Source: Clostridiaceae bacterium
GTDB taxonomy: Bacteria > Bacillota > Clostridia > DSM-8532
Length of the DNA stretch: 64,000 nucleotides
Direction: 5' to 3'
NCBI GenBank assembly: GCA_012521105.1
Contig: JAAYNA010000084.1
Span: 1 to 64,000 of the forward strand
The notes under the pieces were generated by a model. It saw nothing but the letters and a program-made list of their open reading frames with translations, did no database searches and had not been told where the DNA came from. A program made the translations under genes and the position numbers. Below, piece after piece: positions 1 through 64,000 of the stretch. Position 1 is the stretch's first letter. Each line of letters opens with the position of its first letter.

Positions 1-65
1 CTTATTTCCTATGTGAGTAATAAATTCTGTTAAACAAATATGATAATAACAAACAGGTGATAATA

Positions 66-857
66 TTGTTCGACTACGAAGAGTTTAAAAAGGCTTTTTA
101 CGAACACTCAACAATAGACTTAAACCTTTATAAGGAAAAACAGATGAAACGCCGTCTGACGTCATTGGTTGAGAGAAACGGGTTTTCCAGCTTTATGGAT
201 TTTTTCCAGGCAACACTTAAAGATAAAAACTTATATCAGACATTCATCAATTATCTTACCATTAATGTTTCGGAGTTTTACAGGAATCCAAATCAATGGG
301 AAATACTGGAAAGTAAAATCATTCCCATGATAATTGATAAGAAGGGTTCAATTGAAAGAATAAAAATTTGGAGTTCGGCATGTTCCACAGGGGATGAACC
401 TTACACACTTGTAATGATACTAAGCAATTTTTTCCCCTTATCTCAAATTAGAATTATAGCTTCTGATATAGATCTGTCTGCAATTGAAAAAGCAAAACAG
501 GGACTATATTCTTCAAGAAGCATTAAGGATTTACCAAAAGAATATTTAAATAAGTATTTTACACGTATTAGTGATGACTCGTATAAAATTTCTGACGATA
601 TTAAAAAATGTGTTGATTTCAGACAGTTAAACCTTCTTCGTGATCCATACCCTCAGCAAATGGATCTGATAGTGTGCCGTAATGTGCTGATATATTTCAC
701 AGAAGAAGCTAAATCCCAGATATATGTTAATTTTAACCGTGCCCTTGTGGACGATGGAATACTATTTATAGGCAGTACAGAACAAATAATTGGAGCAAGC
801 AAATATGGCTTAAAACCCGTTAATACCTTTTTCTATCAAAAAATCCAGAGTGTATAG
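66..857 (+). CDS. cheR: CheR-type chemotaxis protein methyltransferase
   Basis: Transfers methyl groups from S-adenosylmethionine to glutamates of chemoreceptors in the cytoplasm. The 263-aa product has the CheR N-terminal helical domain (about residues 1-75, with the conserved NVSEFYRNPNQW segment) and a Rossmann methyltransferase domain: the SAM loop WSSACSTGDEPYTL, the acidic ASDID strand end, and the late NVLIYF motif. Length is normal for the family. I chose the TTG at 66 because AGGTGA sits 5 bases upstream; an in-frame GTG at 57 has no ribosome binding site. No other intact chemotaxis gene lies beside it here; a decayed cheB fragment occurs far away near 53.1 kb. Function of the family is well established; its receptor partners cannot be seen. 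Confidence 0.93.
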   Translation: MFDYEEFKKAFYEHSTIDLNLYKEKQMKRRLTSLVERNGFSSFMDFFQATLKDKNLYQTFINYLTINVSEFYRNPNQWEILESKIIPMIIDKKGSIERIKIWSSACSTGDEPYTLVMILSNFFPLSQIRIIASDIDLSAIEKAKQGLYSSRSIKDLPKEYLNKYFTRISDDSYKISDDIKKCVDFRQLNLLRDPYPQQMDLIVCRNVLIYFTEEAKSQIYVNFNRALVDDGILFIGSTEQIIGASKYGLKPVNTFFYQKIQSV

Positions 858-949
858 AAGTCTTTTGTTAAAGGATACGCTGTGAGAAGCTGCTGTCGGT
901 AATTAAATAAAGAAACAGATTTATCCGGAGCTCATTAAAGAGCTCCATA

Positions 950-984
950 AAAATAAAGAAAATATCGAAATCCAGTTTCGATAT
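950..984 (-). terminator. Intrinsic terminator of the M14 peptidase gene
   Basis: A perfect 9-bp stem (962-970 with 976-984, loop TCCAG) lies 31 bases past the stop codon of the minus-strand gene and is followed on that strand by a T-rich stretch. A second 7-bp hairpin (927-946, GGAGCTC/GAGCTCC) lies between it and the end of cheR but has no T tract. Confidence 0.6.
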
Positions 985-1014
985 ACGAAAGTAACTTAGT
1001 ATTATGTTAAATGA

Positions 1015-2286
1015 TTATATAATAGGAGCAAGGAGCATGATTTCCTCGTTATCATTATAGATTGTATCAAATTGAGAAATGGGGAGCGGATTTCTTCCCA
1101 GCCCTGCTTCAATTGTGTAGCCCGGCCTTCCAAACTCTTCAATAAACCAGTCCTTGAAACCTGCGTATGCAGCTTCATAGGGTGTTTCAGACAGTGCATA
1201 ACCGCTTGCGCGGGCAAATATTTCACCTATTTCCCTTGCCCTTGGGATTTGCATATTTTTATAAAGCCAGAAAATAACTTCTCCCTGAGTGTGGTATGCA
1301 ATTACGAGTTTAAAATTATGCTGTCTTGTAAAATTAACCATGGTTTGAGTTTCGGGCTCAGATAAAGGAGAAGGCCCTCCAAAACGGGTGGGTCCCGGGC
1401 CAAAGATACCAAGAGACTCTTCCTGTGCTTTGGCATCCTCCCAACTTGCAGGATAATTTCTGTTCAAATCCGTACCTCTTATATTTGCCTGCCAAACCTG
1501 TGAAAAAGGCAGTCCTGTTCTGTTCCACTGAAGAAGCTGATCGTAATACGGATTGTCGGGCTTAAGTCCTTCAAGTACGAGGTTTATCCCATCAGGATTA
1601 ACCATTGGTATAATGTATATACTGCTTCTGTTCCATATTTCGCGAACATTATAACCTCTGATAGAATACCCTGAAGCGTATGCACGACAGAAGTTTTCTA
1701 TAAATTTCATCAGCAGCGGAGTTGTGATCCATTCAAGAGCATGATGGGCACCGTTATAATGAACTTCAACAGGACCTGTGCCCAGTCTGATGTAATACAG
1801 GTTTCTGCCAAGTACACTTTTGCCTGCAATACCTGTTTCGATAAACGGATATCTGGCCTCAAGCCCGTCAATATCCATTTCCATGATATCATATGTATAA
1901 TCAATATCGGTAAAGACTACGTCAATACCATAGGGAACGGTAATTATCTGTCCTACTCTGAGATATAACGGATTTACACCCGGGTTTGCAGTAAGTATAG
2001 CATTAACAGTTGTGTAATATCTTTGAGCAATTTTGTACAAAGTATCACCCGGACGAATTGTATATGTATCGTATCCTCGAAGAAAACTTTGAAAATAATT
2101 CCAAGTAACAGGCCCTACTATTCCGTCGGGTGTAAGCCCATTATCCCTCTGAAAAGCTATTACCGCGCGCTGAGTTTGCGGACCATAAATCCCGTCTACA
2201 GGCCCGGGATTATAACCGATTCTTGCCAACAGACTTTGAATTAATTTTACATATGGTCCTCTGGAACCAAGCCTTAATGTTTCCAT
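1015..2286 (-). CDS. LysM-containing M14 zinc carboxypeptidase, gamma-D-glutamyl-diaminopimelate endopeptidase type
   Basis: Predicted muropeptide-cleaving zinc peptidase of the Bacillus sphaericus endopeptidase I type, which cuts gamma-D-Glu-diaminopimelate bonds. Domains in order: peptidoglycan-binding domain 1 (about residues 5-60, with GYNPGPVDGIYGPQTQRAV), one LysM (about 75-117, YTIRPGDTLYKIA), then the M14 catalytic domain from about 125 to the end. Zinc ligands are visible in GAHHALEW (H-x-x-E) and the later YHTQGE; the general-base glutamate is in YTIEAGLG. There is no signal peptide, as in the sporulation-associated enzymes of this family, so action in the mother cell or spore is inferred. 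Start: ATG at 2286 with GGTGA five bases upstream; a TTG at 2301 is in frame but has no binding site. Single gene, opposite to both neighbours. Confidence 0.88.
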   Translation of the reverse strand: METLRLGSRGPYVKLIQSLLARIGYNPGPVDGIYGPQTQRAVIAFQRDNGLTPDGIVGPVTWNYFQSFLRGYDTYTIRPGDTLYKIAQRYYTTVNAILTANPGVNPLYLRVGQIITVPYGIDVVFTDIDYTYDIMEMDIDGLEARYPFIETGIAGKSVLGRNLYYIRLGTGPVEVHYNGAHHALEWITTPLLMKFIENFCRAYASGYSIRGYNVREIWNRSSIYIIPMVNPDGINLVLEGLKPDNPYYDQLLQWNRTGLPFSQVWQANIRGTDLNRNYPASWEDAKAQEESLGIFGPGPTRFGGPSPLSEPETQTMVNFTRQHNFKLVIAYHTQGEVIFWLYKNMQIPRAREIGEIFARASGYALSETPYEAAYAGFKDWFIEEFGRPGYTIEAGLGRNPLPISQFDTIYNDNEEIMLLAPII

Positions 2287-2472
2287 AAAATCACCACACA
2301 ATGAAAATTCCTGCTATAACATCATATTATACTAACCCGAAATGGTTACAAAGCGATGGATAGCATAATAAGCATTGATATGATAAAATATGAAGGCTGA
2401 TACTAAAAAGAGATTCACTGTTTGTTAAAATGAATTTTGGGGGATTTATAAAATAAAGAGTGGGGTTTTTAC

Positions 2473-3597
2473 ATGAAAAAGATAATTATAGCACCTGATT
2501 CTTTTAAAGGTACCATGAGCTCTATAAGAATATGTGACATTATGGAGGAAGAGATAAGAAAGTTTTTCCCTGATGCAGAAATAAATAAAATTCCGGTTGC
2601 GGATGGTGGTGAGGGAACGGTTGATTCCCTGATAGAAGCAGGTAAAGGTAAAAAAGTTTTTGTGAAGGTTAAGGATCCGTACTTTGAAACCATAGATTCT
2701 TTCTATGGAATTTTGTCTGATGGAGAAACAGCCGTTATTGAAATGGCGGCAGCAGCAGGATTGCCACTGGTAGAAAACAGAAAAAATCCTTCTGCAACAA
2801 CCACATATGGTGTTGGGGAGCTAATAAGACATGCAGTTTCAAAGGGATGCAAAAATATAATAATAGGTCTTGGCGGAAGCTGCACGAATGATGGCGGAGC
2901 AGGCATGGCAGCTGCTCTTGGTGTTAAATTCACGGATGAAGAAGGGAAGGAATTTATACCCGTAGGGGGAACCCTGTCTCAAGTAAAGAAAATTGACGCA
3001 TCGGAAATGTTGGACTTGTCGGGTTTAACAATTACAGCTATGTGTGATGTGAACAATCCTTTGTGCGGTGAAAATGGAGCATCTAAAATTTTTGGCCCTC
3101 AAAAAGGTGCCGATAAGGAAATGACAGAACTTCTTGATAGAAACTTAAAACATTTCGCAAATATTATAAAATCACAGCTTAACAAAGATATAATTGACAT
3201 GCCGGGAGCTGGTGCAGCAGGAGGACTGGGAGCAGGAGTCGCGGTTTTTCTTAATGCAGAACTGAAACAGGGTATAGATGTTGTTCTTGATACTGTAGAT
3301 TTTAATACGCTGCTGGACCAAGCCAATTTGGTTTTTACCGGAGAAGGGAGGATTGACGGGCAAAGCCTTAGAGGCAAGGTGGTCCATGGAGTTGCTATAA
3401 GGGCCAAAAAATACGGTGTTCCTGTTATTGCTGTTGTTGGAGATATTGGTGACGGAATTGAAGATATTTATAATGCAGGAGTTTCTGCAATAATGAGTAT
3501 TAATAGGGTTGCTGTACCATTTGAAATTGCAAGGCTGAGAAGTGAAAAAGATCTTGCTCTTACAATGAATACAATTATGAGACTTTTGAATCTTTAA
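2473..3597 (+). CDS. garK: Glycerate kinase (GarK/GlxK family)
   Basis: Phosphorylates D-glycerate with ATP, most likely at the 2-position as in the GarK/GlxK family. The 374-aa length is typical. Visible family motifs are APDSFKGTMSS at the N terminus, ADGGEGTVDSL near residue 44, the glycine-rich GLGGSCTNDGGAGMAAALG around 134-152, and TGEGRIDGQSLRGKVVHG near 293. It is a single gene; neighbours (M14 peptidase on the opposite strand, MATE exporter with its own promoter) do not indicate the pathway. The ATG at 2473 follows a purine-rich GAGTGGGG segment. Family assignment is firm; the regiochemistry and the exact symbol are inference. Confidence 0.92.
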   Translation: MKKIIIAPDSFKGTMSSIRICDIMEEEIRKFFPDAEINKIPVADGGEGTVDSLIEAGKGKKVFVKVKDPYFETIDSFYGILSDGETAVIEMAAAAGLPLVENRKNPSATTTYGVGELIRHAVSKGCKNIIIGLGGSCTNDGGAGMAAALGVKFTDEEGKEFIPVGGTLSQVKKIDASEMLDLSGLTITAMCDVNNPLCGENGASKIFGPQKGADKEMTELLDRNLKHFANIIKSQLNKDIIDMPGAGAAGGLGAGVAVFLNAELKQGIDVVLDTVDFNTLLDQANLVFTGEGRIDGQSLRGKVVHGVAIRAKKYGVPVIAVVGDIGDGIEDIYNAGVSAIMSINRVAVPFEIARLRSEKDLALTMNTIMRLLNL

Positions 3598-3622
3598 GGA
3601 ATTTGAAATTGTCCCCAACCAC

Positions 3623-3651
3623 TTGAAAATTTCTTAAAAAGAATATATTAT
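3623..3651 (+). promoter_or_regulatory. Sigma-A-type promoter of the MATE gene
   Basis: TTGAAA (3623-3628), 17-base spacer, TATTAT (3646-3651). It lies about 95 bases upstream of the MATE start codon and after the end of the glycerate kinase gene. Confidence 0.65.
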
Positions 3652-3744
3652 ACTCTAAGTTTGCGTTTTTTATGTTGAAAGATGTCAGATCCATTCTTTC
3701 TATCATACTTTGCTATTAGTTTTTTATGAAAAGGAGATTATAAA

Positions 3745-5121
3745 TTGCTAAAGAAAAACCATGAAATAGATATGTGCAATGGGCCATTATTAGGGAAAAT
3801 CATTATTTTTTCAATTCCTATGATTTTATCGGGAATTTTACAGTTACTATACAATGCAGCCGATGTAATTGTTGTAGGACGTTATTCCGGTAGTACTGCT
3901 CTTGCCGCAGTGGGTTCTACTGGCTCGCTTACAAACTTAATAATCAGTTTATTTATGGGTTTATCTGTGGGAACAAGTGTTACTATTGCGCAGTACTATG
4001 GGGCCGGTGACTGGAAGAATGTCAGCAGGGTTGTACATACCTCTGTTGCTACAAGTTTTATCTGTGGTATTTTTGTCAGTATAATCGGAATATTCATGGC
4101 TGAAAAGTTCCTTATTGCAATGGACACTCCTTATGATGTTTTGGATCAGGCAGCATTATACATGCGCATATATTTTATTGGAGTGCCTGCCTCAATGGTT
4201 TATAATTTCGGAAGCTCCATATTGAGAGCTGCAGGTGATACAAGAAGGCCATTTATATACCTGTCACTATCAGGTTTGGTTAATGTTGTACTAAATCTGT
4301 TCTTTGTAATTGTTTTTAATATGGGAGTTGCAGGGGTTGCATGGGCAACGGTTATTTCACAGGTTCTTTCGGCTGTGTTAATCATAACATGCTTGACGCA
4401 GTTTAACGGGCCCTGCAGACTTGTTTTAAAGGATATAAAAATCTATCGCGATAAGCTTTGGGAAATAGTGAAGATTGGCCTGCCGGCCGGGTTACAGGGC
4501 TCAATCTTTTCTATATCAAACGTACTGGTTCAATCATCTGTAAATTCATTCGGCTCTGCCGTTGTTGCAGGAAATTCTGCAGCCAGTAACATTGAAGGTT
4601 TTATATATGTTTCAATGAATGCTATTTATAACACGGCTTTGACTTTTACAGGCCAGAATACAGGTGCAAAAAAGTACAACCGTATAAACCGCATACTTGG
4701 AATATGCCTTTCAACCGTTTTTGTTATCGGATTTGGAATGGGTATGCTTGTACTGGTTTTCGGCAGGCAACTTATAGGAATATATGCGCCAAATAATATA
4801 GAAGTTATAAAATATGGAATGAATCGCTTGTCTGTTATCACGAAAACCTATTTTTTATGCGGTATGATGGATGTTATGGTTGGAATGTTAAGGGGAATGG
4901 GTAAATCCTTTATGCCGATGGTGGTATCAGTTGTGGGTGTTTGTGGAATAAGAATTTCATGGATATTCATAGTTTTTGCTCAAAACCGGGATCTGACAAC
5001 ACTTTATTTATCTTACCCGGTATCCTGGTTTGCAACCTTCCTGATACACTTTATAACATATTTTATAATAAAAAAGCGGATTGAAGCAAAAGAAAGCATA
5101 TTGGAAGTTCAACCGATATAA
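3745..5121 (+). CDS. MATE family efflux transporter
   Basis: Integral membrane antiporter of the multidrug and toxin extrusion family, expected to export cationic compounds using a sodium or proton gradient. The 458-aa protein shows about twelve hydrophobic segments in two similar halves, beginning with LGKIIIFSIPMILSGILQLL and the typical first-half signature YNAADVIVVGRYSG; the second half starts around residue 235 (GLPAGLQGSIFSISN). Length fits the family. TTG start at 3745 with AAGGAG 7-8 bases upstream. It is monocistronic, having its own promoter and a strong terminator. Substrate cannot be told from sequence. Confidence 0.93.
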   Translation: MLKKNHEIDMCNGPLLGKIIIFSIPMILSGILQLLYNAADVIVVGRYSGSTALAAVGSTGSLTNLIISLFMGLSVGTSVTIAQYYGAGDWKNVSRVVHTSVATSFICGIFVSIIGIFMAEKFLIAMDTPYDVLDQAALYMRIYFIGVPASMVYNFGSSILRAAGDTRRPFIYLSLSGLVNVVLNLFFVIVFNMGVAGVAWATVISQVLSAVLIITCLTQFNGPCRLVLKDIKIYRDKLWEIVKIGLPAGLQGSIFSISNVLVQSSVNSFGSAVVAGNSAASNIEGFIYVSMNAIYNTALTFTGQNTGAKKYNRINRILGICLSTVFVIGFGMGMLVLVFGRQLIGIYAPNNIEVIKYGMNRLSVITKTYFLCGMMDVMVGMLRGMGKSFMPMVVSVVGVCGIRISWIFIVFAQNRDLTTLYLSYPVSWFATFLIHFITYFIIKKRIEAKESILEVQPI

Positions 5122-5136
5122 CTTTTTTAGAAAAAT

Positions 5137-5171
5137 AAAAAACTCTCTGTGTTTATCCCGGAGAGTTTTTT
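5137..5171 (+). terminator. Intrinsic terminator after the MATE gene
   Basis: Stem AAAAAACTCTC (5137-5147) pairs with GAGAGTTTTTT (5161-5171), the right arm ending in a six-T run; 16 bases after the MATE stop codon. Confidence 0.85.
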
Positions 5172-5175
5172 CATT

Positions 5176-5289
5176 TCACTGGTATCAGACGATGAATACA
5201 GGATTTACTCAAAAGAAGAAAAAGAATTCATAGAAGCTGAGAGTGAATATATGCAATATATATGCGAAAGCTTACGTGGAGGGTTTTAG
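5176..5289 (+). pseudogene. Possible short coding relic, unrecognised
   Basis: Right after the MATE terminator one frame stays open with a coding-like, charged composition (SDDEYRIYSKEEKEFIEAE, then ending in ESLRGGF before TAG at 5287-5289). It has no ribosome binding site and no proper start: the only in-frame alternative start lies inside the terminator stem. It looks like the C-terminal end of a lost gene. I do not recognise the parent protein. Low confidence. Confidence 0.25.
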
Positions 5290-5316
5290 CCACTCATGTC
5301 TAAGTGCCATGTCAGG

Positions 5317-5353
5317 GTAAAAATTAAGGGTTCCAGCAAAATCCTGGAACCCT
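5317..5353 (-). terminator. Intrinsic terminator of tRNA-Leu
   Basis: An 11-bp perfect stem (5326-5336 with 5344-5354, GGGTTCCAG/CTGGAACCC core, loop of 7) begins at the CCA end of the tRNA and is followed on the minus strand by AATTTTTAC. Confidence 0.85.
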
Positions 5354-5440
5354 TGGTGCGAAAGGCGGGACTTGAACCCGCACGTGCTTGCGCACACTAG
5401 AACCTGAATCTAGCGAGTCTGCCAATTCCACCACTTTCGC
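5354..5440 (-). tRNA. tRNA-Leu (anticodon CAG)
   Basis: Read on the minus strand the 87-base gene folds as a class II tRNA: acceptor stem GCGAAAG/CTTTCGC, anticodon stem CTAGA/TCTAG with loop TTCAGGT giving anticodon CAG, a long variable arm (GTGTGCGCAAGCAC region), T loop GTTCAAGTC, discriminator A and an encoded CCA (5354-5356). The long variable arm and A73 fit leucine. It decodes CUG. It has its own consensus promoter and terminator and is not part of a tRNA cluster. Confidence 0.96.
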
Positions 5441-5466
5441 ATGATATGTTTATTGCAACAATGTTT

Positions 5467-5495
5467 ATTATAAAGTGGAGAAATTGGTTTGTCAA
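5467..5495 (-). promoter_or_regulatory. Consensus promoter of tRNA-Leu
   Basis: On the minus strand TTGACA (5495-5490), 17-base spacer, TATAAT (5472-5467): a perfect match to the sigma-A consensus, ending 26 bases upstream of the mature tRNA 5' end. Confidence 0.92.
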
Positions 5496-5530
5496 TAGTA
5501 AATAGAAGCCAAAAGTTATGTAAATGCATA

Positions 5531-5794
5531 TTATTTAATATTTATATACCAGTCATTGGCTTCCTTTGTAAGTTGTTCACCACCGTTACTGTAGTATAGC
5601 TTAACCATTTCGTCAAAATAACTGATGGGTTTATCACCTGTTATGATTGACATAAAAGCTTCATCTATTAATTTGTTAAGCTCAGAGCTGTACTCACCTG
5701 CAGATGGCAATGAAATTAACAGTTTGTTTGTGTGGTATATAAACCTGTCGGGATCATTCATCAAGCCTTCAATCCAGCTGGCTCTTGGTCCCAT
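5531..5794 (-). pseudogene. C-terminal fragment of an extracellular sugar-binding protein
   Basis: An isolated 87-aa open frame matches the C-terminal end of ABC-transporter solute-binding lipoproteins for sugars (family 1 type): the segment GDKPISYFDEMVKLYYSNGG followed by EQLTKEANDWY is the typical tail of these proteins of roughly 400-550 aa. Nothing of the signal peptide, lipobox or the two lobes is present upstream, there is no ribosome binding site at the ATG (5794), and no permease genes follow. I read it as a relic of a deleted transporter gene. Similarity is from family knowledge and was not searched. Confidence 0.6.
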
Positions 5795-6099
5795 TCTCAG
5801 GTAAATTAAATATATAAATGATAGAATGCATTTGCATTCATATCAGCCTTTTACATCGATAAATTGGATTGGCGTTTATACAAGATAACAACCGTCCAGG
5901 ACTTTTACGGAAAGATTATTAGTTTTTGTTTCTTTTCTAACCATTGTACTTGTTGTATAATTAATTTAAGCTGGTCTTTCGCTTTTTGCGGTAAACAAGT
6001 ACCCGCTGCCTGTAAGATGATGATGTAATTTTTAGCCTCGTTATGTTTGGTGTAGATTTGAAAAAAGTATATGGTAATAATAAGGGATGGAGGAATTTT
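5795..6099. other. 305-base intergenic region with possible gene debris
   Basis: AT-rich stretch between the solute-binding-protein relic and the small membrane peptide. It holds a short inverted repeat (5824-5830 with 5833-5839, GAATGCA/TGCATTC). On the minus strand 5905-6050 is open and amphipathic (for example PQKAKDQLKLIIQQVQWLEK), resembling a helical piece of a degraded protein, possibly a transposase; this is a weak guess. No clear promoter or RNA was seen. Confidence 0.3.
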
Positions 6100-6240
6100 A
6101 TGAATGAAAGTGATAAGCAAAAGAGGTGGAAAACGGTTGTTGTTTTTCTGTTTATTTTTATTCCGGTAATTGCTGTTATAATGGCATTTTTTCTAATGAA
6201 GAAAGGTCTGAAAAAGGAATTTACCATTACCATAAAATGA
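6100..6240 (+). CDS. Small single-pass membrane protein, 46 aa
   Basis: Unrecognised. The product has a charged N terminus (MNESDKQKRWK), one strongly hydrophobic segment of about 22 residues (VVVFLFIFIPVIAVIMAFFLM) and a lysine-rich C-terminal tail (KKGLKKEF). The positive charges flank the membrane segment on both sides, so orientation is unclear. The ATG at 6100 is preceded by GGAGG (6089-6093) at good spacing, which supports real translation; a longer reading from 6043 lacks a binding site. It lies 38 bases before tcdA and may be cotranscribed with it. Confidence 0.6.
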   Translation: MNESDKQKRWKTVVVFLFIFIPVIAVIMAFFLMKKGLKKEFTITIK

Positions 6241-6278
6241 TAAATAATGCATAAAAATTTATTAGAAAGGTATGAAAT

Positions 6279-7031
6279 ATGCTTCATGAATTTTCCAGGA
6301 CAGAGCTTTTAATAGGTAAGGACGCATTAAATAAACTTAAAAACAGCAGAGTTGCTATATTTGGAATCGGAGGTGTAGGCTCCTTTGTTGCTGAAGGCCT
6401 TGTAAGGTCCGGTGTAGGCAAGTTTGTACTTATTGATGATGACTTGATATGTTTGACGAATATTAACCGCCAACTTCATGCAACTAGAAAAACAATAGGT
6501 AAAGCCAAGGTTGAAGTAATGCGCGACAGAATCCTTGAAATAAACCCAAAAGCCGAAGTTATTGCTATAAAAAAGTTTTATATGCCCGATTGCGCCATGG
6601 AAATTATACGTGGTGACGAAGACTATATAGTTGATGCCATTGATACCGTAACTGCAAAAATAGATTTGATTGTTAATGCAAAAAAACTGAATATTCCAAT
6701 AATAAGTGCTATGGGGGCGGGAAATAAACTTGATCCTACCAGGTTTGAAGTTACCGACATATATAAAACCTCAATATGTCCCCTTGCAAAAGTTATGCGA
6801 AGAGAGCTCAGAAAACGGGGCATTGATTCACTAAAAGTAGTCTATTCGAAAGAAGAACCCACAAAACCCGACGAAACTGAAGAAAACAGTTGCAGAACAG
6901 GTTGCGTTTGTCCTAAGGGAACTGAACGCAAGTGCACGGTACGGCGACAGGTTCCTGGGAGCATTTCTTTTGTTCCGTCTGTTGCAGGCCTGATAATTGC
7001 CGGTGAAGTCATAAAAGATCTGATTAAATAA
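6279..7031 (+). CDS. tcdA: tRNA threonylcarbamoyladenosine dehydratase
   Basis: E1-like enzyme (also called CsdL/YgdL) that uses ATP to cyclise threonylcarbamoyladenosine 37 of ANN-decoding tRNAs into its hydantoin form. The 250-aa protein has the ThiF/MoeB Rossmann nucleotide site GIGGVGSFVAEGLVRSG at residues 30-46, the acidic strand end LIDDD, the arginine-finger region TNINRQLHA, and the family-specific SAMGAGNKLDPTRFEVTDI around 145-163. The later TSICPLAK and the C-terminal SFVPSVAGLIIAGEVI also fit TcdA. Length is typical. ATG start preceded by AAAGG. The context is not informative. Confidence 0.93.
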   Translation: MLHEFSRTELLIGKDALNKLKNSRVAIFGIGGVGSFVAEGLVRSGVGKFVLIDDDLICLTNINRQLHATRKTIGKAKVEVMRDRILEINPKAEVIAIKKFYMPDCAMEIIRGDEDYIVDAIDTVTAKIDLIVNAKKLNIPIISAMGAGNKLDPTRFEVTDIYKTSICPLAKVMRRELRKRGIDSLKVVYSKEEPTKPDETEENSCRTGCVCPKGTERKCTVRRQVPGSISFVPSVAGLIIAGEVIKDLIK

Positions 7032-7083
7032 CCCTGTTTTTTTTGATTTTCTGTCATTATATCCTATTTTTTTTTATGGAATA

Positions 7084-7112
7084 TGTTTACTTTCGGTAAA
7101 TTATTATATAAT
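7084..7112 (+). promoter_or_regulatory. Promoter of murD
   Basis: Perfect -10 TATAAT at 7107-7112; upstream TGTTTAC (7084-7090) gives a weak -35 at 16-17 bases. It lies about 75 bases before the murD start. Confidence 0.5.
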
Positions 7113-7187
7113 GAATTTAATAATCGATATTGCTTTAAATTTATTCCGGGTTAAAGCATTAACGGTTCTTTTGGAAGGTGGAAAAGT

Positions 7188-8576
7188 TTGAACGAAGCAT
7201 TGAAATTATATAAAGAGAAAATCAGTAGAAAAAGGGCTGCTGTTCTTGGTTTTGGAGTAAGCAACAGACCCCTGGCAAAAACAATAGCTAAATGGGGAGC
7301 TGATGTAACAGTCTTTGACAGAAAAAATGAAGGAGATTTTCCGGATCTTTCAGAATATAAAGAGATTGGCATTAAGTTTTCTCTTGGTCAGAGATACTTA
7401 GATAACCTTAAAGGTTTTGATGTGATCTTTCGAACTCCGGGCATGCACTTTGATATTCCTGAAATTCAACGGGAGTTGGCTGATGGAGCCGAACTTACAT
7501 CAGAGATGGAAGTATTTATGAAAATATGTCCTGCCAAGATATATGCTGTTACCGGAAGTGACGGCAAAACCACCACAACAACACTAATTTACGAAATGTT
7601 AAAACAGGAAGGTTATAATTGCTTTTTAGGCGGAAACATAGGTACTCCGTTAATTGATAAAGTTGAAGAAATAGATGTTAACGACAGAGTAGTATTGGAA
7701 CTTTCAAGCTTCCAGCTATTAACCATGAAAAACAGTCCCGATGTAGCTGTAATTTCAAACCTTTCACCCAATCATCTTGATATACATAAAACTATGGAAG
7801 AATATATAGATGCAAAAAAGAACATATACAGATATCAGACAGATAAAGACAGAGTTGTGATAAATTACGACAACCCGATAACAAGAAGCTTTATACCCGA
7901 GGTGAAGGGAAGGCTGATATTATTCAGCATAAAAGAAGAGTGTACAACCGGAACATTTTTGAAAGGAAATCTCATTATTTGCAGGGAAGGCGGTATGGAG
8001 AAGGAAATTATGCCCATTGAAGATATAAAACTTCCTGGCATGCATAATGTAGAAAATTATCTTGCGGCTATATCAGCAGTAATGCCTGAAGTAAGTAATG
8101 AATCCATTGTTAACGTAGCAAAGAATTTTTCAGGTGTTGAACACCGAAACGAATTTGTAAGAACTGTAAATGGTGTATCCTTCTACAATGATTCAATCGG
8201 TTCAAGCCCCACACGTACCGCAGCAACATTAAAATCCTTCAAAAAAAAGGTTATCTTGATCGCTGGAGGCTATGATAAGAAACTCTGTTACGATGAGCTT
8301 GGTGAAACTATTCACAAATATGTAAAATTAATGGTGCTTATGGGGGATACTGCAGATAAAATTGAAAAGGCTTACAAAAATTATGCAAGAAAAGCAAATG
8401 TCGAACCGCTTCCGGTAGTCAGGGTCAGGAATATGGAGGATGCGTTGAATTCAGCTTATCGTCTGGCCCAAAGTGGTGACATTGTAGTCCTTTCACCTGC
8501 AAGCGCAAGCTTTGACCTGTATTCGAATTTTATGGAAAGAGGAAATCATTTTAAGGAGTTGGTTCATCAACTATAG
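7188..8576 (+). CDS. murD: UDP-N-acetylmuramoyl-L-alanine--D-glutamate ligase
   Basis: Adds D-glutamate to UDP-MurNAc-L-Ala in cytoplasmic peptidoglycan precursor synthesis, using ATP. The 462-aa length is typical. An N-terminal UDP-binding Rossmann domain (VLGFGVSNRPLAK near residue 20) is followed by the Mur ligase ATP site GSDGKTTTT near 123, GGNIGTPL, LELSSFQL, the SNLSPNHLDIH motif near 190, and GVEHRNEF near 320. Start: TTG at 7188 with AAGGTGG seven bases upstream. Unlike in many bacteria the gene is not in a division/cell-wall cluster; it stands alone in front of the MoxR operon and has its own promoter. Confidence 0.96.
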   Translation: MNEALKLYKEKISRKRAAVLGFGVSNRPLAKTIAKWGADVTVFDRKNEGDFPDLSEYKEIGIKFSLGQRYLDNLKGFDVIFRTPGMHFDIPEIQRELADGAELTSEMEVFMKICPAKIYAVTGSDGKTTTTTLIYEMLKQEGYNCFLGGNIGTPLIDKVEEIDVNDRVVLELSSFQLLTMKNSPDVAVISNLSPNHLDIHKTMEEYIDAKKNIYRYQTDKDRVVINYDNPITRSFIPEVKGRLILFSIKEECTTGTFLKGNLIICREGGMEKEIMPIEDIKLPGMHNVENYLAAISAVMPEVSNESIVNVAKNFSGVEHRNEFVRTVNGVSFYNDSIGSSPTRTAATLKSFKKKVILIAGGYDKKLCYDELGETIHKYVKLMVLMGDTADKIEKAYKNYARKANVEPLPVVRVRNMEDALNSAYRLAQSGDIVVLSPASASFDLYSNFMERGNHFKELVHQL

Positions 8577-8620
8577 CCCGGCTGTAAATGGGCAATTGTA
8601 AACAAACAGGGGGTTTTACG

Positions 8621-9553
8621 ATGGAGAGTAAATCTATTATGCAGAGTATAGCAGAAAATATCGGAAAGGTTATGGTAGGCCAAAGTGGTGCTGCTAAGTT
8701 AATGGTAGTATGTCTTGCTGCTGGCGGTCATGTACTTATCGAAGATGTTCCGGGTATTGGTAAAACTACAATAGCTAATGCTCTTGCAAGATCCATTGGG
8801 GTATCCTTTAACAGGATTCAGTTTACCCCTGATATATTGCCATCTGATATTACTGGCTTCTCCATGTATAACCCAAAAACAGGTGAGTTTGAATACAAAC
8901 AGGGCAGCATCATGAGCAATATTATCCTGGCTGATGAAATTAACCGTACATCACCAAAAACACAAGCCAGTATGCTGGAGGTAATGGAAGAAAAACATGT
9001 TACTGTAGATGGTGTAACGTACAATGTACCAGAGCCTTTTATGGTTATTGCCACCCAGAACCCTATAGAATACATGGGGACATATCCACTGCCAGAGGCT
9101 CAGCTTGACAGATTCCTGATGAAGATTACAATGGGTTACCCCGACAAGGAAGATGAAGTAAATATTCTTTTCCGTTTCCGGAAAACAAATCCTTTAGATA
9201 AACTGTCACCTGTTGCTGATGGCAAGCAAATATCAGAATTACGCAGGCAGGTAAGGGATATTCACGTGGAAAGGGAAATAGGAGATTATATTGTCGAGAT
9301 TGTGCAAAGTACCAGAAGACAGGAACATGTCCTGTTAGGGTGCAGCCCGAGAGCTTCTGTTTATTTAATGAGAGCAGCGCAGGCACTTGCTCTTTATATG
9401 GGAAGGGACTATGTTGTTCCTGATGACGTTAAAGATTTGGTTATACCTGTTCTTGCCCATCGTATGATTTTAAAACAGGAAGCAAAAATTAGGAAAATTA
9501 CAGCTGAAAGTGTGCTTTCAGGTTTAATAAAAAACATAAGAGTACCGATTTAA
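8621..9553 (+). CDS. MoxR-family AAA+ ATPase
   Basis: Chaperone-like AAA+ ATPase of the MoxR type, usually encoded with a DUF58 protein and a membrane transglutaminase, as here. Walker A is EDVPGIGKTT near residue 47, Walker B with the AAA+ signature is IILADEINR near 104, and sensor 1 is VIATQNPIEYMG near 139. The 310-aa length is normal. I chose the ATG at 8621 because AGGGGG lies eight to nine bases upstream; an earlier ATG at 8588 lacks a site. It is the first gene of a three-gene operon (8621-13380). Its substrate is unknown; by analogy with other MoxR systems it may remodel partner proteins of the vWA/DUF58 type. Confidence 0.93.
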   Translation: MESKSIMQSIAENIGKVMVGQSGAAKLMVVCLAAGGHVLIEDVPGIGKTTIANALARSIGVSFNRIQFTPDILPSDITGFSMYNPKTGEFEYKQGSIMSNIILADEINRTSPKTQASMLEVMEEKHVTVDGVTYNVPEPFMVIATQNPIEYMGTYPLPEAQLDRFLMKITMGYPDKEDEVNILFRFRKTNPLDKLSPVADGKQISELRRQVRDIHVEREIGDYIVEIVQSTRRQEHVLLGCSPRASVYLMRAAQALALYMGRDYVVPDDVKDLVIPVLAHRMILKQEAKIRKITAESVLSGLIKNIRVPI

Positions 9554-9649
9554 GCAATCAGCCGAACCGGCTTTACGAAAAACATCGGTTTTAAAGAAAT
9601 TCGATTATTCTGTTGCATTCAAACAGATGTAGAAGGAATTATCAGTATT

Positions 9650-10837
9650 ATGAAAAGAAGCAGAATAAGGTATTTAATATTACTTTTTTTATCCTTTGTA
9701 TATATATATTTTGACGGAGGATTTCTTCCTTACACACTTTTTTTTATTGTGTTACTGCTTCCTGCTGCATCCTTTACTTATTTAATAATTGTTTTCAATA
9801 CTTTTAAATACACCGAAAAACTTGAAAAACGGGAATACCAGAAGGGTGAAATGTTGGATTATACCCTACGGATTCACAATGTTACGCCACTTTATATCAC
9901 ATATTTTAACGTATACATGCATATGGAAGGTCAGATGCTGATAAAAGGAATGAAAAATGAGCAGCTTACACTTAAACCCTTCAGTGTGCAGGAGTTTAAA
10001 TTTAACGTTCCAATTTTGTACAGAGGAAAGTATAAAGTTGGTATATCCCATATAGAGGTTAAGGATTTTCTTAATTTGATTTCTGTTAAATATTTACCGG
10101 GTGAAACAAAGGAAATACGTGTTTTTCCGCGTATATTGCCGGTTCAAGAACTGGATATTCCATATGTAAGAATGTCGGAAAATGAATACCTGTCGCAGAA
10201 TAAAGACACAGGGCATACAGAAATCAGAGATATCAGGGACTATATGTATGGAGACAGTTTTAAAAAAATCCATTGGAAGCTGTCTTCAAAATACAATAAA
10301 TGGATGGTAAAGGAAACTAATGCGTCGTCGGAAAAAGAGTTCTGGATTCTTTTGAACCTTTCTAAAATGTATGGAAGGGCCGAAGATGTTTTAATGATAG
10401 AGGACAGGACGGTGGAGTTTCTTGTCTCGCTTGCCAGGATGCTGTTAAGTTCAGGTTTCAATATAAAGCTGTGCTTTTACAGATCTGAACAGGTATATTT
10501 AACTTTTTCCGAAAATAAAGGGTTTCAACAAATTTACGAACTTATGTCATTTATACCTTTTGATCAAAATGCACATTTTGAAGATATAATGAACCTATTT
10601 TCAGAAAGTATGCCCGAAAGGCAAAGCGTTATGATTTTTTCTCCATTGGTTGATGAAAAGCAGCTGGACTGTCTACATAAAATGGCTGTAAATGGTCACG
10701 ATATTTCACTGTTTTACTGTCACGTGGAAGAAAGTGAAATTAAAAAAGAGGTAGAAAAGGCATTGGAAAAGGAACTGCCTGAGCTTGGCATAAGGACGGT
10801 AAATCTGCTTAAAAATGTATCAAGGATGAATGACTGA
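9650..10837 (+). CDS. DUF58 domain membrane protein
   Basis: Membrane-anchored partner of MoxR ATPases. Two hydrophobic helices at the N terminus (about residues 7-50) precede an extracellular-like beta region (55-160) and the DUF58 core, recognised by the signature YGDSFKKIHWK followed by NKWMVKE around residues 200-225; the C-terminal half resembles a von Willebrand A fold. The 395-aa length is typical. Second gene of the operon, 96 bases after the ATPase gene and 38 bases before the transglutaminase gene. The binding site AGAAGGA is about 12 bases from the ATG, a long spacing. The molecular role is unknown for the family. Confidence 0.88.
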   Translation: MKRSRIRYLILLFLSFVYIYFDGGFLPYTLFFIVLLLPAASFTYLIIVFNTFKYTEKLEKREYQKGEMLDYTLRIHNVTPLYITYFNVYMHMEGQMLIKGMKNEQLTLKPFSVQEFKFNVPILYRGKYKVGISHIEVKDFLNLISVKYLPGETKEIRVFPRILPVQELDIPYVRMSENEYLSQNKDTGHTEIRDIRDYMYGDSFKKIHWKLSSKYNKWMVKETNASSEKEFWILLNLSKMYGRAEDVLMIEDRTVEFLVSLARMLLSSGFNIKLCFYRSEQVYLTFSENKGFQQIYELMSFIPFDQNAHFEDIMNLFSESMPERQSVMIFSPLVDEKQLDCLHKMAVNGHDISLFYCHVEESEIKKEVEKALEKELPELGIRTVNLLKNVSRMND

Positions 10838-10875
10838 AAGGATATAGTTTTTCAGTATTATGAAGGGGAGAATTC

Positions 10876-13380
10876 ATGAAAAAACGGTATTATGATTTTT
10901 TAACCCTTGCATTTATCGGAATTCTTTTTATTTTTTCTGTTATAAAAGCAACACTTGTTCCAATGCGTGTTCCGGTCAAGATGTGGCATATGCTTCTTTT
11001 TGCAACAGGGGCTTTGATTTTTTATTGTCTTGTAAATACAAAAGTCGGACGTATAGTTTTTTTGTCTGTGGCAGGAGCAGGACTCTGCCTTGCTGTATTT
11101 TTTGTTTTTAAAAGTGGACTTTCAAACCTGTCGGGAACATTCACATCTGTTATAAAACTGATAAATGTTATAATTCAGGTTGGAACAGGTTACTATGACG
11201 ATACTATACCTGTTTCCCAACTTTTTTGCGCTGTCGGTGTGTATTCACTTATTGTAGCTTTGCCTGTTTACTTTTTTTTAATCAGGCGTTTCAGGTTCTA
11301 TATCCTATTTACACCCGGCCTAATCTTTTTCATGACTGTGTGGGGGTTAAACAGGCATGTGGATAAGCTTTCCTTTTATATATTTATTGCTGTTGCCATT
11401 GTATGCTATATAAGGCACATCTATTTAATAAATTCTAAAAATAACAGAAGTTCTGAAGAAACATTAAATAGTGGAAGCATGCTTATTCATTTCATGCCTA
11501 TTGCACTGGTTGTTATTCTTGTTTCAACTACTGTTACTGTGAGTGAAAAACCCATTGAATGGCCCTGGTTAGATAATAAGATATACAATCTCTGGTGGGA
11601 TATGCAAAAGAAACTTTCGGTTGACAGGTACGATACATTTTCTCTTGCCAAAACGGGTTTTGGGAACCCTTCACGCCTGGGAGGTCCTGTGCATGCCGAT
11701 AATACCCCTATTCTATTTGTAAATGCACCAACACGTGTGTATTTGAGGGGAGCTGTTTACGACAGTTATACAGGTGCAGGGTGGCAAATGGCAGAGAAGA
11801 GCGGTGAGTATTTACTTGAAGACAGGATTTATGATCACACAGAGCTTACATATGGATGGAAAGCAACCTGCATACAATTAGGTATTTTACCTGCAGGTGA
11901 GTATAATGAATACCTTCTGAATGGAGAAGTGCCATCCGAAAGAACAAATGTTTCGACAGAAGAGTACCTTGAGTTTTTTAATATTAACAGAAAACCTCAG
12001 GTTTTATTGAAACTTTTCCCTAAAGAAAAAATTACGGTGCAGCATCTGAATGTCAGAACAAAGTCATTGTTTACTCCACTTAAATTGCTTGTGCCAATTA
12101 CGGGTCTTTCTTCAAACTTATACAAACTTAATGAGAATGCTGAAGGCATATTTCAGTCAGACAGGAGATTGCGTGGCCGAAGCACTTATTATATTGAGTA
12201 CCTTCAACCTGCTTATGGAATGAAAGAAATCGAGAATTTTTTTAATCTTAGTAAACCGGGTTTGTACTCAGAGTTTAACGAGTATCTGGAAAAGTTTATT
12301 GAAGAACATGAGAGCCTGGATAATCAAAGCAAACTAATACAACAGCTTACCGATGTACAGGATATATATAAACAGCTTGAAGGACGAAAAGAAGAAATAT
12401 ACAGGCTTTACACCAATATACCCGAAGAAATACCAGAAAGAGTTATAGAACTGGCAAAGGAGATTACATCTTCCAGCAACACGACATATGCCAAAGTAAA
12501 AAACCTTGAAACCTATTTACGTCAAAATTATCATTACACTCTTAATCCTTCATACCCACCATTAACACAGGATTTTGTAGACTATTTTTTGTTTGACGGG
12601 AAAGAGGGGTATTGCTCATATTTTGCCAGTGCTCTTTGTGTAATGACAAGAGCAATAGGAATACCATCAAGGTATGTGGAGGGATTTTTATTACCTGAAA
12701 AATCCGGAAGGGATAATAGCTATCAGGTTACGAACCAGAATGCCCATGCCTGGGTTGAAGTCTATCTGGAGGGTGTTGGCTGGGTGACATTTGAACCTAC
12801 ACCACCCATGGCAAATGCGCAAAACTATTATGTTAGCCTTCGTGAAACAGGAACGGGTAATGAAGGATTTATTCCCGAAATACCTGATGAATATGAACAG
12901 GGCAGACCGATGCCGAATGTTTTTATACCAGAAATTGAAGAAAGTCCTTCGGATACTCCTGTAATTACAATAAATACAATTCTTCTTTTCATAATTGCTT
13001 TTGTACTGGTTGTTTTGATAATGAATTTATTGTTTATTCTTGTCAGGCGTATTATTCTGAATATAATTTCACCGAAGAAGAGCATTCTGCTATTATACCG
13101 TTATGCTGTTTCTTTATTGTCTCAGGCTGGAAGTGTTTTACAACCCGGACAAACACCAAAGGAATATGCACAAATAGTAGACCGGCGGTATAGCTTTAAC
13201 TGCATGAGCATGTCTGAAATGGTGGAGTTATATTATAGCGTCAGGTTTGGTTCTTGCGATGTAGGCAAAAAAACTTTAAAACGTGTTTTCTCTTTTGTTT
13301 CGGAAATAAAATCAAAAACCGGCAGGGACATGTATTTTATGAAAAAACTTTTATACAGGTATTTATTATTCAAAGGGTAA
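10876..13380 (+). CDS. Transglutaminase-like membrane protein
   Basis: Large (834 aa) integral membrane protein with an exposed papain-like transglutaminase domain, the third partner of the MoxR/DUF58 operon and comparable to Bacillus YebA. About six membrane helices occupy residues 1-220, then a large extracytoplasmic region with the transglutaminase core: Cys580 in EGYCSYFASALC, His624 in NAHAWVEVY and Glu640 in TFEPTPP as the triad. A further membrane helix near 690-720 precedes a cytoplasmic DUF4129-like tail. AAGGGGAG lies just before the ATG. Peptidoglycan or protein cross-linking or cleavage at the cell surface is an inference; no substrate is established for this subfamily. Confidence 0.9.
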   Translation: MKKRYYDFLTLAFIGILFIFSVIKATLVPMRVPVKMWHMLLFATGALIFYCLVNTKVGRIVFLSVAGAGLCLAVFFVFKSGLSNLSGTFTSVIKLINVIIQVGTGYYDDTIPVSQLFCAVGVYSLIVALPVYFFLIRRFRFYILFTPGLIFFMTVWGLNRHVDKLSFYIFIAVAIVCYIRHIYLINSKNNRSSEETLNSGSMLIHFMPIALVVILVSTTVTVSEKPIEWPWLDNKIYNLWWDMQKKLSVDRYDTFSLAKTGFGNPSRLGGPVHADNTPILFVNAPTRVYLRGAVYDSYTGAGWQMAEKSGEYLLEDRIYDHTELTYGWKATCIQLGILPAGEYNEYLLNGEVPSERTNVSTEEYLEFFNINRKPQVLLKLFPKEKITVQHLNVRTKSLFTPLKLLVPITGLSSNLYKLNENAEGIFQSDRRLRGRSTYYIEYLQPAYGMKEIENFFNLSKPGLYSEFNEYLEKFIEEHESLDNQSKLIQQLTDVQDIYKQLEGRKEEIYRLYTNIPEEIPERVIELAKEITSSSNTTYAKVKNLETYLRQNYHYTLNPSYPPLTQDFVDYFLFDGKEGYCSYFASALCVMTRAIGIPSRYVEGFLLPEKSGRDNSYQVTNQNAHAWVEVYLEGVGWVTFEPTPPMANAQNYYVSLRETGTGNEGFIPEIPDEYEQGRPMPNVFIPEIEESPSDTPVITINTILLFIIAFVLVVLIMNLLFILVRRIILNIISPKKSILLLYRYAVSLLSQAGSVLQPGQTPKEYAQIVDRRYSFNCMSMSEMVELYYSVRFGSCDVGKKTLKRVFSFVSEIKSKTGRDMYFMKKLLYRYLLFKG

Positions 13381-13435
13381 TACCGGTTTTTTCTGTCTGA
13401 TTAGCAATATATGGCAATATTCAACAATGTTTTTA

Positions 13436-13465
13436 TTGACATTTCCTAATACATTGACTTAGAAT
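13436..13465 (+). promoter_or_regulatory. Promoter of the typA operon
   Basis: TTGACA (13436-13441), 18-base spacer, TAGAAT (13460-13465), 29 bases before the typA start codon. Confidence 0.8.
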
Positions 13466-13493
13466 GGGAAAAGTAATGTAGGGGAGTGAAACA

Positions 13494-15317
13494 ATGACTC
13501 AGAAACGTGACGATATAAGGAATATTGCCATAATTGCCCATGTAGATCATGGCAAAACAACTCTTGTTGATGCAATGCTTAAGCAAAGCGGTATTTTCAG
13601 GGCAAATGAAAAGGTTGTTGAACGCGTAATGGATTCCAACGAGCTTGAAAGAGAAAAGGGAATTACCATTATGTCTAAAAATACGGCCGTTTTATATAAA
13701 AATGTCCGTATTAATATAGTAGATACCCCGGGACATGCTGACTTTGGCGGGGAAGTGGAACGGATTCTTAAGATGGTTGATGGTGTTCTTCTTTTAGTTG
13801 ATGCTTACGAAGGTCCGATGCCTCAAACACGTTTTGTTTTAAGAAAAGCATTAAGTTTACATTTAAAGCCGATAGTTGTTATCAATAAGATCGATCGCCG
13901 GGAAGCACGACCTGAAGAGGTTATTAATGAGATTCTTGAGCTTTTTATAGAACTGGAAGCAGACGATGATCAGCTCGAATTTCCCGTAGTTTATGCTTCA
14001 GGGCGGGATGGCTTTGCGTTCTTGGATAAGACCTCAGAATCAAAAGACTTAAGTCCGCTGTTTGATACCATTTTAAAGCATGTTCCCTCACCCGGGGGAG
14101 ATATTAATGCACCTTTCCAGATGCTGATATCAAGTCTTGACTATGATGATTATGTAGGAAGAATCGCTATTGGAAAAATTGAGCGGGGGACTATATCCAA
14201 AGGTGACAGGGTTGTTGTATGCAGAAATGATGGTTTGATAGAGCCTGTTAAGATTGGATCAATTCAGGTCTTCAACGGTTTAAACAGGCTGGATGTAGAA
14301 AAGGCCCAGGCCGGAGAAATAATATGTATTACAGGATGTGAGGATATAACTATCGGAGATACAATTTGTGATGCCGAACACCCGGAACCTCTGCCCTTTG
14401 TCGACATTGATGAACCTACCATATCTATGCAGTTTCTTGTTAACAACAGTCCTTTTGCCGGCACCGAGGGTACATATGTAACCTCAAGACACTTGAGACA
14501 CAGGCTTTTCAAAGAAAAGGAAACAAATGTAAGCCTTAGGGTTGAAGAAACCGATTCACCAGATAGTTTCAAGGTGTCGGGAAGGGGTGAATTGCATTTA
14601 TCCATCCTTATTGAAACCATGCGAAGGGAAGGTTACGAATTTCAGGTATCAAAACCAGAAGTAATTACAAAGTATATTGACGGAGTATTATGTGAGCCTA
14701 TTGAATATCTGATTGTAGACGTACCCGAAGAATATATGGGCTCTGTAATGGAAGAGCTGGGCGCAAGAAAGGGCGAAATTGCTAATATGAATTCCCCGCA
14801 TCAGGGATTTACAAGACTTGAATACAAAATACCTGCCAGGGGTTTGATTGGCTTTCGGTCAAGACTTTTGACGACTACAAGGGGAAATGGTATAATGAAT
14901 CATGTTTTTAATGGATATGAGCCCTATAAGGGAGAGATAAGGAGCCGGGACCGTGGATCAATAATAGCCTGGGAAACAGGAGAAGCCATCACTTACGGAT
15001 TATATAATGCACAGGAGCGGGGCACTTTATTTATAGGTCCAGGTGAAAAGGTTTACGAGGGCATGATCGTGGGTGAAAGCTCAAAGGTTGAGGATGTGGT
15101 TATAAACGTCTGTAAGAAAAAGCATGTAACAAACATCAGGGCTGCAGGTTCGGATGAAGCACTCAGGCTTGTGCCACCCAAGGTTTTAAGTCTTGAAGCA
15201 TGCCTTGAATTTATTGCAGATGATGAGTTGGTTGAAGTAACACCTAAACATATCAGACTAAGAAAAAGGGTTCTTAGTAATACATTAAGAGCTAAAGAAA
15301 AGAAAAAGGACAAATAG
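13494..15317 (+). CDS. typA: Translational GTPase TypA/BipA
   Basis: Ribosome-associated translational GTPase related to EF-G and LepA, involved in ribosome assembly and stress adaptation. At 607 aa it has the normal length. GTPase motifs are AHVDHGKTT (residues 15-23), the switch [15 protein letters not shown] near 80 and [10 protein letters not shown] near 135; domain II, two alpha/beta domains and the TypA-specific C-terminal domain follow ([34 protein letters not shown]). Start ATG at 13494 with GGGGAGTGAAACA upstream. First gene of a probable operon with mltG (28-base gap), trmR and trhP. Confidence 0.97.
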
Positions 15318-15345
15318 AATATTGCATGCATGGGAAGGTGATCCT

Positions 15346-16437
15346 ATGTCAAAACAGGGTAGAAAAAAGAAAAGAAGGTTTCTTAGATTTTTAATATTTG
15401 TTGTAGTATGCATGGCACTGTTTTTTTCCTCGGCATATGTATCCTACACCTACCTTACAAAATATGGGATAGAATATGTTTCCAAAGGAAAAATCGAGAT
15501 ACCTAAGGAGGAACAGATTGAAATAGAAATTCCTGAAGGGTACGGAACAGCTGATGTTGCAGCATTGCTTGAAAAGGAAGGACTTGTTGAGTATCCATGG
15601 TTGTTTAGGTTTCTTTCGAAACTTAACGGTTATGACGGCAAGTATAAAGCAGGAAAACATATTGTAAGCAAGGAACTGAATTATGAAGGACTTATGCTGG
15701 TATTAACCAGCAATCCTGTTTCGAACCCAACAAAGGATATAAGAATTCCCGAGGGCTTCACTGTGGTTGAATTAATAGATTATCTGTCCGAAAGAGGCTA
15801 TGTTGATAGAGACAAATTTGAATCCTTATGCAAGACAAAAATCAAAAAATACAAATTTTTAGAAAATGTTCCCGATAGAAAATATCCTTTAGAAGGATAT
15901 TTGTACCCCGACACTTATAAAATTGAAGTAGACTGGACAGAGGAAGAAATTGTAGACAGGCTTCTCAGAGAATTCGATTCAATTTTTAAGCCTGAATACT
16001 ACGAGCGTGCAGAAGAATTAGGAATGACAATTGATGAAGTCGTAACCCTTGCATCCATTATTGAAATGGAAGCAAAATATCTTACCGACTATGAAAAAAT
16101 ATCCAGTGTACTTCATAACAGGTTGAACAGTAGAGCTTTTCCATATCTGCAGGTCGATGTAACGCTGCAATATGCAAGAATTATGGCAGGTCTTGGAAGA
16201 ATTCAGATTCTGACGAATAAGGATAAGGAAATAGACAGTCCGTATAACACATACACCAATAAAGGGCTTCCTCCCGGGCCTATCTGTTCACCACGGGTAG
16301 AGGCTATAGAAGCAGCATTGTATCCCGAAGACACTAATTATTTCTTCTTTTTCTCGCCGCCTGACGGAACAGTTATATACAATGAAACACTTAGCGGGCA
16401 TAACAAGGATCTTGCTGCACATGGAATGCTGGATTAG
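15346..16437 (+). CDS. mltG: Endolytic peptidoglycan transglycosylase MltG (YceG family)
   Basis: Membrane-bound lytic transglycosylase that cuts nascent glycan strands and terminates their elongation. The 363-aa protein has a basic N terminus (KQGRKKKRRFLR), one membrane helix (about residues 13-33), a LysM-like region and the YceG catalytic domain: LASIIEMEA carries the catalytic glutamate, followed by SSVLHNRLN, the LQVDVTLQYA strand (usually LQSDPTV) and NTYTNKGLPPGPICSP. Start ATG at 15346 with AAGGTGAT seven bases upstream; an in-frame ATG at 15322 lacks a site. In Bacillus the same order mltG-yrrM-yrrN/O is found, supporting the operon reading. Confidence 0.93.
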   Translation: MSKQGRKKKRRFLRFLIFVVVCMALFFSSAYVSYTYLTKYGIEYVSKGKIEIPKEEQIEIEIPEGYGTADVAALLEKEGLVEYPWLFRFLSKLNGYDGKYKAGKHIVSKELNYEGLMLVLTSNPVSNPTKDIRIPEGFTVVELIDYLSERGYVDRDKFESLCKTKIKKYKFLENVPDRKYPLEGYLYPDTYKIEVDWTEEEIVDRLLREFDSIFKPEYYERAEELGMTIDEVVTLASIIEMEAKYLTDYEKISSVLHNRLNSRAFPYLQVDVTLQYARIMAGLGRIQILTNKDKEIDSPYNTYTNKGLPPGPICSPRVEAIEAALYPEDTNYFFFFSPPDGTVIYNETLSGHNKDLAAHGMLD

Positions 16438-16493
16438 CTTAAACGGTGTATTGAGATTAATATGGACATATAAATAGTTTTGGGAGTAGATTT

Positions 16494-17159
16494 TTGTTGG
16501 AAAATGAAATTACTTACCCTCATATTAACAATTTTTTAGCCAGCATCTTAGAACAGACCGATCCACTGCTGAAGGAAATGGAGGAACATGCCAAAGAAGC
16601 CCACATTCCCATTATACAGCCTGAATCTGCACATTTATTGAAAATTTTATGCTATATTTCAAAGCCCAAAAGGATACTTGAAATTGGAACAGCCATCGGT
16701 TATTCATCTATAATACTTGCTAAGTCCATGGATGAATGTGGTGTAATCGATACAATTGAAATAAATGAAGAAATGATTGAAAAGGCTGTTGGATATATTA
16801 AAAGAGCAGGATTAGGAGAAAAAATACGAATTATAAACGGTGATGCAACAGAGGTGTTACAATGCCTCAGCACACCATATGACTTTATTTTTCTGGATGC
16901 TGCAAAAGGCCAGTATATTGAGATGCTGCCCCATTGCCTGAGGCTTCTTAAATCAGGTGGTATTTTTGTTACCGATAATGTTCTTTACAGGGGTATGGTA
17001 GCTAAAGAGGGTTTCGTTGAACACAAACATCGCACAATTATAGTTAAACTTAAAGAATACATTCAGCTTCTGCGTCAAAACAATGAACTAATTACAAGCA
17101 TAGTTCCATCAGGCGACGGAATTGCAGTATGTGTTAAAACGGGCATCCGTAAGAATTGA
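16494..17159 (+). CDS. trmR: SAM-dependent O-methyltransferase, tRNA 5-hydroxyuridine methyltransferase TrmR
   Basis: Class I methyltransferase of the catechol-O-methyltransferase-like family. The 221-aa protein shows the SAM motif LEIGTAIGYSSI near residue 62, an acidic TIEINEEM strand end near 88, the FLDAAKG metal/catalytic motif near 132 and VTDNVLYRG near 158. It lies between mltG and a U32 hydroxylase gene, exactly as Bacillus yrrM/trmR, which methylates 5-hydroxyuridine 34 to 5-methoxyuridine in tRNA; that function is inferred from order and family. Two consecutive TTG codons (16494, 16497) follow GGGAG; I took the first. Confidence 0.82.
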   Translation: MLENEITYPHINNFLASILEQTDPLLKEMEEHAKEAHIPIIQPESAHLLKILCYISKPKRILEIGTAIGYSSIILAKSMDECGVIDTIEINEEMIEKAVGYIKRAGLGEKIRIINGDATEVLQCLSTPYDFIFLDAAKGQYIEMLPHCLRLLKSGGIFVTDNVLYRGMVAKEGFVEHKHRTIIVKLKEYIQLLRQNNELITSIVPSGDGIAVCVKTGIRKN

Positions 17160-17217
17160 GTTATTTTTTCCTGTATAACTTAGATTTTGTTTCAGAATTA
17201 TTAAAAGGAGAGATTTC

Positions 17218-18435
17218 GTGAATATAGAACTTCTTGCCCCTGCTGGTAATCCTGAAAAGTTAAAAATGGCTATTATATATGGAGCAGATGCGGTTTACCT
17301 TGCCGGGCCAAGATTTGGCCTGAGAGCCGGTGCTGGCAATTTTACCTATGAAGATATGAAAGAAGGTATTAAGTTTGCTCATCAGAGAAATAAAAAGGTA
17401 TATGTTACAATGAACATTATGCCTCATAATGAAGATTTTGAAGGCATGGAAGATTATATAGCCCGGATTTCAGATTTAGGTGCAGATGCCATTATAGTGT
17501 CCGATTTAGGTGTTTTATCGGTGATAAAGGAAATCAATCCTTCAATGCCTGTTCATATAAGCACTCAGGCTAATGTTACTAACTATAAAACTGCCAGGTA
17601 TTATAAAGAGCTTGGTGCATCAAGGATTATCGCAGCAAGGGAGTTATCTCTTGAAGAGCTTTCATTTATACATCAAAAAGTTCCTGAAATAGAGATAGAG
17701 GCCTTTGTTCATGGAGCAATGTGTATTTCCTACTCGGGCAGATGTCTTTTAAGCAGCTTTATGTGCGGAAGAGACGCAAACCGGGGGGACTGTGCCCAGT
17801 CATGCCGTTGGAAATATTACCTTATGGAGGAAAAAAGACCGGGTGAATACTATCCTATCACAGAAGATGAAAGAGGAACATTTATACTAAACTCCAAAGA
17901 CTTATGCATGATTGAACATATACCCGAACTTGTTGCTGCCGGTGTTTCGAGTTTTAAAATAGAGGGCAGAATGAAAAGTTCGTTTTATGTTTCAACCGTT
18001 GTACGTGCTTATCGCAGGGCACTTGATGCCTATTTAAACGATCCTGAAAATTATGTATTCAGTCAGGAGTGGCTTGATGAGGTATCAAAAGTGAGCCACC
18101 GGAGTTTTACAACAGGATTTTTCTTCAACAGACCCGGAGCAGACAGCCAAAATTATGGAACAAGCAGTTATATACAGAGCCATGAATTTGTTGGTATTGT
18201 TCTTTCATTCGATGAGAAAGAAAAAACAGCGTTAATAGAACAAAGGAACAGAGTTTTCTCGGGGGAAGAAATTGAAATAATGCAGCCCAACGGCCGGGAC
18301 ATTTCAATGAAAATTACCGATATGTGGGATATGGAAGGGAACAGAATTGACAGTACTCCTCATCCGCAGATGAAATATACCCTGAAAGTACCAGAGACTA
18401 TTATGCCAAATTCGATACTGAGAAAAAAACTTTAA
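17218..18435 (+). CDS. trhP: U32 family protein, tRNA uridine-34 hydroxylation protein TrhP
   Basis: Member of peptidase family U32, now known to include TrhP (E. coli YegQ, Bacillus YrrN/YrrO), which supports prephenate-dependent formation of 5-hydroxyuridine at the tRNA wobble position. The 405-aa protein carries the U32 signature EAFVHGAMCISYSGRCLLSS near residues 160-179 and the further cysteines in CGRDANRGDCAQSC, a probable iron-sulfur cluster site. GTG start with AAAAGGAGAG upstream. Directly downstream of trmR, so the two would give 5-methoxyuridine together. Bacillus has two U32 genes here; this window has only one, closer in length to YrrO. Older annotation would call it a collagenase-like protease. 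Confidence 0.85.
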   Translation: MNIELLAPAGNPEKLKMAIIYGADAVYLAGPRFGLRAGAGNFTYEDMKEGIKFAHQRNKKVYVTMNIMPHNEDFEGMEDYIARISDLGADAIIVSDLGVLSVIKEINPSMPVHISTQANVTNYKTARYYKELGASRIIAARELSLEELSFIHQKVPEIEIEAFVHGAMCISYSGRCLLSSFMCGRDANRGDCAQSCRWKYYLMEEKRPGEYYPITEDERGTFILNSKDLCMIEHIPELVAAGVSSFKIEGRMKSSFYVSTVVRAYRRALDAYLNDPENYVFSQEWLDEVSKVSHRSFTTGFFFNRPGADSQNYGTSSYIQSHEFVGIVLSFDEKEKTALIEQRNRVFSGEEIEIMQPNGRDISMKITDMWDMEGNRIDSTPHPQMKYTLKVPETIMPNSILRKKL

Positions 18436-18566
18436 ATTTATTCTCTTTAAATCATCCGGTTGAAACCATGTGCTGAATTTAACTGATAATTTCTTTGCCT
18501 CTTAAATAACAGACATTAATATGTCCCTGTAAGCATAAAATTAATAAAAAAAGCAGGGATTATTTT

Positions 18567-18899
18567 ATGTCTTTCTGGGACAATCTGATAAATCATTTTT
18601 TAGTTGCTTTCGGGGTTGTATTTGGAGCAGGATGTTTCTCTGGTATAGCAGCAGTAATTAATGACAGGCCGCCTATGAAAGCTATGGGGGATATGTCATC
18701 TTTTGTAAAGGTGTGGGCAATTGCCATTGCTCTTGGAGGTTCGTTCGATTCCCTTGAAATGTTTGAAAAGGGAATTTTACAGGGGCAGATAAGACTTATG
18801 ATACGTGAGGTTATTTATATAATTGTTGCTATGATAGGAGCTAATCTTGGTGCTTATATAATAAAACTTATTTCTCTCGTCGGAAATAAGATGCCATGA
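18567..18899 (+). CDS. ytrH: YtrH family sporulation protein
   Basis: Small membrane protein of the YtrH family, which in Bacillus subtilis is produced in the mother cell under sigma-E and is needed for normal spore quality. The 110-aa sequence begins MSFWDNLINHFLVAFGVVFG and has three or so hydrophobic segments (residues 8-28, 46-58, 80-103) with the conserved AAVINDRPPMKAMGDMSSF loop. GCAGGGA precedes the ATG. The stop codon region overlaps ytrI by 4 bases. In Bacillus ytrH-ytrI lies near dnaE, as in this window. A possible sigma-E-like -10 (CATAAAAT, about 18534) precedes it, weak. Confidence 0.88.
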   Translation: MSFWDNLINHFLVAFGVVFGAGCFSGIAAVINDRPPMKAMGDMSSFVKVWAIAIALGGSFDSLEMFEKGILQGQIRLMIREVIYIIVAMIGANLGAYIIKLISLVGNKMP

Positions 18900-19351
18900 A
18901 CAAAAAAGGCGTTTTTGCTGTGTTTCTTACAGGCCTGGTTTCAGGTATTATAATGGGTATATTATTATGGAATCTTTTATTGGCAGCAAAAATAGACAAC
19001 CTGTACAAGCGCAACAAATACCTTGAAAGCATGGTCGAAGATTATAAAATTAAGCTTGAAAAACTTGAACAATCCCAGCCCGAAAAAGAACTTACATTAA
19101 AAGGTATTACTGTACAGATTGATATTGAAGATGTACTTGAAAAAATGGTTCTTGAACAGGCAGTAAAACAGAAATATGATATTCTGTTAGGGAAAAAAAT
19201 CAGTGAAATAGACTTGGAACTGGTGGTACAGGTTGTGGATAAAAGAATCTTTGTGACAGAAAAGCACCAGTATCAGCTGACAGTTAACAGGGTTATTTTA
19301 TCATCAAACCTCAGTGTAAGTTTATCAGCCAGGGAAATATCATTGGACTGA
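18896..19351 (+). CDS. ytrI: YtrI-like sporulation membrane protein
   Basis: Partner of YtrH by position: ATG overlaps the end of ytrH (ATGA overlap at 18896), implying translational coupling. The 151-aa protein has an N-terminal membrane helix (about residues 6-30, FAVFLTGLVSGIIMGILLW), a coiled-coil segment (about 33-62, NKYLESMVEDYKIKLEKLEQ) and a C-terminal soluble domain probably outside the cytoplasm. This architecture fits YtrI of Bacillus, although sequence conservation in that family is low, so the name rests mainly on context. Confidence 0.75.
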   Translation: MNKKGVFAVFLTGLVSGIIMGILLWNLLLAAKIDNLYKRNKYLESMVEDYKIKLEKLEQSQPEKELTLKGITVQIDIEDVLEKMVLEQAVKQKYDILLGKKISEIDLELVVQVVDKRIFVTEKHQYQLTVNRVILSSNLSVSLSAREISLD

Positions 19352-19441
19352 AGCCTATGAAAATATTACAGAAATCTTGATTTTAACAGAGAATAATTAT
19401 ATTCTATTAATAATCAGTTAATTTTTGGAGGTGGTTCATAA

Positions 19442-19780
19442 ATGGCATTTCTGGATGATCTGAAAAAAGCTACGAAAAATATTGCTCAAAAAACAGGTGA
19501 CATGGTGGAAATTTCTAAACTCAACCTGAGTATTTCACAGGAGAAAGACAAAATCAACAAAATTTATTCTGAGATAGGAAAAGCAGTATATGAGCAGTAT
19601 ATAGCAGGGAACGATGTCGGTTTTGGTGAAAAATGTACTGTTATTGCCGAACATGAAAGAAAAATAGAAGAATTACAACAGAAAATTCTTGAAATTAAAA
19701 ACGTTAAAAAATGTCATTCGTGTGGAACAGAAATCGGTAAAGATATTGCCTATTGTCCTCAATGTGGAGCAAAACAATAA
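19442..19780 (+). CDS. Coiled-coil zinc-ribbon protein, 112 aa
   Basis: Function unknown. The N-terminal two thirds is helical and charged (MAFLDDLKKATKNIAQKTGD, then a heptad-rich EHERKIEELQQKILEIKN segment); the C terminus is a zinc ribbon with two CxxC knuckles (CHSCG and CPQCGAKQ at the end). Such small proteins are common in Clostridia and are often called zinc-ribbon domain proteins. GGAGGTGG precedes the ATG, indicating strong translation. Monocistronic, followed by a terminator. Confidence 0.8.
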   Translation: MAFLDDLKKATKNIAQKTGDMVEISKLNLSISQEKDKINKIYSEIGKAVYEQYIAGNDVGFGEKCTVIAEHERKIEELQQKILEIKNVKKCHSCGTEIGKDIAYCPQCGAKQ

Positions 19781-19823
19781 AGACATAAAAAATTTGCTAT
19801 AATACCTTCATTAAAGAATGCTT

Positions 19824-19855
19824 CTTCAGGCTACTCCTGAAGTGCTTTTCTTTTA
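19824..19855 (+). terminator. Intrinsic terminator after the zinc-ribbon gene
   Basis: CTTCAGG (19824-19830) pairs with CCTGAAG (19836-19842), loop CTACT, followed by TGCTTTTCTTTTATT. Confidence 0.65.
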
Positions 19856-19882
19856 TTAAAAAACTTTTTATGGCAGGGACAA

Positions 19883-20461
19883 ATGACGAAAAAAGAACTT
19901 AGACAGAAAGCTAAAGAATTACGGGATTCAATTAATACGGAAAGTGTTATTCAGCTTAGCGATATTATTCAAAACAGGGTGTGTAATCATCCATGGTTTG
20001 AGCATAGTGAAACTGTTTTTGTTTATGTATCCACCGGCAATGAGGTAAGAACATCGGGCATCATTGAAAAAGCAATAACAATGGACAAGAGGGTTTGTGT
20101 TCCCAGGGTTATACCCCGTGTAAAAATGGAGGCTGTTCCTATAACTAATGTTGAAAATGATCTTCAAATGGGTTTTTTTAATATAATGGAGCCCAAGCCT
20201 CACTTATTGCCAATTGGCGAAGGGGATATAGATTTGGTAATAGTACCGGGGCTTTTATTTGATAGAAATGGCTTCCGTATTGGATATGGTGGTGGGTATT
20301 ACGACAAATATTTAGCACAGCTGTCCGATAAATGCAGGACAATAGGTATTGCATTTGAATCCCAGATAGTTAATGAATTGCCTGTAGAAGACCATGATAT
20401 GAATGTGATGGCGATTATTACAGAAAACAGGGTCATTATATCAAAAGAAAAAAGATATTAG
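19883..20461 (+). CDS. 5-formyltetrahydrofolate cyclo-ligase
   Basis: Converts 5-formyltetrahydrofolate to 5,10-methenyltetrahydrofolate with ATP, recovering a dead-end folate. The 192-aa protein shows the N-terminal KKELRQKAKELRDSI region, VYVSTGNEVRT near residue 50, and the strongly conserved VPGLLFDRNGFRIGYGGGYY followed by DKYL near residues 122-145 that forms the folate/ATP site. Length is typical. ATG at 19883 with GGCAGGGA upstream. It belongs to the same family as Bacillus YqgN and E. coli FthC/YgfA. Works in one-carbon metabolism together with folD, found at 53.5 kb. Confidence 0.94.
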   Translation: MTKKELRQKAKELRDSINTESVIQLSDIIQNRVCNHPWFEHSETVFVYVSTGNEVRTSGIIEKAITMDKRVCVPRVIPRVKMEAVPITNVENDLQMGFFNIMEPKPHLLPIGEGDIDLVIVPGLLFDRNGFRIGYGGGYYDKYLAQLSDKCRTIGIAFESQIVNELPVEDHDMNVMAIITENRVIISKEKRY

Positions 20462-20522
20462 ACCCCGGCATTGGCGGGTAATTTATTTAACCGGAAAAAA
20501 ATTAGGCAGGGAAGTGATTTTC

Positions 20523-21320
20523 ATGCAGGTTTATTTATGTTTCCCAGGTGGAAAACACAAGGCTTTAACAATGAGCTACGATGACGGAAAAATACAGGAC
20601 AGGAGACTTGTCGGTATTTTTAATAAGTATGGCATTAAAGGAACATTCCATCTTAATTCAGATTTGTTAAACCAGCCCGAACGCATATCAGCCGAAGAAA
20701 TAGAAGGTTTATATAAGGGTCATGAAATTTCGGCACATACATGTACCCACCCAACGATAGCAAGGTGTCCGAAAGAGCAGATAGTACAGGAACTGTATAG
20801 TGATCGTGTAAATCTTGAAGACATAGTGGGTTATCCAATACGCGGCTTATCTTACCCCAATGGATCATATAACAAGCAGATCAGAGAAGTATTGCCGAAT
20901 CTGGGGTACGAGTATGCACGAACTGTTGAGGAAACAGGAGATTTTGGCCTGCCCGAAGATTTTTTCCGTTGGAAGGCTACATGCCATCATAATCGTGGTC
21001 TTATGGAGCTTGGTGAAAAGTTTATTAATCTGCATAAAAAGCAATATTTGTATTTAATGTATGTATGGGGACACAGTTACGAGTTTGACAATGACAATAA
21101 CTGGGTTCTTATTGAAAGCTTTTGTAAAATGGTAGGAAACAGAGATGACATTTGGTATGCAACAAATATTGAAATTGTGGATTATCTGAAAAGTTATGAA
21201 TTGTTAAAATTCTCTGCTTCTTTAAAGTTTGTTATAAATCCATTGGCACATTCCGTATGGTTAAGTGTTGATGGGAAAATAGTAGAGGTTAAAGGTGGAA
21301 CACGGGTAGATTTTGTTTAA
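20523..21320 (+). CDS. Polysaccharide deacetylase family protein, no signal peptide
   Basis: NodB-homology (carbohydrate esterase 4) protein. Catalytic motifs are visible: SYDDG near residue 18 (first aspartate pair), the metal-binding HEISAHTCTHPT near residues 70-81 (H-x3-H pattern), and LSYPNGSYN near 110. The 265-aa product lacks a signal peptide or membrane anchor, so it may act inside the cell or on a soluble sugar. A short beta-rich tail follows the domain after about residue 235. ATG at 20523 is preferred (AGGGAAG at nine bases) over the GTG at 20514, which overlaps the binding site. It stands between the folate gene and dnaE; substrate unknown. Confidence 0.82.
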   Translation: MQVYLCFPGGKHKALTMSYDDGKIQDRRLVGIFNKYGIKGTFHLNSDLLNQPERISAEEIEGLYKGHEISAHTCTHPTIARCPKEQIVQELYSDRVNLEDIVGYPIRGLSYPNGSYNKQIREVLPNLGYEYARTVEETGDFGLPEDFFRWKATCHHNRGLMELGEKFINLHKKQYLYLMYVWGHSYEFDNDNNWVLIESFCKMVGNRDDIWYATNIEIVDYLKSYELLKFSASLKFVINPLAHSVWLSVDGKIVEVKGGTRVDFV

Positions 21321-21370
21321 AGTTGGAAGTGATGCGCCAGATATCTTGATATAAGTCTGTTTAGAATATC

Positions 21371-21397
21371 TTGCACAAATCATTCTGTTACTATAAT
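21371..21397 (+). promoter_or_regulatory. Possible promoter of dnaE
   Basis: TATAAT at 21392-21397 with TTGCAC at 21371-21376; the 15-base spacer is short. About 90 bases before dnaE. Confidence 0.4.
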
Positions 21398-21485
21398 ATT
21401 TATATTGGGAATTCATAATAAGAAAATTGTTGAGAGAACAATCAGATAAAGGTAAATTTAGGAAAACCTGAAAACGGAGAATTGT

Positions 21486-24400
21486 ATGGGTTCTTTTGTT
21501 CATTTGCATGTACATACTGAATACAGTCTTCTGGATGGAGCAAACCGGATTTGGCCTCTTGTAAAGAGGGTTAAGGAGCTGGGAATGGACAGTATTGCTA
21601 TAACCGATCACGGCGCTATGTACGGGGTTATAGACTTTTATAAAGCATGCAAAAAAGAAGGTATAAAACCAATCCTGGGTTGCGAGGTATATACTGCAGC
21701 CCGTACAAGGTTTGATAAAGACGCACGGCTTGATTCCGAGCAGGGACATTTGGTGTTGCTTGTAAAGAATAACAAGGGATATAAGAATCTTATGAAAATG
21801 GTCTCTGCAGCATTCACCGAAGGGTTTTACTACAAACCCAGAATTGATATGGAACTGTTAAAACGGTATCATGAAGGGCTGATTGGCTTAAGTGCCTGCC
21901 TCGCAGGAGATATCCCTACTGCATTATTGAACAATGACTATGAAAAAGCAAAAAAGCTGGCGATTCAGTTTGAAAATATATTTGGCAAGGGTAATTTTTA
22001 TCTTGAACTTCAGCATAATGGAATAGAAGAGCAAAAACTTGTAAACCAGGGTCTTGTGAGATTGTCTCAAGAAACAGGGATTCCACTGGTGGCAACTAAT
22101 GATGTGCATTATTTGAGAAAAGAAGATGCAAGAGCCCAGGAAATTCTTATGTGCGTGCAGACAGCAAAAACCGTTGAAGATGACGACCATATGCAGTTTG
22201 AAACCGATGAATTGTATCTGAAACCACCGGAGATTATGCAAAAGCAGTTTCATTACTGTCCTGAGGCAATTTCCAATACGGTTAAAATTGCAGAAATGTG
22301 CAATGTAGAACTTGAGTTTGGTAAACTACACTTGCCTAAATTCGATGTGCCTGGCAATGAGGATGCCTTTGAATACCTTAAAAAACAATGCCTGAAAGGG
22401 TTTGAAAAAAAATATAATAATAATCCAAAGCTTTTGGAACGGCTAAATTACGAACTTTCAATAATTAATAACATGGGTTATGTTGATTACTTTTTAATAG
22501 TGTGGGATTTCATACGCTACGCTAAGGAAAACGGTATAATGGTAGGCCCGGGAAGAGGTTCTGCAGCAGGCAGTATGGTTTCATACTGCCTTGGTATAAC
22601 AAATGTTGACCCGATACGTTATAATCTTATTTTCGAACGTTTTTTAAACCCCGAGCGTATCAGCATGCCCGATATTGACATTGATTTCTGTTTTGAACGC
22701 CGTGGAGAAGTTATCGATTATGTTGTCAATAAATATGGCAAAGACAGGGTAGCTCAGATTATCACTTTTGGAACAATGGCGGCGCGTGCTGTAATAAGAG
22801 ACGTTGGGCGTGCCCTTGCAATTCCCTATGCGGAGGTTGACAGAATCGCAAAAATGATACCAATGCAGTTAGGGATGAGTATTGAAAAAGCTTTAGAAAT
22901 AAACAGCGAACTAAGAAATGCCTATGAAACTGAGCCGCGTACCCACGAACTGATCAGCACTGCTATAATTCTTGAAGGAATGCCCAGGCATGCTTCCACA
23001 CATGCTGCAGGGGTTGTAATCTCCAGCGAGCCTGTAACTGAATATGTTCCATTATACCAGAGTGAAGGAAATATATGCACGCAGTTCCCGATGAATACCC
23101 TGGAAGAACTGGGGCTTCTTAAAATGGATTTCTTAGGTTTAAGAACCCTTACTGTAATCAGAGATACTGTAAAAATGGTTGAAGAAAACCACGGAATAAA
23201 AATTGATATTGACAATATTAATATGAACGATCCCGGGATATACCAACTGATTAGCCGTGGTGAAACTCTTGGTATATTTCAGCTTGAAAGTTCGGGAATG
23301 ACACAGTTTATGACCGAACTGAAACCTTCATGTATTGAAGATATTATAGCAGGTATATCTCTTTACCGGCCGGGGCCAATGGATCAGATCCCCAGGTATA
23401 TCAGAAACAAGAAAAATCCCGAGAATATTAAATATGCCCATCCTCTGCTCGAGCCTATATTGAATGTTACTTATGGCTGTATGGTTTATCAGGAACAGGT
23501 AATGCAGATTGTAAGGAGGCTGGCAGGATATTCTCTTGGCAGAGCTGATTTGGTTCGCCGTGCTATGGCTAAAAAGAAAAAGGAAATAATGGAAGAAGAA
23601 CGTCAAAAGTTTGTTTACGGGGAATCAGATTCAGAAGGAAATGTGCTGATACCCGGCGCTGTGCGCAATGGCGTGGATGAGAAAACTGCCAATGAGATAT
23701 TCGATGAAATGATGGACTTTGCCAGTTATGCTTTTAATAAGTCCCACGCTGCCGGTTATGCTGTTATAGCAGTCCAAACGGCCTATCTGAAACATTATTA
23801 TCCTGTTGAGTTTATGGCTGCACTTTTGAACAGTTTCTTAGGCTCACCGAATAAAATATCCCAATATGTTTTGGAATGCAGAAGAATGGGAATTCAGGTA
23901 CTGCCCCCTGACATAAATGAAAGTGGGGAGCGTTTTACTGTCAGCAATGGAAAGATCCGTTTTGGGCTTGCAGCTGTAAAGAATGTTGGAAGCAGTGTTG
24001 TGAGGCATATTATTGCCGAGCGGAATAAAAATGGCCCCTTTAAGAGTTTTCCAGATCTATGTGAGAGAGTTGACAGCAGGGATTTGAATAAAAGATGCAT
24101 TGAAAGCCTGATTAAAAGCGGAGCCTTTGATTCATTCAGGGTATATCGTTCCAGGCTTATGAATTCCTATGACAGGATTATTGATAATATTGCCAATGAA
24201 AGAAAAAGAAAAATAGAAGGTCAGATGTCTTTATTCGATATTGCATCGGGTGCTGATTCAACTGTTGTACATGAGGTTTCATATCCGGATCTGGAGGAAT
24301 ATGATTTCAGGCTATTGCTCGCAATGGAAAAAGATGTTCTGGGTTTATATGTATCGGGGCATCCTTTAAGTGAATTTGAAGAGGATATCAGAAAACATGC

Positions 24401-25097
24401 AACTTTGTATTCTTCGGATTTATTTGTTGAAGAACAGGACACAGGGCATATTAATAACAAGTTCTCAGATGGTTCATTTGCGCGAATAGCAGGCATTATT
24501 ACCGAAATAAAAACCATTACAACAAAAAATAATCAATTGATGGCATTTGTAACTGTAGAAGACCTTACCGGTCAGATGGAGGTTATTATTTTTCCAAGTG
24601 TCCTGGAGAAATATGGTGAACTGGTAAAACCTGAGCTGCCTGTTTGGATTGAAGGGAAATTAAGCATAAGGGAAGATGAACAGCCAAAAATTCTTGTTGA
24701 AATGGTAAAACCAATTGTAAAAGGTGAAAATTTTCCGAATGACTCTAAAAATAAAAGTGGTTCAAGCAATAGTTTTATTAGTGAAAGCAGAGCTTTTTAC
24801 AGTGTTAAAACCGAAAATGGCAGTCCTGGCAGCAAAGAACCAAAGGAAAACAATAATAAATTTCAGGAATTTATTAACTGCATTAAGGTTCGTATACCCG
24901 AAAATACAAAGCGGGAAATTATTTCTGCTGTCTGTTCTCTTCTGAAATATTTTGAGGGAACAGAGCCTGTTTATTTGTATTACAATGGAACTGTAAATAA
25001 GAAGTACCGCGTCTTTTGCAACAGGACACTATTAAACGAACTCATAAATCTGCTTGGCGAGGAAAACATAAAATATGAGAAAACAGCTGTTTATTAA
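21486..25097 (+). CDS. dnaE: DNA polymerase III alpha subunit (DnaE)
   Basis: Replicative DNA polymerase of family C. The 1203-aa protein has the PHP domain at the N terminus (HVHTEYSLLDGA, AITDHGAMYG), the palm with GPGRGSAAGSMVSYC and the catalytic PDIDIDF aspartates near residue 400, the third acidic site in MDFLGLRTLT near 550, the fingers region SLYRPGPMDQIPRYI, a helix-hairpin-helix beta-binding section and an OB domain near 985-1080 (ITEIKTITTKNNQLMAF). A low-complexity linker and a short C-terminal domain (residues about 1110-1203) end the protein. ATG at 21486 with CGGAG upstream. The order dnaE-pfkA is the Firmicute one. Confidence 0.96.
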   Translation: MGSFVHLHVHTEYSLLDGANRIWPLVKRVKELGMDSIAITDHGAMYGVIDFYKACKKEGIKPILGCEVYTAARTRFDKDARLDSEQGHLVLLVKNNKGYKNLMKMVSAAFTEGFYYKPRIDMELLKRYHEGLIGLSACLAGDIPTALLNNDYEKAKKLAIQFENIFGKGNFYLELQHNGIEEQKLVNQGLVRLSQETGIPLVATNDVHYLRKEDARAQEILMCVQTAKTVEDDDHMQFETDELYLKPPEIMQKQFHYCPEAISNTVKIAEMCNVELEFGKLHLPKFDVPGNEDAFEYLKKQCLKGFEKKYNNNPKLLERLNYELSIINNMGYVDYFLIVWDFIRYAKENGIMVGPGRGSAAGSMVSYCLGITNVDPIRYNLIFERFLNPERISMPDIDIDFCFERRGEVIDYVVNKYGKDRVAQIITFGTMAARAVIRDVGRALAIPYAEVDRIAKMIPMQLGMSIEKALEINSELRNAYETEPRTHELISTAIILEGMPRHASTHAAGVVISSEPVTEYVPLYQSEGNICTQFPMNTLEELGLLKMDFLGLRTLTVIRDTVKMVEENHGIKIDIDNINMNDPGIYQLISRGETLGIFQLESSGMTQFMTELKPSCIEDIIAGISLYRPGPMDQIPRYIRNKKNPENIKYAHPLLEPILNVTYGCMVYQEQVMQIVRRLAGYSLGRADLVRRAMAKKKKEIMEEERQKFVYGESDSEGNVLIPGAVRNGVDEKTANEIFDEMMDFASYAFNKSHAAGYAVIAVQTAYLKHYYPVEFMAALLNSFLGSPNKISQYVLECRRMGIQVLPPDINESGERFTVSNGKIRFGLAAVKNVGSSVVRHIIAERNKNGPFKSFPDLCERVDSRDLNKRCIESLIKSGAFDSFRVYRSRLMNSYDRIIDNIANERKRKIEGQMSLFDIASGADSTVVHEVSYPDLEEYDFRLLLAMEKDVLGLYVSGHPLSEFEEDIRKHATLYSSDLFVEEQDTGHINNKFSDGSFARIAGIITEIKTITTKNNQLMAFVTVEDLTGQMEVIIFPSVLEKYGELVKPELPVWIEGKLSIREDEQPKILVEMVKPIVKGENFPNDSKNKSGSSNSFISESRAFYSVKTENGSPGSKEPKENNNKFQEFINCIKVRIPENTKREIISAVCSLLKYFEGTEPVYLYYNGTVNKKYRVFCNRTLLNELINLLGEENIKYEKTAVY

Positions 25098-25260
25098 AAG
25101 GGTTTGTGACTTGCGTTTTAAAGGAAAATAATATATAGTAATCACAGGAATATTTTTTCTTTTGCATCGAGCAAATATCTGCAACTGTAAAACAACAGTA
25201 ATATTGCGTATTGGTGTCCTTAGGAACCTAAGAACCTGAATTGGCAGGGGGGAACAATGA

Positions 25261-25455
25261 ATGTGGACAGTTGTTTATATGGCCCAAAATAAGGAAATTG
25301 CTGAGAAGTTAAAATCAGCATTGGAAGCAGAAGGTATTTTGGTAAAAGTTAGTCCCGTTAGCCAAAAGGAGAAGAGTGATAATTGTTTTGAAATTTCTGT
25401 TCCTGAAGGTGAAGTAGAAGAGGCGCATAGTATAATCATTGAAAAAGGGTTTTAA
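25261..25455 (+). CDS. DUF2007-like small protein
   Basis: 64-aa protein of unknown function. The pattern TVVYMAQNKEIAEKLKSALE followed by AEGILVKV and a final EVEEAHSIIIEKGF resembles the DUF2007 ferredoxin-like fold of a putative signal-transducing small protein family: strand, helix, strand, strand, helix. AGGGGGG lies eight bases before the ATG. It sits between dnaE and pfkA and ends in its own terminator. Similar genes beside pfkA in Clostridia have at times been labelled glutamate decarboxylase, which the sequence does not support. Confidence 0.7.
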   Translation: MWTVVYMAQNKEIAEKLKSALEAEGILVKVSPVSQKEKSDNCFEISVPEGEVEEAHSIIIEKGF

Positions 25456-25483
25456 TTTATTATATTATGCTAATCTTTACAAG

Positions 25484-25509
25484 CCCGTGTAGAATGCACG
25501 GGTTTTAAT
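25484..25509 (+). terminator. Intrinsic terminator before pfkA
   Basis: CCCGTG (25484-25489) pairs with CACGGG (25497-25502), loop TAGAATG, followed by TTTTAATT. Confidence 0.65.
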
Positions 25510-25564
25510 TACACCTAAATAAAAAATCAGCAAATTCAACATTATTACAGAAGTTGGTGAGGAA

Positions 25565-26536
25565 ATGAGCGAAATTAAGACAATTGGAGTTTTGACCAGT
25601 GGTGGAGATGCCCCCGGTATGAATGCAGCTGTTCGTGCAGTTGTTAGAACGGGCATTTATTATGGTTTTAAAGTATTGGGCATACGCAAAGGGTATGCAG
25701 GGCTTTTAAGCGGTGATATTGAAGAAATGACCCTGCGCTCTGTTGGAGACTTGATTCACCGTGGAGGTACAGTTTTACAGACTGCCAGGTCTTCGGAATT
25801 TAACACTGAAGCAGGAGTTAAAAAAGGAATCACAATTGCAGAGGTTTTTGGCATTGATGCCCTGGTGGTAATTGGTGGGGATGGTTCTTTCAGAGGAGCG
25901 CGGGATCTTAGCAGTCAGGGTTTTACAACTATATGCATACCTGCAACTATTGATAACGACATTGCTTCAACAGAATATACTATAGGCTTTGACACTGCAC
26001 TGAATACTGTTCAGGATGCAATTGATAAAATAAGGGATACAGCGTATTCCCATGAACGTTGTAGCGTGCTTGAAGTTATGGGCAGAAAGGCCGGATATAT
26101 TGCATTAAATGTTGCAATATCCGGTGGAGCAGAAGCTGTTATTCTGCCTGAGAAAGAGTTTGATATAGACAGGGATATCATAAAACCAATTATTGAAGGC
26201 AGAAACCGTGGCAAAAAGCATTACCTGGTAATAATTGCTGAAGGTGTGGGCGGTGCGGTTGAAATAGCTAAGTATATTGAAGAGAAGACCGACATAAAAA
26301 CAAGAGCAACAATACTAGGTCATATTCAGCGCGGAGGCAGCCCGACAGTATACGATCGTGTCACAGCAAGCTGTATGGGTGCCTATGCGGTAAAGCTTCT
26401 GAAAAATGGCTCTAAAAACCGGGTTGTTTCAATGCAAAATGGAATTATCACCGATTTTGATATTGATGAGGCCCTTTCAATGAAAAAGACAATTGATGAG
26501 GAAATGGTTGAACTTAATAAAATTCTTGCTTTGTAG
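25565..26536 (+). CDS. pfkA: ATP-dependent 6-phosphofructokinase
   Basis: Phosphorylates fructose 6-phosphate to fructose 1,6-bisphosphate in glycolysis. At 323 aa it matches bacterial PfkA. Motifs: TSGGDAPGMNAAVRAVVR at residues 10-27, GGDGSFRGA near 102 (the glycine after the aspartate marks ATP rather than pyrophosphate use), PATIDNDIASTEYTIGFDTA near 122-141 with the catalytic aspartate, VEVMGR-type VLEVMGRKAGY near 165 and ILGHIQRGGSP near 250. ATG at 25565 with GGTGAGGAA upstream. Follows dnaE as in Bacillus, but pyruvate kinase does not follow here. Confidence 0.96.
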   Translation: MSEIKTIGVLTSGGDAPGMNAAVRAVVRTGIYYGFKVLGIRKGYAGLLSGDIEEMTLRSVGDLIHRGGTVLQTARSSEFNTEAGVKKGITIAEVFGIDALVVIGGDGSFRGARDLSSQGFTTICIPATIDNDIASTEYTIGFDTALNTVQDAIDKIRDTAYSHERCSVLEVMGRKAGYIALNVAISGGAEAVILPEKEFDIDRDIIKPIIEGRNRGKKHYLVIIAEGVGGAVEIAKYIEEKTDIKTRATILGHIQRGGSPTVYDRVTASCMGAYAVKLLKNGSKNRVVSMQNGIITDFDIDEALSMKKTIDEEMVELNKILAL

Positions 26537-26577
26537 GCCATTTATAGTGAAATACACAGGCCGGAAGAGGATAGAAC

Positions 26578-27006
26578 ATGGTTTCAAAAACAAAGCTTAT
26601 TGTTCGGTACCAGGAAACCGATCAAATGGGTATAGTACACCATTCAGTTTACCCAATTTGGTTTGAATGCGGAAGAACGGATTTTATAAAAAAAGCAGGT
26701 ATTACATACAGCAAAATGGAGGAAGAAGGGATAAGGCTCCCATTACGCAGCCTTAAATGCAATTATTATCACCCGTCATTTTATGAGGACGAGATAATTG
26801 TAAAAACCCGTATTGTTGATTTAACACCTACAAGAATCACATTCTATTATGAAGTGATTAGAAGAGGTTCTTTAAAACCTATTGTTACAGGAGAGACAGA
26901 ACATATATGGGTTAATAATGATTTAAAACCTATTAACATGAGAAAATATAAACCTGATTTGTTTAATATGATACAAGCCATATATAATGAGGAAGGAAGT
27001 GCTTAA
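26578..27006 (+). CDS. YbgC-type acyl-CoA thioesterase
   Basis: Hot-dog fold thioesterase that hydrolyses acyl-CoA. The 142-aa sequence shows RYQETDQMGIVHHSVYPIWF near residues 10-29, including the catalytic aspartate and the YbgC-type histidine and Y-x-x-W/Y-F segment, then ECGRTDFIKKAGI on the central helix. The family length is 130-150 aa. GGAAGAGG precedes the ATG. The stop overlaps the predicted start of pgsA by 20 bases, so translation may be coupled; a role in phospholipid metabolism is plausible from that neighbour but not shown. Confidence 0.87.
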   Translation: MVSKTKLIVRYQETDQMGIVHHSVYPIWFECGRTDFIKKAGITYSKMEEEGIRLPLRSLKCNYYHPSFYEDEIIVKTRIVDLTPTRITFYYEVIRRGSLKPIVTGETEHIWVNNDLKPINMRKYKPDLFNMIQAIYNEEGSA

Positions 27007-27538
27007 AATAAGCAAAAGTAAGTGGAGGTACATACCAAATATATTAACTGTACTCAGGCTTGTGGTTATACCAGTAATGGCATATTTTATGATTCTGAAA
27101 GAGTGGGTTATAAGTTTGGTTATTTTTGTTCTGGCTGAAATTACCGATGTGGTAGATGGTTATATTGCCCGAAAGTTTCGGGCTACGTCAAATTTTGGAA
27201 AACTGGCAGACCCACTTGCTGATAAACTGCTGCAGCTAACAGCTCTTCTGCTGTTGTCAACTGGTGGCAGGATTCCAATGCTTTTCTTTAATATTCTCTG
27301 TGTAAAAGAATTGGCCATGATTATCGGGGCATTGTTTTTCTTAAAAAAAGATGTTGTTGTTTATTCTAATTGGATTGGAAAAGCAGCTTCGGCTATTATT
27401 TTTGCAGGAATAGTACTGTCTTTTCTTAATATATCCGTTGCAGAATACCTGCTTTGGGCAGGTTTGGCGGTATCATTTACCGCAGGTGCTTTTTATCTGA
27501 TCAGATTCTTAAAGCAGATGAAGGGCAAAACCGAATAA
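26987..27538 (+). CDS. pgsA: CDP-diacylglycerol--glycerol-3-phosphate 3-phosphatidyltransferase
   Basis: Membrane enzyme that makes phosphatidylglycerol phosphate. The complete CDP-alcohol phosphotransferase signature is visible: DVVDGYIARKF, eight residues, then GKLADPLADK (pattern D-x2-D-G-x2-A-R-x8-G-x3-D-x3-D) around residues 58-84. Several membrane helices surround it (for example LVVIPVMAYFMIL and AASAIIFAGIVLSFL). The 183-aa length is typical. The start is uncertain: ATG at 26987 lies inside the thioesterase gene without a clear site, GTG at 26999 is an alternative with a binding site too close; PNILTVLRL, the normal N-terminal part of the family, begins at residue 16 of the longer form. 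Confidence 0.93.
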   Translation: MRKEVLKISKSKWRYIPNILTVLRLVVIPVMAYFMILKEWVISLVIFVLAEITDVVDGYIARKFRATSNFGKLADPLADKLLQLTALLLLSTGGRIPMLFFNILCVKELAMIIGALFFLKKDVVVYSNWIGKAASAIIFAGIVLSFLNISVAEYLLWAGLAVSFTAGAFYLIRFLKQMKGKTE

Positions 27539-27628
27539 GAAAATATCAAGTAGGAGGCTACCCGACCAATGGACAGCCTCTTACTCGATTGATTATAGGT
27601 TACTTTCTAAACTACAGCCCTGGTTTTC

Positions 27629-27745
27629 CTAACATTTGTCGCAACCGCCGTAGCCATAGCCGCGATTATAGAACAAGCACAGGAAAATAAGGATGAAGAA
27701 TAAAACCTCACTATTATTCCAGCCACCGAACATGCCGTCTGCCAT
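27629..27745 (-). CDS. Tiny hydrophobic protein, 38 aa (spore-coat-like paralogue A)
   Basis: Short gene on the opposite strand with a near-perfect binding site (AAAGGAGGGG seven bases before the ATG). The product starts MADGMFGGWNNSEVLFF, continues with a hydrophobic core (ILIFLCLFYN) and ends in a glycine, tyrosine and cysteine rich tail (RGYGYGGCDKC). It shares the segment NSEVLFFI and the general plan with the 34-aa protein encoded 130 bases upstream. Tiny proteins of this build (YjcZ-like or high-cysteine spore coat types) are common in spore formers; the role is inferred. Not detectable by a 60-codon cut-off. Confidence 0.72.
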   Translation of the reverse strand: MADGMFGGWNNSEVLFFILIFLCLFYNRGYGYGGCDKC

Positions 27746-27875
27746 TTATATCCCCTCCTTTGCAATAGGCTCTGATTTTACTTGGCATAAAACTTTTGTT
27801 CTGACAGAAAGCCGGCCACAAACAAGCTATCTGCATTTACCTGTTACTTAGTAAAGTGGACGAACTTTTTTTAGT

Positions 27876-27980
27876 TTAATCGTAATCGCAGCATCCATTG
27901 TCCCAGAACAGGAGTAGGAATAGAATGATAAAAAACAGTACTTCACTATTTTCGCTGAAGAATCCTCGTCTGCCTCCCAT
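27876..27980 (-). CDS. Tiny hydrophobic protein, 34 aa (spore-coat-like paralogue B)
   Basis: Paralogue of the preceding 38-aa gene. AAAAAAGGAGGGGG lies nine bases before the ATG. The product MGGRRGFFSENSEVLFFI continues with a leucine/isoleucine-rich hydrophobic stretch and ends WDNGCCDYD, with a double cysteine. The conserved element is NSEVLFFI followed by a run of about 10 hydrophobic residues and a Cys-containing polar tail. The 130-base gap between the two genes contains no other gene. Both are oriented away from the DUF3792 gene. Spore-coat or spore-membrane placement is a guess from build and lineage. Confidence 0.7.
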   Translation of the reverse strand: MGGRRGFFSENSEVLFFIILFLLLFWDNGCCDYD

Positions 27981-28148
27981 GTTCTTAACCCCCTCCTTTT
28001 TTATTACATTATCAGTTTATTCAAGTTGACGTAATGATGTTACATTTCAATTTAGAAACAATTGGTAATAAACTTGTTCTTAAGACTTGTTCTAAAACAC
28101 ATTAACGATGCATAAATTGAAGCATAGAAAATTTTGGAGGAAATTATT

Positions 28149-28610
28149 ATGCTGGAAAAATCAGGTTTAAGAAGTGGGACAGCAAAATCCGGATTTGGAT
28201 TTTCGCAGGCTTTATTAACAGCATTTGCTATAACTATACCAGCTATGTTCATTCTCGCCGCAATTTTAACATTTACTGATTTTCCTGAGAAATATAAAAC
28301 AATTGCAGTTCTGATAGCTACTCTTTCGAGTTTATTTGTTGCAGGATTTAAGACGGGAGTTCACAATGAAAAAAACGGGATGATAAGAGGTGCACTTACT
28401 GGTTTTGCATATATGCTTATATTATATATTGCGAGCAGTATCATTTTTAATGATTTTATTTTGAACCCACGTTCGGTTATTATGATAATAACGGGTATTC
28501 TTGCAGGTGCGATTGGAGGTATTATAGGGATAAATAGAAAATCCAAACCTTTAAGCAGGGTAAACCGTTTTGGCAAAGGAAATGATCTTTTGAAAAAATA
28601 CCGCAGATAG
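28149..28610 (+). CDS. TIGR04086 (DUF3792) family membrane protein
   Basis: 153-aa membrane protein with four hydrophobic segments (about residues 20-45, 51-71, 82-104, 112-135) and short basic ends, matching the TIGR04086 family found in Clostridia and Bacilli near secretion and sporulation genes. The ATG at 28149 follows TTGGAGGAA at correct spacing; an in-frame TTG at 28134 is part of the binding site itself. Upstream, ACTTGTTCT occurs twice 13 bases apart (28072-28080, 28085-28093), which could be a regulator site. No function is known for the family. Confidence 0.8.
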   Translation: MLEKSGLRSGTAKSGFGFSQALLTAFAITIPAMFILAAILTFTDFPEKYKTIAVLIATLSSLFVAGFKTGVHNEKNGMIRGALTGFAYMLILYIASSIIFNDFILNPRSVIMIITGILAGAIGGIIGINRKSKPLSRVNRFGKGNDLLKKYRR

Positions 28611-28666
28611 CAAGCAATTATACATAAAATTTCCTTTGAACAGGAACTCAAATAAAAACCATGTTA

Positions 28667-28695
28667 TTGATGTCAGTAGAAATATAGTTTATAAT
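28667..28695 (+). promoter_or_regulatory. Promoter of the cobalamin adenosyltransferase gene
   Basis: TTGATG (28667-28672), 17-base spacer, TATAAT (28690-28695). Predicted start of transcription is near 28702, giving a leader of about 65 bases that contains a terminator-like hairpin. Confidence 0.75.
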
Positions 28696-28729
28696 ATATC
28701 CATACTTTTGTGCCGTATATTTGTTAATG

Positions 28730-28752
28730 AACCTCGAAATCCGGGGTTTTTG
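28730..28752 (+). terminator. Terminator or attenuator in the leader of the adenosyltransferase gene
   Basis: AACCTCG (28730-28736) pairs with CGGGGTT (28742-28748, one G-T pair), loop AAATC, followed directly by a T run to 28751. It lies between the promoter at 28667-28695 and the start codon at 28768, so it either ends transcription from upstream or attenuates the gene. Confidence 0.6.
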
Positions 28753-28767
28753 TTATGGGGATTTTGT

Positions 28768-29304
28768 ATGGACAGAAAAGGTATGATTCACCTTTACATT
28801 GGTAATGGCAAGGGTAAAACAACAGCAGCAATAGGCATGGCTATAAGAGCCCTTGGCTGGAACATGAATGTATTATTTGCCCAGTTTTTGAAAACTACCA
28901 GTACCGGAGAAAGAAATATTCTCGATAATTTTCCTGAAAAACTTCTTTTTTTTCGGCTCATTCAGCGCCATAGTAAATTCCTCTGGAATATGACCGAAAA
29001 AGAGCTTTCTGAAACAAAAGAGGATATTTTAAGGGGCTGGAGAAAAATCAGAACAGAAATATTTTCTGGTAACTATGATATTGTAATACTTGATGAGATA
29101 CTTGATTGCATTCAATGTGATCTTCTGGATTTACGGGAGGTTTTAAAGGACATTTCTGAAAGGCCTGCAAAGGTAGAAATTGTTTGTACCGGAAGAGATG
29201 CTCCAAAGGACTTTTATGAAGCAGCAGACTACATTACAAAGATGGGTTCGTTGAAACATCCCTATGACAGAGGTATTAAAGCAAGATGCGGCATAGAATA
29301 CTAA
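28768..29304 (+). CDS. cobO: Cob(I)yrinic acid a,c-diamide adenosyltransferase (CobO/BtuR type)
   Basis: Transfers the adenosyl group of ATP to cobalt of corrinoids, giving adenosylcobalamin. The 178-aa protein has the P-loop GNGKGKTTAAIGMAIRALGW at residues 11-30, the Walker B-like DIVILDEILD near 105, and the terminal DRGIKARCGIEY typical of the CobO/CobA family. A longer reading from 28636 crosses the promoter and the hairpin, so I start at the ATG at 28768, preceded by GGGGA. No other corrinoid genes are nearby; a cobalamin riboswitch, which needs about 200 bases, cannot fit the short leader. Confidence 0.9.
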   Translation: MDRKGMIHLYIGNGKGKTTAAIGMAIRALGWNMNVLFAQFLKTTSTGERNILDNFPEKLLFFRLIQRHSKFLWNMTEKELSETKEDILRGWRKIRTEIFSGNYDIVILDEILDCIQCDLLDLREVLKDISERPAKVEIVCTGRDAPKDFYEAADYITKMGSLKHPYDRGIKARCGIEY

Positions 29305-29325
29305 TTTAACAGGAGTGTACAGAAG

Positions 29326-30477
29326 ATGAAACGTTGGAAATTAACTGTATTTGTTTTATTGGTTTCAGTACTCTTTACTTTTTCTGCATGTAAATTTTCT
29401 GAATCTAAAAGGAAGGAAGACTCCGGCCGAACAACACCAACACCTGCAGTTTCTGAAGAAAGCAATATAACACAGATTCCCGAGCCTACAGATACGCCTA
29501 AAGAGCCCACTCCTACCGAAAAACCGGTTGAAAGGCGCGAACCTGTTGATTATTCAGTGGTTCAGCCAAATGAAGCGGGGGAGATTCCCATCGTGATGTT
29601 TCATAATTTTGTAGAAGATCTGGACAGTACAACAGATAACCTCTACACTACTTCCTTCAGTGCTTTTGAACAGCTGCTTGAAACGCTTTACAATGAAGGC
29701 TACAGGCTTATAAGTATGCGTGATTTTATAGATCACAATATAGATGTTCCTGCCGGGAAAAAGCCCATGATATTTTCCTTCGATGACGGAACCTCCGGGC
29801 AGTTCAACCTCATTGAAGAAAACGGGAAGCTTGTGGTTAATCCGAAATCTGCAGTGGGTATAATGCTTAAGTTTAATGAAAAATATCCGGATTTTGGCTT
29901 GAAAGGCATATTCTATTTAAATATGGATAAGGAAAATAAAACCTTCGAGGGAGCAGGTACAATTAAGGATAGACTTGAAATTCTTTTAAGCTATGGATTT
30001 GAAGTAGGTAACCATGCATGGGGACATTTTGATTTCAGTACTGCTGAAAGTAAGCAGCAAATAAATGAGAAGCTTGGGAAAAACGAGAAGAGGTTAAGGG
30101 AAATAATTGAAGGAGTCGGGTTTTACTCTCTTGCACTTCCCTTTGGAAGCAGGCCGCCCGAAAGTTTACGTGATGCAATGGTAACCGGTACATTTGAAGG
30201 TGTGGAATATAACAATGAAACAATTATGGCAGTTGGTGCACAGCCGAGTATGCCTTCCATACATGTGGATTTTAATCCGACCTATGTGGGACGTATTCGT
30301 GCACAGGGGAAGGTGCAGGAAGATTATGATTTGACCTTCTGGTTGCCCAAAATGACAAGGGAAAGAATGTACATCAGCGATGGTGATCCTGATACCATAG
30401 TTGTACCCGAAGGTATGGAAAGTAAAATAAATATGGAAAAATTAAATGGTAAAACTTTAATTACATACAAAAAGTAG
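29326..30477 (+). CDS. Polysaccharide deacetylase lipoprotein
   Basis: Exported lipoprotein of the NodB/CE4 type. An N-terminal signal peptide (MKRWKLTVFVLLVSVLFTF) ends in the lipobox SAC, so the mature protein would start at Cys21 and be lipid-anchored. A Ser/Thr/Pro/Glu-rich spacer (residues 25-80, PTPTEKPVERREP) precedes the catalytic domain: IFSFDDG near 150 with the aspartate pair, VGNHAWGHFDF near 227 (H-x3-H) and LALPFGSRPPE near 267. The 383-aa length is normal for surface deacetylases acting on peptidoglycan or plant polysaccharide. AGGAGTG precedes the ATG, 21 bases after the adenosyltransferase gene; a strong terminator follows. Confidence 0.88.
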   Translation: MKRWKLTVFVLLVSVLFTFSACKFSESKRKEDSGRTTPTPAVSEESNITQIPEPTDTPKEPTPTEKPVERREPVDYSVVQPNEAGEIPIVMFHNFVEDLDSTTDNLYTTSFSAFEQLLETLYNEGYRLISMRDFIDHNIDVPAGKKPMIFSFDDGTSGQFNLIEENGKLVVNPKSAVGIMLKFNEKYPDFGLKGIFYLNMDKENKTFEGAGTIKDRLEILLSYGFEVGNHAWGHFDFSTAESKQQINEKLGKNEKRLREIIEGVGFYSLALPFGSRPPESLRDAMVTGTFEGVEYNNETIMAVGAQPSMPSIHVDFNPTYVGRIRAQGKVQEDYDLTFWLPKMTRERMYISDGDPDTIVVPEGMESKINMEKLNGKTLITYKK

Positions 30478-30529
30478 GCATTTTTAATGCCGCAATTTGC
30501 TTAACAAGACCTTAAAACCAAGAAAAACG

Positions 30530-30591
30530 AAGCAAATCCTTCAAATCCTGTACTAAATTTACAGGATAAGTAAAGATTGGTTTGCTTTTTT
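30530..30591 (+). terminator. Intrinsic terminator of the deacetylase gene
   Basis: Nested structure: outer AAGCAAA (30530-30536) with TTTGCTT (30581-30587), inner ATCCTGTA with TACAGGAT, ending in a six-T run. Confidence 0.75.
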
Positions 30592-30645
30592 AAAAATACT
30601 AAGGTATAATATGGTTACCAGATATATTATATATCTGGTAACCAT
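30582..30645 (+). promoter_or_regulatory. Promoter-like element abutting a 35-base perfect palindrome
   Basis: TTGCTT (30582-30587), 17-base spacer and TATAAT (30605-30610) are followed without a gap by a perfect inverted repeat: 30611-30627 pairs with 30629-30645 over 17 bp with one central base. The predicted transcription start falls inside the palindrome, the place expected for an operator. Alternatively the palindrome is a second terminator: a six-T run follows nine bases later. The next gene starts at 30889. Confidence 0.5.
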
Positions 30646-30888
30646 TCAGTTATCTTTTTTATTGTGCGCCTCTTAGTTAAATCAAATTGCAGAATTTACT
30701 GCAAGAATAGAATATATTAGATGTATAAATGACAAACCATACACTGTAATAATTTCTCACTGAATAATTATTAAGAGAAATGGTTTATATTGCTATACTG
30801 TAATAATTAAAGAGACCGTGTATAAATAATTTTAATTTATTTTAGCATGACAACTATAAATATAGATGTAAAGAAAGGAGTATTGGTG
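30646..30888. other. AT-rich leader region with repeats
   Basis: No gene seen. ACTGTAATAATT occurs twice (30743-30754, 30797-30808). Between them lie nested inverted repeats: AAACCAT (30734-30740) with ATGGTTT (30780-30786) and TTTCTC (30753-30758) with GAGAAA (30775-30780). These could fold in an untranslated leader of the 106-aa gene. No known RNA family was recognised. Confidence 0.35.
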
Positions 30889-31209
30889 ATGAGCACCAAA
30901 ACAGAGAAAAAAGAAAAGAAACAACTAACCGATGCTGATGTAAAAAGAAAGGCGGTAAAACTTGTAGTAGCTCATTTAAAGAGGAAAGCCTCCACCGATT
31001 TTATGGGTATGGATTACCTTCAGGCCTGGCTTGAAGACATGGATGCTTTACTGGAGAAAGAGGAGTTTGACATTCGGGAATACCATAAAATGCGCAGACA
31101 GTTCAATGATGTCATTGAAAGTACTCTGGATGAAACTATGCGAAAGAAACTTCGGGATTCATGGTACAGTATGGGAAAAGCCCTGGATAAAAAAGCAAAA
31201 CCTTATTAA
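30889..31209 (+). CDS. Hypothetical charged protein, 106 aa
   Basis: Unrecognised soluble protein, lysine and aspartate rich, probably all helical. It opens with a basic tract (MSTKTEKKEKKQLTDADVKR) and ends DKKAKPY. Middle segments such as DYLQAWLEDMDALLEKEEFD have amphipathic helix character. No signal peptide or membrane segment. The ATG at 30889 follows GAAAGGAG at eight bases; an earlier ATG at 30847 has no binding site. Monocistronic with a long structured leader and its own terminator. Function cannot be assigned. Confidence 0.72.
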   Translation: MSTKTEKKEKKQLTDADVKRKAVKLVVAHLKRKASTDFMGMDYLQAWLEDMDALLEKEEFDIREYHKMRRQFNDVIESTLDETMRKKLRDSWYSMGKALDKKAKPY

Positions 31210-31210
31210 A

Positions 31211-31245
31211 AAACTCCGGAGGCTTAGCCGGAGTTTAATTTTACT
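31211..31245 (+). terminator. Intrinsic terminator of the 106-aa gene
   Basis: AAACTCCGG (31211-31219) pairs with CCGGAGTTT (31228-31236); TAATTTTAC and further T-rich sequence follow, starting two bases after the stop codon. Confidence 0.75.
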
Positions 31246-31266
31246 TTTCTTTTTACATGCTTAATC

Positions 31267-31294
31267 AAAAAAAAATAACCACCTTACGGTGGTT
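31267..31294 (-). terminator. Intrinsic terminator of argGH
   Basis: On the minus strand AACCACC (31294-31288) pairs with GGTGGTT (31283-31277), loop GTAA, followed after one A by a run of nine T (31275-31267). Confidence 0.9.
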
Positions 31295-31297
31295 GTT

Positions 31298-32674
31298 TCA
31301 TTTTATATCATATATGTCTTTTATTTTTTGTATGGAAGCAGATACAGTTTCAAATGCGGGACCTCCCGGAAGTTTTCGTTCGTTAACACACGTTTCAAGG
31401 GAAATAGCCTTATAAACATCTTCTTCAAACTTGTCTGAAAATTTCTTAAACTCATGCATATTTAAATCGTCAATATTTTTACAGTTTTCGATGCAGTAGG
31501 TTACAAGCTTTCCTGTAATGTAATGGGAATCCCTGAAAGGAACACCTTTCTTAACCAGGTAATCTGCCAAATCAGTTGCATTTAAAAAACCTCTTTTAGC
31601 AGCTGAAAGCATCTTATCCTTATGCACAGTCATTGTATCAATCATCTTTGTGAAAACAGGCAAACAGGCTTTAACTGTATCTATCGAATCGAATATTGCT
31701 TCCTTGTCTTCCTGCATATCCTTATTGTATGCAAGGGGAAGACCTTTCATAACTGTCAGTAAAGTTATCAGGTTCCCGTAAACCCTGCCGGTTTTCCCAC
31801 GGATAAGTTCTGCTACATCAGGGTTTTTCTTTTGAGGCATAATGCTGCTTCCTGTACTGTATGCATCATCAAGCTCAATAAAAGAAAATTCATAGGAACA
31901 CCAAAGAATAATTTCTTCACAAAACCGGCTTAAGTGCATCATAACTATTGATAAATCGGCATTCAGTTCAATTATGAAATCCCGATCCGAAACAGCATCA
32001 ATGCTGTTTTCGGTTATGGAACCAAAACCAAGTTCTGATGCGACATATGATCTGTCCAGTTTATAAGTGGTACCCGCAAGTGCACCCGAACCCAACGGCA
32101 TGGAATCAAGCCTTTTGCAGCAATCGGATAAACGGTTGTAATCCCTGTGGAACATCTGCACATAAGCCATAAGGTGGTGAGCAAAGGTTATGGGTTGTGC
32201 ACGCTGAAGGTGAGTGTAGCCCGGCATTATCGTATCAATGTTATTCTCTGCGGTCTTAATTAAAACAGCAATTAAATCAATAATTTTTGCCTTAATACTA
32301 TTAATCTCATCTTTTAAATACATACGGATATCAAGGGCAACCTGGTCATTGCGACTTCTGCCGGTGTGAAGCTTTTTGCCTGTGTCACCGATTCTTGATA
32401 TTAGTATTTTTTCAATGTTCATGTGGATGTCTTCGGCTTCTATATCAAATTCAATTTGCCCGTTTTCAATGTCAGATAGAATCTCTTCAAGGGTTTGGCA
32501 TATAAGGTTTGATTCCTCCACAGAAATAATACCGCACCTGCCAAGCATTTTTGCATGGGCAATGCTTCCCTTAATATCGTGTTTATAAAGGCGGCTGTCA
32601 AACCTTATAGATGAATTAAAATCATCGGTTAGTTTATCTGTATTTTTCGAGAAACGACCACCCCATAATTTCAT
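31298..32674 (-). CDS. argH: Argininosuccinate lyase
   Basis: Cleaves argininosuccinate to arginine and fumarate, the last step of arginine synthesis. The 458-aa protein shows the N-terminal [11 protein letters not shown], the superfamily signature [16 protein letters not shown] near residues 275-290 with the catalytic serine loop, and [17 protein letters not shown] near 105-122. Length is normal. The ATG overlaps the stop codon of argG by 4 bases, with GGAGGAG within the end of argG serving as binding site, so the pair is translationally coupled. A strong terminator follows 3 bases after the stop codon. Confidence 0.97.
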
Positions 32675-33894
32675 TTGGGCTCCTCCATATTTTTCTTTTT
32701 CATCATTGCCTGAACTTTTACAGGCAGACCAAACAAGTTAATAAAACCTTCCGCGTCCTTTTGATTATAAACATCGTCTTCTCCGAAGGTGCATAATTCC
32801 TCGTCGAACAGTGAATATGGTGAAGTAGTTCCTGCAGGTATGATATTTCCCTTATACAGTTTAAGTTTTACAGTGCCTGTCACATTCCTCTGTGTAACAT
32901 CAACAAAAGCTGAAAGAGCTTCACGCAGAGGAGTAAACCATTGTCCATAGTAAACAAGCTCAGCGAAGCGATGGGATATAATATCCTTATAGTGGAGAGT
33001 ATCCCTGTCCAGACACAAAAGCTCAAGTTCGCGGTGGGCAGCATATAAAATAGTGCCCCCAGGAGTTTCATATACACCACGGGATTTCATTCCCACAAGA
33101 CGGTTTTCAACGATATCTATAATACCAATTCCATTTTCCCCGCCGATTTTATTTAATTTCATAATAAGGTCAACGGGTTCTAGTTTTTCTCGGTTTATTG
33201 CAACAGGTATACCCTGTTCAAAAGTAATTTCAATGTATGTTGGCTTATCTGGTGCCTTTTCGGGTGTAACAGAAAGCTTTAATATATTGTCATATAATGG
33301 TTCCAATGAAGGATCCTCAAGTTCGGAACCTTCATGACTTAAATGCCACAGATTTCTGTCACGGCTGTAATTATCCTTTTTTGTAACAGGAACAGGGATA
33401 TTTCTCTTCATGGCATAATCAATTGCATCTTCTCTGGAGCGGATGTCCCAAATTCTCCACGGAGCAATAATCTTCATCTCGGGTGCAAGTGCCTTAACTG
33501 TAAGTTCAAAACGAACCTGATCATTTCCTTTTCCGGTGCAACCGTGGGCAATAGCGACAGCCCCCTCTTTTTTTGCAATCTCAACTAACCTTTTTGCTAT
33601 TATAGGCCTGGCAAAAGATGTACCCAAAAGATATTTCCCTTCGTATACGGCCCCTGCCTTTAAAGTGGGGAAAATATACTGGGTAACAAATTCTTCTTTT
33701 AAATCCTCTATGTATAATTTGGAAGCACCTGTTTTTATTGCTTTTTCGTGTAGCGAATCAAGCTCTTCTCCCTGTCCTACATCAGCGGCCATAGCAATTA
33801 CCTCATAGTTGTAATTCTCCTTTAACCAGGGAATAATAATAGAAGTGTCAAGCCCGCCCGAATAGGCCAGTACAACTTTTTCCTTTTTACCCAT
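32671..33894 (-). CDS. argG: Argininosuccinate synthase
   Basis: Joins citrulline and aspartate with ATP to argininosuccinate. The 407-aa protein begins [18 protein letters not shown], with the ATP pyrophosphatase P-loop SGGLDTS, and has [15 protein letters not shown] near residues 112-126 that binds citrulline and aspartate, then SREDAIDYA and the conserved YETPGGT region. I start at ATG 33894 (GGAGC nine bases upstream) rather than the in-frame ATG 33909, which overlaps that site. First gene of the argGH operon; the promoter carries an ARG-box-like element. Other arginine genes are not in the window. Confidence 0.97.
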
Positions 33895-33919
33895 ACAAAA
33901 TCGCTCCATTCTATGTTAG

Positions 33920-33936
33920 AATAATACCGTATTATT
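33920..33936. repeat. Palindrome in the argG leader
   Basis: AATAATAC (33920-33927) and GTATTATT (33929-33936) form a perfect 8-bp dyad with one central base between the argG promoter and its start codon. It could be a second regulator site or a leader hairpin. Confidence 0.4.
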
Positions 33937-33945
33937 ATAAAATAT

Positions 33946-33963
33946 TATTAATAATTATACATC
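33946..33963 (-). promoter_or_regulatory. Candidate ARG box (ArgR/AhrC operator)
   Basis: TGTATAATTATTAA on the minus strand (33961-33948) agrees with the core TGAATWWWWATTCA of the arginine repressor box at 12 of 14 positions and overlaps the -10 of the argGH promoter, where a repressor would block RNA polymerase. Confidence 0.5.
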
Positions 33964-33982
33964 TTGCCGTATAAATATGCAA
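33954..33982 (-). promoter_or_regulatory. Promoter of argGH
   Basis: On the minus strand TTGCAT (33982-33977), 17-base spacer, TATAAT (33959-33954), about 60 bases before the argG start. The rest of the argG-ruvC gap (33983-34153) shows no convincing gene. Confidence 0.78.
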
Positions 33983-34153
33983 CACCTTTTTTAGAACAGG
34001 CAAAGAAAAAGCTAAGCAGTATTAACACACCGCTTCAACTATGCTGGAGACTTTTACCGATAAATATATTAAGGGCCTGTTGCTATACGGCTTTTTCACC
34101 CATTCATTACAAAGACCGGGAAGAAACGGGAAGTATGCAAAGGAGAAGATATT

Positions 34154-34651
34154 TTGATTATTTTGGGTATTGACCCCGGGTTTGCGATAACCGGATATGG
34201 AGTAATAAACTATGTTGGGAATAAATTCAAAGTTATGGATTTCGGTGTTATTACCACAAAGGCAGATCTTCCACATCCACAAAGGCTTCTTTTACTTGAA
34301 AAAAGCCTTGTTAATATTATAAATACATACAAGCCGGAAACTATGTCGATTGAAGAGCTTTTTTTTAACAGTAATGCCAAAACTGCCATTCAGGTTGGTC
34401 AGGGCAGAGGAGTTGCCCTTCTATGTGCTGCCCGTGCAGACATACCTGTTTTTGAATATACACCCATTCAGGTTAAGCAGGGGGTTACAGGTTATGGAAG
34501 GGCAGCAAAAACACAGGTTCAGCAAATGATTAAAATACTGCTTGGCCTGTCGGAGGTTCCAAAACCTGACGATGCTGCAGATGCCCTTGCTGTTGCCATA
34601 TGCCATGCCCATAGTTTCGGGAGCATGAGTAAGGTTTTAAATTCAGTTTAA
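34154..34651 (+). CDS. ruvC: Crossover junction endodeoxyribonuclease RuvC
   Basis: Resolves Holliday junctions by paired cuts. The 165-aa protein begins [17 protein letters not shown] with the first catalytic aspartate at residue 7, has the second acidic site in IEELFFNSN near 67, and the last two in [15 protein letters not shown] near 138-141. Length is typical. The TTG at 34154 follows AAAGGAG at good spacing. It leads the ruvC-ruvA-ruvB series (gaps of 49 and 24 bases), which gives the full branch migration and resolution machine; Bacillus lacks ruvC here, whereas Clostridia have it. Confidence 0.95.
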
Positions 34652-34700
34652 ATCAAGGCTGAATCTGGTTGCAATCATTTGCCACAGAAAGGAGATTTCT

Positions 34701-35300
34701 ATGCTGGCTTACATCAAAGGCTTACTACAGGCAGTGAAAAATGATTCTGTTATTGTTGAGACGGGAGGTATAGGTTTTAATATTATAATACCGTTATCAG
34801 CTTTTGAAAAACTTCCTGAAGTAGGTTCTGAAGTTAAGATATATACCTATTCTCACATCCGTGAAGATAGTTGGACTTTGTATGGTTTTTTAAACGATGA
34901 TGGGTTAAAAATGTTTGAACAATTGATTAAGGTTACGGGAGTTGGTCCAAAGGCAGCCATGTCTTTGGTTTCATATATATCTCCGTCGCATTTTGGGCTC
35001 GCCGTATTAACCGATGATGTTGATACCTTTGTTAAAGTGCCCGGAATTGGAAAAAAAACAGCCATGCGAATTATTCTCGAACTTAAGGATAAGTTTAAGA
35101 AGGAGCAGGGAAGGGAAATTAAAGGACTCTCGGCAAGTATTGAAGAGAAACCTGAAAATAAGATTAATGATGCTGTCAGCGCTCTGGTGATGCTTGGGTA
35201 TTCAAGTCAGCAGGCAAATGCAGCGGTATCTTCTGTTTATAACGGTGAAAAAGATCTCGAAACAATTATCCGGGATGCACTAAAAAGCCTGGCTGGTTAA
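34701..35300 (+). CDS. ruvA: Holliday junction branch migration protein RuvA
   Basis: Tetrameric Holliday-junction-binding partner of the RuvB motor. The 199-aa protein shows the OB-fold domain I (MLAYIKGLLQAVKNDSVIVE), two helix-hairpin-helix motifs in domain II (LIKVTGVGPKAAMSLVS near residue 75 and FVKVPGIGKKTAMRIILELK near 115), a flexible linker and the C-terminal RuvB-binding helices of domain III (VSALVMLGYSSQQANAAVS). AAAGGAGA precedes the ATG. Between ruvC and ruvB. Confidence 0.97.
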   Translation: MLAYIKGLLQAVKNDSVIVETGGIGFNIIIPLSAFEKLPEVGSEVKIYTYSHIREDSWTLYGFLNDDGLKMFEQLIKVTGVGPKAAMSLVSYISPSHFGLAVLTDDVDTFVKVPGIGKKTAMRIILELKDKFKKEQGREIKGLSASIEEKPENKINDAVSALVMLGYSSQQANAAVSSVYNGEKDLETIIRDALKSLAG

Positions 35301-35324
35301 TAGATAGATTTGGAGGCGTTTATT

Positions 35325-36344
35325 TTGGATGATAGATTGGTAGGGTGCGAATTTAGCAGGGAAGATTCCGATGAGTCAGGTCTTCGGCCAAGATCCTTTG
35401 ACGAATACATTGGTCAGGATAAGGTAAAAAGTAATCTGATGGTTTTTATAGAAGCTGCGAAGCAACGAAATGAGGCACTTGATCATGTGCTGTTATACGG
35501 CCCGCCGGGCCTTGGAAAAACAACCCTTTCTGCTATAATTGCAAGAGAAATGGGTGTTAATTTCAAAATCACGTCGGGTCCTGCCATTGAAAAACCCGGT
35601 GATCTGGCCGCAATATTAACTAATTTAAGTCCTTTCGATGTATTGTTCATAGATGAAATACATCGTTTAAACCGTGCTGTTGAGGAGATTCTTTACCCTG
35701 CAATGGAAGATTACGCTTTGGATATTATAATAGGCAAAGGCCCCAGTGCTCGTTCAATACGTCTTGAGCTTTCAAAATTCACACTGATAGGTGCCACTAC
35801 AAGAGCAGGCCTTTTAACTTCTCCTTTAAGGGACAGGTTTGGAATTATTAATCGCCTGGAACTATATTCAAATGATGAGCTAAAAAAAATTGTGAAGAGA
35901 TCGGCAAGCATAATGAATATAGATATTGAAGACGATGCGGCTGTGGAAATTGCCTCCAGGGCCAGAGGCACACCAAGGATAGCAAACAGGCTTTTAAAAA
36001 GAATAAGAGATTTTGCGCAAATACATTCAGACGGCAGAATTGATCTTGATATTACCAAATTTGGCCTTAGCGCTCTTGAAGTAGATGAAAAAGGCCTTGA
36101 TAACGTTGACAGGAACTTATTATTATGCATAATTGAAAAATTTGATGGCGGACCTGTAGGGCTTGATACACTTGCAGCTGCAACAGGGGAAGAGGCAGAC
36201 ACAATAGAGGATGTTTACGAACCTTACCTGATACAGATAGGCTTTTTACAAAAGACACCGAGAGGGAGGAAGGCAACCCGGCTTGCATATGAACATTTAA
36301 ATATTGAGCACGAACAGGATGATCAGATAAGTATGCTGTATTAG
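35325..36344 (+). CDS. ruvB: Holliday junction branch migration DNA helicase RuvB
   Basis: AAA+ motor that drives branch migration with RuvA. The 339-aa protein has [12 protein letters not shown] near residue 20, Walker [10 protein letters not shown] near 60, Walker [11 protein letters not shown] near 112, sensor 1 GATTRAG near 160, the arginine-finger RDRFGI near 172, and a winged-helix DNA-binding C terminus ([20 protein letters not shown]). I start at TTG 35325, seven to eight bases after TTTGGAGG; the in-frame TTG at 35310 overlaps that site. Last gene of the ruv series. Confidence 0.97.
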
Positions 36345-36368
36345 TAATAATAGCATGGGGGAAGAAAT

Positions 36369-37181
36369 ATGAGCGTAAAAGTTGGAATAATTGGTACCGG
36401 AAATATGGGAGGAGCAATAATTAAAGGGCTTTGCAGCAGTAAGCGGGCGTATGAAATTTATGCTTACGATATAAATACCGGATTAACAGAGCAATTTAAA
36501 AGACAATATTCGATTACTGTAATGCCTTCAATTCAGGAACTGACAAAAGAATGTGATATTGTTATTGCTGCGGTAAAACCTCAGTGTATGGAGAGTATAC
36601 TGGAAGAATGCGAAAAAACATTGTCCCGTTCTACCTTATTTGTATCGGTAGCGGTAGGTCTTCCAATAGCATACTACTCTGGCAAACTTGGTAAAGATAA
36701 AAAAATAGTCAGAACAATGCCCAATACACCTGCGCTTGTGCGTGAAGGTATTACCATTGTTTGTTTTGGAGGTAATATCACCCCTGATGAAAAGCAATTA
36801 GTAAAAGAGATTTTCAGCTGCATAGGTTCTGTAGAAGAGTTGGATGAATCCTTAATGAGTGAAGTAACAGCACTTACATCGAGCAGTCCCGCCTATGTAT
36901 ATATGATGATTGAAGCAATGGCCGACGCCGCAGTACAGTCGGGTATTCCGCGGAGTATTTGTTACAAGCTCGCAGCACAGGCAGTTTTAGGTTCTGCAAA
37001 GATGGTTCTTGAGACACAAAAACACCCTGCAGAGTTAAAGGATATGGTATGTTCCCCCGCAGGAACAACCATTGAAGCTGTATATACATTAGAAGAAAAA
37101 GGCTTTAGAAATGCAATCATGGCTGCAATGAAAGAATGTACAAGAAGAGCAGTAGAAATTGGCAGAGGTATTGACAGATGA
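36369..37181 (+). CDS. proC: Pyrroline-5-carboxylate reductase
   Basis: Reduces 1-pyrroline-5-carboxylate to proline with NAD(P)H. The 270-aa protein has the N-terminal dinucleotide motif IIGTGNMGGAIIKGL, VAAVKP-type VIAAVKPQ near residue 66, RTMPNTPALVREG near 117-129 and the C-terminal signature around MVCSPAGTTIEAVYTLEE near 226. GGGGGAAG precedes the ATG. It starts 24 bases after ruvB and overlaps rnhA by 4 bases, so it may belong to the ruv transcript. Proline synthesis genes proA/proB are not in the window. Confidence 0.95.
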   Translation: MSVKVGIIGTGNMGGAIIKGLCSSKRAYEIYAYDINTGLTEQFKRQYSITVMPSIQELTKECDIVIAAVKPQCMESILEECEKTLSRSTLFVSVAVGLPIAYYSGKLGKDKKIVRTMPNTPALVREGITIVCFGGNITPDEKQLVKEIFSCIGSVEELDESLMSEVTALTSSSPAYVYMMIEAMADAAVQSGIPRSICYKLAAQAVLGSAKMVLETQKHPAELKDMVCSPAGTTIEAVYTLEEKGFRNAIMAAMKECTRRAVEIGRGIDR

Positions 37182-37630
37182 AAGAAGTTGAAATTTATAC
37201 CGATGGAGCATGTTCTGGGAACCCTGGTAAAGGTGGATGGGGTGTAATACTCATTTATAAAGGAAGAGAAAAAGAATTATCCGGCTTTGAAGAACAAACT
37301 ACTAACAACAGAATGGAATTAAAAGCAGTTATAGAGGGCCTAAAGGCATTGAAAGAACCCTGCAGTGTAAAATTATACAGTGACAGTGCCTATGTGGTAA
37401 ATGCTTTTCAAAACGGATGGATCGACGACTGGAAGAAAAATGGGTGGTCAAGGGGACGTAAAAAAGAAGAACTAAAGAATGCCGACCTTTGGCAGGAACT
37501 GGACAGTTTAGTTCAAAAGCACAGGGTACAATGGATAAAGGTTAAAGGCCATTCGGATAATGAATATAATAACCGCTGTGATAAACTTGCAACGGGTGAA
37601 ATATCGAAAGTAAAGGAAGATAGATCATGA
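37178..37630 (+). CDS. rnhA: Ribonuclease HI
   Basis: Cleaves the RNA strand of RNA-DNA hybrids. The 150-aa protein shows IYTDGACSGNPGKGGWGVIL with the first catalytic aspartate, NNRMELKAVIEGLKAL with the glutamate, LYSDSAYVVNAFQNGWIDDW with the next aspartate, the basic handle KKNGWSRGRKKEELKN, and HSDNEYNNRCDKLA with the active-site histidine and the last aspartate. ATG overlaps the proC stop (ATGA) and its own stop overlaps nudF, so the three are translationally coupled. Confidence 0.96.
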   Translation: MKEVEIYTDGACSGNPGKGGWGVILIYKGREKELSGFEEQTTNNRMELKAVIEGLKALKEPCSVKLYSDSAYVVNAFQNGWIDDWKKNGWSRGRKKEELKNADLWQELDSLVQKHRVQWIKVKGHSDNEYNNRCDKLATGEISKVKEDRS

Positions 37631-38178
37631 ACTATTACGAAAAAACAATTAAAGAAGAAAGAAAGTATACAGGAAATATAATAAATGTTGATAAAGTCAC
37701 AGTTGTTCTTCCAAACGGCAGGCAGAGCACAAGGGATGTTGTACGTCATCCGGGTGCCTCTGTTATATTGCCCATTACGAATGATGGTAAAATAATTATG
37801 GTGGAACAATTTAGAAAACCGTGCGAAATGATATCCCTTGAATTACCCGCAGGCAAACTTGATGCAGGTGAACCACCCGAAGTATGTGCAAAAAGAGAAC
37901 TGCATGAGGAAACAGGGTATATTGCAGGGAAAATAACAAAGGTATTAACTATACATTCAACCCCTGGATTTTCTGATGAAGTACTTCATATGTTTGTTGC
38001 AACAGATCTGGTTGAGAAAAAAGCATGTCCTGATGAAGAAGAGTTTATATCATGTAAACTATATGAAATTTCAGATTTAATATCAATGATTGAAAAAGGC
38101 GATATTACAGATGCCAAGACCATTATTGGCATTTTTCTTGCCGACAGAATTAAAAAGGGAGAGAATAAATTAAGTTAA
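37627..38178 (+). CDS. nudF: NUDIX hydrolase, ADP-ribose pyrophosphatase type
   Basis: Hydrolyses ADP-ribose and related nucleotide sugars to AMP and ribose 5-phosphate. The 183-aa protein has a complete Nudix box (G-x5-E-x7-REUxEExGU): GKLDAGE, PPEVCAK, RELHEETGY around residues 77-99. The upstream strand VILPITNDGKIIMVEQFRKP and the following IHSTPGFSDEVLHMF are typical of the ADP-ribose pyrophosphatase subfamily. ATG overlaps the rnhA stop codon by 4 bases. Subfamily name is inferred. Confidence 0.9.
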   Translation: MNYYEKTIKEERKYTGNIINVDKVTVVLPNGRQSTRDVVRHPGASVILPITNDGKIIMVEQFRKPCEMISLELPAGKLDAGEPPEVCAKRELHEETGYIAGKITKVLTIHSTPGFSDEVLHMFVATDLVEKKACPDEEEFISCKLYEISDLISMIEKGDITDAKTIIGIFLADRIKKGENKLS

Positions 38179-38334
38179 GTTTGCATAAAAATGAATTAAG
38201 TGGTAAATTATTAATTAAATACTTAATAGTACACATCTTTGCTTGCCATTGAATGAGCTTTGACATGAACTACATTTGATTAGAACCCCTATACCTTAGT
38301 GAATAATTCTTTTTAATGCAGGGGATCACTAATT

Positions 38335-38364
38335 TTGCCATAACTTTTATTTGTACCGTATTAT
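38335..38364 (+). promoter_or_regulatory. Promoter of the xer gene
   Basis: TTGCCA (38335-38340), 18-base spacer, TATTAT (38359-38364), about 55 bases before the start codon at 38421. Confidence 0.5.
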
Positions 38365-38420
38365 GCCCAAGCTGTTGTAAAGTCAGGAAATAGTTTAATA
38401 ATTCAGGGGTGATAGAATCA

Positions 38421-39272
38421 ATGGAGAATCTGGTTAAAGCATTTATTCAATATTTAAGGGACGAAAAGAAACTCTCTCAGAATACACTTTTGTCTTACCA
38501 AAGGGATATAGAGCAATATATTATGTTTTTACAGGAAATGAATGTTAAGAATATCCAACAGAGCACCAAGACAACAGTATCCACATATGTGAAATATCAG
38601 AATAGTCAGGGAAGAGCTATTACTACGATATCAAGAAGCCTTGCATCCATTCGTGCCTTTTACAGATTTTTGATATCTCATGATTTCATGAAAGGAAATC
38701 CGACTATAGGTGTTGAGTCACCAAAAGTTGAAAAAAAGATACCTCAGATACTTTCTGTCGAAGAAGTTGAAATACTCTTAAACCAGCCAAAAAAAATGGG
38801 GCTTAAGGGAATCCGAGACAGAGCAATGCTTGAGCTGTTATATTCAACGGGTATTAGGGTATCAGAGCTAATTTCATTAGATGTATCAGATCTGGATCTT
38901 CAAAAGTGTACCTTAAGATGCAGAAGCAGTAACAGAGAACGTACCATACCAATAGCAAAAAAATGCATTGATATTATGAAAGAGTACCTTGATAAAGTAA
39001 GACCATTTATGTTAAAGAACAGGAATGAGCAGGCACTGTTTGTAAATACAAATGGTAACAGGCTCACAAGACAGGGGTTCTGGAAGATAGTCAAATACTA
39101 TACATCCAAAGCCAATATAAATAAAGATATTACTCCTCATACGTTAAGGCACTCTTTTGCAGCGCACCTTGTGCAAAGGGGCAGGAATCTTAAAGATATA
39201 CAGAAAATGCTTGGTCATTCGGACATATCATCAACACAGGTTTATCTGCAAATAGTCAATGGAAATATGTGA
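38421..39272 (+). CDS. Xer-type tyrosine recombinase with atypical catalytic hairpin
   Basis: Site-specific recombinase of the XerC/XerD size (283 aa), with an N-terminal SAM-like core-binding domain (residues 1-88) and a C-terminal catalytic domain. Visible catalytic residues: Arg146 (STGIRVSEL), His240 and Arg243 (PHTLRHSF), His266 (MLGHSD) and the nucleophile Tyr275 (STQVYLQI). The beta-hairpin that normally reads GKGNKER and supplies the catalytic lysine reads RSSNRER here (residues 168-174), so the lysine is replaced by serine. Chromosome dimer resolution is the family role, but this change leaves XerC/D identity open. ATG at 38421 with AGGGGTGA eight bases upstream. Single gene with its own promoter and hairpins after it. 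Confidence 0.88.
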   Translation: MENLVKAFIQYLRDEKKLSQNTLLSYQRDIEQYIMFLQEMNVKNIQQSTKTTVSTYVKYQNSQGRAITTISRSLASIRAFYRFLISHDFMKGNPTIGVESPKVEKKIPQILSVEEVEILLNQPKKMGLKGIRDRAMLELLYSTGIRVSELISLDVSDLDLQKCTLRCRSSNRERTIPIAKKCIDIMKEYLDKVRPFMLKNRNEQALFVNTNGNRLTRQGFWKIVKYYTSKANINKDITPHTLRHSFAAHLVQRGRNLKDIQKMLGHSDISSTQVYLQIVNGNM

Positions 39273-39325
39273 ATTTATATTCTAAATTACTTATTTCGTA
39301 ACACTTTATCAGTAAATGTATAGCA

Positions 39326-39382
39326 AGGGATCGGTGACATACCGATCCCTGAATTATTGCCCTGAATAATCAGGGTTTGTTT
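39326..39382 (+). terminator. Tandem hairpins after the xer gene
   Basis: A 10-bp perfect stem (39326-39335 with 39341-39350, AGGGATCGGT/ACCGATCCCT) is followed by CCCTGA/TCAGGG (39360-39365 with 39370-39375) and TTTGTTTG. Likely a double terminator. Confidence 0.6.
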
Positions 39383-39531
39383 GCGCATCCAATTTAATAT
39401 TGTTTTATTAGAGATAGTATTATAGAATTAGTAATATATAGAAAGAGTTTGTGGGCTTTCTGGAAAATTGGTTATTTGGTTATGACAGGGTAACCGGTTT
39501 ACCGAAAAGCAGTTTTAAAGGGGGTCATAAA

Positions 39532-40858
39532 ATGATACGGTTCCCAAAAGATTTATATACTGACATCAGAGTTGAAACAGTTTATAAAACAATGATCTTA
39601 ATTGAGAATTTTCAGCTAAAACAAAAGAAAATAAAAGAGGAAAAAGGAGCCTTGATTAGAATTTATGACGGGGCAAGATGGTACTACAGTGCGACAACAG
39701 ATGTATCTAATCTTCAGAAAGAAGTAGATAATCTTGCCCAAATGGCTAAACCGAATCCTTTCATATATAATGATCCGATTGTTAAAAAGTTTGAAATAAA
39801 CAAAGAAACACTCTTGAATTACCAGAACTCAAATGTCTCAAAGATTAATATCGATGATAAGAAAAACCTCCTTAACACTTATGTTCAGGTAGTTAAAGAA
39901 TTTCCTCAAATAAAAATGTCAAGAGTTTATTACCTTGACAGGTATACAGAAAAGCAGATTATCTCATCAAAAGGAATTTGATGCTCAATACAGCTGTATA
40001 ACTGTCAGGTACAGAATGCAGGAAGGGGATACGCCCCATAATGGAAGCAGAGATATTTATGAATTGGAGTTTAAAGATCTTGCAAACAGACAGGATGAGA
40101 TAAGGGCTGAAATAAATAAGGATCTGCAATACTGCAAGCAGGCTGTGCCTGTAAAACCCGGAGTTTATACATGTGTCCTTTCTCCTGTTGTTACAGGAGT
40201 TTTTGCCCATGAAAGTTTTGGCCACAAAAGTGAGTCGGACTTTATGGTTGGTGATGAAACAATGAAAAAGGAATGGACCATTGGAAAGGTTGTTGGTTCC
40301 CCAAAACTGAACATAGTTGATACAGGCCTTATTGCCGGTGCGGGATATGTACCCTTCGATGATGAAGGCACAAAGGCGAGAAAAAACTACATAGTCAAAA
40401 ATGGAGTACTGTCGGGAAGGCTGCACAGTTGCAATACAGCAATGTCTTTGAATGAAGGGTTAACAGGAAACGCCAGGGCTGTTAATTTTGAATACGAGCC
40501 CATAGTACGGATGACAACAACATATATCGAAGCGGGCGATCAAACAAAGGAAGAGTTGATAAGCAGCATTGAAGAAGGAATATATATTGATGATGTAAAA
40601 CATGGTTCAGGGATGACCACTTTTACAATAGCTCCGAACAGGGCATATATGATTCGTAACGGACGCATTGCTGAACCTGTAAGGATTTCTGTTATAACGG
40701 GAAATGTAATGAAGACTCTGCATGAAATTGACGGTTTTTCCAATGAGGTTGAATTTTTTTCTTTCCCACTTGGCGGGTGCGGGAAAATGGAACAACACCC
40801 CTTAAGTGTTGGTTTTGGTGGTCCGTATATCCGTGTAAACGGCGTTAACGTGCAATAA
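39532..40858 (+). pseudogene. tldD: TldD family metalloprotease, frameshifted
   Basis: The gene is split into two frames: 39532-39981 (N-terminal half, ending EKQIISSKGI before TGA) and a second frame open from before 39962 to 40858 that continues EFDAQYSCITVRYRMQEGD. Deleting one A of the AAAA run at 39969-39972 would join them. The C-terminal half keeps the TldD metal site HESFGH (HExxxH pattern, AHESFGHKSESDF) and the family end SFPLGGCGKMEQHPLSVGFG. TldD acts with TldE/PmbA as a protease on small modified peptides and damaged proteins. The start ATG at 39532 has AAAGGGGG upstream. tldE follows 14 bases later and looks intact. Either the strain has lost TldD or the base call is wrong. Confidence 0.85.
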
Positions 40859-40872
40859 GGAGGTATTTGGCT

Positions 40873-42087
40873 ATGATAAGGGAATTATATCAGCATACCA
40901 TACGTGAGACATCACTTAATATAACTAACAGTGTTATTGATTCTATAATGAAAAAAACCATCAGAAAGAGCGGCTGCCGAGTGTATGCAAACCGAGCCAT
41001 TGGGGTTGCGGGAACTTTTGGTGATCCGACAGAAAAAACATGGGCAGAGGCCGAGGAACGATTAAAGGATGGTATTCCATATACATTCGAACCCGAAAAA
41101 AATAAAAAGCGCATCAGGGATTTAAGACAGCTGAATATAAGCGATGAAGAGTTTATCAGAGAAAGCGAAGATTTGCTTAGAATACTTGACTTGGAATACC
41201 CCGATTTTATATTCAGTCATAAAATAAAAATATGCGAAACAGAAACATTGCTTAAAAATGATGCAGGATTAGATTATGTTAATTATGATAAAACCTTTGA
41301 ATTTATACTTTTAGTTAAACATAGAGATTCAGTGAACATATTTGACAGCGGTTTATTAAGACAGGGAAGAACACTGCAAAAAAAGGAATTCCTTGAAGAT
41401 GCTAGAATATTATTGGATGCTTTTAAAAATGAAGTGAGCTTGCCTCAGAATGAGAAAATCCCTGTTATCGTAGAAGAGAGCATGTTGCTGTCAAAAATAA
41501 GCGAATCCCTCAATGGTGAGCAAATAGGTTTTGGCACCTCCCTATTCTGTGACAAAATGAATAAAACAGTATTTAGTCCAAAACTAAGTATTATCCAGGA
41601 CAGAACCGAAGAAAAATACCATACACCCTTCTTTGACACCGAAGGTGTTACTCAGGATAAAGATGTTTGTTTTTTGATTAAAAATGGAGTAATTGAAAAA
41701 GCCTATACGGATAAAACAAATGCCGCAAGGTTTTCAATGCCATTAACAGGCTCTGCTTCGGGGGACTATGATGAAGTTCCGTCATTGTCAAATATTGGAC
41801 TATCTGTAGTTCCTGGAAATAAAACCTTAAAAGAACTTATCGGCGGTGTCCCTTCAATAATAGTAATTATGGCAAGTGGTGGGGACTATACAAGCTCAGG
41901 TGACTTTGCAACTCCGGTGCAGATGTCTTACCTTACCGACGGGGAAAAAATACTTGGCAGATTGCCCGAATTCTATATTTCAGGGAACCTGTACGATATT
42001 TTTGGCGATGATTTTATAGGTATGAGCTGTGACAAGACCTTTATGGGAGAGAGGGCATTAGTTGTAAGAATGAATGCGAATTGCTGA
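40873..42087 (+). CDS. tldE: TldE/PmbA family protein
   Basis: Partner subunit of the TldD/TldE protease, which lacks the metal-binding HExxxH of TldD. The 404-aa protein shows the family's C-terminal features: FDTEGVTQDKDVCFLIKNGV near residue 256, AARFSMPLTGSASGDYDEVP near 282 and a final FYISGNLYDIFGDDF near 372. AAGGAGGT lies nine bases before the ATG at 40873; the TTG at 40867 is too near the site. It stands 14 bases after tldD and would be cotranscribed. With tldD frameshifted its function is in question unless the shift is an artefact. Confidence 0.88.
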   Translation: MIRELYQHTIRETSLNITNSVIDSIMKKTIRKSGCRVYANRAIGVAGTFGDPTEKTWAEAEERLKDGIPYTFEPEKNKKRIRDLRQLNISDEEFIRESEDLLRILDLEYPDFIFSHKIKICETETLLKNDAGLDYVNYDKTFEFILLVKHRDSVNIFDSGLLRQGRTLQKKEFLEDARILLDAFKNEVSLPQNEKIPVIVEESMLLSKISESLNGEQIGFGTSLFCDKMNKTVFSPKLSIIQDRTEEKYHTPFFDTEGVTQDKDVCFLIKNGVIEKAYTDKTNAARFSMPLTGSASGDYDEVPSLSNIGLSVVPGNKTLKELIGGVPSIIVIMASGGDYTSSGDFATPVQMSYLTDGEKILGRLPEFYISGNLYDIFGDDFIGMSCDKTFMGERALVVRMNANC

Positions 42088-42194
42088 TGGTTCGCTTTAG
42101 TTCTTAATATCCTTACTATTACTATTTTAATGATAAAGCAACGGGGAGGAAAAGCTTGAAAAGTATACATTAAATTTTTTGGGGAGTGATTCAC

Positions 42195-43397
42195 TTGCGC
42201 GAAACATTATTGAAGCTAAGAGGCCAGATCTCCAATGATTTAGAGAATAACATTCTGCCATTTTGGATTTCTTTAGCAGATAAATCCCAAGGTGGCTTTT
42301 ATGGAAGTGTTACAAATGATTTAAAAATTGACAGAATGGCCACAAAAGGATGTATCCTTAATTCCAGGATTCTTTGGACTTATTCAAGAGCCTATCTTGA
42401 ATATGGAAAACAGGAGTATAAGGATATGGCTGATCATGCATATCAATTCCTTAAAAGAGCTTTCTGGGATGACAATAATTCGGGTTTGTACTGGATGGTA
42501 GATTTCTTTGGGAACCCTGTAAACAAAAAAAAGCATATCTATAATATTGCTTTCGGTATTTATGGTTTAAGCGAGTATCACAGAGCGTTCAATGACCCTG
42601 ACAGTCTTAATACGGCAATTCTGCTGTTTAATCTTATTGAAAAATACAGTTATGATCGGGAGTATGGTGGTTATATCGATGCATTTTCAGAGGACTGGAA
42701 ATCAACATCCGATATGAGGTTAAGCTCGGTAGATCTTAATGCACCAAAAACAATGAATACTCATCTGCACATTCTTGAGGCTTATACAAATCTGTACAGA
42801 GTGTGGAAAAACAATGAGCTGAAGGCAAAACTAACCGATTTAATTACATTATTTATTGAAAAAATAATTGATCCTGATACCTTCCATTTAAAATTGTTCT
42901 TTAACGAAAAATGGGATTCGATGTCCGATGTTGTTTCCTATGGCCACGATATTGAATGCAGCTGGTTGCTATGTGAAGCAGCCGAGGTTCTTGAGGACGG
43001 TGAACTGCAGGAAAAAGCAGCCGATGTCGCCATTAAAATGACCGACAAAGTAATAGAGGAAGGATATGACAAGGTATTTGGAGGCATATATGACCAGGCA
43101 GACTCTTCGGGAAAAAGCTTCAGAAAAGAATGGTGGCCACAGGCAGAGATGATCGTTGGTTTGATGAATGCAATTGAAATTACCCGTAAGGATAGATACC
43201 TTGCACCTCTTGTGAAAACATGGGAATTTATTTACATGAATATTATTGATCATCGCTATGGTGAGTGGTTCCATTCAGTTGAGAGGAATGGCAGAACCAT
43301 TGACAGTCTTCCGAAGGTGGAACCATGGAAATGTCCATATCATAACAGCAGAGCTTGTATGGAGTTTATTAAAAGATGTGATTCACTCATCGGCTAG
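42195..43397 (+). CDS. Cellobiose 2-epimerase (N-acylglucosamine 2-epimerase superfamily)
   Basis: Cytoplasmic (alpha/alpha)6-barrel enzyme that epimerises the reducing-end glucose of beta-1,4-linked disaccharides such as cellobiose and mannobiose. The 400-aa length fits. Conserved segments include GGFYGSVTNDL near residue 30, MNTHLHILEAYTNLYRVW near 183 (catalytic-region histidine), YGHDIECSWLLCEAAE near 246 (histidine), RKEWWPQAEMIVG and the final WKCPYHNSRACME near 380 (third histidine). TTG start at 42195 with GGGGAG eight bases upstream; the GTG at 42186 overlaps the binding site. It has no sugar transporter beside it. The substrate is inferred from subfamily resemblance. Confidence 0.85.
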   Translation: MRETLLKLRGQISNDLENNILPFWISLADKSQGGFYGSVTNDLKIDRMATKGCILNSRILWTYSRAYLEYGKQEYKDMADHAYQFLKRAFWDDNNSGLYWMVDFFGNPVNKKKHIYNIAFGIYGLSEYHRAFNDPDSLNTAILLFNLIEKYSYDREYGGYIDAFSEDWKSTSDMRLSSVDLNAPKTMNTHLHILEAYTNLYRVWKNNELKAKLTDLITLFIEKIIDPDTFHLKLFFNEKWDSMSDVVSYGHDIECSWLLCEAAEVLEDGELQEKAADVAIKMTDKVIEEGYDKVFGGIYDQADSSGKSFRKEWWPQAEMIVGLMNAIEITRKDRYLAPLVKTWEFIYMNIIDHRYGEWFHSVERNGRTIDSLPKVEPWKCPYHNSRACMEFIKRCDSLIG

Positions 43398-43439
43398 GGT
43401 ATTACGGTGATTACCTGGTGTAATTGAAAGCTACTTAAT

Positions 43440-43469
43440 TTGCAGTTTTCAGGGTTATTATGGTATATT
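43440..43469 (+). promoter_or_regulatory. Promoter of ftsK/spoIIIE
   Basis: TTGCAG (43440-43445), 18-base spacer, TATATT (43464-43469), 37 bases before the start codon. Confidence 0.55.
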
Positions 43470-43506
43470 ATATACTGCGAAAGATTTTTGATTTGGAGGG
43501 AACAAT

Positions 43507-45948
43507 TTGCCAGAGAAAACACAAAGGAAAAAATCAACAAAAAGTACACGCGTTCGTACAGGCACAAAATCCGGAGCAAAAAAAAGAGCAGGGAAAAGTG
43601 GCAATAAAAATGTTAAAAGCAGGAATACGAATGGTAAAACTATGAGTATTAAGAAAAAAAGACGGCAAAAAGAGTTTGCCGGTATTCTAACCATAGCTTT
43701 TGGCATATTATATGCACTTAGTATATACCATAAAAATCTGACAGGGCTTTTCGGTGAAATAATTGTACATATAACCACCGGAATGTTTGGTTTTATAGCT
43801 TATTTACTACCACCCCTGTTTTTGGCTCATGGGGTTTTATTAATTTTCTACCCTAATAAGCCACAAATCAGGAAGAAGTTATATCAGATCTTTTTATTAC
43901 TTATATTGATAGGCGGTATTTTTAATACCGGCTCATTTAATAAATCGGATTATGTAAATATGACTTTCTTTCAGTACCTGAAGTACTTTTATCAACAGGG
44001 AAGAAGTGTATCTAAAATTCCGTACACCCTTAATGGTGGTGTAGCAGGAGGTCTTATTAGTGTGCCATTGTGCTTTGTGTTTCAGAAGGCAGGTACTATT
44101 ATTGTGCTGGGAGCTTTTAGTATTATTGTTGCACTGATGATAACCGAAGTCTCACTGAAAAAGATGGCTACAAACACAGTGGAAAAAGTTAACAGTCTGA
44201 AGGAGAGTAAAATATCTGAAATTGAATTTCTTGAAGATGAGGATTTGGATGAACCGATATTTATAAAGGAGTTAGATGAGCCATTAACAGGTGCTGGCAG
44301 TAAGAGGGAAGATTCGGATATTGGAAAGGTAATAGACTTTCCCCTTGTAAAGAATCAACGAGATAAGAAAAACGAAGTTAATATAGAAAAACAAAAAGCA
44401 GAGCAGGATATACCTGTTCATGTGAAAGGCAATAAAGCAGAAAAAAGAGCAAAAAAACATGAAGATGTTCCCGTTAAGGATATAAGAAAAATACCGATGC
44501 AGGATTCTGAATACCAGTTTCCTCCGTTTTCCTGCCTGAATGCTCCCGACGATGGAGGGCTAAATACCAGAAAAATAAAGCAAACCGCGCTGGAAAATGC
44601 AAGGAAACTTGAAGATACTTTATCGAGTTTTGGTATAAGTGCTCAAATTGTAAATGTATCTGTTGGTCCTGCTTTTACCCGGTTTGAAGTACAACCCAGT
44701 CCCGGTGTGAAAGTAAGCCGAATTGTTAATTTAACAGATGATATAGCTCTTAGCCTTGCAGCACAAGGCATTCGTATTGAAGCTCCAATTCCGGGGAAGT
44801 CTGCTGTTGGTATAGAAGTACCAAACCCTGAAGTTGCACCCATTATGTTGCGCGAGGTGATTGAAACTCCCGAATTTGTAAAATTCAAGTCAAGGCTAGC
44901 AGTAGGGTTAGGAAAAGATATTTCGGGTGATAATGTTATTATAGACTTAGCAAAAATGCCTCACATGTTAATTGCAGGTGCAACCGGATCGGGTAAAAGT
45001 GTTTGTATTAACAGTATAATAGTCAGCTTGCTCTATAAGGCTACCCCTGAGGAAGTAAAACTGTTAATGATTGATCCTAAGGTAGTAGAGCTTGGAGTTT
45101 ACAATGGTATCCCTCATTTGCTTATTCCTGTGGTCACCGATCCGGCCAAAGCAGCCGGGGCTCTTCAGTGGGCGGTCCAGGAAATGGTCACACGCTATAA
45201 ACTTTTTGCTGATAAAGGGGTGCGTGACTTAAAAGGGTATAACAAAGTCATTGAAGAAGAGGGTGAAGGTTTTAAACTCCCCCAAATAGTTATAATAATT
45301 GATGAGCTTGCCGATTTGATGATGGTTGCGCCCCACGATGTGGAAGATGCTATTTGCCGTCTTGCACAAATGGCACGTGCTGCAGGAATGCATCTTGTAA
45401 TAGCAACACAGCGCCCGTCGGTAAATGTTATAACAGGTGTTATTAAAGCTAATATTCCATCAAGAATAGCTTTTGCAGTTTCATCCCAGGTGGATTCCAG
45501 AACCATCCTGGATATGGGAGGAGCTGAGAAGCTGCTTGGGAAGGGAGATATGCTTTATTTTCCGGTAGGCATGCAAAAGCCCGTTCGCGTTAAAGGATGC
45601 TTTATATCCGATAAAGAAATAGAACATATTGTTGAGTATATTAAAAACCAAATACCTGCAGAATATGATGAAGATATTATTGATCAGATTACTGCAAAGA
45701 ACGAAGAATCAAGTAGTCCCGAGCTTGATGCTGATGAGCTGTTGCCTCAGGCTATTGAACTGGTTATTGAATGCGGTCAGGCATCTGTCTCTCTTATACA
45801 AAGGAGATTTAGAGTAGGATATGCCCGCGCGGGAAGAATTGTGGATCAAATGGCTGAAAGAGGTATTATCAGCGGTTTTGAAGGAAGTAAACCTAGAAGA
45901 GTGCTTATAAGCAAGGAACAGTGGGAAGAAATGAAAATGAACAGTTAA
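43507..45948 (+). CDS. ftsK: DNA translocase FtsK/SpoIIIE
   Basis: Septum-located motor that pumps chromosomal DNA during division and sporulation. The 813-aa protein has a very basic N terminus (residues 1-60), four membrane helices (about 62-215), an acidic/charged linker, and the RecA-like motor: Walker A GATGSGKSV near residue 497, Walker B IIIIDELADL near 597, ATQRPSVNVITGVIKANIPS near 634, and a C-terminal gamma winged-helix domain (VSLIQRRFRVGYARAGRIVD) that reads oriented DNA sites. TTG start with TTGGAGGGA upstream. The type (FtsK or SpoIIIE) cannot be separated by sequence alone; this genome window contains one. Confidence 0.95.
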   Translation: MPEKTQRKKSTKSTRVRTGTKSGAKKRAGKSGNKNVKSRNTNGKTMSIKKKRRQKEFAGILTIAFGILYALSIYHKNLTGLFGEIIVHITTGMFGFIAYLLPPLFLAHGVLLIFYPNKPQIRKKLYQIFLLLILIGGIFNTGSFNKSDYVNMTFFQYLKYFYQQGRSVSKIPYTLNGGVAGGLISVPLCFVFQKAGTIIVLGAFSIIVALMITEVSLKKMATNTVEKVNSLKESKISEIEFLEDEDLDEPIFIKELDEPLTGAGSKREDSDIGKVIDFPLVKNQRDKKNEVNIEKQKAEQDIPVHVKGNKAEKRAKKHEDVPVKDIRKIPMQDSEYQFPPFSCLNAPDDGGLNTRKIKQTALENARKLEDTLSSFGISAQIVNVSVGPAFTRFEVQPSPGVKVSRIVNLTDDIALSLAAQGIRIEAPIPGKSAVGIEVPNPEVAPIMLREVIETPEFVKFKSRLAVGLGKDISGDNVIIDLAKMPHMLIAGATGSGKSVCINSIIVSLLYKATPEEVKLLMIDPKVVELGVYNGIPHLLIPVVTDPAKAAGALQWAVQEMVTRYKLFADKGVRDLKGYNKVIEEEGEGFKLPQIVIIIDELADLMMVAPHDVEDAICRLAQMARAAGMHLVIATQRPSVNVITGVIKANIPSRIAFAVSSQVDSRTILDMGGAEKLLGKGDMLYFPVGMQKPVRVKGCFISDKEIEHIVEYIKNQIPAEYDEDIIDQITAKNEESSSPELDADELLPQAIELVIECGQASVSLIQRRFRVGYARAGRIVDQMAERGIISGFEGSKPRRVLISKEQWEEMKMNS

Positions 45949-45994
45949 GCCGAAAATTTTTATTAACCTATATATTTAACCTGGAGGATAAGGA

Positions 45995-47767
45995 ATGAAT
46001 GTCCCGTTAGTTTTTGTTGCATTTATTGTTTCTTTATTGACTATTTATATGATGAACCGTTTTGTAAAAAGGCCTGGTTTAGGTTCGGTTTTTGTATTAC
46101 TGGCACAGTTTCTTTCGGCAACGGTAATTACATTCTCTCTTTTTGAAGATGTTTTAACAACTCCTGAAGTTGAGCTTTCTATAATCATTGGAGGTGTTTT
46201 TTTACCATCTGCAATTGTTATATATGATTATGTTAAAATGATTCGAAAAGTAAAAGAACAGGGTATCAATATTCGTATTATTGAGCCCAAAGCCAGAAAC
46301 AACGCTCATGAGTTAAAATTTTCATATTTTACAGAAAATGTCGAACTCTATAAGGGGGAACTTGATGCACTTACTGTTTTTAAATCTTTGAATATACAGG
46401 ACAAGGATATATCCAAAAACATAAAAAGACAATTAATACTTGCCCAAAAGTTAATCAGGCTTCAAAGGTATAATTCTGCTGCTATGCAGTACAGATTTCT
46501 CCTTTCTGTTTTTCCCAAATCTATTTTGGTAGCATATAATGCAGGATATCTGAACTGCTTTGTTGGAAAATACCGGGAGGCATATAAAATATTAGACAGG
46601 GCAAGAGAATTACTTAAACAGGAACAGAAAAACCACACCGAAAATAAAGAAATTTTGCCAGATCAGCTTGAAGCCATGATTCAGTTTAACCTCGGATATG
46701 CGCTTTACAATTCAGGCAGGTTTGAGCAATCCATTAAGTGCTTTGAAAAAGTTACAGATATTAACCCCGACCTGACAGTTGCATACAAGAATATTGCCAG
46801 GGCTTATCTGGCAATCAATATGGAAGATAAAGCCATTGAATATCTGGAAAAAGGACGTCTTGATTTAAGAGACAGCTTATTACGCATTGTTTTGGGAAGT
46901 ATTTACTACAAAAATGGCGAAACCCGAAAAGCTCTCGAGGTATTAGACGAAATTGTTGCATCTGAAACAAAACAGATTGATGCGTTAAAGTACAAAGGAA
47001 AAGCCGCTTTAAAAGAAAAAATATTCGACAAGGCTGAGGAATGCTTTGAAAAACTAATAGAACTAGAGCCTTCCGAACCTTTGAATTATTACCACCTGGC
47101 ACTGTCGCAGCGTGAATTAAAGCGCGATAAAGAAGCATTAAAAACATATGAAAGAGGTATATCTGTTATTTCAGATAACAGCATGTTGTTTTATAACGCT
47201 GCAACCCTGCTTGATGAAATGGGTGATAAGGAACGGGCGGTGCATTACCTGTATAAGTCCTTAGAAGGTGATGAACTGCTGGAAGATGCATACAATTACC
47301 TTGGTGTGTTATTGGGTCAACTGGGACGGTACCGCGAAGCCGTTCAGGTATTTGACAGGGGCATTAAAGTTTTTGAGAGCTCTTACCGGCTTTACTTCAA
47401 CCGTGGAATTGTACTGGAGATGTCAAGACGGCTCGAGGACGCTGCGCTTTCCTTTGCAAAGGCCTATGAACTGAATCAGCAGGATCAGGTACTAATATAC
47501 AATTATGCTGCTGTTCTTATAAAGCTCCGCCGGTATACAGAAGCCATGCAAATATACAAAACCTCTCTTACAAATTATCCTGAAGATGCCGAGCTTTATT
47601 ATGGTATGTCCAAAGTATATGCCCAGATGGGAGAGAAGGACCTTGCAGTGGATCTTCTAAGAAAAGTACTTGAAAGTGATCCTTCATACAAATCCAAAAT
47701 AACAAGAGATACCAGCTTTAAAACATTATGCAAACATGAAGGATATAAATCCCTGATAGCATCATAA
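45995..47767 (+). CDS. TPR-repeat membrane protein
   Basis: 590-aa protein of unknown function. Three hydrophobic segments at the N terminus (about residues 3-20, 29-50, 59-78) anchor it; the rest, from about residue 110, is a chain of roughly ten tetratricopeptide repeats, seen in segments such as FNLGYALYNSGRFEQSIKCF near 235 and YNYLGVLLGQLGRYREAVQV near 432. The TPR part probably lies in the cytoplasm and holds partner proteins. GGAGGATAAG precedes the ATG. It follows ftsK by 46 bases and may be cotranscribed with it; a terminator follows. Confidence 0.85.
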   Translation: MNVPLVFVAFIVSLLTIYMMNRFVKRPGLGSVFVLLAQFLSATVITFSLFEDVLTTPEVELSIIIGGVFLPSAIVIYDYVKMIRKVKEQGINIRIIEPKARNNAHELKFSYFTENVELYKGELDALTVFKSLNIQDKDISKNIKRQLILAQKLIRLQRYNSAAMQYRFLLSVFPKSILVAYNAGYLNCFVGKYREAYKILDRARELLKQEQKNHTENKEILPDQLEAMIQFNLGYALYNSGRFEQSIKCFEKVTDINPDLTVAYKNIARAYLAINMEDKAIEYLEKGRLDLRDSLLRIVLGSIYYKNGETRKALEVLDEIVASETKQIDALKYKGKAALKEKIFDKAEECFEKLIELEPSEPLNYYHLALSQRELKRDKEALKTYERGISVISDNSMLFYNAATLLDEMGDKERAVHYLYKSLEGDELLEDAYNYLGVLLGQLGRYREAVQVFDRGIKVFESSYRLYFNRGIVLEMSRRLEDAALSFAKAYELNQQDQVLIYNYAAVLIKLRRYTEAMQIYKTSLTNYPEDAELYYGMSKVYAQMGEKDLAVDLLRKVLESDPSYKSKITRDTSFKTLCKHEGYKSLIAS

Positions 47768-47789
47768 AGTGAACCGCGATGTATAAAAC

Positions 47790-47817
47790 ACATGACTGGA
47801 TTTAGTCGTGTTTTTTT
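47790..47817 (+). terminator. Intrinsic terminator after the TPR gene
   Basis: ACATGACT (47790-47797) pairs with AGTCGTGT (47804-47811, one G-T pair), loop GGATTT, followed by a T run to 47817. Confidence 0.75.
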
Positions 47818-47896
47818 CTGTGTTATCCTGGTTCGGGAGAAAAACACGGAAAAAGAATGTCACTGCGGTATAGCTGTATATACAGGAGTTTCTGTT

Positions 47897-47956
47897 ATGA
47901 CTCTTAGTTATGCAAAGAAACTGGGTGATATAGGTGAATATGAAAGATTTATCTGA
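47897..47956 (+). CDS. Possible 19-aa leader peptide overlapping hsdR
   Basis: ATG at 47897 with AGGAG (47884-47888) eight bases upstream opens a frame MTLSYAKKLGDIGEYERFI ending in TGA at 47954-47956, inside the start of hsdR in another frame. The arrangement could couple or limit hsdR translation. It might equally be gene debris with a chance binding site. Confidence 0.35.
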   Translation: MTLSYAKKLGDIGEYERFI

Positions 47957-50309
47957 AAGGGATATATGCTCTAAGTATATTACACCCTCTTTAATAAACG
48001 CAGGATGGAATTTAGAGAGACAGATTAGAGAAGAAGTGTCCTTTACTGATGGAAGAATTATTGTTAGAAAAAAATTAGTTACTAGAGGGAAAAGGAAAAG
48101 AGCCGACTATATACTGTATTATAAGTCAAATCTACCTCTTGCTATCATAGAAGTAAAAGATAATAAGCATCCGATAGGGGCTGGCATGCAACAGGCATTG
48201 AATTATGCAGAAATACTGGATATTCCCTTCGTATTTTCAAGTAATGGAGATGCTTTTTTGGAACATGATAGAACTATTCAGGAAGGCAAAAAAGAAAGGG
48301 AAATACCTCTAAACCGGTTCCCCTCTCCTGAAGAACTATGGAATAGGTATAAAAAGGCCAAAGGAATTCACGGGAAAGAAGAGGAAATTGTTACACAGGA
48401 ATATTATTATGAACTAGATGGGAAAACTCCAAGATATTATCAGCGCATTGCAATAAACCGAACAGTAGAAGCAATAGCAAAGGGACAAAACCGAATCCTG
48501 CTAGTGATGGCAACGGGAACGGGAAAAACATATACAGCCTTCCAAATTATTTATAGACTTTGGAAGTCCAGGACCAAAAAGAGAGTCCTTTTTTTAGCTG
48601 ACAGGAATATATTGGTAGATCAGACCATGGCAAATGATTTTATATATTTTGGGGATAAAATGACTAAAATCACCAATAGAAAAATAGATAAAGCCCATGA
48701 AATATATCTGGCTTTATATCAGGGAATTTCGGGTGCGGAAGAGTTCAAAAATGTATATAAGAAGTTTTCGCAAGACTTTTTTGATTTGGTTATTATTGAT
48801 GAATGCCATAGAGGAAGCGCAAAAGAAGATTCTGCCTGGAGAGAGATATTGGAATACTTTCATCCTGCCACTCAAATAGGTCTTACAGCCACTCCAAAAG
48901 AAACGACAGATGTATCAAACATAGAATACTTCGGTGAGCCTATTTATACCTATTCGTTGAAACAGGGAATTGAAGATGGTTTTCTTGCTCCATACAAAGT
49001 TATTAGAGTGTTGCTGGATAGAGACGTAGAAGGGTACAGGCCTGAAAAAGGGAAAAGGGACAGATACGGCTATGAAATTGAAGATAGGGAGTATAATATA
49101 AAGGACTATGATAAAAACTTGGTCCTAGAAAACCGAACAGAAATGGTTGCTAAAAAGGTATCGGACTATCTGAAGAAAAACAATTCAAGGTTTGCAAAAT
49201 CCATATTCTTTTGTGTAGATATAGAACATGCTGAAAGAATGAGACAGGCACTGGTAAATGAAAATGCAGACTTAGTAGCAGAGAGTCCCAAATATGTCAT
49301 GAGAATCACAGGAGATAACGAAGAAGGCAAGGCTGAACTGGATAATTTTATAGACCCTGCAAGTAAATACCCTGTTTTGGTTACGACCAGCAAGTTAATG
49401 ACCACAGGAGTAGATGCTCAAACTTGCCAGTTTATCATTTTGGATGCTAATATAAACAGCATGATTGAGTTTAAACAAATTATAGGCAGAGGTACAAGGA
49501 TTAGGGAGGATTATGGGAAACAGTATTTTACTATCATTGACTTCCGAGGGGTTACAAAGTTATTTGCAGACCCGGACTTTGATGGCGACCCTGTAATCGT
49601 TAAAACCACTGATGGGGATATTCCGATTGAAGAAGAGGAAGAGATTGAAGGTGGAGAAGGGGAATTGGACGGCGAACATGAGCATGAAGAAGGTGACGTA
49701 GAAAAGTTTCCTCCTGAAATTATAGATGGCGGGGATGTTAATAAATCTCCGGTTAAGTATTATGTAAATGATGTCCCTGTAAAGGTTATACATGAGAGGG
49801 TTTATTACTATGACAAGGATGGCAGGCTGATTACCGAAACTCTAGAGGCTTATACAAAGAAAAATATTAAGAACGAATTTAAAACCCTTGATGATTTCCT
49901 GACAAAATGGAAGGGAGCAGATAGAAAGGAAACCATCATAAAAGAGTTAGAAGAACGAGGTGTACTTTTTGAAGAATTGAAGGATGAAGTAGGAAAAGAT
50001 TTAGACCCCTTCGATTTAATTTGTCACGTAGCCTTTGACATGCCTCCTCTCACAAGAAAAGAGCGGGCTGATAATGTTAAGAAGAGAAATTACTTCACAA
50101 AGTATGGCGAAAGTGCAAGAGAGGTTTTAGAAGCACTCCTTGACAAGTATGCCGACGAGGGAATAGAAAACCTTGAAAACATGGAAATACTTAAAGTTCC
50201 TGATTTCAAAAAGTTTGGTTCCCCTATCGAGATAGTCAGAAGATTTGGTGGCAAGAAAAAATACCTGGAAGCAATCAAAGAACTTCAAAAGGAAATATAT
50301 ACTGCATAA
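47934..50309 (+). CDS. hsdR: Type I restriction enzyme R subunit
   Basis: Restriction and translocation subunit of a type I system. The 791-aa protein has an N-terminal PD-(D/E)xK nuclease (RADYILYYKSNLPLAIIEVK, with IIEVK as the ExK motif, then QALNY as the Q-x3-Y motif, residues about 40-90), a superfamily 2 helicase (Walker A MATGTGKT near 195, DECH box IIDECHRGS near 288, GLTATPK near 318, motif VI IIGRGTRIRED near 520), a strongly acidic linker (about 565-595) and an EcoEI-type C-terminal domain. GTG at 47934 has GGGTGA five bases upstream; ATG at 47940 is an alternative. First gene of hsdR-hsdM-hsdS. Confidence 0.95.
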   Translation: MNMKDLSERDICSKYITPSLINAGWNLERQIREEVSFTDGRIIVRKKLVTRGKRKRADYILYYKSNLPLAIIEVKDNKHPIGAGMQQALNYAEILDIPFVFSSNGDAFLEHDRTIQEGKKEREIPLNRFPSPEELWNRYKKAKGIHGKEEEIVTQEYYYELDGKTPRYYQRIAINRTVEAIAKGQNRILLVMATGTGKTYTAFQIIYRLWKSRTKKRVLFLADRNILVDQTMANDFIYFGDKMTKITNRKIDKAHEIYLALYQGISGAEEFKNVYKKFSQDFFDLVIIDECHRGSAKEDSAWREILEYFHPATQIGLTATPKETTDVSNIEYFGEPIYTYSLKQGIEDGFLAPYKVIRVLLDRDVEGYRPEKGKRDRYGYEIEDREYNIKDYDKNLVLENRTEMVAKKVSDYLKKNNSRFAKSIFFCVDIEHAERMRQALVNENADLVAESPKYVMRITGDNEEGKAELDNFIDPASKYPVLVTTSKLMTTGVDAQTCQFIILDANINSMIEFKQIIGRGTRIREDYGKQYFTIIDFRGVTKLFADPDFDGDPVIVKTTDGDIPIEEEEEIEGGEGELDGEHEHEEGDVEKFPPEIIDGGDVNKSPVKYYVNDVPVKVIHERVYYYDKDGRLITETLEAYTKKNIKNEFKTLDDFLTKWKGADRKETIIKELEERGVLFEELKDEVGKDLDPFDLICHVAFDMPPLTRKERADNVKKRNYFTKYGESAREVLEALLDKYADEGIENLENMEILKVPDFKKFGSPIEIVRRFGGKKKYLEAIKELQKEIYTA

Positions 50310-50328
50310 CTAGGAAGGAGATGTAAAA

Positions 50329-51768
50329 ATGTCGATATCCGCAACGATTAAAACGGTTCAGGATATAATGCGTCAAGACGCGGGTGTAGACGGAGATGCA
50401 CAAAGGATATCACAACTTGTTTGGATGATCTTTTTAAAAGTGTTTGATGCAAAAGAAGAAGAATGGGAACTGATTGATGATAATTACACTCCAATTATCC
50501 CTGAAGGATTACGCTGGAGAGATTGGGCTGCAGATGATGAAGGTATTACAGGCGATGAACTGTTAGATTTTGTAAACAATAAGCTTTTTAAAGAGTTAAA
50601 AGAAATGGAACTGGACGAAAACAGCAGTCCCAAGGCCTTTATTGTAAAAGCTGTTTTTGAGGATTCTTATAATTATATGAAGTCCGGAACTTTAATGAGG
50701 CAGGTAATCAATAAGTTAAATGAAATAGATTTTACAACACAAAAAGATAGGCATTTATTTAACGATATTTATGAGAATATATTAAGAGATTTGCAAAGTG
50801 CGGGGAATGCTGGTGAATATTATACTCCAAGACCGGTAACCCAGTTCATGGTGGATATGGTTAATCCCCAATTGGGGGAAAAAGTTTTGGACTTTGCCTG
50901 CGGGACAGGTGGATTTTTAGTATGCGCCTTAGAGCACTTGAAGAAACAGGTGAAGAATATAGAGGATGAGAAAACATTACAGGAAACCATACTGGGCATT
51001 GAAAAAAAACCCTTACCATACATGCTGGCAGTAACCAATTTGATTTTGCATGATATAGATAGTCCAAAGATAAGGCATGATAATTCTCTGGCTCGGAATG
51101 TAAGGGATTACAAACCAATAGATAAAGTCGATATTATTGTTACCAATCCACCTTTTGGCGGTATTGAAGAAGATGGCATACAGGTTAACTTTCCACAACA
51201 ATTCCAAACAAAGGAGACAGCTGACCTTTTTCTGGTTCTTCTGATGTATTTATTAAAGGATACGGGAAGAGCGGCAATTGTACTGCCTGATGGATTCCTT
51301 TTTGGTGAGGGAGTAAAGACTGTTATAAAAGAGAAGTTACTTGAGGAATTCAATCTTCATACAATAGTAAGACTGCCTAATGGTGTATTTGCTCCTTATA
51401 CAGGAATTAATACCAATCTTTTATTCCTTGAAAAGGGAAAGGCCACAAAGGAGATTTGGTATTTTGAACATCCCCTTCCCAAGGGATATAAAAACTACAC
51501 AAAAACAAAACCTGTCAGAACAGAAGAATTTGAACTTGAAAAGCAGTGGTGGAACAACAGGATAGAGAATGAATATGCCTGGAAGGTTAGTATAGAGGAG
51601 ATAAAGAGAAGAAATTACAATCTGGATATAAAAAATCCAAATAACAATAAAAGGAATGAACTGGAATCAAGTGAAAAGATAATAGAAAAATTAGATATTA
51701 ATTTTAAAAGATTAAATTTAATTCTTAATGATATTAAGAATTCACTTTCTGATAAAGGGGTGAATTAA
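50329..51768 (+). CDS. hsdM: Type I restriction-modification DNA methyltransferase, M subunit
   Basis: Adenine-N6 methyltransferase subunit, needed for both modification and restriction. The 479-aa protein has an N-terminal helical HsdM_N domain (residues 1-150), the SAM motif VLDFACGTGGFLV near 185-197 and the catalytic motif IV TNPPFGG near 268. The entry YYTPRPVTQFMVDMV is typical of the family. AAGGAGAT precedes the ATG, 19 bases after hsdR. The stop codon lies 1 base before the hsdS start codon. Confidence 0.96.
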   Translation: MSISATIKTVQDIMRQDAGVDGDAQRISQLVWMIFLKVFDAKEEEWELIDDNYTPIIPEGLRWRDWAADDEGITGDELLDFVNNKLFKELKEMELDENSSPKAFIVKAVFEDSYNYMKSGTLMRQVINKLNEIDFTTQKDRHLFNDIYENILRDLQSAGNAGEYYTPRPVTQFMVDMVNPQLGEKVLDFACGTGGFLVCALEHLKKQVKNIEDEKTLQETILGIEKKPLPYMLAVTNLILHDIDSPKIRHDNSLARNVRDYKPIDKVDIIVTNPPFGGIEEDGIQVNFPQQFQTKETADLFLVLLMYLLKDTGRAAIVLPDGFLFGEGVKTVIKEKLLEEFNLHTIVRLPNGVFAPYTGINTNLLFLEKGKATKEIWYFEHPLPKGYKNYTKTKPVRTEEFELEKQWWNNRIENEYAWKVSIEEIKRRNYNLDIKNPNNNKRNELESSEKIIEKLDINFKRLNLILNDIKNSLSDKGVN

Positions 51769-51769
51769 A

Positions 51770-53071
51770 TTGGATAAATGGAATAATGTGTGTTTAGGCG
51801 AATTATTGATTGAGTCCAAGATACCATCTGATAATCCCGATCCTGATAAGAGAATAACTGTCAGATTAAATGTAGAAGGTGTTGAAAAAAGGCCATACAG
51901 GAAGGAAACAAAAGGTGCTACAAAATACTATATTAGAAAAGCCGGACAGTTTATATACGGTAAACAAAACCTTCACAAAGGAGCTTTTGGTATTATCCCG
52001 GAAGAATTGGATGGATTTGAGTCTACTATTGACTTGCCATCTTTTGATATTGATAAATCAAAGGTTTTACCCGAGTGGTTAATGCTAATATTGACAAAAG
52101 ATAATTTTTATAAGGAATTAGAGAGTATCGCAAGCGGAAGTGCCACAAAAAGAATACATCCTGAAAGATTGTTTCAGGTTAAAATCCCTCTGCCCGGTAT
52201 AAGTGAGCAAAAAGAAATTTTAAAAAAACATAATAAGTTCAAGGTCTATCATAGAGAAATTAGTAATATTATAAATGATTCGGAGGATTATATTAATAAA
52301 CTCCGCAAAAGTATCCTTCAGGAAGCTGTACAGGGAAAACTTGTGCCGCAGGATCCGAATGATGAGCCGGCAAGTGTTCTTTTAGAAAAAATAAAAGAGG
52401 AAAAAGAAAGGCTTATAAAAGAAGGTAAAATTAAGAAAGAAAAGCCATTGCCACCGATTACAGAAGTTGAAATTTCCCATGAAATACCAAAGGGTTGGGA
52501 ATGGGTGAGGCTGGGGGATATTGGCGATTGGGGAGCAGGAGCAACTCCACCAAGAAATGATCCCAGGTATTATAACGGTGAAATATTATGGTTAAAAACA
52601 GGTGAGTTAAATGATGGATATATAGATGATTCAGAAGAAAAAATCACCGAATTGGCATTGAAAGAGTGTTCGTTAAGATTAAACAAGCCCGGCGATGTTT
52701 TAATAGCAATGTATGGAGCCACAATAGGCAAACTTGGAATATTGAATGTAGAAGCAACTACCAACCAAGCCTGCTGTGGTTGTACTCCATTTTCACAAGT
52801 TTATAACAGGTATTTATTTTATTTATTGTTATCTCTGCGAAGAAAATTTAAAGAACAAGGTGCGGGTGGGGCGCAGCCTAATATATCAAAGCAAAAAATT
52901 ATAAATACTGTTGTACCTTTGCCCCCACTAAATGAACAAAAGCGTATTGCACAAAAAGTGGACCAATTAATGGAATTATGTGATGAGCTTGAAAAGAACA
53001 TTGAACAATCAAAACAGGACAGCGAACTGTTAATGCAATCTGTTTTGCAGGAAGCATTTAATGAAGATTAG
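51770..53071 (+). CDS. hsdS: Type I restriction-modification specificity subunit
   Basis: Recognises the bipartite DNA target for the type I enzyme. The 433-aa protein has two target recognition domains: the first in residues 1-150, followed by the central conserved helix region (LRKSILQEAVQGKLVPQDPN), and the second from KGWEWVRLGDIGDWGAGATP near 240 to about 385, followed by the distal helix (PLPPLNEQKRIAQKVDQLME to the end). Both half-repeats end in a QEA segment (ILQEAVQGK, VLQEAFNED). TTG start at 51770 with AAAGGGGTGA upstream. Its stop codon is the junction to a decayed cheB fragment. The DNA target cannot be told. Confidence 0.94.
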   Translation: MDKWNNVCLGELLIESKIPSDNPDPDKRITVRLNVEGVEKRPYRKETKGATKYYIRKAGQFIYGKQNLHKGAFGIIPEELDGFESTIDLPSFDIDKSKVLPEWLMLILTKDNFYKELESIASGSATKRIHPERLFQVKIPLPGISEQKEILKKHNKFKVYHREISNIINDSEDYINKLRKSILQEAVQGKLVPQDPNDEPASVLLEKIKEEKERLIKEGKIKKEKPLPPITEVEISHEIPKGWEWVRLGDIGDWGAGATPPRNDPRYYNGEILWLKTGELNDGYIDDSEEKITELALKECSLRLNKPGDVLIAMYGATIGKLGILNVEATTNQACCGCTPFSQVYNRYLFYLLLSLRRKFKEQGAGGAQPNISKQKIINTVVPLPPLNEQKRIAQKVDQLMELCDELEKNIEQSKQDSELLMQSVLQEAFNED

Positions 53072-53318
53072 CAATTTTCAAGGCTTTTTGCCGAAAGACT
53101 GAATATAACAACTAATCTCAATGTAAAAGAAACAGAGACCGGCGACTATGTTGAACAGGGAAGACATTTATAGCGCCCTGGGATAAACATTTGGGAATAA
53201 GGAAAGTATCGGGCAGGTATAAAGCAGAGTATTTTGAAGGAGATAAGGTAAGTGGCCATTGTCCATCAGTTGATATCCTGTTTGAATCGGTTGCTAACGA
53301 AGCAGGAAAGGACAGAAC
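53072..53318 (+). pseudogene. cheB: Decayed internal fragment of chemotaxis methylesterase cheB
   Basis: Starting one codon after the hsdS stop the sequence encodes QFSRLFAERLN, then LNVKETETGDYVEQGRHL, which matches the CheB methylesterase domain (FAERLN, VKEAEDGD-V-PG). At 53168-53173 the frame breaks at TTATAG; adding one A restores IAP and the second frame runs IAPWDKHLGIRKVSGRYK, then VSGHCPSVDILFESVANEAG. In intact CheB the PW is PG. The receiver domain, the active-site serine region and the C-terminal end with the catalytic aspartate are missing. This is a relic, probably left when the hsd genes arrived or when the region was deleted. Confidence 0.8.
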
Positions 53319-53467
53319 AGGTCAGTTTCATAGAACAGTTCACGGCTTTTTTGAAAGAGATTTCGGTCTATTCAACAGTGTTACTTGACAATTTCCACAA
53401 AAGACCATAAAATCAATTTCAGATAAATACAGAGATTCAAAGATTTTTACATTTAAGGAGAATAAGC
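53319..53467 (+). other. Remainder of the hsdS-folD gap, possible second fragment
   Basis: After the cheB similarity ends, a different frame reads VSFIEQFTAFLKEISVYSTV and ends LLDNFHKRP at a TAA near 53410. It looks like the end of a helical protein but has no start or binding site and I do not recognise it. The last part carries the folD ribosome binding site. Confidence 0.35.
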
Positions 53468-54316
53468 ATGAGTGCAGTTATATTAAGCGGACTTGAAATT
53501 TCTAATGATATAAGGAATAAATTAAAGAAAAAAGTTGAGAGTATGAAACAAAATGGTTTACATCCGGGGCTTGCAGTTATCCTTGTGGGCAATGATCCCG
53601 CTTCGCGTATTTATGTTAATAATAAGAAAAAGGCTTGTGAGGAAATAGGAATCCGATCCTTTGAGTATGTTCTTCATGAAGAAACATCCGAAGAAGATTT
53701 GATTCAGCTTGTGGAAACATTGAATGAGGACAAGTCTGTACATGGCATTCTTGTCCAGTTACCGCTGCCAAAGCATATTAATACCGATAATGTATTGCTG
53801 AAAATCTCACCCAATAAGGACGTAGATGCTTTTCATCCATTTAATGTAGGCAGAATTATGATTGGTGATTATTGCTTTTTGCCATGCACCCCTGCAGGGA
53901 TTATGGAAATTATACACCGGACAGGAATTGACTTACAGGGAAAGGAATGCGTGGTGGTGGGACGCAGTAATATAGTAGGAAAGCCAATGGCAATGCTTTT
54001 ATTGCACAGCAATGCCACTGTTACAATATGCCACTCAAAAACTGAAAACCTGAAGGATGTCTGCAGGCGTGCCGATGTTTTGATAGTTGCTGTTGGTAAA
54101 CCGAAGTTAATTAATGCTGAATATGTAAAAGACGGTGCGGTTGTTATTGATGTAGGAATGAACCGTCTTGAAAACCGAAAATTATGTGGTGACGTTGATT
54201 TTGAGAGTGTGCTGGAGAAAGCTTCTTATATAACTCCTGTTCCAGGGGGAGTTGGTCCAATGACCATAACAATGCTGATGAAAAACACGGTCATGTCTGC
54301 CGAACTCTCAAAATAG
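53468..54316 (+). CDS. folD: Bifunctional methylenetetrahydrofolate dehydrogenase/cyclohydrolase
   Basis: Interconverts 5,10-methylene-, 5,10-methenyl- and 10-formyltetrahydrofolate with NADP. The 282-aa protein has YVNNKKKACEEIGI near residue 50 with the catalytic lysine, VQLPLPKHI near 97, DVDAFHPFNVGR near 118, the NADP loop GRSNIVGKPMA near 162 and TPVPGGVGPMTITML near 257. Length is typical. AAGGAGAA precedes the ATG. Supplies one-carbon units together with the formyltetrahydrofolate cyclo-ligase at 19.9 kb. Confidence 0.97.
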   Translation: MSAVILSGLEISNDIRNKLKKKVESMKQNGLHPGLAVILVGNDPASRIYVNNKKKACEEIGIRSFEYVLHEETSEEDLIQLVETLNEDKSVHGILVQLPLPKHINTDNVLLKISPNKDVDAFHPFNVGRIMIGDYCFLPCTPAGIMEIIHRTGIDLQGKECVVVGRSNIVGKPMAMLLLHSNATVTICHSKTENLKDVCRRADVLIVAVGKPKLINAEYVKDGAVVIDVGMNRLENRKLCGDVDFESVLEKASYITPVPGGVGPMTITMLMKNTVMSAELSK

Positions 54317-54353
54317 TTAAATATTCATCATTTTGAAATTGGGTGGCTGTTTC

Positions 54354-54382
54354 TTGACACCTTTTTTAAATAAGTTTAAAAT
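54354..54382 (+). promoter_or_regulatory. Promoter of rny
   Basis: TTGACA (54354-54359), 17-base spacer, TAAAAT (54377-54382). Predicted start near 54389 leaves a leader of about 155 bases beginning with an AGTATG/CATACT inverted repeat. Confidence 0.8.
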
Positions 54383-54546
54383 ACTTATAGTATGGGCTTT
54401 TTTGTTCATACTGTGTTTAATTTTGCATTTGTTTGCTTATTAATCGAAAAAATCAAATCCAGGAAGAGAAAAAAGTATACTTGCATATTTTCTTATAACA
54501 GCGAAATATATTTAAAAAGAATTGCGTTGTTACAGGAGATAAGAAA

Positions 54547-56142
54547 TTGCAGGATACAGTGGACAAGGAGGTGAGGGAGATCGATTATGGTTCATTACTG
54601 CTAGGTCTGGGAATAGGCCTGATAATTGCGGTGGTCAGTTCACTTATTATGTTCCGTAAAGGAATTGAGCATAGAAAACGTATTGCAGAGGCCGAAATCG
54701 GCAGTGCTGAACAAGAGAGCCAACGTATTGTAAGTGAAGCTGAAAAAATTGCTGAAAGAAAAAAGAGGGAGGCACTTTACGAAGCCAGGGAGGAAATTCA
54801 TAGAAGCAGAGTGGAGTTGGAGAAGGAAGTTAAGGAGAGAAGGATGGAAATCCAACGAACCGAGCGTCGTCTCCAGCAAAAGGATGAAACTCTTGAAAAG
54901 AAAATGGATACCCTGGAGAAAAAGGAAGAGGGATTAAACAGGCAAATTAAAGAAATTGAAACCAGGCAGCAGGAAATTGAAAGTTTATACCAGCAACAGC
55001 TTGAAAAACTTGAAAGTATTTCAGGTTTGTCGGTGGATGAAGCAAAGGAATACCTGCTGAACAATATTGAAAGCGAAGTAAAACATGAAGCTGCTATTCT
55101 GGTAAAAGAGATTTATGAAAAGGCGAAAGAAGAAGCCAGCCGGAAGGCAAAAGAAGTTTTGTCAACTGCTATTCAAAAATGTGCCGTGGACCATACTTCA
55201 GAAATTACAGTTTCTGTTGTATCTCTTCCGAATGATGAAATGAAGGGTAGAATAATTGGCCGTGAAGGCAGAAATATTCGTACTCTTGAAACTCTTACAG
55301 GGATTGACCTGATTATTGATGATACACCCGAAGCGGTTATATTGTCAGGGTTTGATCCTATACGTAGAGAAATTGCCAGGATTGCCCTTGAAAAGCTCAT
55401 TCTTGATGGCAGAATACATCCGGCTCGAATTGAGGAAATGGTGAAAAAAGCCAAGAAAGAAGTTGAAAATACCATACGTGAACAAGGTGACCGGGCTACG
55501 TTCGAGACCGGCGTTTACGGTTTACATCCCGAACTGGTCAGGTTGCTTGGTAAGCTCAATTTCAGAACGAGCTACGGTCAGAATGTACTAAATCATTCAA
55601 TAGAAGTTTCTCATCTTGCAGGGTTAATGGCAGGTGAGTTGGGAGAAGATGTTGCCCTTGCAAAACGTGCCGGGCTATTGCATGACATAGGAAAAGCTGT
55701 TGACCACGAAATGGAAGGCTCACATGTTTCAATAGGAGCTGATTTGTGTAAAAAATACCATGAGAGTGAAGTTGTGATTGATGCAATATTATCTCACCAT
55801 GGTGATGAAGAACCGAAATCAGTTATTTCAGTACTGATTCAGGCAGCTGATTCAATTTCTGCATCCCGCCCCGGAGCTAGAAGGGAAACACTTGAATCCT
55901 ATATCAAAAGGCTTCAAAAGCTTGAAGATATTGCAAACTCCTTTGCAGGAGTTGAAAAATCTTTTGCTATTCAGGCCGGGCGTGAAGTTCGGATTATGGT
56001 TAAACCCGAGGATATATCCGATGAGGGCATGGTTCTGGTTGCCAGGGATATTGTGAAGCGCATTGAAAATGAGCTTGATTATCCCGGACAAATAAAAGTA
56101 AATGTAATTCGTGAAACACGCACAGTTGAATATGCAAAATAA
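54547..56142 (+). CDS. rny: Ribonuclease Y
   Basis: Membrane-anchored endoribonuclease that starts mRNA decay. The 531-aa protein has one N-terminal membrane helix ([20 protein letters not shown], residues about 14-35), a long charged coiled coil (40-210), a KH RNA-binding domain ([20 protein letters not shown] near 235-255) and the HD metal-dependent nuclease domain ([20 protein letters not shown] near 377-397). Start: TTG at 54547 after AGGAGAT; a GTG at 54572 has no good site. It has its own promoter. Followed by ymdB as in Bacillus, though recA is not next to it here. Confidence 0.96.
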
Positions 56143-56165
56143 ATAAGGTAATTATTTTTATTTTC

Positions 56166-56200
56166 AAATGCAAGAAGCGTAATTTACGCTTCTTGCATTT
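56166..56200 (+). terminator. 35-base perfect palindrome after rny
   Basis: AAATGCAAGAAGCGTAA (56166-56182) pairs with 56184-56200 over 17 bp with a single central base; in RNA the loop would open to three or more bases. Only four T follow. It ends 17 bases before the ymdB start codon, so it may partly terminate rny transcripts or tune ymdB translation. Confidence 0.6.
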
Positions 56201-56217
56201 TGAGAGGAAGAAATTTA

Positions 56218-57000
56218 TTGAAGTTATTATTTATAGGTGATGTTTTTGCAAAAGCTGGTAGACTCGTATTAGCAAACCGTTTGGAAAAATTAAAAAGCAT
56301 ATATAGATGGGATGTATGTATTGCTAATGCTGAAAATGCTGCTGGTGGAAAAGGTATTAATTATAATGTAGCTCAAGAGATATTTAACTCTGGCGTTGAT
56401 ACTATAACACTGGGCAATCATACTTGGGCGAGAAAAGAAATATTTAACTTTATAGATTCCTGCAATAAGATTGTCAGACCTTCAAATTATTCTAAAGGTG
56501 TTCCCGGTAAAGGTAGATTAATTATAGAAAAAAACGGAGTTAGAATTGGGATAATTAATTTAATTGGACGTGTGTATATTGATTCCTTTGCAGACTGTCC
56601 ATTCCAAACTGCTGACCGTGATATATCAATATTAAGACAGCAGTGTCAGATCATTATCGTAGATTTTCACGCTGAAGCAACCAGTGAAAAGATTGCTTTA
56701 GCACATTACCTTGATGGTCGTGTAAGCGCGGTGATTGGAACGCATACTCACGTTCAAACATCCGATGAAAGAATTCTGGAGAACAGGACGGCGTATATCA
56801 CCGATGTAGGAATGACAGGCCCGGCTGACGGAGTAATAGGCGTTAATAAAACTCAGATCATCCAAAAGTTTATGACCGGGCTACCCGTTCACTTTGAACC
56901 TGCAAAAGGAAGAACATGCCTTAACGCTGTAATAATTGATATAGATGAAAAAACCGGGCATGCCCGTGATATTATAAGAATTTCTGAAACCTATAACTGA
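56218..57000 (+). CDS. ymdB: YmdB family metallophosphoesterase
   Basis: Calcineurin-like phosphoesterase of the TIGR00282 family; Bacillus YmdB hydrolyses 2',3'-cyclic nucleotides and influences RNase Y, motility and biofilm fate. The 260-aa protein shows the metal-ligand motifs FIGDVFAKAGR near residue 5, ANAENAAGGKG near 35, LGNHTW near 62, DFHAEATSEK near 148 and GTHTHVQTSDERI near 173. Start at TTG 56218 with AGAGGAAG upstream; TTG 56200 overlaps the palindrome. Directly downstream of rny, as in Bacillus. Confidence 0.93.
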   Translation: MKLLFIGDVFAKAGRLVLANRLEKLKSIYRWDVCIANAENAAGGKGINYNVAQEIFNSGVDTITLGNHTWARKEIFNFIDSCNKIVRPSNYSKGVPGKGRLIIEKNGVRIGIINLIGRVYIDSFADCPFQTADRDISILRQQCQIIIVDFHAEATSEKIALAHYLDGRVSAVIGTHTHVQTSDERILENRTAYITDVGMTGPADGVIGVNKTQIIQKFMTGLPVHFEPAKGRTCLNAVIIDIDEKTGHARDIIRISETYN

Positions 57001-57005
57001 TTCAT

Positions 57006-57034
57006 TTCATAGGAATAAATATATAGGGTATAAT
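57006..57034 (+). promoter_or_regulatory. Promoter of the phosphohexomutase gene
   Basis: TTCATA (57006-57011), 17-base spacer, TATAAT (57029-57034), directly after the ymdB stop codon and 28 bases before the start. Confidence 0.6.
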
Positions 57035-57062
57035 TGCAATATAGTGTTAAGGAGTGATATGT

Positions 57063-58790
57063 TTGAATTATATCGAAAGGTATAAAAACTGGTTAGATCA
57101 TCCTTACTTTGATGAAGAAACAAAAGCTGAATTATTATCAATTTCTGATAATGAAAAAGAGATAGAGGACAGGTTCTATCGCGACCTTGAATTTGGCACC
57201 GGAGGTTTAAGAGGTATTATAGGAGCAGGTACGAACCGGATGAATCGATATGTTATACGAAAAGCATCTCAGGGATTAGCAAGTTTTCTTCTTAAAGGAA
57301 ATAAATCGCCTTCAATTGCTATTGCATATGACTCAAGGTTTAAGTCCCGTGAGTTTGCAGAAGAAAGTGCATGTGTATTTGCTGAGAATGGGATAAAAAC
57401 ATATTTGTTCGATGACCTAAGACCGACTCCTGAATTATCATTTGCAGTAAGATATTTAAACTGCGATGCCGGTGTTGTAATTACCGCCAGTCATAACCCT
57501 AAGGAGTACAACGGTTATAAAGTTTACGGAAAAGACGGAGGACAATTACCCGTTAATCTTACCAATGCTGTATTGGAAGAAATCAATGCCATAAGTGATA
57601 TCACTTCCATTAAAGTAATGGATTTTGATAAAGCCTTGAAGGAAGGTTTAATTGAACTAATTGGAGAAAACATTGACGATGAATATATAAAGGCTTTAAA
57701 ATCTTTGTCCGTTACCAAACTATCCCCTGATATACTTGACAGGTGTAAAATTATCTATACTCCTATACATGGTTCGGGGAATAAACCCGTAAGGCGTATT
57801 TTAGAAGAAACGGGCTTTAAAAATGTGTATGTCGTACCCGAACAGGAAAATCCCGATCCTGGATTTAGTACGGTAAAATATCCTAATCCGGAGGATAAAG
57901 CTGTATTCGAACTGGCTGTTAAAATGGCTAAGGAGAAGGATGTAGAACTGATTATAGGCACAGATCCCGATTGTGACAGGGTGGGTATTGTAGTTAAAGA
58001 TAAAAAAGGTGAGTATATAACTTTAAATGGGAACCAAACCGGATGCCTGCTGATGGAGTATATTCTGTCTAATTTAACTGAACAGGGTAAAATGCCTGAA
58101 AACCCGTTTGTTGTAAAAACCATTGTAACTACCGAATTAGCCCGGGATATTGCCAATGCCTATAATGTAAAGATGATAGAGGTTTTAACGGGTTTTAAAT
58201 TTATAGGCGAACAGATTCTTATAAGAGACGAGCAGGGTGACGAGAATTTTATCTTTGCTTTTGAAGAAAGCTATGGTTATCTTTCAGGCACTTACGTTCG
58301 AGACAAGGATGCGGTGGTTGCGTCAATGTTAATTGCTGAAATGTTTGCATGGTATAAATCAAGAGGATTAACACTGTTTGATGCATTGATCGGTATCTAT
58401 GAGAAATATGGCTATGCAAAGGAAGCATTGGATTCCTTTACCCTTGAAGGAAAAGAAGGAGTAGAAAAAATACAGAATGCAATGATGCTTTTGCGTAAAG
58501 AAATTCCCGAAAAATTTGGAGATACTGTTATTAAAGCCGTTCGAGATTACAAAAAGGGTGCAAAAACAGATATAAAAACAGGTTTGGAAGAGAAGCTGTC
58601 ACTTCCTGAGTCAGATGTACTTTATTATGAAACCGTGGAAGGTTTCTGGTTTTGTATAAGGCCCTCAGGAACCGAGCCTAAAATTAAGATTTATTATGGT
58701 GTTTCGGGTTACTCAGACTCTGATTCAGAGATGGCGCTTGAAAATTTGCGAAGGAATGTTTTGTCAAAAATTAAGCCTTTGTTGGAATAG
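57063..58790 (+). CDS. pgcA: Phosphoglucomutase/phosphomannomutase (alpha-D-phosphohexomutase family)
   Basis: Interconverts glucose 1- and 6-phosphate (or the mannose esters). The 575-aa protein has the four-domain phosphohexomutase layout: LEFGTGGLRGIIGAGTNRMN near residue 40, the phosphoserine loop VVITASHNPKEYNGYK near 138, metal-binding GTDPDCDRVGI near 299, the sugar-binding FAFEESYGY near 399, and the phosphate-binding RPSGTEPKIKIYY near 533. The length fits the Bacillus PgcA type. TTG at 57063 lies eight bases after AAGGAG; the GTG at 57054 overlaps that site. A short hairpin TTAGCC/GGCTAA (58811-58825) followed by TTTGTCATT may end the transcript. Confidence 0.94.
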   Translation: MNYIERYKNWLDHPYFDEETKAELLSISDNEKEIEDRFYRDLEFGTGGLRGIIGAGTNRMNRYVIRKASQGLASFLLKGNKSPSIAIAYDSRFKSREFAEESACVFAENGIKTYLFDDLRPTPELSFAVRYLNCDAGVVITASHNPKEYNGYKVYGKDGGQLPVNLTNAVLEEINAISDITSIKVMDFDKALKEGLIELIGENIDDEYIKALKSLSVTKLSPDILDRCKIIYTPIHGSGNKPVRRILEETGFKNVYVVPEQENPDPGFSTVKYPNPEDKAVFELAVKMAKEKDVELIIGTDPDCDRVGIVVKDKKGEYITLNGNQTGCLLMEYILSNLTEQGKMPENPFVVKTIVTTELARDIANAYNVKMIEVLTGFKFIGEQILIRDEQGDENFIFAFEESYGYLSGTYVRDKDAVVASMLIAEMFAWYKSRGLTLFDALIGIYEKYGYAKEALDSFTLEGKEGVEKIQNAMMLLRKEIPEKFGDTVIKAVRDYKKGAKTDIKTGLEEKLSLPESDVLYYETVEGFWFCIRPSGTEPKIKIYYGVSGYSDSDSEMALENLRRNVLSKIKPLLE

Positions 58791-58904
58791 TTTTCACTAA
58801 ATTTAATATGTTAGCCCGAGGCTAATTTGTCATTAAATACTTTTTGTATTTTTATTAGTTTATTTCCTCCGTGTGAATAATAAATCCTGAAAGGAGGGAT
58901 AAAC

Positions 58905-59294
58905 TTGAGCGAGCAATCGAAAGATAAAGCCATAGACAGCAAGGAAGAGCTAAAAATGGCCAATGAAAGAAGAATTAACGAATTATTGAATATCAGCAAT
59001 CGTTATGTCCGAACTGAAAGACATCTTGAACAGCATTCAGACATAGCTGACCCTGAAAATATTAAGCATAGTGAAAGAATTCAAAACGAAAGATTGCAGC
59101 AGATGGAAAACTTAAAGAATATCATAGCTTACGGTGAACATCAACAGGAGGATCAGGTTGAGAACCTAAGAAGAAATCTAGAATATACCGACGGATATAT
59201 AAATCACAATGCAGATAAAATGGACAAAGAGACGTTAGAAAAAACCCTGGAAAAACAGGAGCATCGAAAAGAACAATTGGATTTCCTGAGCTGA
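58905..59294 (+). CDS. Hypothetical coiled-coil protein, 129 aa
   Basis: Unrecognised soluble protein, highly charged with almost no aromatic or cysteine residues, and predicted to be all helical. Segments such as NERRINELLNISNRYVRTER and NERLQQMENLKNIIAYGEHQ have heptad-like spacing. Histidine and glutamate are enriched (LEQHSDIADPENIKHSER). The TTG start at 58905 follows AAAGGAGGG at good spacing, so it is probably well translated. Similar small helical proteins of spore formers are sometimes spore-related, but nothing here proves that. Confidence 0.75.
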   Translation: MSEQSKDKAIDSKEELKMANERRINELLNISNRYVRTERHLEQHSDIADPENIKHSERIQNERLQQMENLKNIIAYGEHQQEDQVENLRRNLEYTDGYINHNADKMDKETLEKTLEKQEHRKEQLDFLS

Positions 59295-59300
59295 AAACCA

Positions 59301-59329
59301 GGCTGTCTCAATTATGGTTGAGACAGTCC
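59301..59329 (+). terminator. Hairpin after the coiled-coil gene
   Basis: CTGTCTCAA (59303-59311) pairs with TTGAGACAG (59318-59326), with GG/CC extending the stem past a bulge. Followed by A-rich, not T-rich, sequence, so termination would be inefficient. Confidence 0.45.
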
Positions 59330-59466
59330 CATAAAAAAAATATCTGAAAAGACTATAGTACGGTATTCCCTCCCGAACAAATTAAATCTAAACTGAATAA
59401 TAACCGATAATAATAAATAATTAGGGTTTTGTTTTTTACTTGATAGTGTTGGGAGGGCAACTGTAG

Positions 59467-60531
59467 GTGCGCAGGGTCAACCTGGATAAAATTCAGTCCG
59501 GGGCAATACTTGCAAAGACAGTCATGACATTAGAGGGAAGAGTGTTACTTGCTTCCGGAATGAAGCTTACAGAAGAATACAAAAGAAAGCTTAAAGCAAA
59601 TGGGATAACAGAGATATACATTGAGGACGAGATTTCAAAAAACTTGCATGTTCCTGAAGTTGTTCATGAGGAAATCATTAGCGAAGCGAAGCGCAAGATT
59701 AAGTTAATGATGAATAACCCATCTATAAAAACAAGCATTGACGGCTTTCAGGTCATGAAAATAGTTGAAAAAATAATCACCGACATTTTGTTAAATAAGG
59801 ACATTGTTGCAAATCTTTCAGATATTCGTTCTGTTGATGATTACACTTTTTCTCATAGCGTAAATGTATGCATTTTATCTTTGATTATTGGAATTGGGTT
59901 TGGATATAGCGGTGACAAACTTAGGGAATTAGGTGTAGGTTCTATACTTCACGATATTGGTAAAGTCATGATTTCCCAGGAAATTCTTAAAAAACCCGTT
60001 CAATTGAGCAGTAAAGAATTTGAAGAGATAAAAAAACATACAATTTATGGATATGAACTGCTGAAAAAAACTAAGGGAATCACAATGATGGCATCCCATA
60101 TATCACTCGGACACCATGAGCGTTTGGATGGAAGTGGATATCCTTATCAGTTGAGAGGAAATGACATCCACAAAGCAGCGCGCATTGTTGCAGTTTCTGA
60201 TGTTTACGACGCTTTAACAACCGACAGGGTATACCGTAAAAAGCTAATGCCTCATGAAGTAATAGATTATATAACATCGCTCGCTTCATATCATTTTGAT
60301 CAGGAAGTGGTGGATGTTTTTATAAGGTATATTGCCTATTATCCTGTTGGAACAGGTGTAATTCTAAACACGGGAGAAAAAGGGATAGTTAAAAAATATA
60401 ATAAAAAATACCCAACGAGACCCGTTGTCAGGGTGGTAATGGATGCGGAAGGGAAAATGCTTTCTAAGCATAAGGAAGTTGATTTAAGTAACGAACTGAA
60501 ATATCGAATAGTGGAAATATGGGATATTTAA
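59467..60531 (+). CDS. HD-GYP domain protein, probable cyclic-di-GMP phosphodiesterase
   Basis: Degrades cyclic-di-GMP, by family. The 354-aa protein has an N-terminal DUF3391-like region (residues 1-60, GAILAKTVMTLEGRVLLASG) and the HD-GYP domain: TFSHSVNV near 137, LHDIGKVMI near 165, the GYP signature HHERLDGSGYP near 217 and SDVYDALTTDR near 246. All metal and GYP residues are present, so it should be active. No receiver or sensor domain is seen. GTG start at 59467 with GGGAGGG eleven bases upstream. Its end overlaps the alternative early start of the exonuclease gene, suggesting an operon. Confidence 0.9.
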   Translation: MRRVNLDKIQSGAILAKTVMTLEGRVLLASGMKLTEEYKRKLKANGITEIYIEDEISKNLHVPEVVHEEIISEAKRKIKLMMNNPSIKTSIDGFQVMKIVEKIITDILLNKDIVANLSDIRSVDDYTFSHSVNVCILSLIIGIGFGYSGDKLRELGVGSILHDIGKVMISQEILKKPVQLSSKEFEEIKKHTIYGYELLKKTKGITMMASHISLGHHERLDGSGYPYQLRGNDIHKAARIVAVSDVYDALTTDRVYRKKLMPHEVIDYITSLASYHFDQEVVDVFIRYIAYYPVGTGVILNTGEKGIVKKYNKKYPTRPVVRVVMDAEGKMLSKHKEVDLSNELKYRIVEIWDI

Positions 60532-60545
60532 TAAAGGAGAAGAAA

Positions 60546-61499
60546 ATGCGATTTATTGGAGTTACTATAAGTGATTTGAAGCAAGGCGAAACTATAAACG
60601 GAATTTACATACTTCGAAAGAAGGAACTAAAGGAAACGTCAAATAAAAAACCTTATATAGATATACTGTTTTCCGACAATACAGGAGAAATACAGGCAAA
60701 GCTCTGGGAAGCCGGGGAAGAGATCTATAACAATCTTCAGTTAAATGTGCTTTATTATGTTAATGCGAAGGTTGATTACTTTAAGGATATGCTTCAACTT
60801 AATATAAATAAAATCCGTATTGCTGATCCCGAAGACCAAAAAGAGATAGGCAAATTTGTACCATCTGCACCAATACCTCCCGAGATAATGCTTGACGAGA
60901 TTTATGAGTATGCAAAAAGTATCTCCAATACAGATATACGGAAACTGGTGCTGAAACTGTTAAAAGATAAGGAAGAACAGCTTCTTTATTATCCTGCTGC
61001 AAAATCTTTGCATCATTCAATTCGAAGCGGGCTTTTATATCATATACTCAGAATGCTTCGCCTGTCAGAAAAACTTAAAGAGGTTTATACAGAGATTAAT
61101 CTCGATTTGTTGTATGCCGGTGTTTTAATTCACGATCTTGCAAAAATTGGTGAACTGGAGTCAAATGAACTGGGTTTCTCGGAATATTCAAAAGAGGGGC
61201 AGCTTTTAGGTCATTTAATAATGGGTATATGCGACATAGAAAAGGCAGGGGAGGAACTGGGCATATCATCTGAAATTATTCTGCTGCTTAAACATATGAT
61301 TGTAAGCCACCATTACGAACCTGAGTATGGCAGCCCAAAGAAACCCATGTTCCTTGAGGCCGAATTACTGCATTTCATTGATATGATAGATGCCAGGGTT
61401 TATGATTTTCAAAACCACTTAAAAAATATTGAAAAGGGTAATTTCTCAGAACCTGTTTGGTCGTTGGACAGAAGAAGATTGTATAAGCCTATTTTGTAA
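60546..61499 (+). CDS. yhaM: YhaM-like 3'-5' exoribonuclease (OB-fold plus HD domain)
   Basis: Predicted 3'-5' exoribonuclease. The 317-aa protein combines an N-terminal OB-fold nucleic-acid-binding domain (residues 5-110, PYIDILFSDNTGEIQAKLWE) with an HD hydrolase domain (KSLHHSIRSGLLYHILRM near 155 and GVLIHDLAKIGELE near 197; HMIVSHHYEPEYGSP near 255). Bacillus YhaM has 314 aa and the same architecture. I start at ATG 60546 after AAAGGAG; the ORF can be read from 60519 inside the previous gene but without a site. 14 bases after the HD-GYP gene. Confidence 0.88.
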   Translation: MRFIGVTISDLKQGETINGIYILRKKELKETSNKKPYIDILFSDNTGEIQAKLWEAGEEIYNNLQLNVLYYVNAKVDYFKDMLQLNINKIRIADPEDQKEIGKFVPSAPIPPEIMLDEIYEYAKSISNTDIRKLVLKLLKDKEEQLLYYPAAKSLHHSIRSGLLYHILRMLRLSEKLKEVYTEINLDLLYAGVLIHDLAKIGELESNELGFSEYSKEGQLLGHLIMGICDIEKAGEELGISSEIILLLKHMIVSHHYEPEYGSPKKPMFLEAELLHFIDMIDARVYDFQNHLKNIEKGNFSEPVWSLDRRRLYKPIL

Positions 61500-61590
61500 T
61501 GTTAAAGAGTTGTTATAGACGCTTGAAGATATCATGAAACAAGTAGCATGATTCATGTTTAATCTCAGTATTAAAAGTATGAATAAAGGT

Positions 61591-61617
61591 ATCCGCCATC
61601 TGTTACAGGTGGCGGAT
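61591..61617 (+). terminator. Hairpin after the exoribonuclease gene
   Basis: A 12-bp stem (61591-61602 with 61606-61617, ATCCGCCATCTG/CAGGTGGCGGAT, one G-T pair) with loop TTA. No strong T run follows, so termination is likely but not certain. Confidence 0.55.
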
Positions 61618-61676
61618 ATCTGTTTCCCGCAAAAGAAAGTTAAGCCATTTTTTAGTATTAAAAAGTAAGAAAACTC

Positions 61677-61704
61677 TTGCAATATATAAATAATTTGCTA
61701 TAAT
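61677..61704 (+). promoter_or_regulatory. Promoter of metA
   Basis: TTGCAA (61677-61682), 16-base spacer, TATAAT (61699-61704). No S-box or T-box leader was seen between it and the start codon at 61756. Confidence 0.7.
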
Positions 61705-61726
61705 CTATACCAAATTATTTATATAT
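61682..61726. repeat. Inverted repeat enclosing the metA -10 box, candidate operator
   Basis: ATATATAAATAATTTG (61682-61697) and CAAATTATTTATATAT (61711-61726) are perfect 16-bp inverted copies separated by 13 bases. The -10 box lies in the spacer and the predicted start of transcription falls at the right arm. Placement is that of a repressor operator; Rrf2 regulators are encoded two genes downstream. Confidence 0.65.
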
Positions 61727-61755
61727 GAATAGTAATAATTAAGGAGTTGTAAAAA

Positions 61756-62679
61756 ATGCCTATAAATATACCAGACAACTTGCCAGCCTACGAGATTCTT
61801 ACCAGTGAGAATATTTTTGTGATGACTGAAGAAAGAGCCATTCATCAGGACATCCGACCCTTGAGGATCGCAATCTTCAATATCATGCCCACAAAGATTG
61901 TGACCGAAACCCAGTTGCTCAGATTAGTAGGAAATACTCCTCTACAGGTTGATATTGTTCTTCTGCATCCAAGAACATACATATCAAAACATACTCCAAT
62001 AGAGCATATGAGAACTTTCTACAAAACCTTTGATGATGTGAAGGATGAAAAATTTGATGGAATGATAATTACGGGCGCCCCTGTGGAACATATGGCTTTT
62101 GAAGATGTGGATTATTGGGAAGAGCTGAAAAAAATAATGGACTGGAGCAAAAAACATGTTTACTCAGTAATGTATATTTGCTGGGCTGCCCAGGCGGGCC
62201 TTTACCACTTCTATAATATACCTAAATATCCGCTGCCCGAGAAGCTTTTTGGGGTATTTGAGCACACTGTTACGGTAAAGAACGTAAAACTTTTAAGAGG
62301 GTTTGATGATGTGTTTTATGTTCCGCATTCGAGGCATTCGGAAGTACGCAGGGAAGATATTGAAAAAGTTCCAGAACTGGAAATCCTGGCAGAATCAGCC
62401 GAAGCAGGGGTTTATATAATCAGATCCAGGGATGATCGACAAATTTTTGTTACCGGACATTCTGAATATGATCCTCTTACGCTGAAAACCGAATATGATC
62501 GGGATGTTGCAAAAGGGTTGGAAATAAAGATACCAAAGAACTATTTCCCTGATGATGATCCTACAAAGCCACCGGTAACAAAATGGAGAGGACACGCTAA
62601 TTTGCTGTTTTCTAACTGGTTGAATTATTATGTATATCAGGAGACACCATATAATCTTGATGAGTTGAATGGCTATTGA
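61756..62679 (+). CDS. metA: Homoserine O-acetyltransferase (MetA family)
   Basis: Acylates homoserine as the first committed step to methionine. The 307-aa protein has the catalytic Cys142 ([10 protein letters not shown]), His235 and Glu237 (TGHSEYDP) of the MetA fold. Residue 111 is glutamate ([12 protein letters not shown]), which in characterised MetA proteins marks acetyl-CoA use, whereas glycine marks succinyl-CoA. This agrees with the O-acetylhomoserine sulfhydrylase gene downstream, so I call it an acetyltransferase despite the traditional succinyltransferase name. AAGGAG precedes the ATG. The promoter lies in a 16-bp dyad. Confidence 0.95.
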
Positions 62680-62720
62680 TGCGTGACCCATTAGTTTCGA
62701 TAAAAGGGGGCATAATTAAA

Positions 62721-63170
62721 ATGAAAATATCAACCAGAGGACAATACGGTCTTGAAGCTCTTATATATCTTGCGCTTAATTCGTCAGTTGAACCGGTAAG
62801 TATAAAAAATATTGCTCAGTATTGCGGTATGTCTGAAGCTTACATACTCCAAATATTTCTTGTGTTACGAAGAGCAGGAATAGTATCCAGTATAAGGGGT
62901 GCTCAGGGCGGATACATGCTTTCACGCGAGCCTTCCGAAATTAGTGTTAAAGAGATTCTTGAAATACTGGAAGGGCCTTTAGCGCTGGTTGAGTGTATTG
63001 TTGAAGAATGCGAAGAGCCATGCATCCGTTATGAAATGTGTTCTACACGTTTTTTATGGGAGAAGATCAGAGAAAGGCTGGATTCTCTTGCCAGTTCTAT
63101 CACTCTTGCCGATCTTGTAGAACATTTTCGTACTCTTGATGCAATGCAAAATCCTGATTATTGCATTTAG
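62721..63170 (+). CDS. Rrf2 family regulator with cysteine cluster
   Basis: Transcription factor with an N-terminal winged helix (MKISTRGQYGLEALIYLAL, then the wing GAQGGYML). The 149-aa protein has cysteines at 92, 97, 101 and 107 (LVECIVEECEEPCIRYEMC), close to the three-cysteine [2Fe-2S] or [4Fe-4S] ligand sets of IscR (92/98/104) and NsrR/RirA, so it probably senses iron-sulfur status or redox. AAAGGGGG precedes the ATG; the ORF could be read from 62676 but without a site. It lies 41 bases after metA and 48 before a second Rrf2 gene. Confidence 0.88.
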   Translation: MKISTRGQYGLEALIYLALNSSVEPVSIKNIAQYCGMSEAYILQIFLVLRRAGIVSSIRGAQGGYMLSREPSEISVKEILEILEGPLALVECIVEECEEPCIRYEMCSTRFLWEKIRERLDSLASSITLADLVEHFRTLDAMQNPDYCI

Positions 63171-63218
63171 ATATTTTAAATTATTACATATGATTTTTTT
63201 ACTCGGAAGGGGGATTAA

Positions 63219-63659
63219 ATGAAGATCTCTACGAAGGGCAGATATGGTCTTAGGGCAATGGTGGATCTGGCAGTCTTCTCAGGTGGTGAACATGTATCGT
63301 TAAGCAGTATTGCAGAAAGGCAGATGATATCAGTCAATTACCTGGAACAGGTTTTTTCGGTGCTTAGAAAGGCAGGTCTTGTAAGGAGCATAAAAGGTGC
63401 CCAGGGGGGCTATACATTAACGGATGAACCATCAAATATTTATGTTGGAAGTATACTCCGTGTCTTAGAGGGAGAGTTATCGGTTATTGAATTTGATAAT
63501 TCAGAGTGCAGAAATATGATTCAAGCTTGTCTTAAAGATATGGTATGGGACAGGATGAACGAATGCCTGAATGAGATGGTTGACTCTATCACTCTTGAAG
63601 ATCTTGCAAATGATTACAGAAGGTTAAATGGCTTTGATGCCATTATGTATTATATATAA
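63219..63659 (+). CDS. Rrf2 family regulator without iron-sulfur triad (CymR-like)
   Basis: Second Rrf2 regulator, 146 aa, with the same winged-helix start (MKISTKGRYGLRAMVDLAVF) and wing (GAQGGYTL). Cysteines lie at 97, 104 and 116, with spacing unlike iron-sulfur Rrf2 proteins. It resembles CymR of Bacillus, the repressor of cysteine and methionine uptake and synthesis genes, and its position in front of O-acetylhomoserine sulfhydrylase supports that; the identity is inferred. CGGAAGGGGG precedes the ATG. Duplication of the neighbouring gene is a likely origin. Confidence 0.87.
   Translation: MKISTKGRYGLRAMVDLAVFSGGEHVSLSSIAERQMISVNYLEQVFSVLRKAGLVRSIKGAQGGYTLTDEPSNIYVGSILRVLEGELSVIEFDNSECRNMIQACLKDMVWDRMNECLNEMVDSITLEDLANDYRRLNGFDAIMYYI

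Positions 63660-64000
<341 letters not shown>

Follow-up and report, generated by a model that had tools for sequence, protein, structure and literature searches.

The window, by which the whole 64,000-nucleotide stretch of DNA analysed here is meant, carries at its end a run of forward-strand genes that starts with metA (61756–62679), which encodes a homoserine O-acetyltransferase of the acetyl type (NF047918, 516.9 bits against a cut-off of 460.5). It is followed by rrfA (62721–63170), encoding an Rrf2 regulator with a C-x8-C-x5-C motif (PF02082, 128.4 bits, cut-off 30), by rrfB (63219–63659), encoding a CymR-like Rrf2 regulator without cluster ligands (PF02082, 124.4 bits, cut-off 30), and by metY (63699–64000), for an O-acetylhomoserine sulfhydrylase, which continues beyond the window end. 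A cysK gene lies after metY, outside the window (locus L141, about position 65075 on the contig). An earlier, sequence-only reading had named metA, two Rrf2 genes and the start of metY, and the profile scores confirm this gene content. Its statement that no S-box riboswitch is visible agrees with an Rfam scan of the window, which returned one tRNA only and no riboswitch, including no SAM riboswitch in the metA leader. A 17-bp stem at 61587–61621, 88% complementary and terminator-like, follows a yhaM-like gene and separates that gene from the metA promoter.

What kind of regulators are encoded by the twin genes? Both products exceed the TIGR00738 cut-off, which places them in the Rrf2 superfamily, and they are 44% identical to each other. 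Alignment bears out the earlier description of four clustered cysteines in RrfA and no Fe-S spacing in RrfB, with the qualification that the fourth RrfA cysteine is not conserved among the aligned sequences. Three cysteines are found in all nine distinct RrfA sequences (C-x8-C-x5-C in eight and C-x9-C-x5-C in the ninth, from genome G022), and the triad is missing from every RrfB row; the alignment left out rrfA of loci L018, L024 and L025, where the start pattern was missed, and counted L055 and L162, which repeat L010 and L029, once. By these three putative ligands RrfA resembles IscR of the T. potens type, since they align with the three serines of 4cic, the nearest solved structure to RrfA, which we take to be T. 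potens IscR with its ligand cysteines replaced. Unlike IscR, however, rrfA has no isc or suf genes beside it, the gene neighbours of rrfA and rrfB being metA, metY and cysK. RrfB has 4cic and 2y75 as its nearest solved structures and resembles CymR (2y75), which it also matches in having an Rrf2 fold devoid of Fe-S ligand cysteines. Neither protein reaches an equivalog cut-off, either for CymR (NF047409, cut-off 195 bits; RrfB 138.7, RrfA 123.8) or for IscR (TIGR02010, cut-off 207.55 bits; RrfA 102.3, RrfB 118.4). Passages of PMC5411485 describe CymR as lacking a cofactor and many Rrf2 proteins as holding clusters through three cysteines, and a passage of PMC9973013 predicts cluster binding by M. 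xanthus RisR via C92, C102 and C108, a spacing of x9/x5.

The metA promoter has a -35-like hexamer TTGCAA (61677–61682, forward strand) and, 16 bp from it, a -10 hexamer TATAAT (61699–61704, forward strand), both assigned by sequence. In the form TATAATCTATACC the -10 is kept in g1, the genus of the window, and in most g3 metA promoters, and the -35 position reads TTGGCA, TTGCCA or TTGCAA in the g3, g4 and g7 relatives. The TATAAT lies in the 13-nt spacer of a perfect inverted repeat with 16-bp arms at 61682–61697 and 61711–61726, exactly as the sequence-only reading had placed arms, spacer and hexamer; when one mismatch is allowed, the repeat has 21-bp arms (20/21 complementary) around a 3-nt loop. 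This inverted repeat is real and beyond chance: it is one of only three in the window with perfect arms of at least 12 bp and a loop of at most 20 nt, nothing of that kind arose when the window was shuffled five times under a Markov model, and 3000 shufflings of the region upstream of metA yielded arms of at least 16 bp in 0 cases and of at least 14 bp in 1. An RNA hairpin formed by the repeat was considered and rejected, because, from the position of the -10, the transcription start would be expected at the right arm or within it.

A fundamental question is whether the repeat itself is the regulatory element. A matrix was learned de novo from 34 rrfB, rrfC and cysK promoters, with no metA promoter in the set (L157, whose start was not found, and L159, L160, L162 and L164, where rrfB is internal to an operon, were excluded), and the resulting motif, CATAtTAAACATATATGAAaaaTA, is present in 32 of them, with 19.6 bits of information and a weak dyad. 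The top site of this matrix in the 64-kb window is CAAATTATTTATATATGAATAGTA at 61711–61734 on the forward strand, a candidate CymR-type Rrf2 operator of 23.8 bits (17.8 bits at the same place on the opposite strand), hereafter the box. Excluding genus g1 from training left it at 23.2 bits, with the small circularity that the sites for that matrix had been chosen using the full one. The second-best separate site in the window, 15.1 bits at 33698, falls within argG and was taken as chance. The box consists of the right arm (61711–61726) plus 8 bp past it, starts 7 bp after TATAAT, covers the predicted transcription start and has its dyad axis at 61723.5, which is 20 bp from the axis of the inverted repeat. 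It recurs downstream of the metA -10 as CAAAGTAATTCTATAGGAGTT in g3, CACAGAATTTCTATATGAATAG in g4 and ATGAGTAAATCTATAGGAATT in g2, and in g7 the metA box, CATAGTAAATTTATAGGAATT, sits upstream of the -35, and a weaker second copy follows the -10. A first consensus built on the relatives' metA promoters, CCNAGTAAATCTATAGGAATT, gave nothing useful in the window's own genome (G000), because the box there has drifted to TATTTATATATGAA. Judged by sequence, the right arm makes up two thirds of a box, of which the left arm repeats a part in inverted orientation. What is conserved is the box, which the repeat overlaps; the repeat itself is not the conserved switch.

How closely does the box follow the Rrf2 genes among relatives? 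The family search covered 32 genomes, 29 of them with metA, and the family includes Thermoclostridium caenicola (genus g7; L056, NZ_FQZP01000065.1); the metA scan left out L032, where the gene start is missing, and L034, a second fragment of the same gene. The pair rrfA-rrfB lies directly behind metA in G000, G024, G018 and G022 and after a gap of ~0.8 kb in G015 and G016. Other arrangements are rrfA-rrfB-metY (L147), rrfA-rrfB-cysK (L159, L160), rrfB-metY and rrfB-mnmA, and twin Rrf2 genes thereby occur beside metA, metY or cysK in several genera. A site of at least 8 bits is present in 14 of the family's 28 metA upstream regions; in genus g2 it is found at 3/3 loci with an adjacent rrfA versus 0/10 without (Fisher P 0.0035), and family-wide at 8/9 with an adjacent gene versus 6/19 without (P 0.013), the six being metA promoters that carry the box with no rrf2 gene adjacent. 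G022 has metA-rrfA-rrfB-metY yet no recognisable box upstream of metA (best score -0.8 bits), and the metA promoter of T. caenicola (L013) scores below 0 bits, though its congeners carry sites. Among 80 named metA loci taken as an outgroup, the core AGTAAATCTATAGGAATT was found at up to 4 mismatches only in L055, a member of the same family, and Rrf2 genes near metA only in L055, L058, L062 and L063. A T-box leader lies just after metA in six g2 loci (L017, L019, L021, L023, L028 and L035), all of them without an Rrf2 box at metA.

Beyond metA, the box lies directly after the -10 of the family's rrfB-metY and rrfB-mnmA operons, and the same holds for cysK and the divergent rrfC. Its presence at cysK of G000 and of many relatives would match the sharing of an operator by cysK that characterizes CymR; the cysK of G000, missed by the start pattern and hence not in the matrix set, was scored afterwards at 25.9 bits. 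The pattern CATANTATTTATATATGAA, composed when the rrfC and metA boxes were both already known, matches rrfC in G000 with 0 mismatches, metA with 1 and all others with 3, and at 3 mismatches its 24 matches are no excess over the 27 of a reversed control. A cysK-type pattern at up to 2 mismatches matches nothing in G000 but cysK and a peptidase gene, both on contig C53, and the two patterns together at that limit find only metA, rrfC, cysK and the one peptidase gene, all but metA on C53. Over the 32 genomes the cysK-type pattern has 43 matches versus 13 for its reversed control, and of the 30 matches inspected 17 precede cysK, 1 precedes a PLP gene of Cys/Met metabolism, and the others are mixed or intragenic. 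Because the box recurs at the family's rrf2, cysK and rrfB-metY promoters, an Rrf2-type sulfur regulator is likely at metA; in this the sequence-only reading, which had thought control by a protein linking sulfur amino acid synthesis to Fe-S or cysteine status plausible, is partly right, while its choice of the palindrome as operator is not supported. The peptidase-like gene (L140, G000:C53; box at 8353–8376, 24.8 bits), with an ABC substrate-binding protein gene farther downstream, is a candidate member of the sulfur regulon. At six g2 loci (L148, L151, L152, L154, L156 and L158) rrfB, with the box at its promoter, is followed by mnmA, for a tRNA 2-thiouridylase, and tRNA thiolation may be part of the same regulon. 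A fourth Rrf2 gene (L139, G000:C193, 5846–6247) lies directly behind cysN-like sulfate activation genes; no box of at least 11 bits occurs across the 12-kb stretch around it, so its product is probably of another specificity.

We consider it likely that the metA promoter is the target of a CymR-type Rrf2 repressor that acts via the box at 61711–61734. The arrangement metA-rrfA-rrfB-metY-cysK is best read as an operon that regulates itself and belongs to a CymR-type Rrf2 regulon; its genes would be co-transcribed. Since the metA box has its counterpart at relatives' cysteine-synthase genes, a repressor of the cysteine type (Rrf2/CymR-like) is probable here. An Rrf2 dimer would bind the roughly 24-bp degenerate dyad and repress metA, and because the box starts so close behind TATAAT and covers the predicted transcription start, RNA polymerase should be blocked. 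The operon would in this way encode its own regulators and respond to cysteine or O-acetylserine, a signal that CysK might mediate as in Bacillus CymR, and repression would be released at cysteine shortage, by analogy with what part of PMC3828012 describes for CymR-CysK. Input of Fe-S status to metA through RrfA is possible.

If the box is the operator, what is the left arm (61682–61697)? Among 19 family metA promoters with TATAAT, the arm-to-arm match is 16/16 in the window, 15/16 in the congener G024 and 2–9/16 in the other 17. The left arm is thus lineage-restricted: neither a second congener, G026, whose metA promoter retains TATAATCTATACCAAATTATTTAT, nor any other genus has it, whereas the right element is kept. 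The sequence-only reading had named conservation of the dyad before metA of relatives as its test and a search for further dyads in the genome as a check; only G000 and one congener carry the dyad, which by that test is refuted, and the 37-bp dyad has no second copy at up to 3 mismatches in G000 (194 contigs, 98.6% complete), which therefore holds no dyad regulon. Nor are the two arms half-sites of one operator, because the left arm is identical to the box over 16 positions yet scores only 6.5 bits, and because it is absent in G026 and other genera whereas the conserved box is the right arm plus 8 bp. The explanation to which we give somewhat less than an even chance is that the perfect repeat is a functionless mutational product, in which a quasi-palindrome (the -10 plus CTATA by the box) was perfected by template switching. 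A shorter quasi-palindrome around TATAATCTATA in G026 and g3, together with the low score of the left arm as a box, is consistent with this origin. However, the left arm is 15/16 identical between G000 and G024, whereas the 4-fold sites of metA are identical at 56/104 (54%), a difference with P 0.0007 at the observed 4-fold rate and 0.026 if 70% background identity is assumed; the left arm is for this reason not simply neutral in these two genomes, and its conservation in two diverged species suggests constraint or repeated correction. An alternative hypothesis, which we hold only tentatively and regard as less likely than not, is that the left arm works as an accessory operator, an inverted second box that would let two Rrf2 dimers flank the -10. 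It repeats, in inverted orientation, positions 1 to 16 of the box, worth 14.6 of the box's 23.8 bits, and metA has two boxes in G026 (the second downstream) and in some g7 species (upstream of the -35) as well; missing from the copy, however, is the GAATA end (61727–61731 in the box), and with it the AA and the most strongly conserved G that come next in the box, and the left arm of G024 scores below 6 bits. The inverted repeat would accordingly be seen as specific to one lineage, with part of the box copied in inverted orientation into the -35/-10 spacer, and as an accessory site at most.

The CymR-type repressor that we favor at the box need not be encoded by the twin genes. It could be RrfC, encoded beside cysK, that reads the metA box, with RrfA and RrfB regulating something else or only modulating, and we regard this as a possibility that falls well short of probable. 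G026 has lost rrfA and rrfB and retains a metA box of 22.2 bits along with RrfC, its only other Rrf2 gene lying behind cysN, so that the box may be read by a protein other than the twins; four g7 genomes likewise have RrfC and lack RrfB, and three of them have a metA site of at least 8 bits. On the other hand, in g3 and g4 the twins and the box occur together in genomes where no RrfC was found at E<=1e-30, and the box is also present at rrfB promoters. Because the box is kept in G026, with RrfC and without the twins, and in g3 and g4, with the twins and without RrfC, it is probably readable by either type. An unlikely elaboration is a two-input switch in which RrfA would report Fe-S status and RrfB cysteine or O-acetylserine at the same box, as homodimers or a heterodimer, and the inverted partial copy would let two dimers close the metA promoter; if true, methionine synthesis would depend on the supply of Fe-S and of cysteine together. 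Very improbable, in spite of perfect arms beyond chance and a left arm better conserved between G000 and G024 than 4-fold sites, is the reading of the inverted repeat as the operator proper, with a regulator that has its two half-sites in the 16-bp arms and clamps the -10, since G026 and all other genera have the right element without the left arm, the dyad has no second copy in the genome, and the cysK, rrfC and rrfB promoters have the box with no such repeat around the -10.

In Firmicutes, RNA switches are the best-known control of methionine genes, and S-box and T-box elements, which serve the same physiological task, are mentioned for them in part of PMC2940859. Here, in contrast, no such element precedes metA in the window or in the 28 family loci scanned, where no riboswitch was found at metA, and the T-boxes of g2 lie after metA. 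The closer likeness is to CymR of Bacillus subtilis and Staphylococcus aureus, which passages of PMC3828012 and PMC2940859 describe as an Rrf2-family repressor of the cysteine regulon that acts with CysK. Shared features would be the ligand-free RrfB, predicted repression with cysK among the predicted targets, a degenerate AT-rich box (a likeness of general character and not of motif-to-motif comparison) and a CysK encoded next to the operon, whose partnership is proposed by analogy; unlike in the CymR regulon, the predicted control extends to metA-metY, the acetylhomoserine route, and RrfB stays below the CymR equivalog cut-off. The same two sources, in part, link the Clostridium Rrf2 regulators of IscR/CymR type CAC2236, CAC1675 and cpe1786 to cysK or Fe-S genes and predict CymR-like boxes for CAC2236 and CAC1675. 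Those are single genes, whereas rrfA-rrfB stand in tandem within a methionine operon, and among the publications that a literature search partly covered, none dealt with a metA operon holding twin Rrf2 genes. That Rrf2 proteins control sulfur genes is already known; less expected is a metA operon with two such genes in it. The acetylhomoserine route has a candidate protein operator of the cysteine-regulon type at its first gene, and the operon is accompanied by two Rrf2 paralogues, of which only one has Fe-S ligands. An explicit box and a candidate regulon are now testable in a little-studied family, and the locus illustrates that a conspicuous palindrome can mislead on the location of an operator. 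Elsewhere in the window, perfect 17-bp inverted repeats with a 1-nt loop lie at 30611–30645 (ATGGTTACCAGATATAT) and, in a short intergenic gap between rny-like and ymdB-like genes, at 56166–56200 (AAATGCAAGAAGCGTAA).
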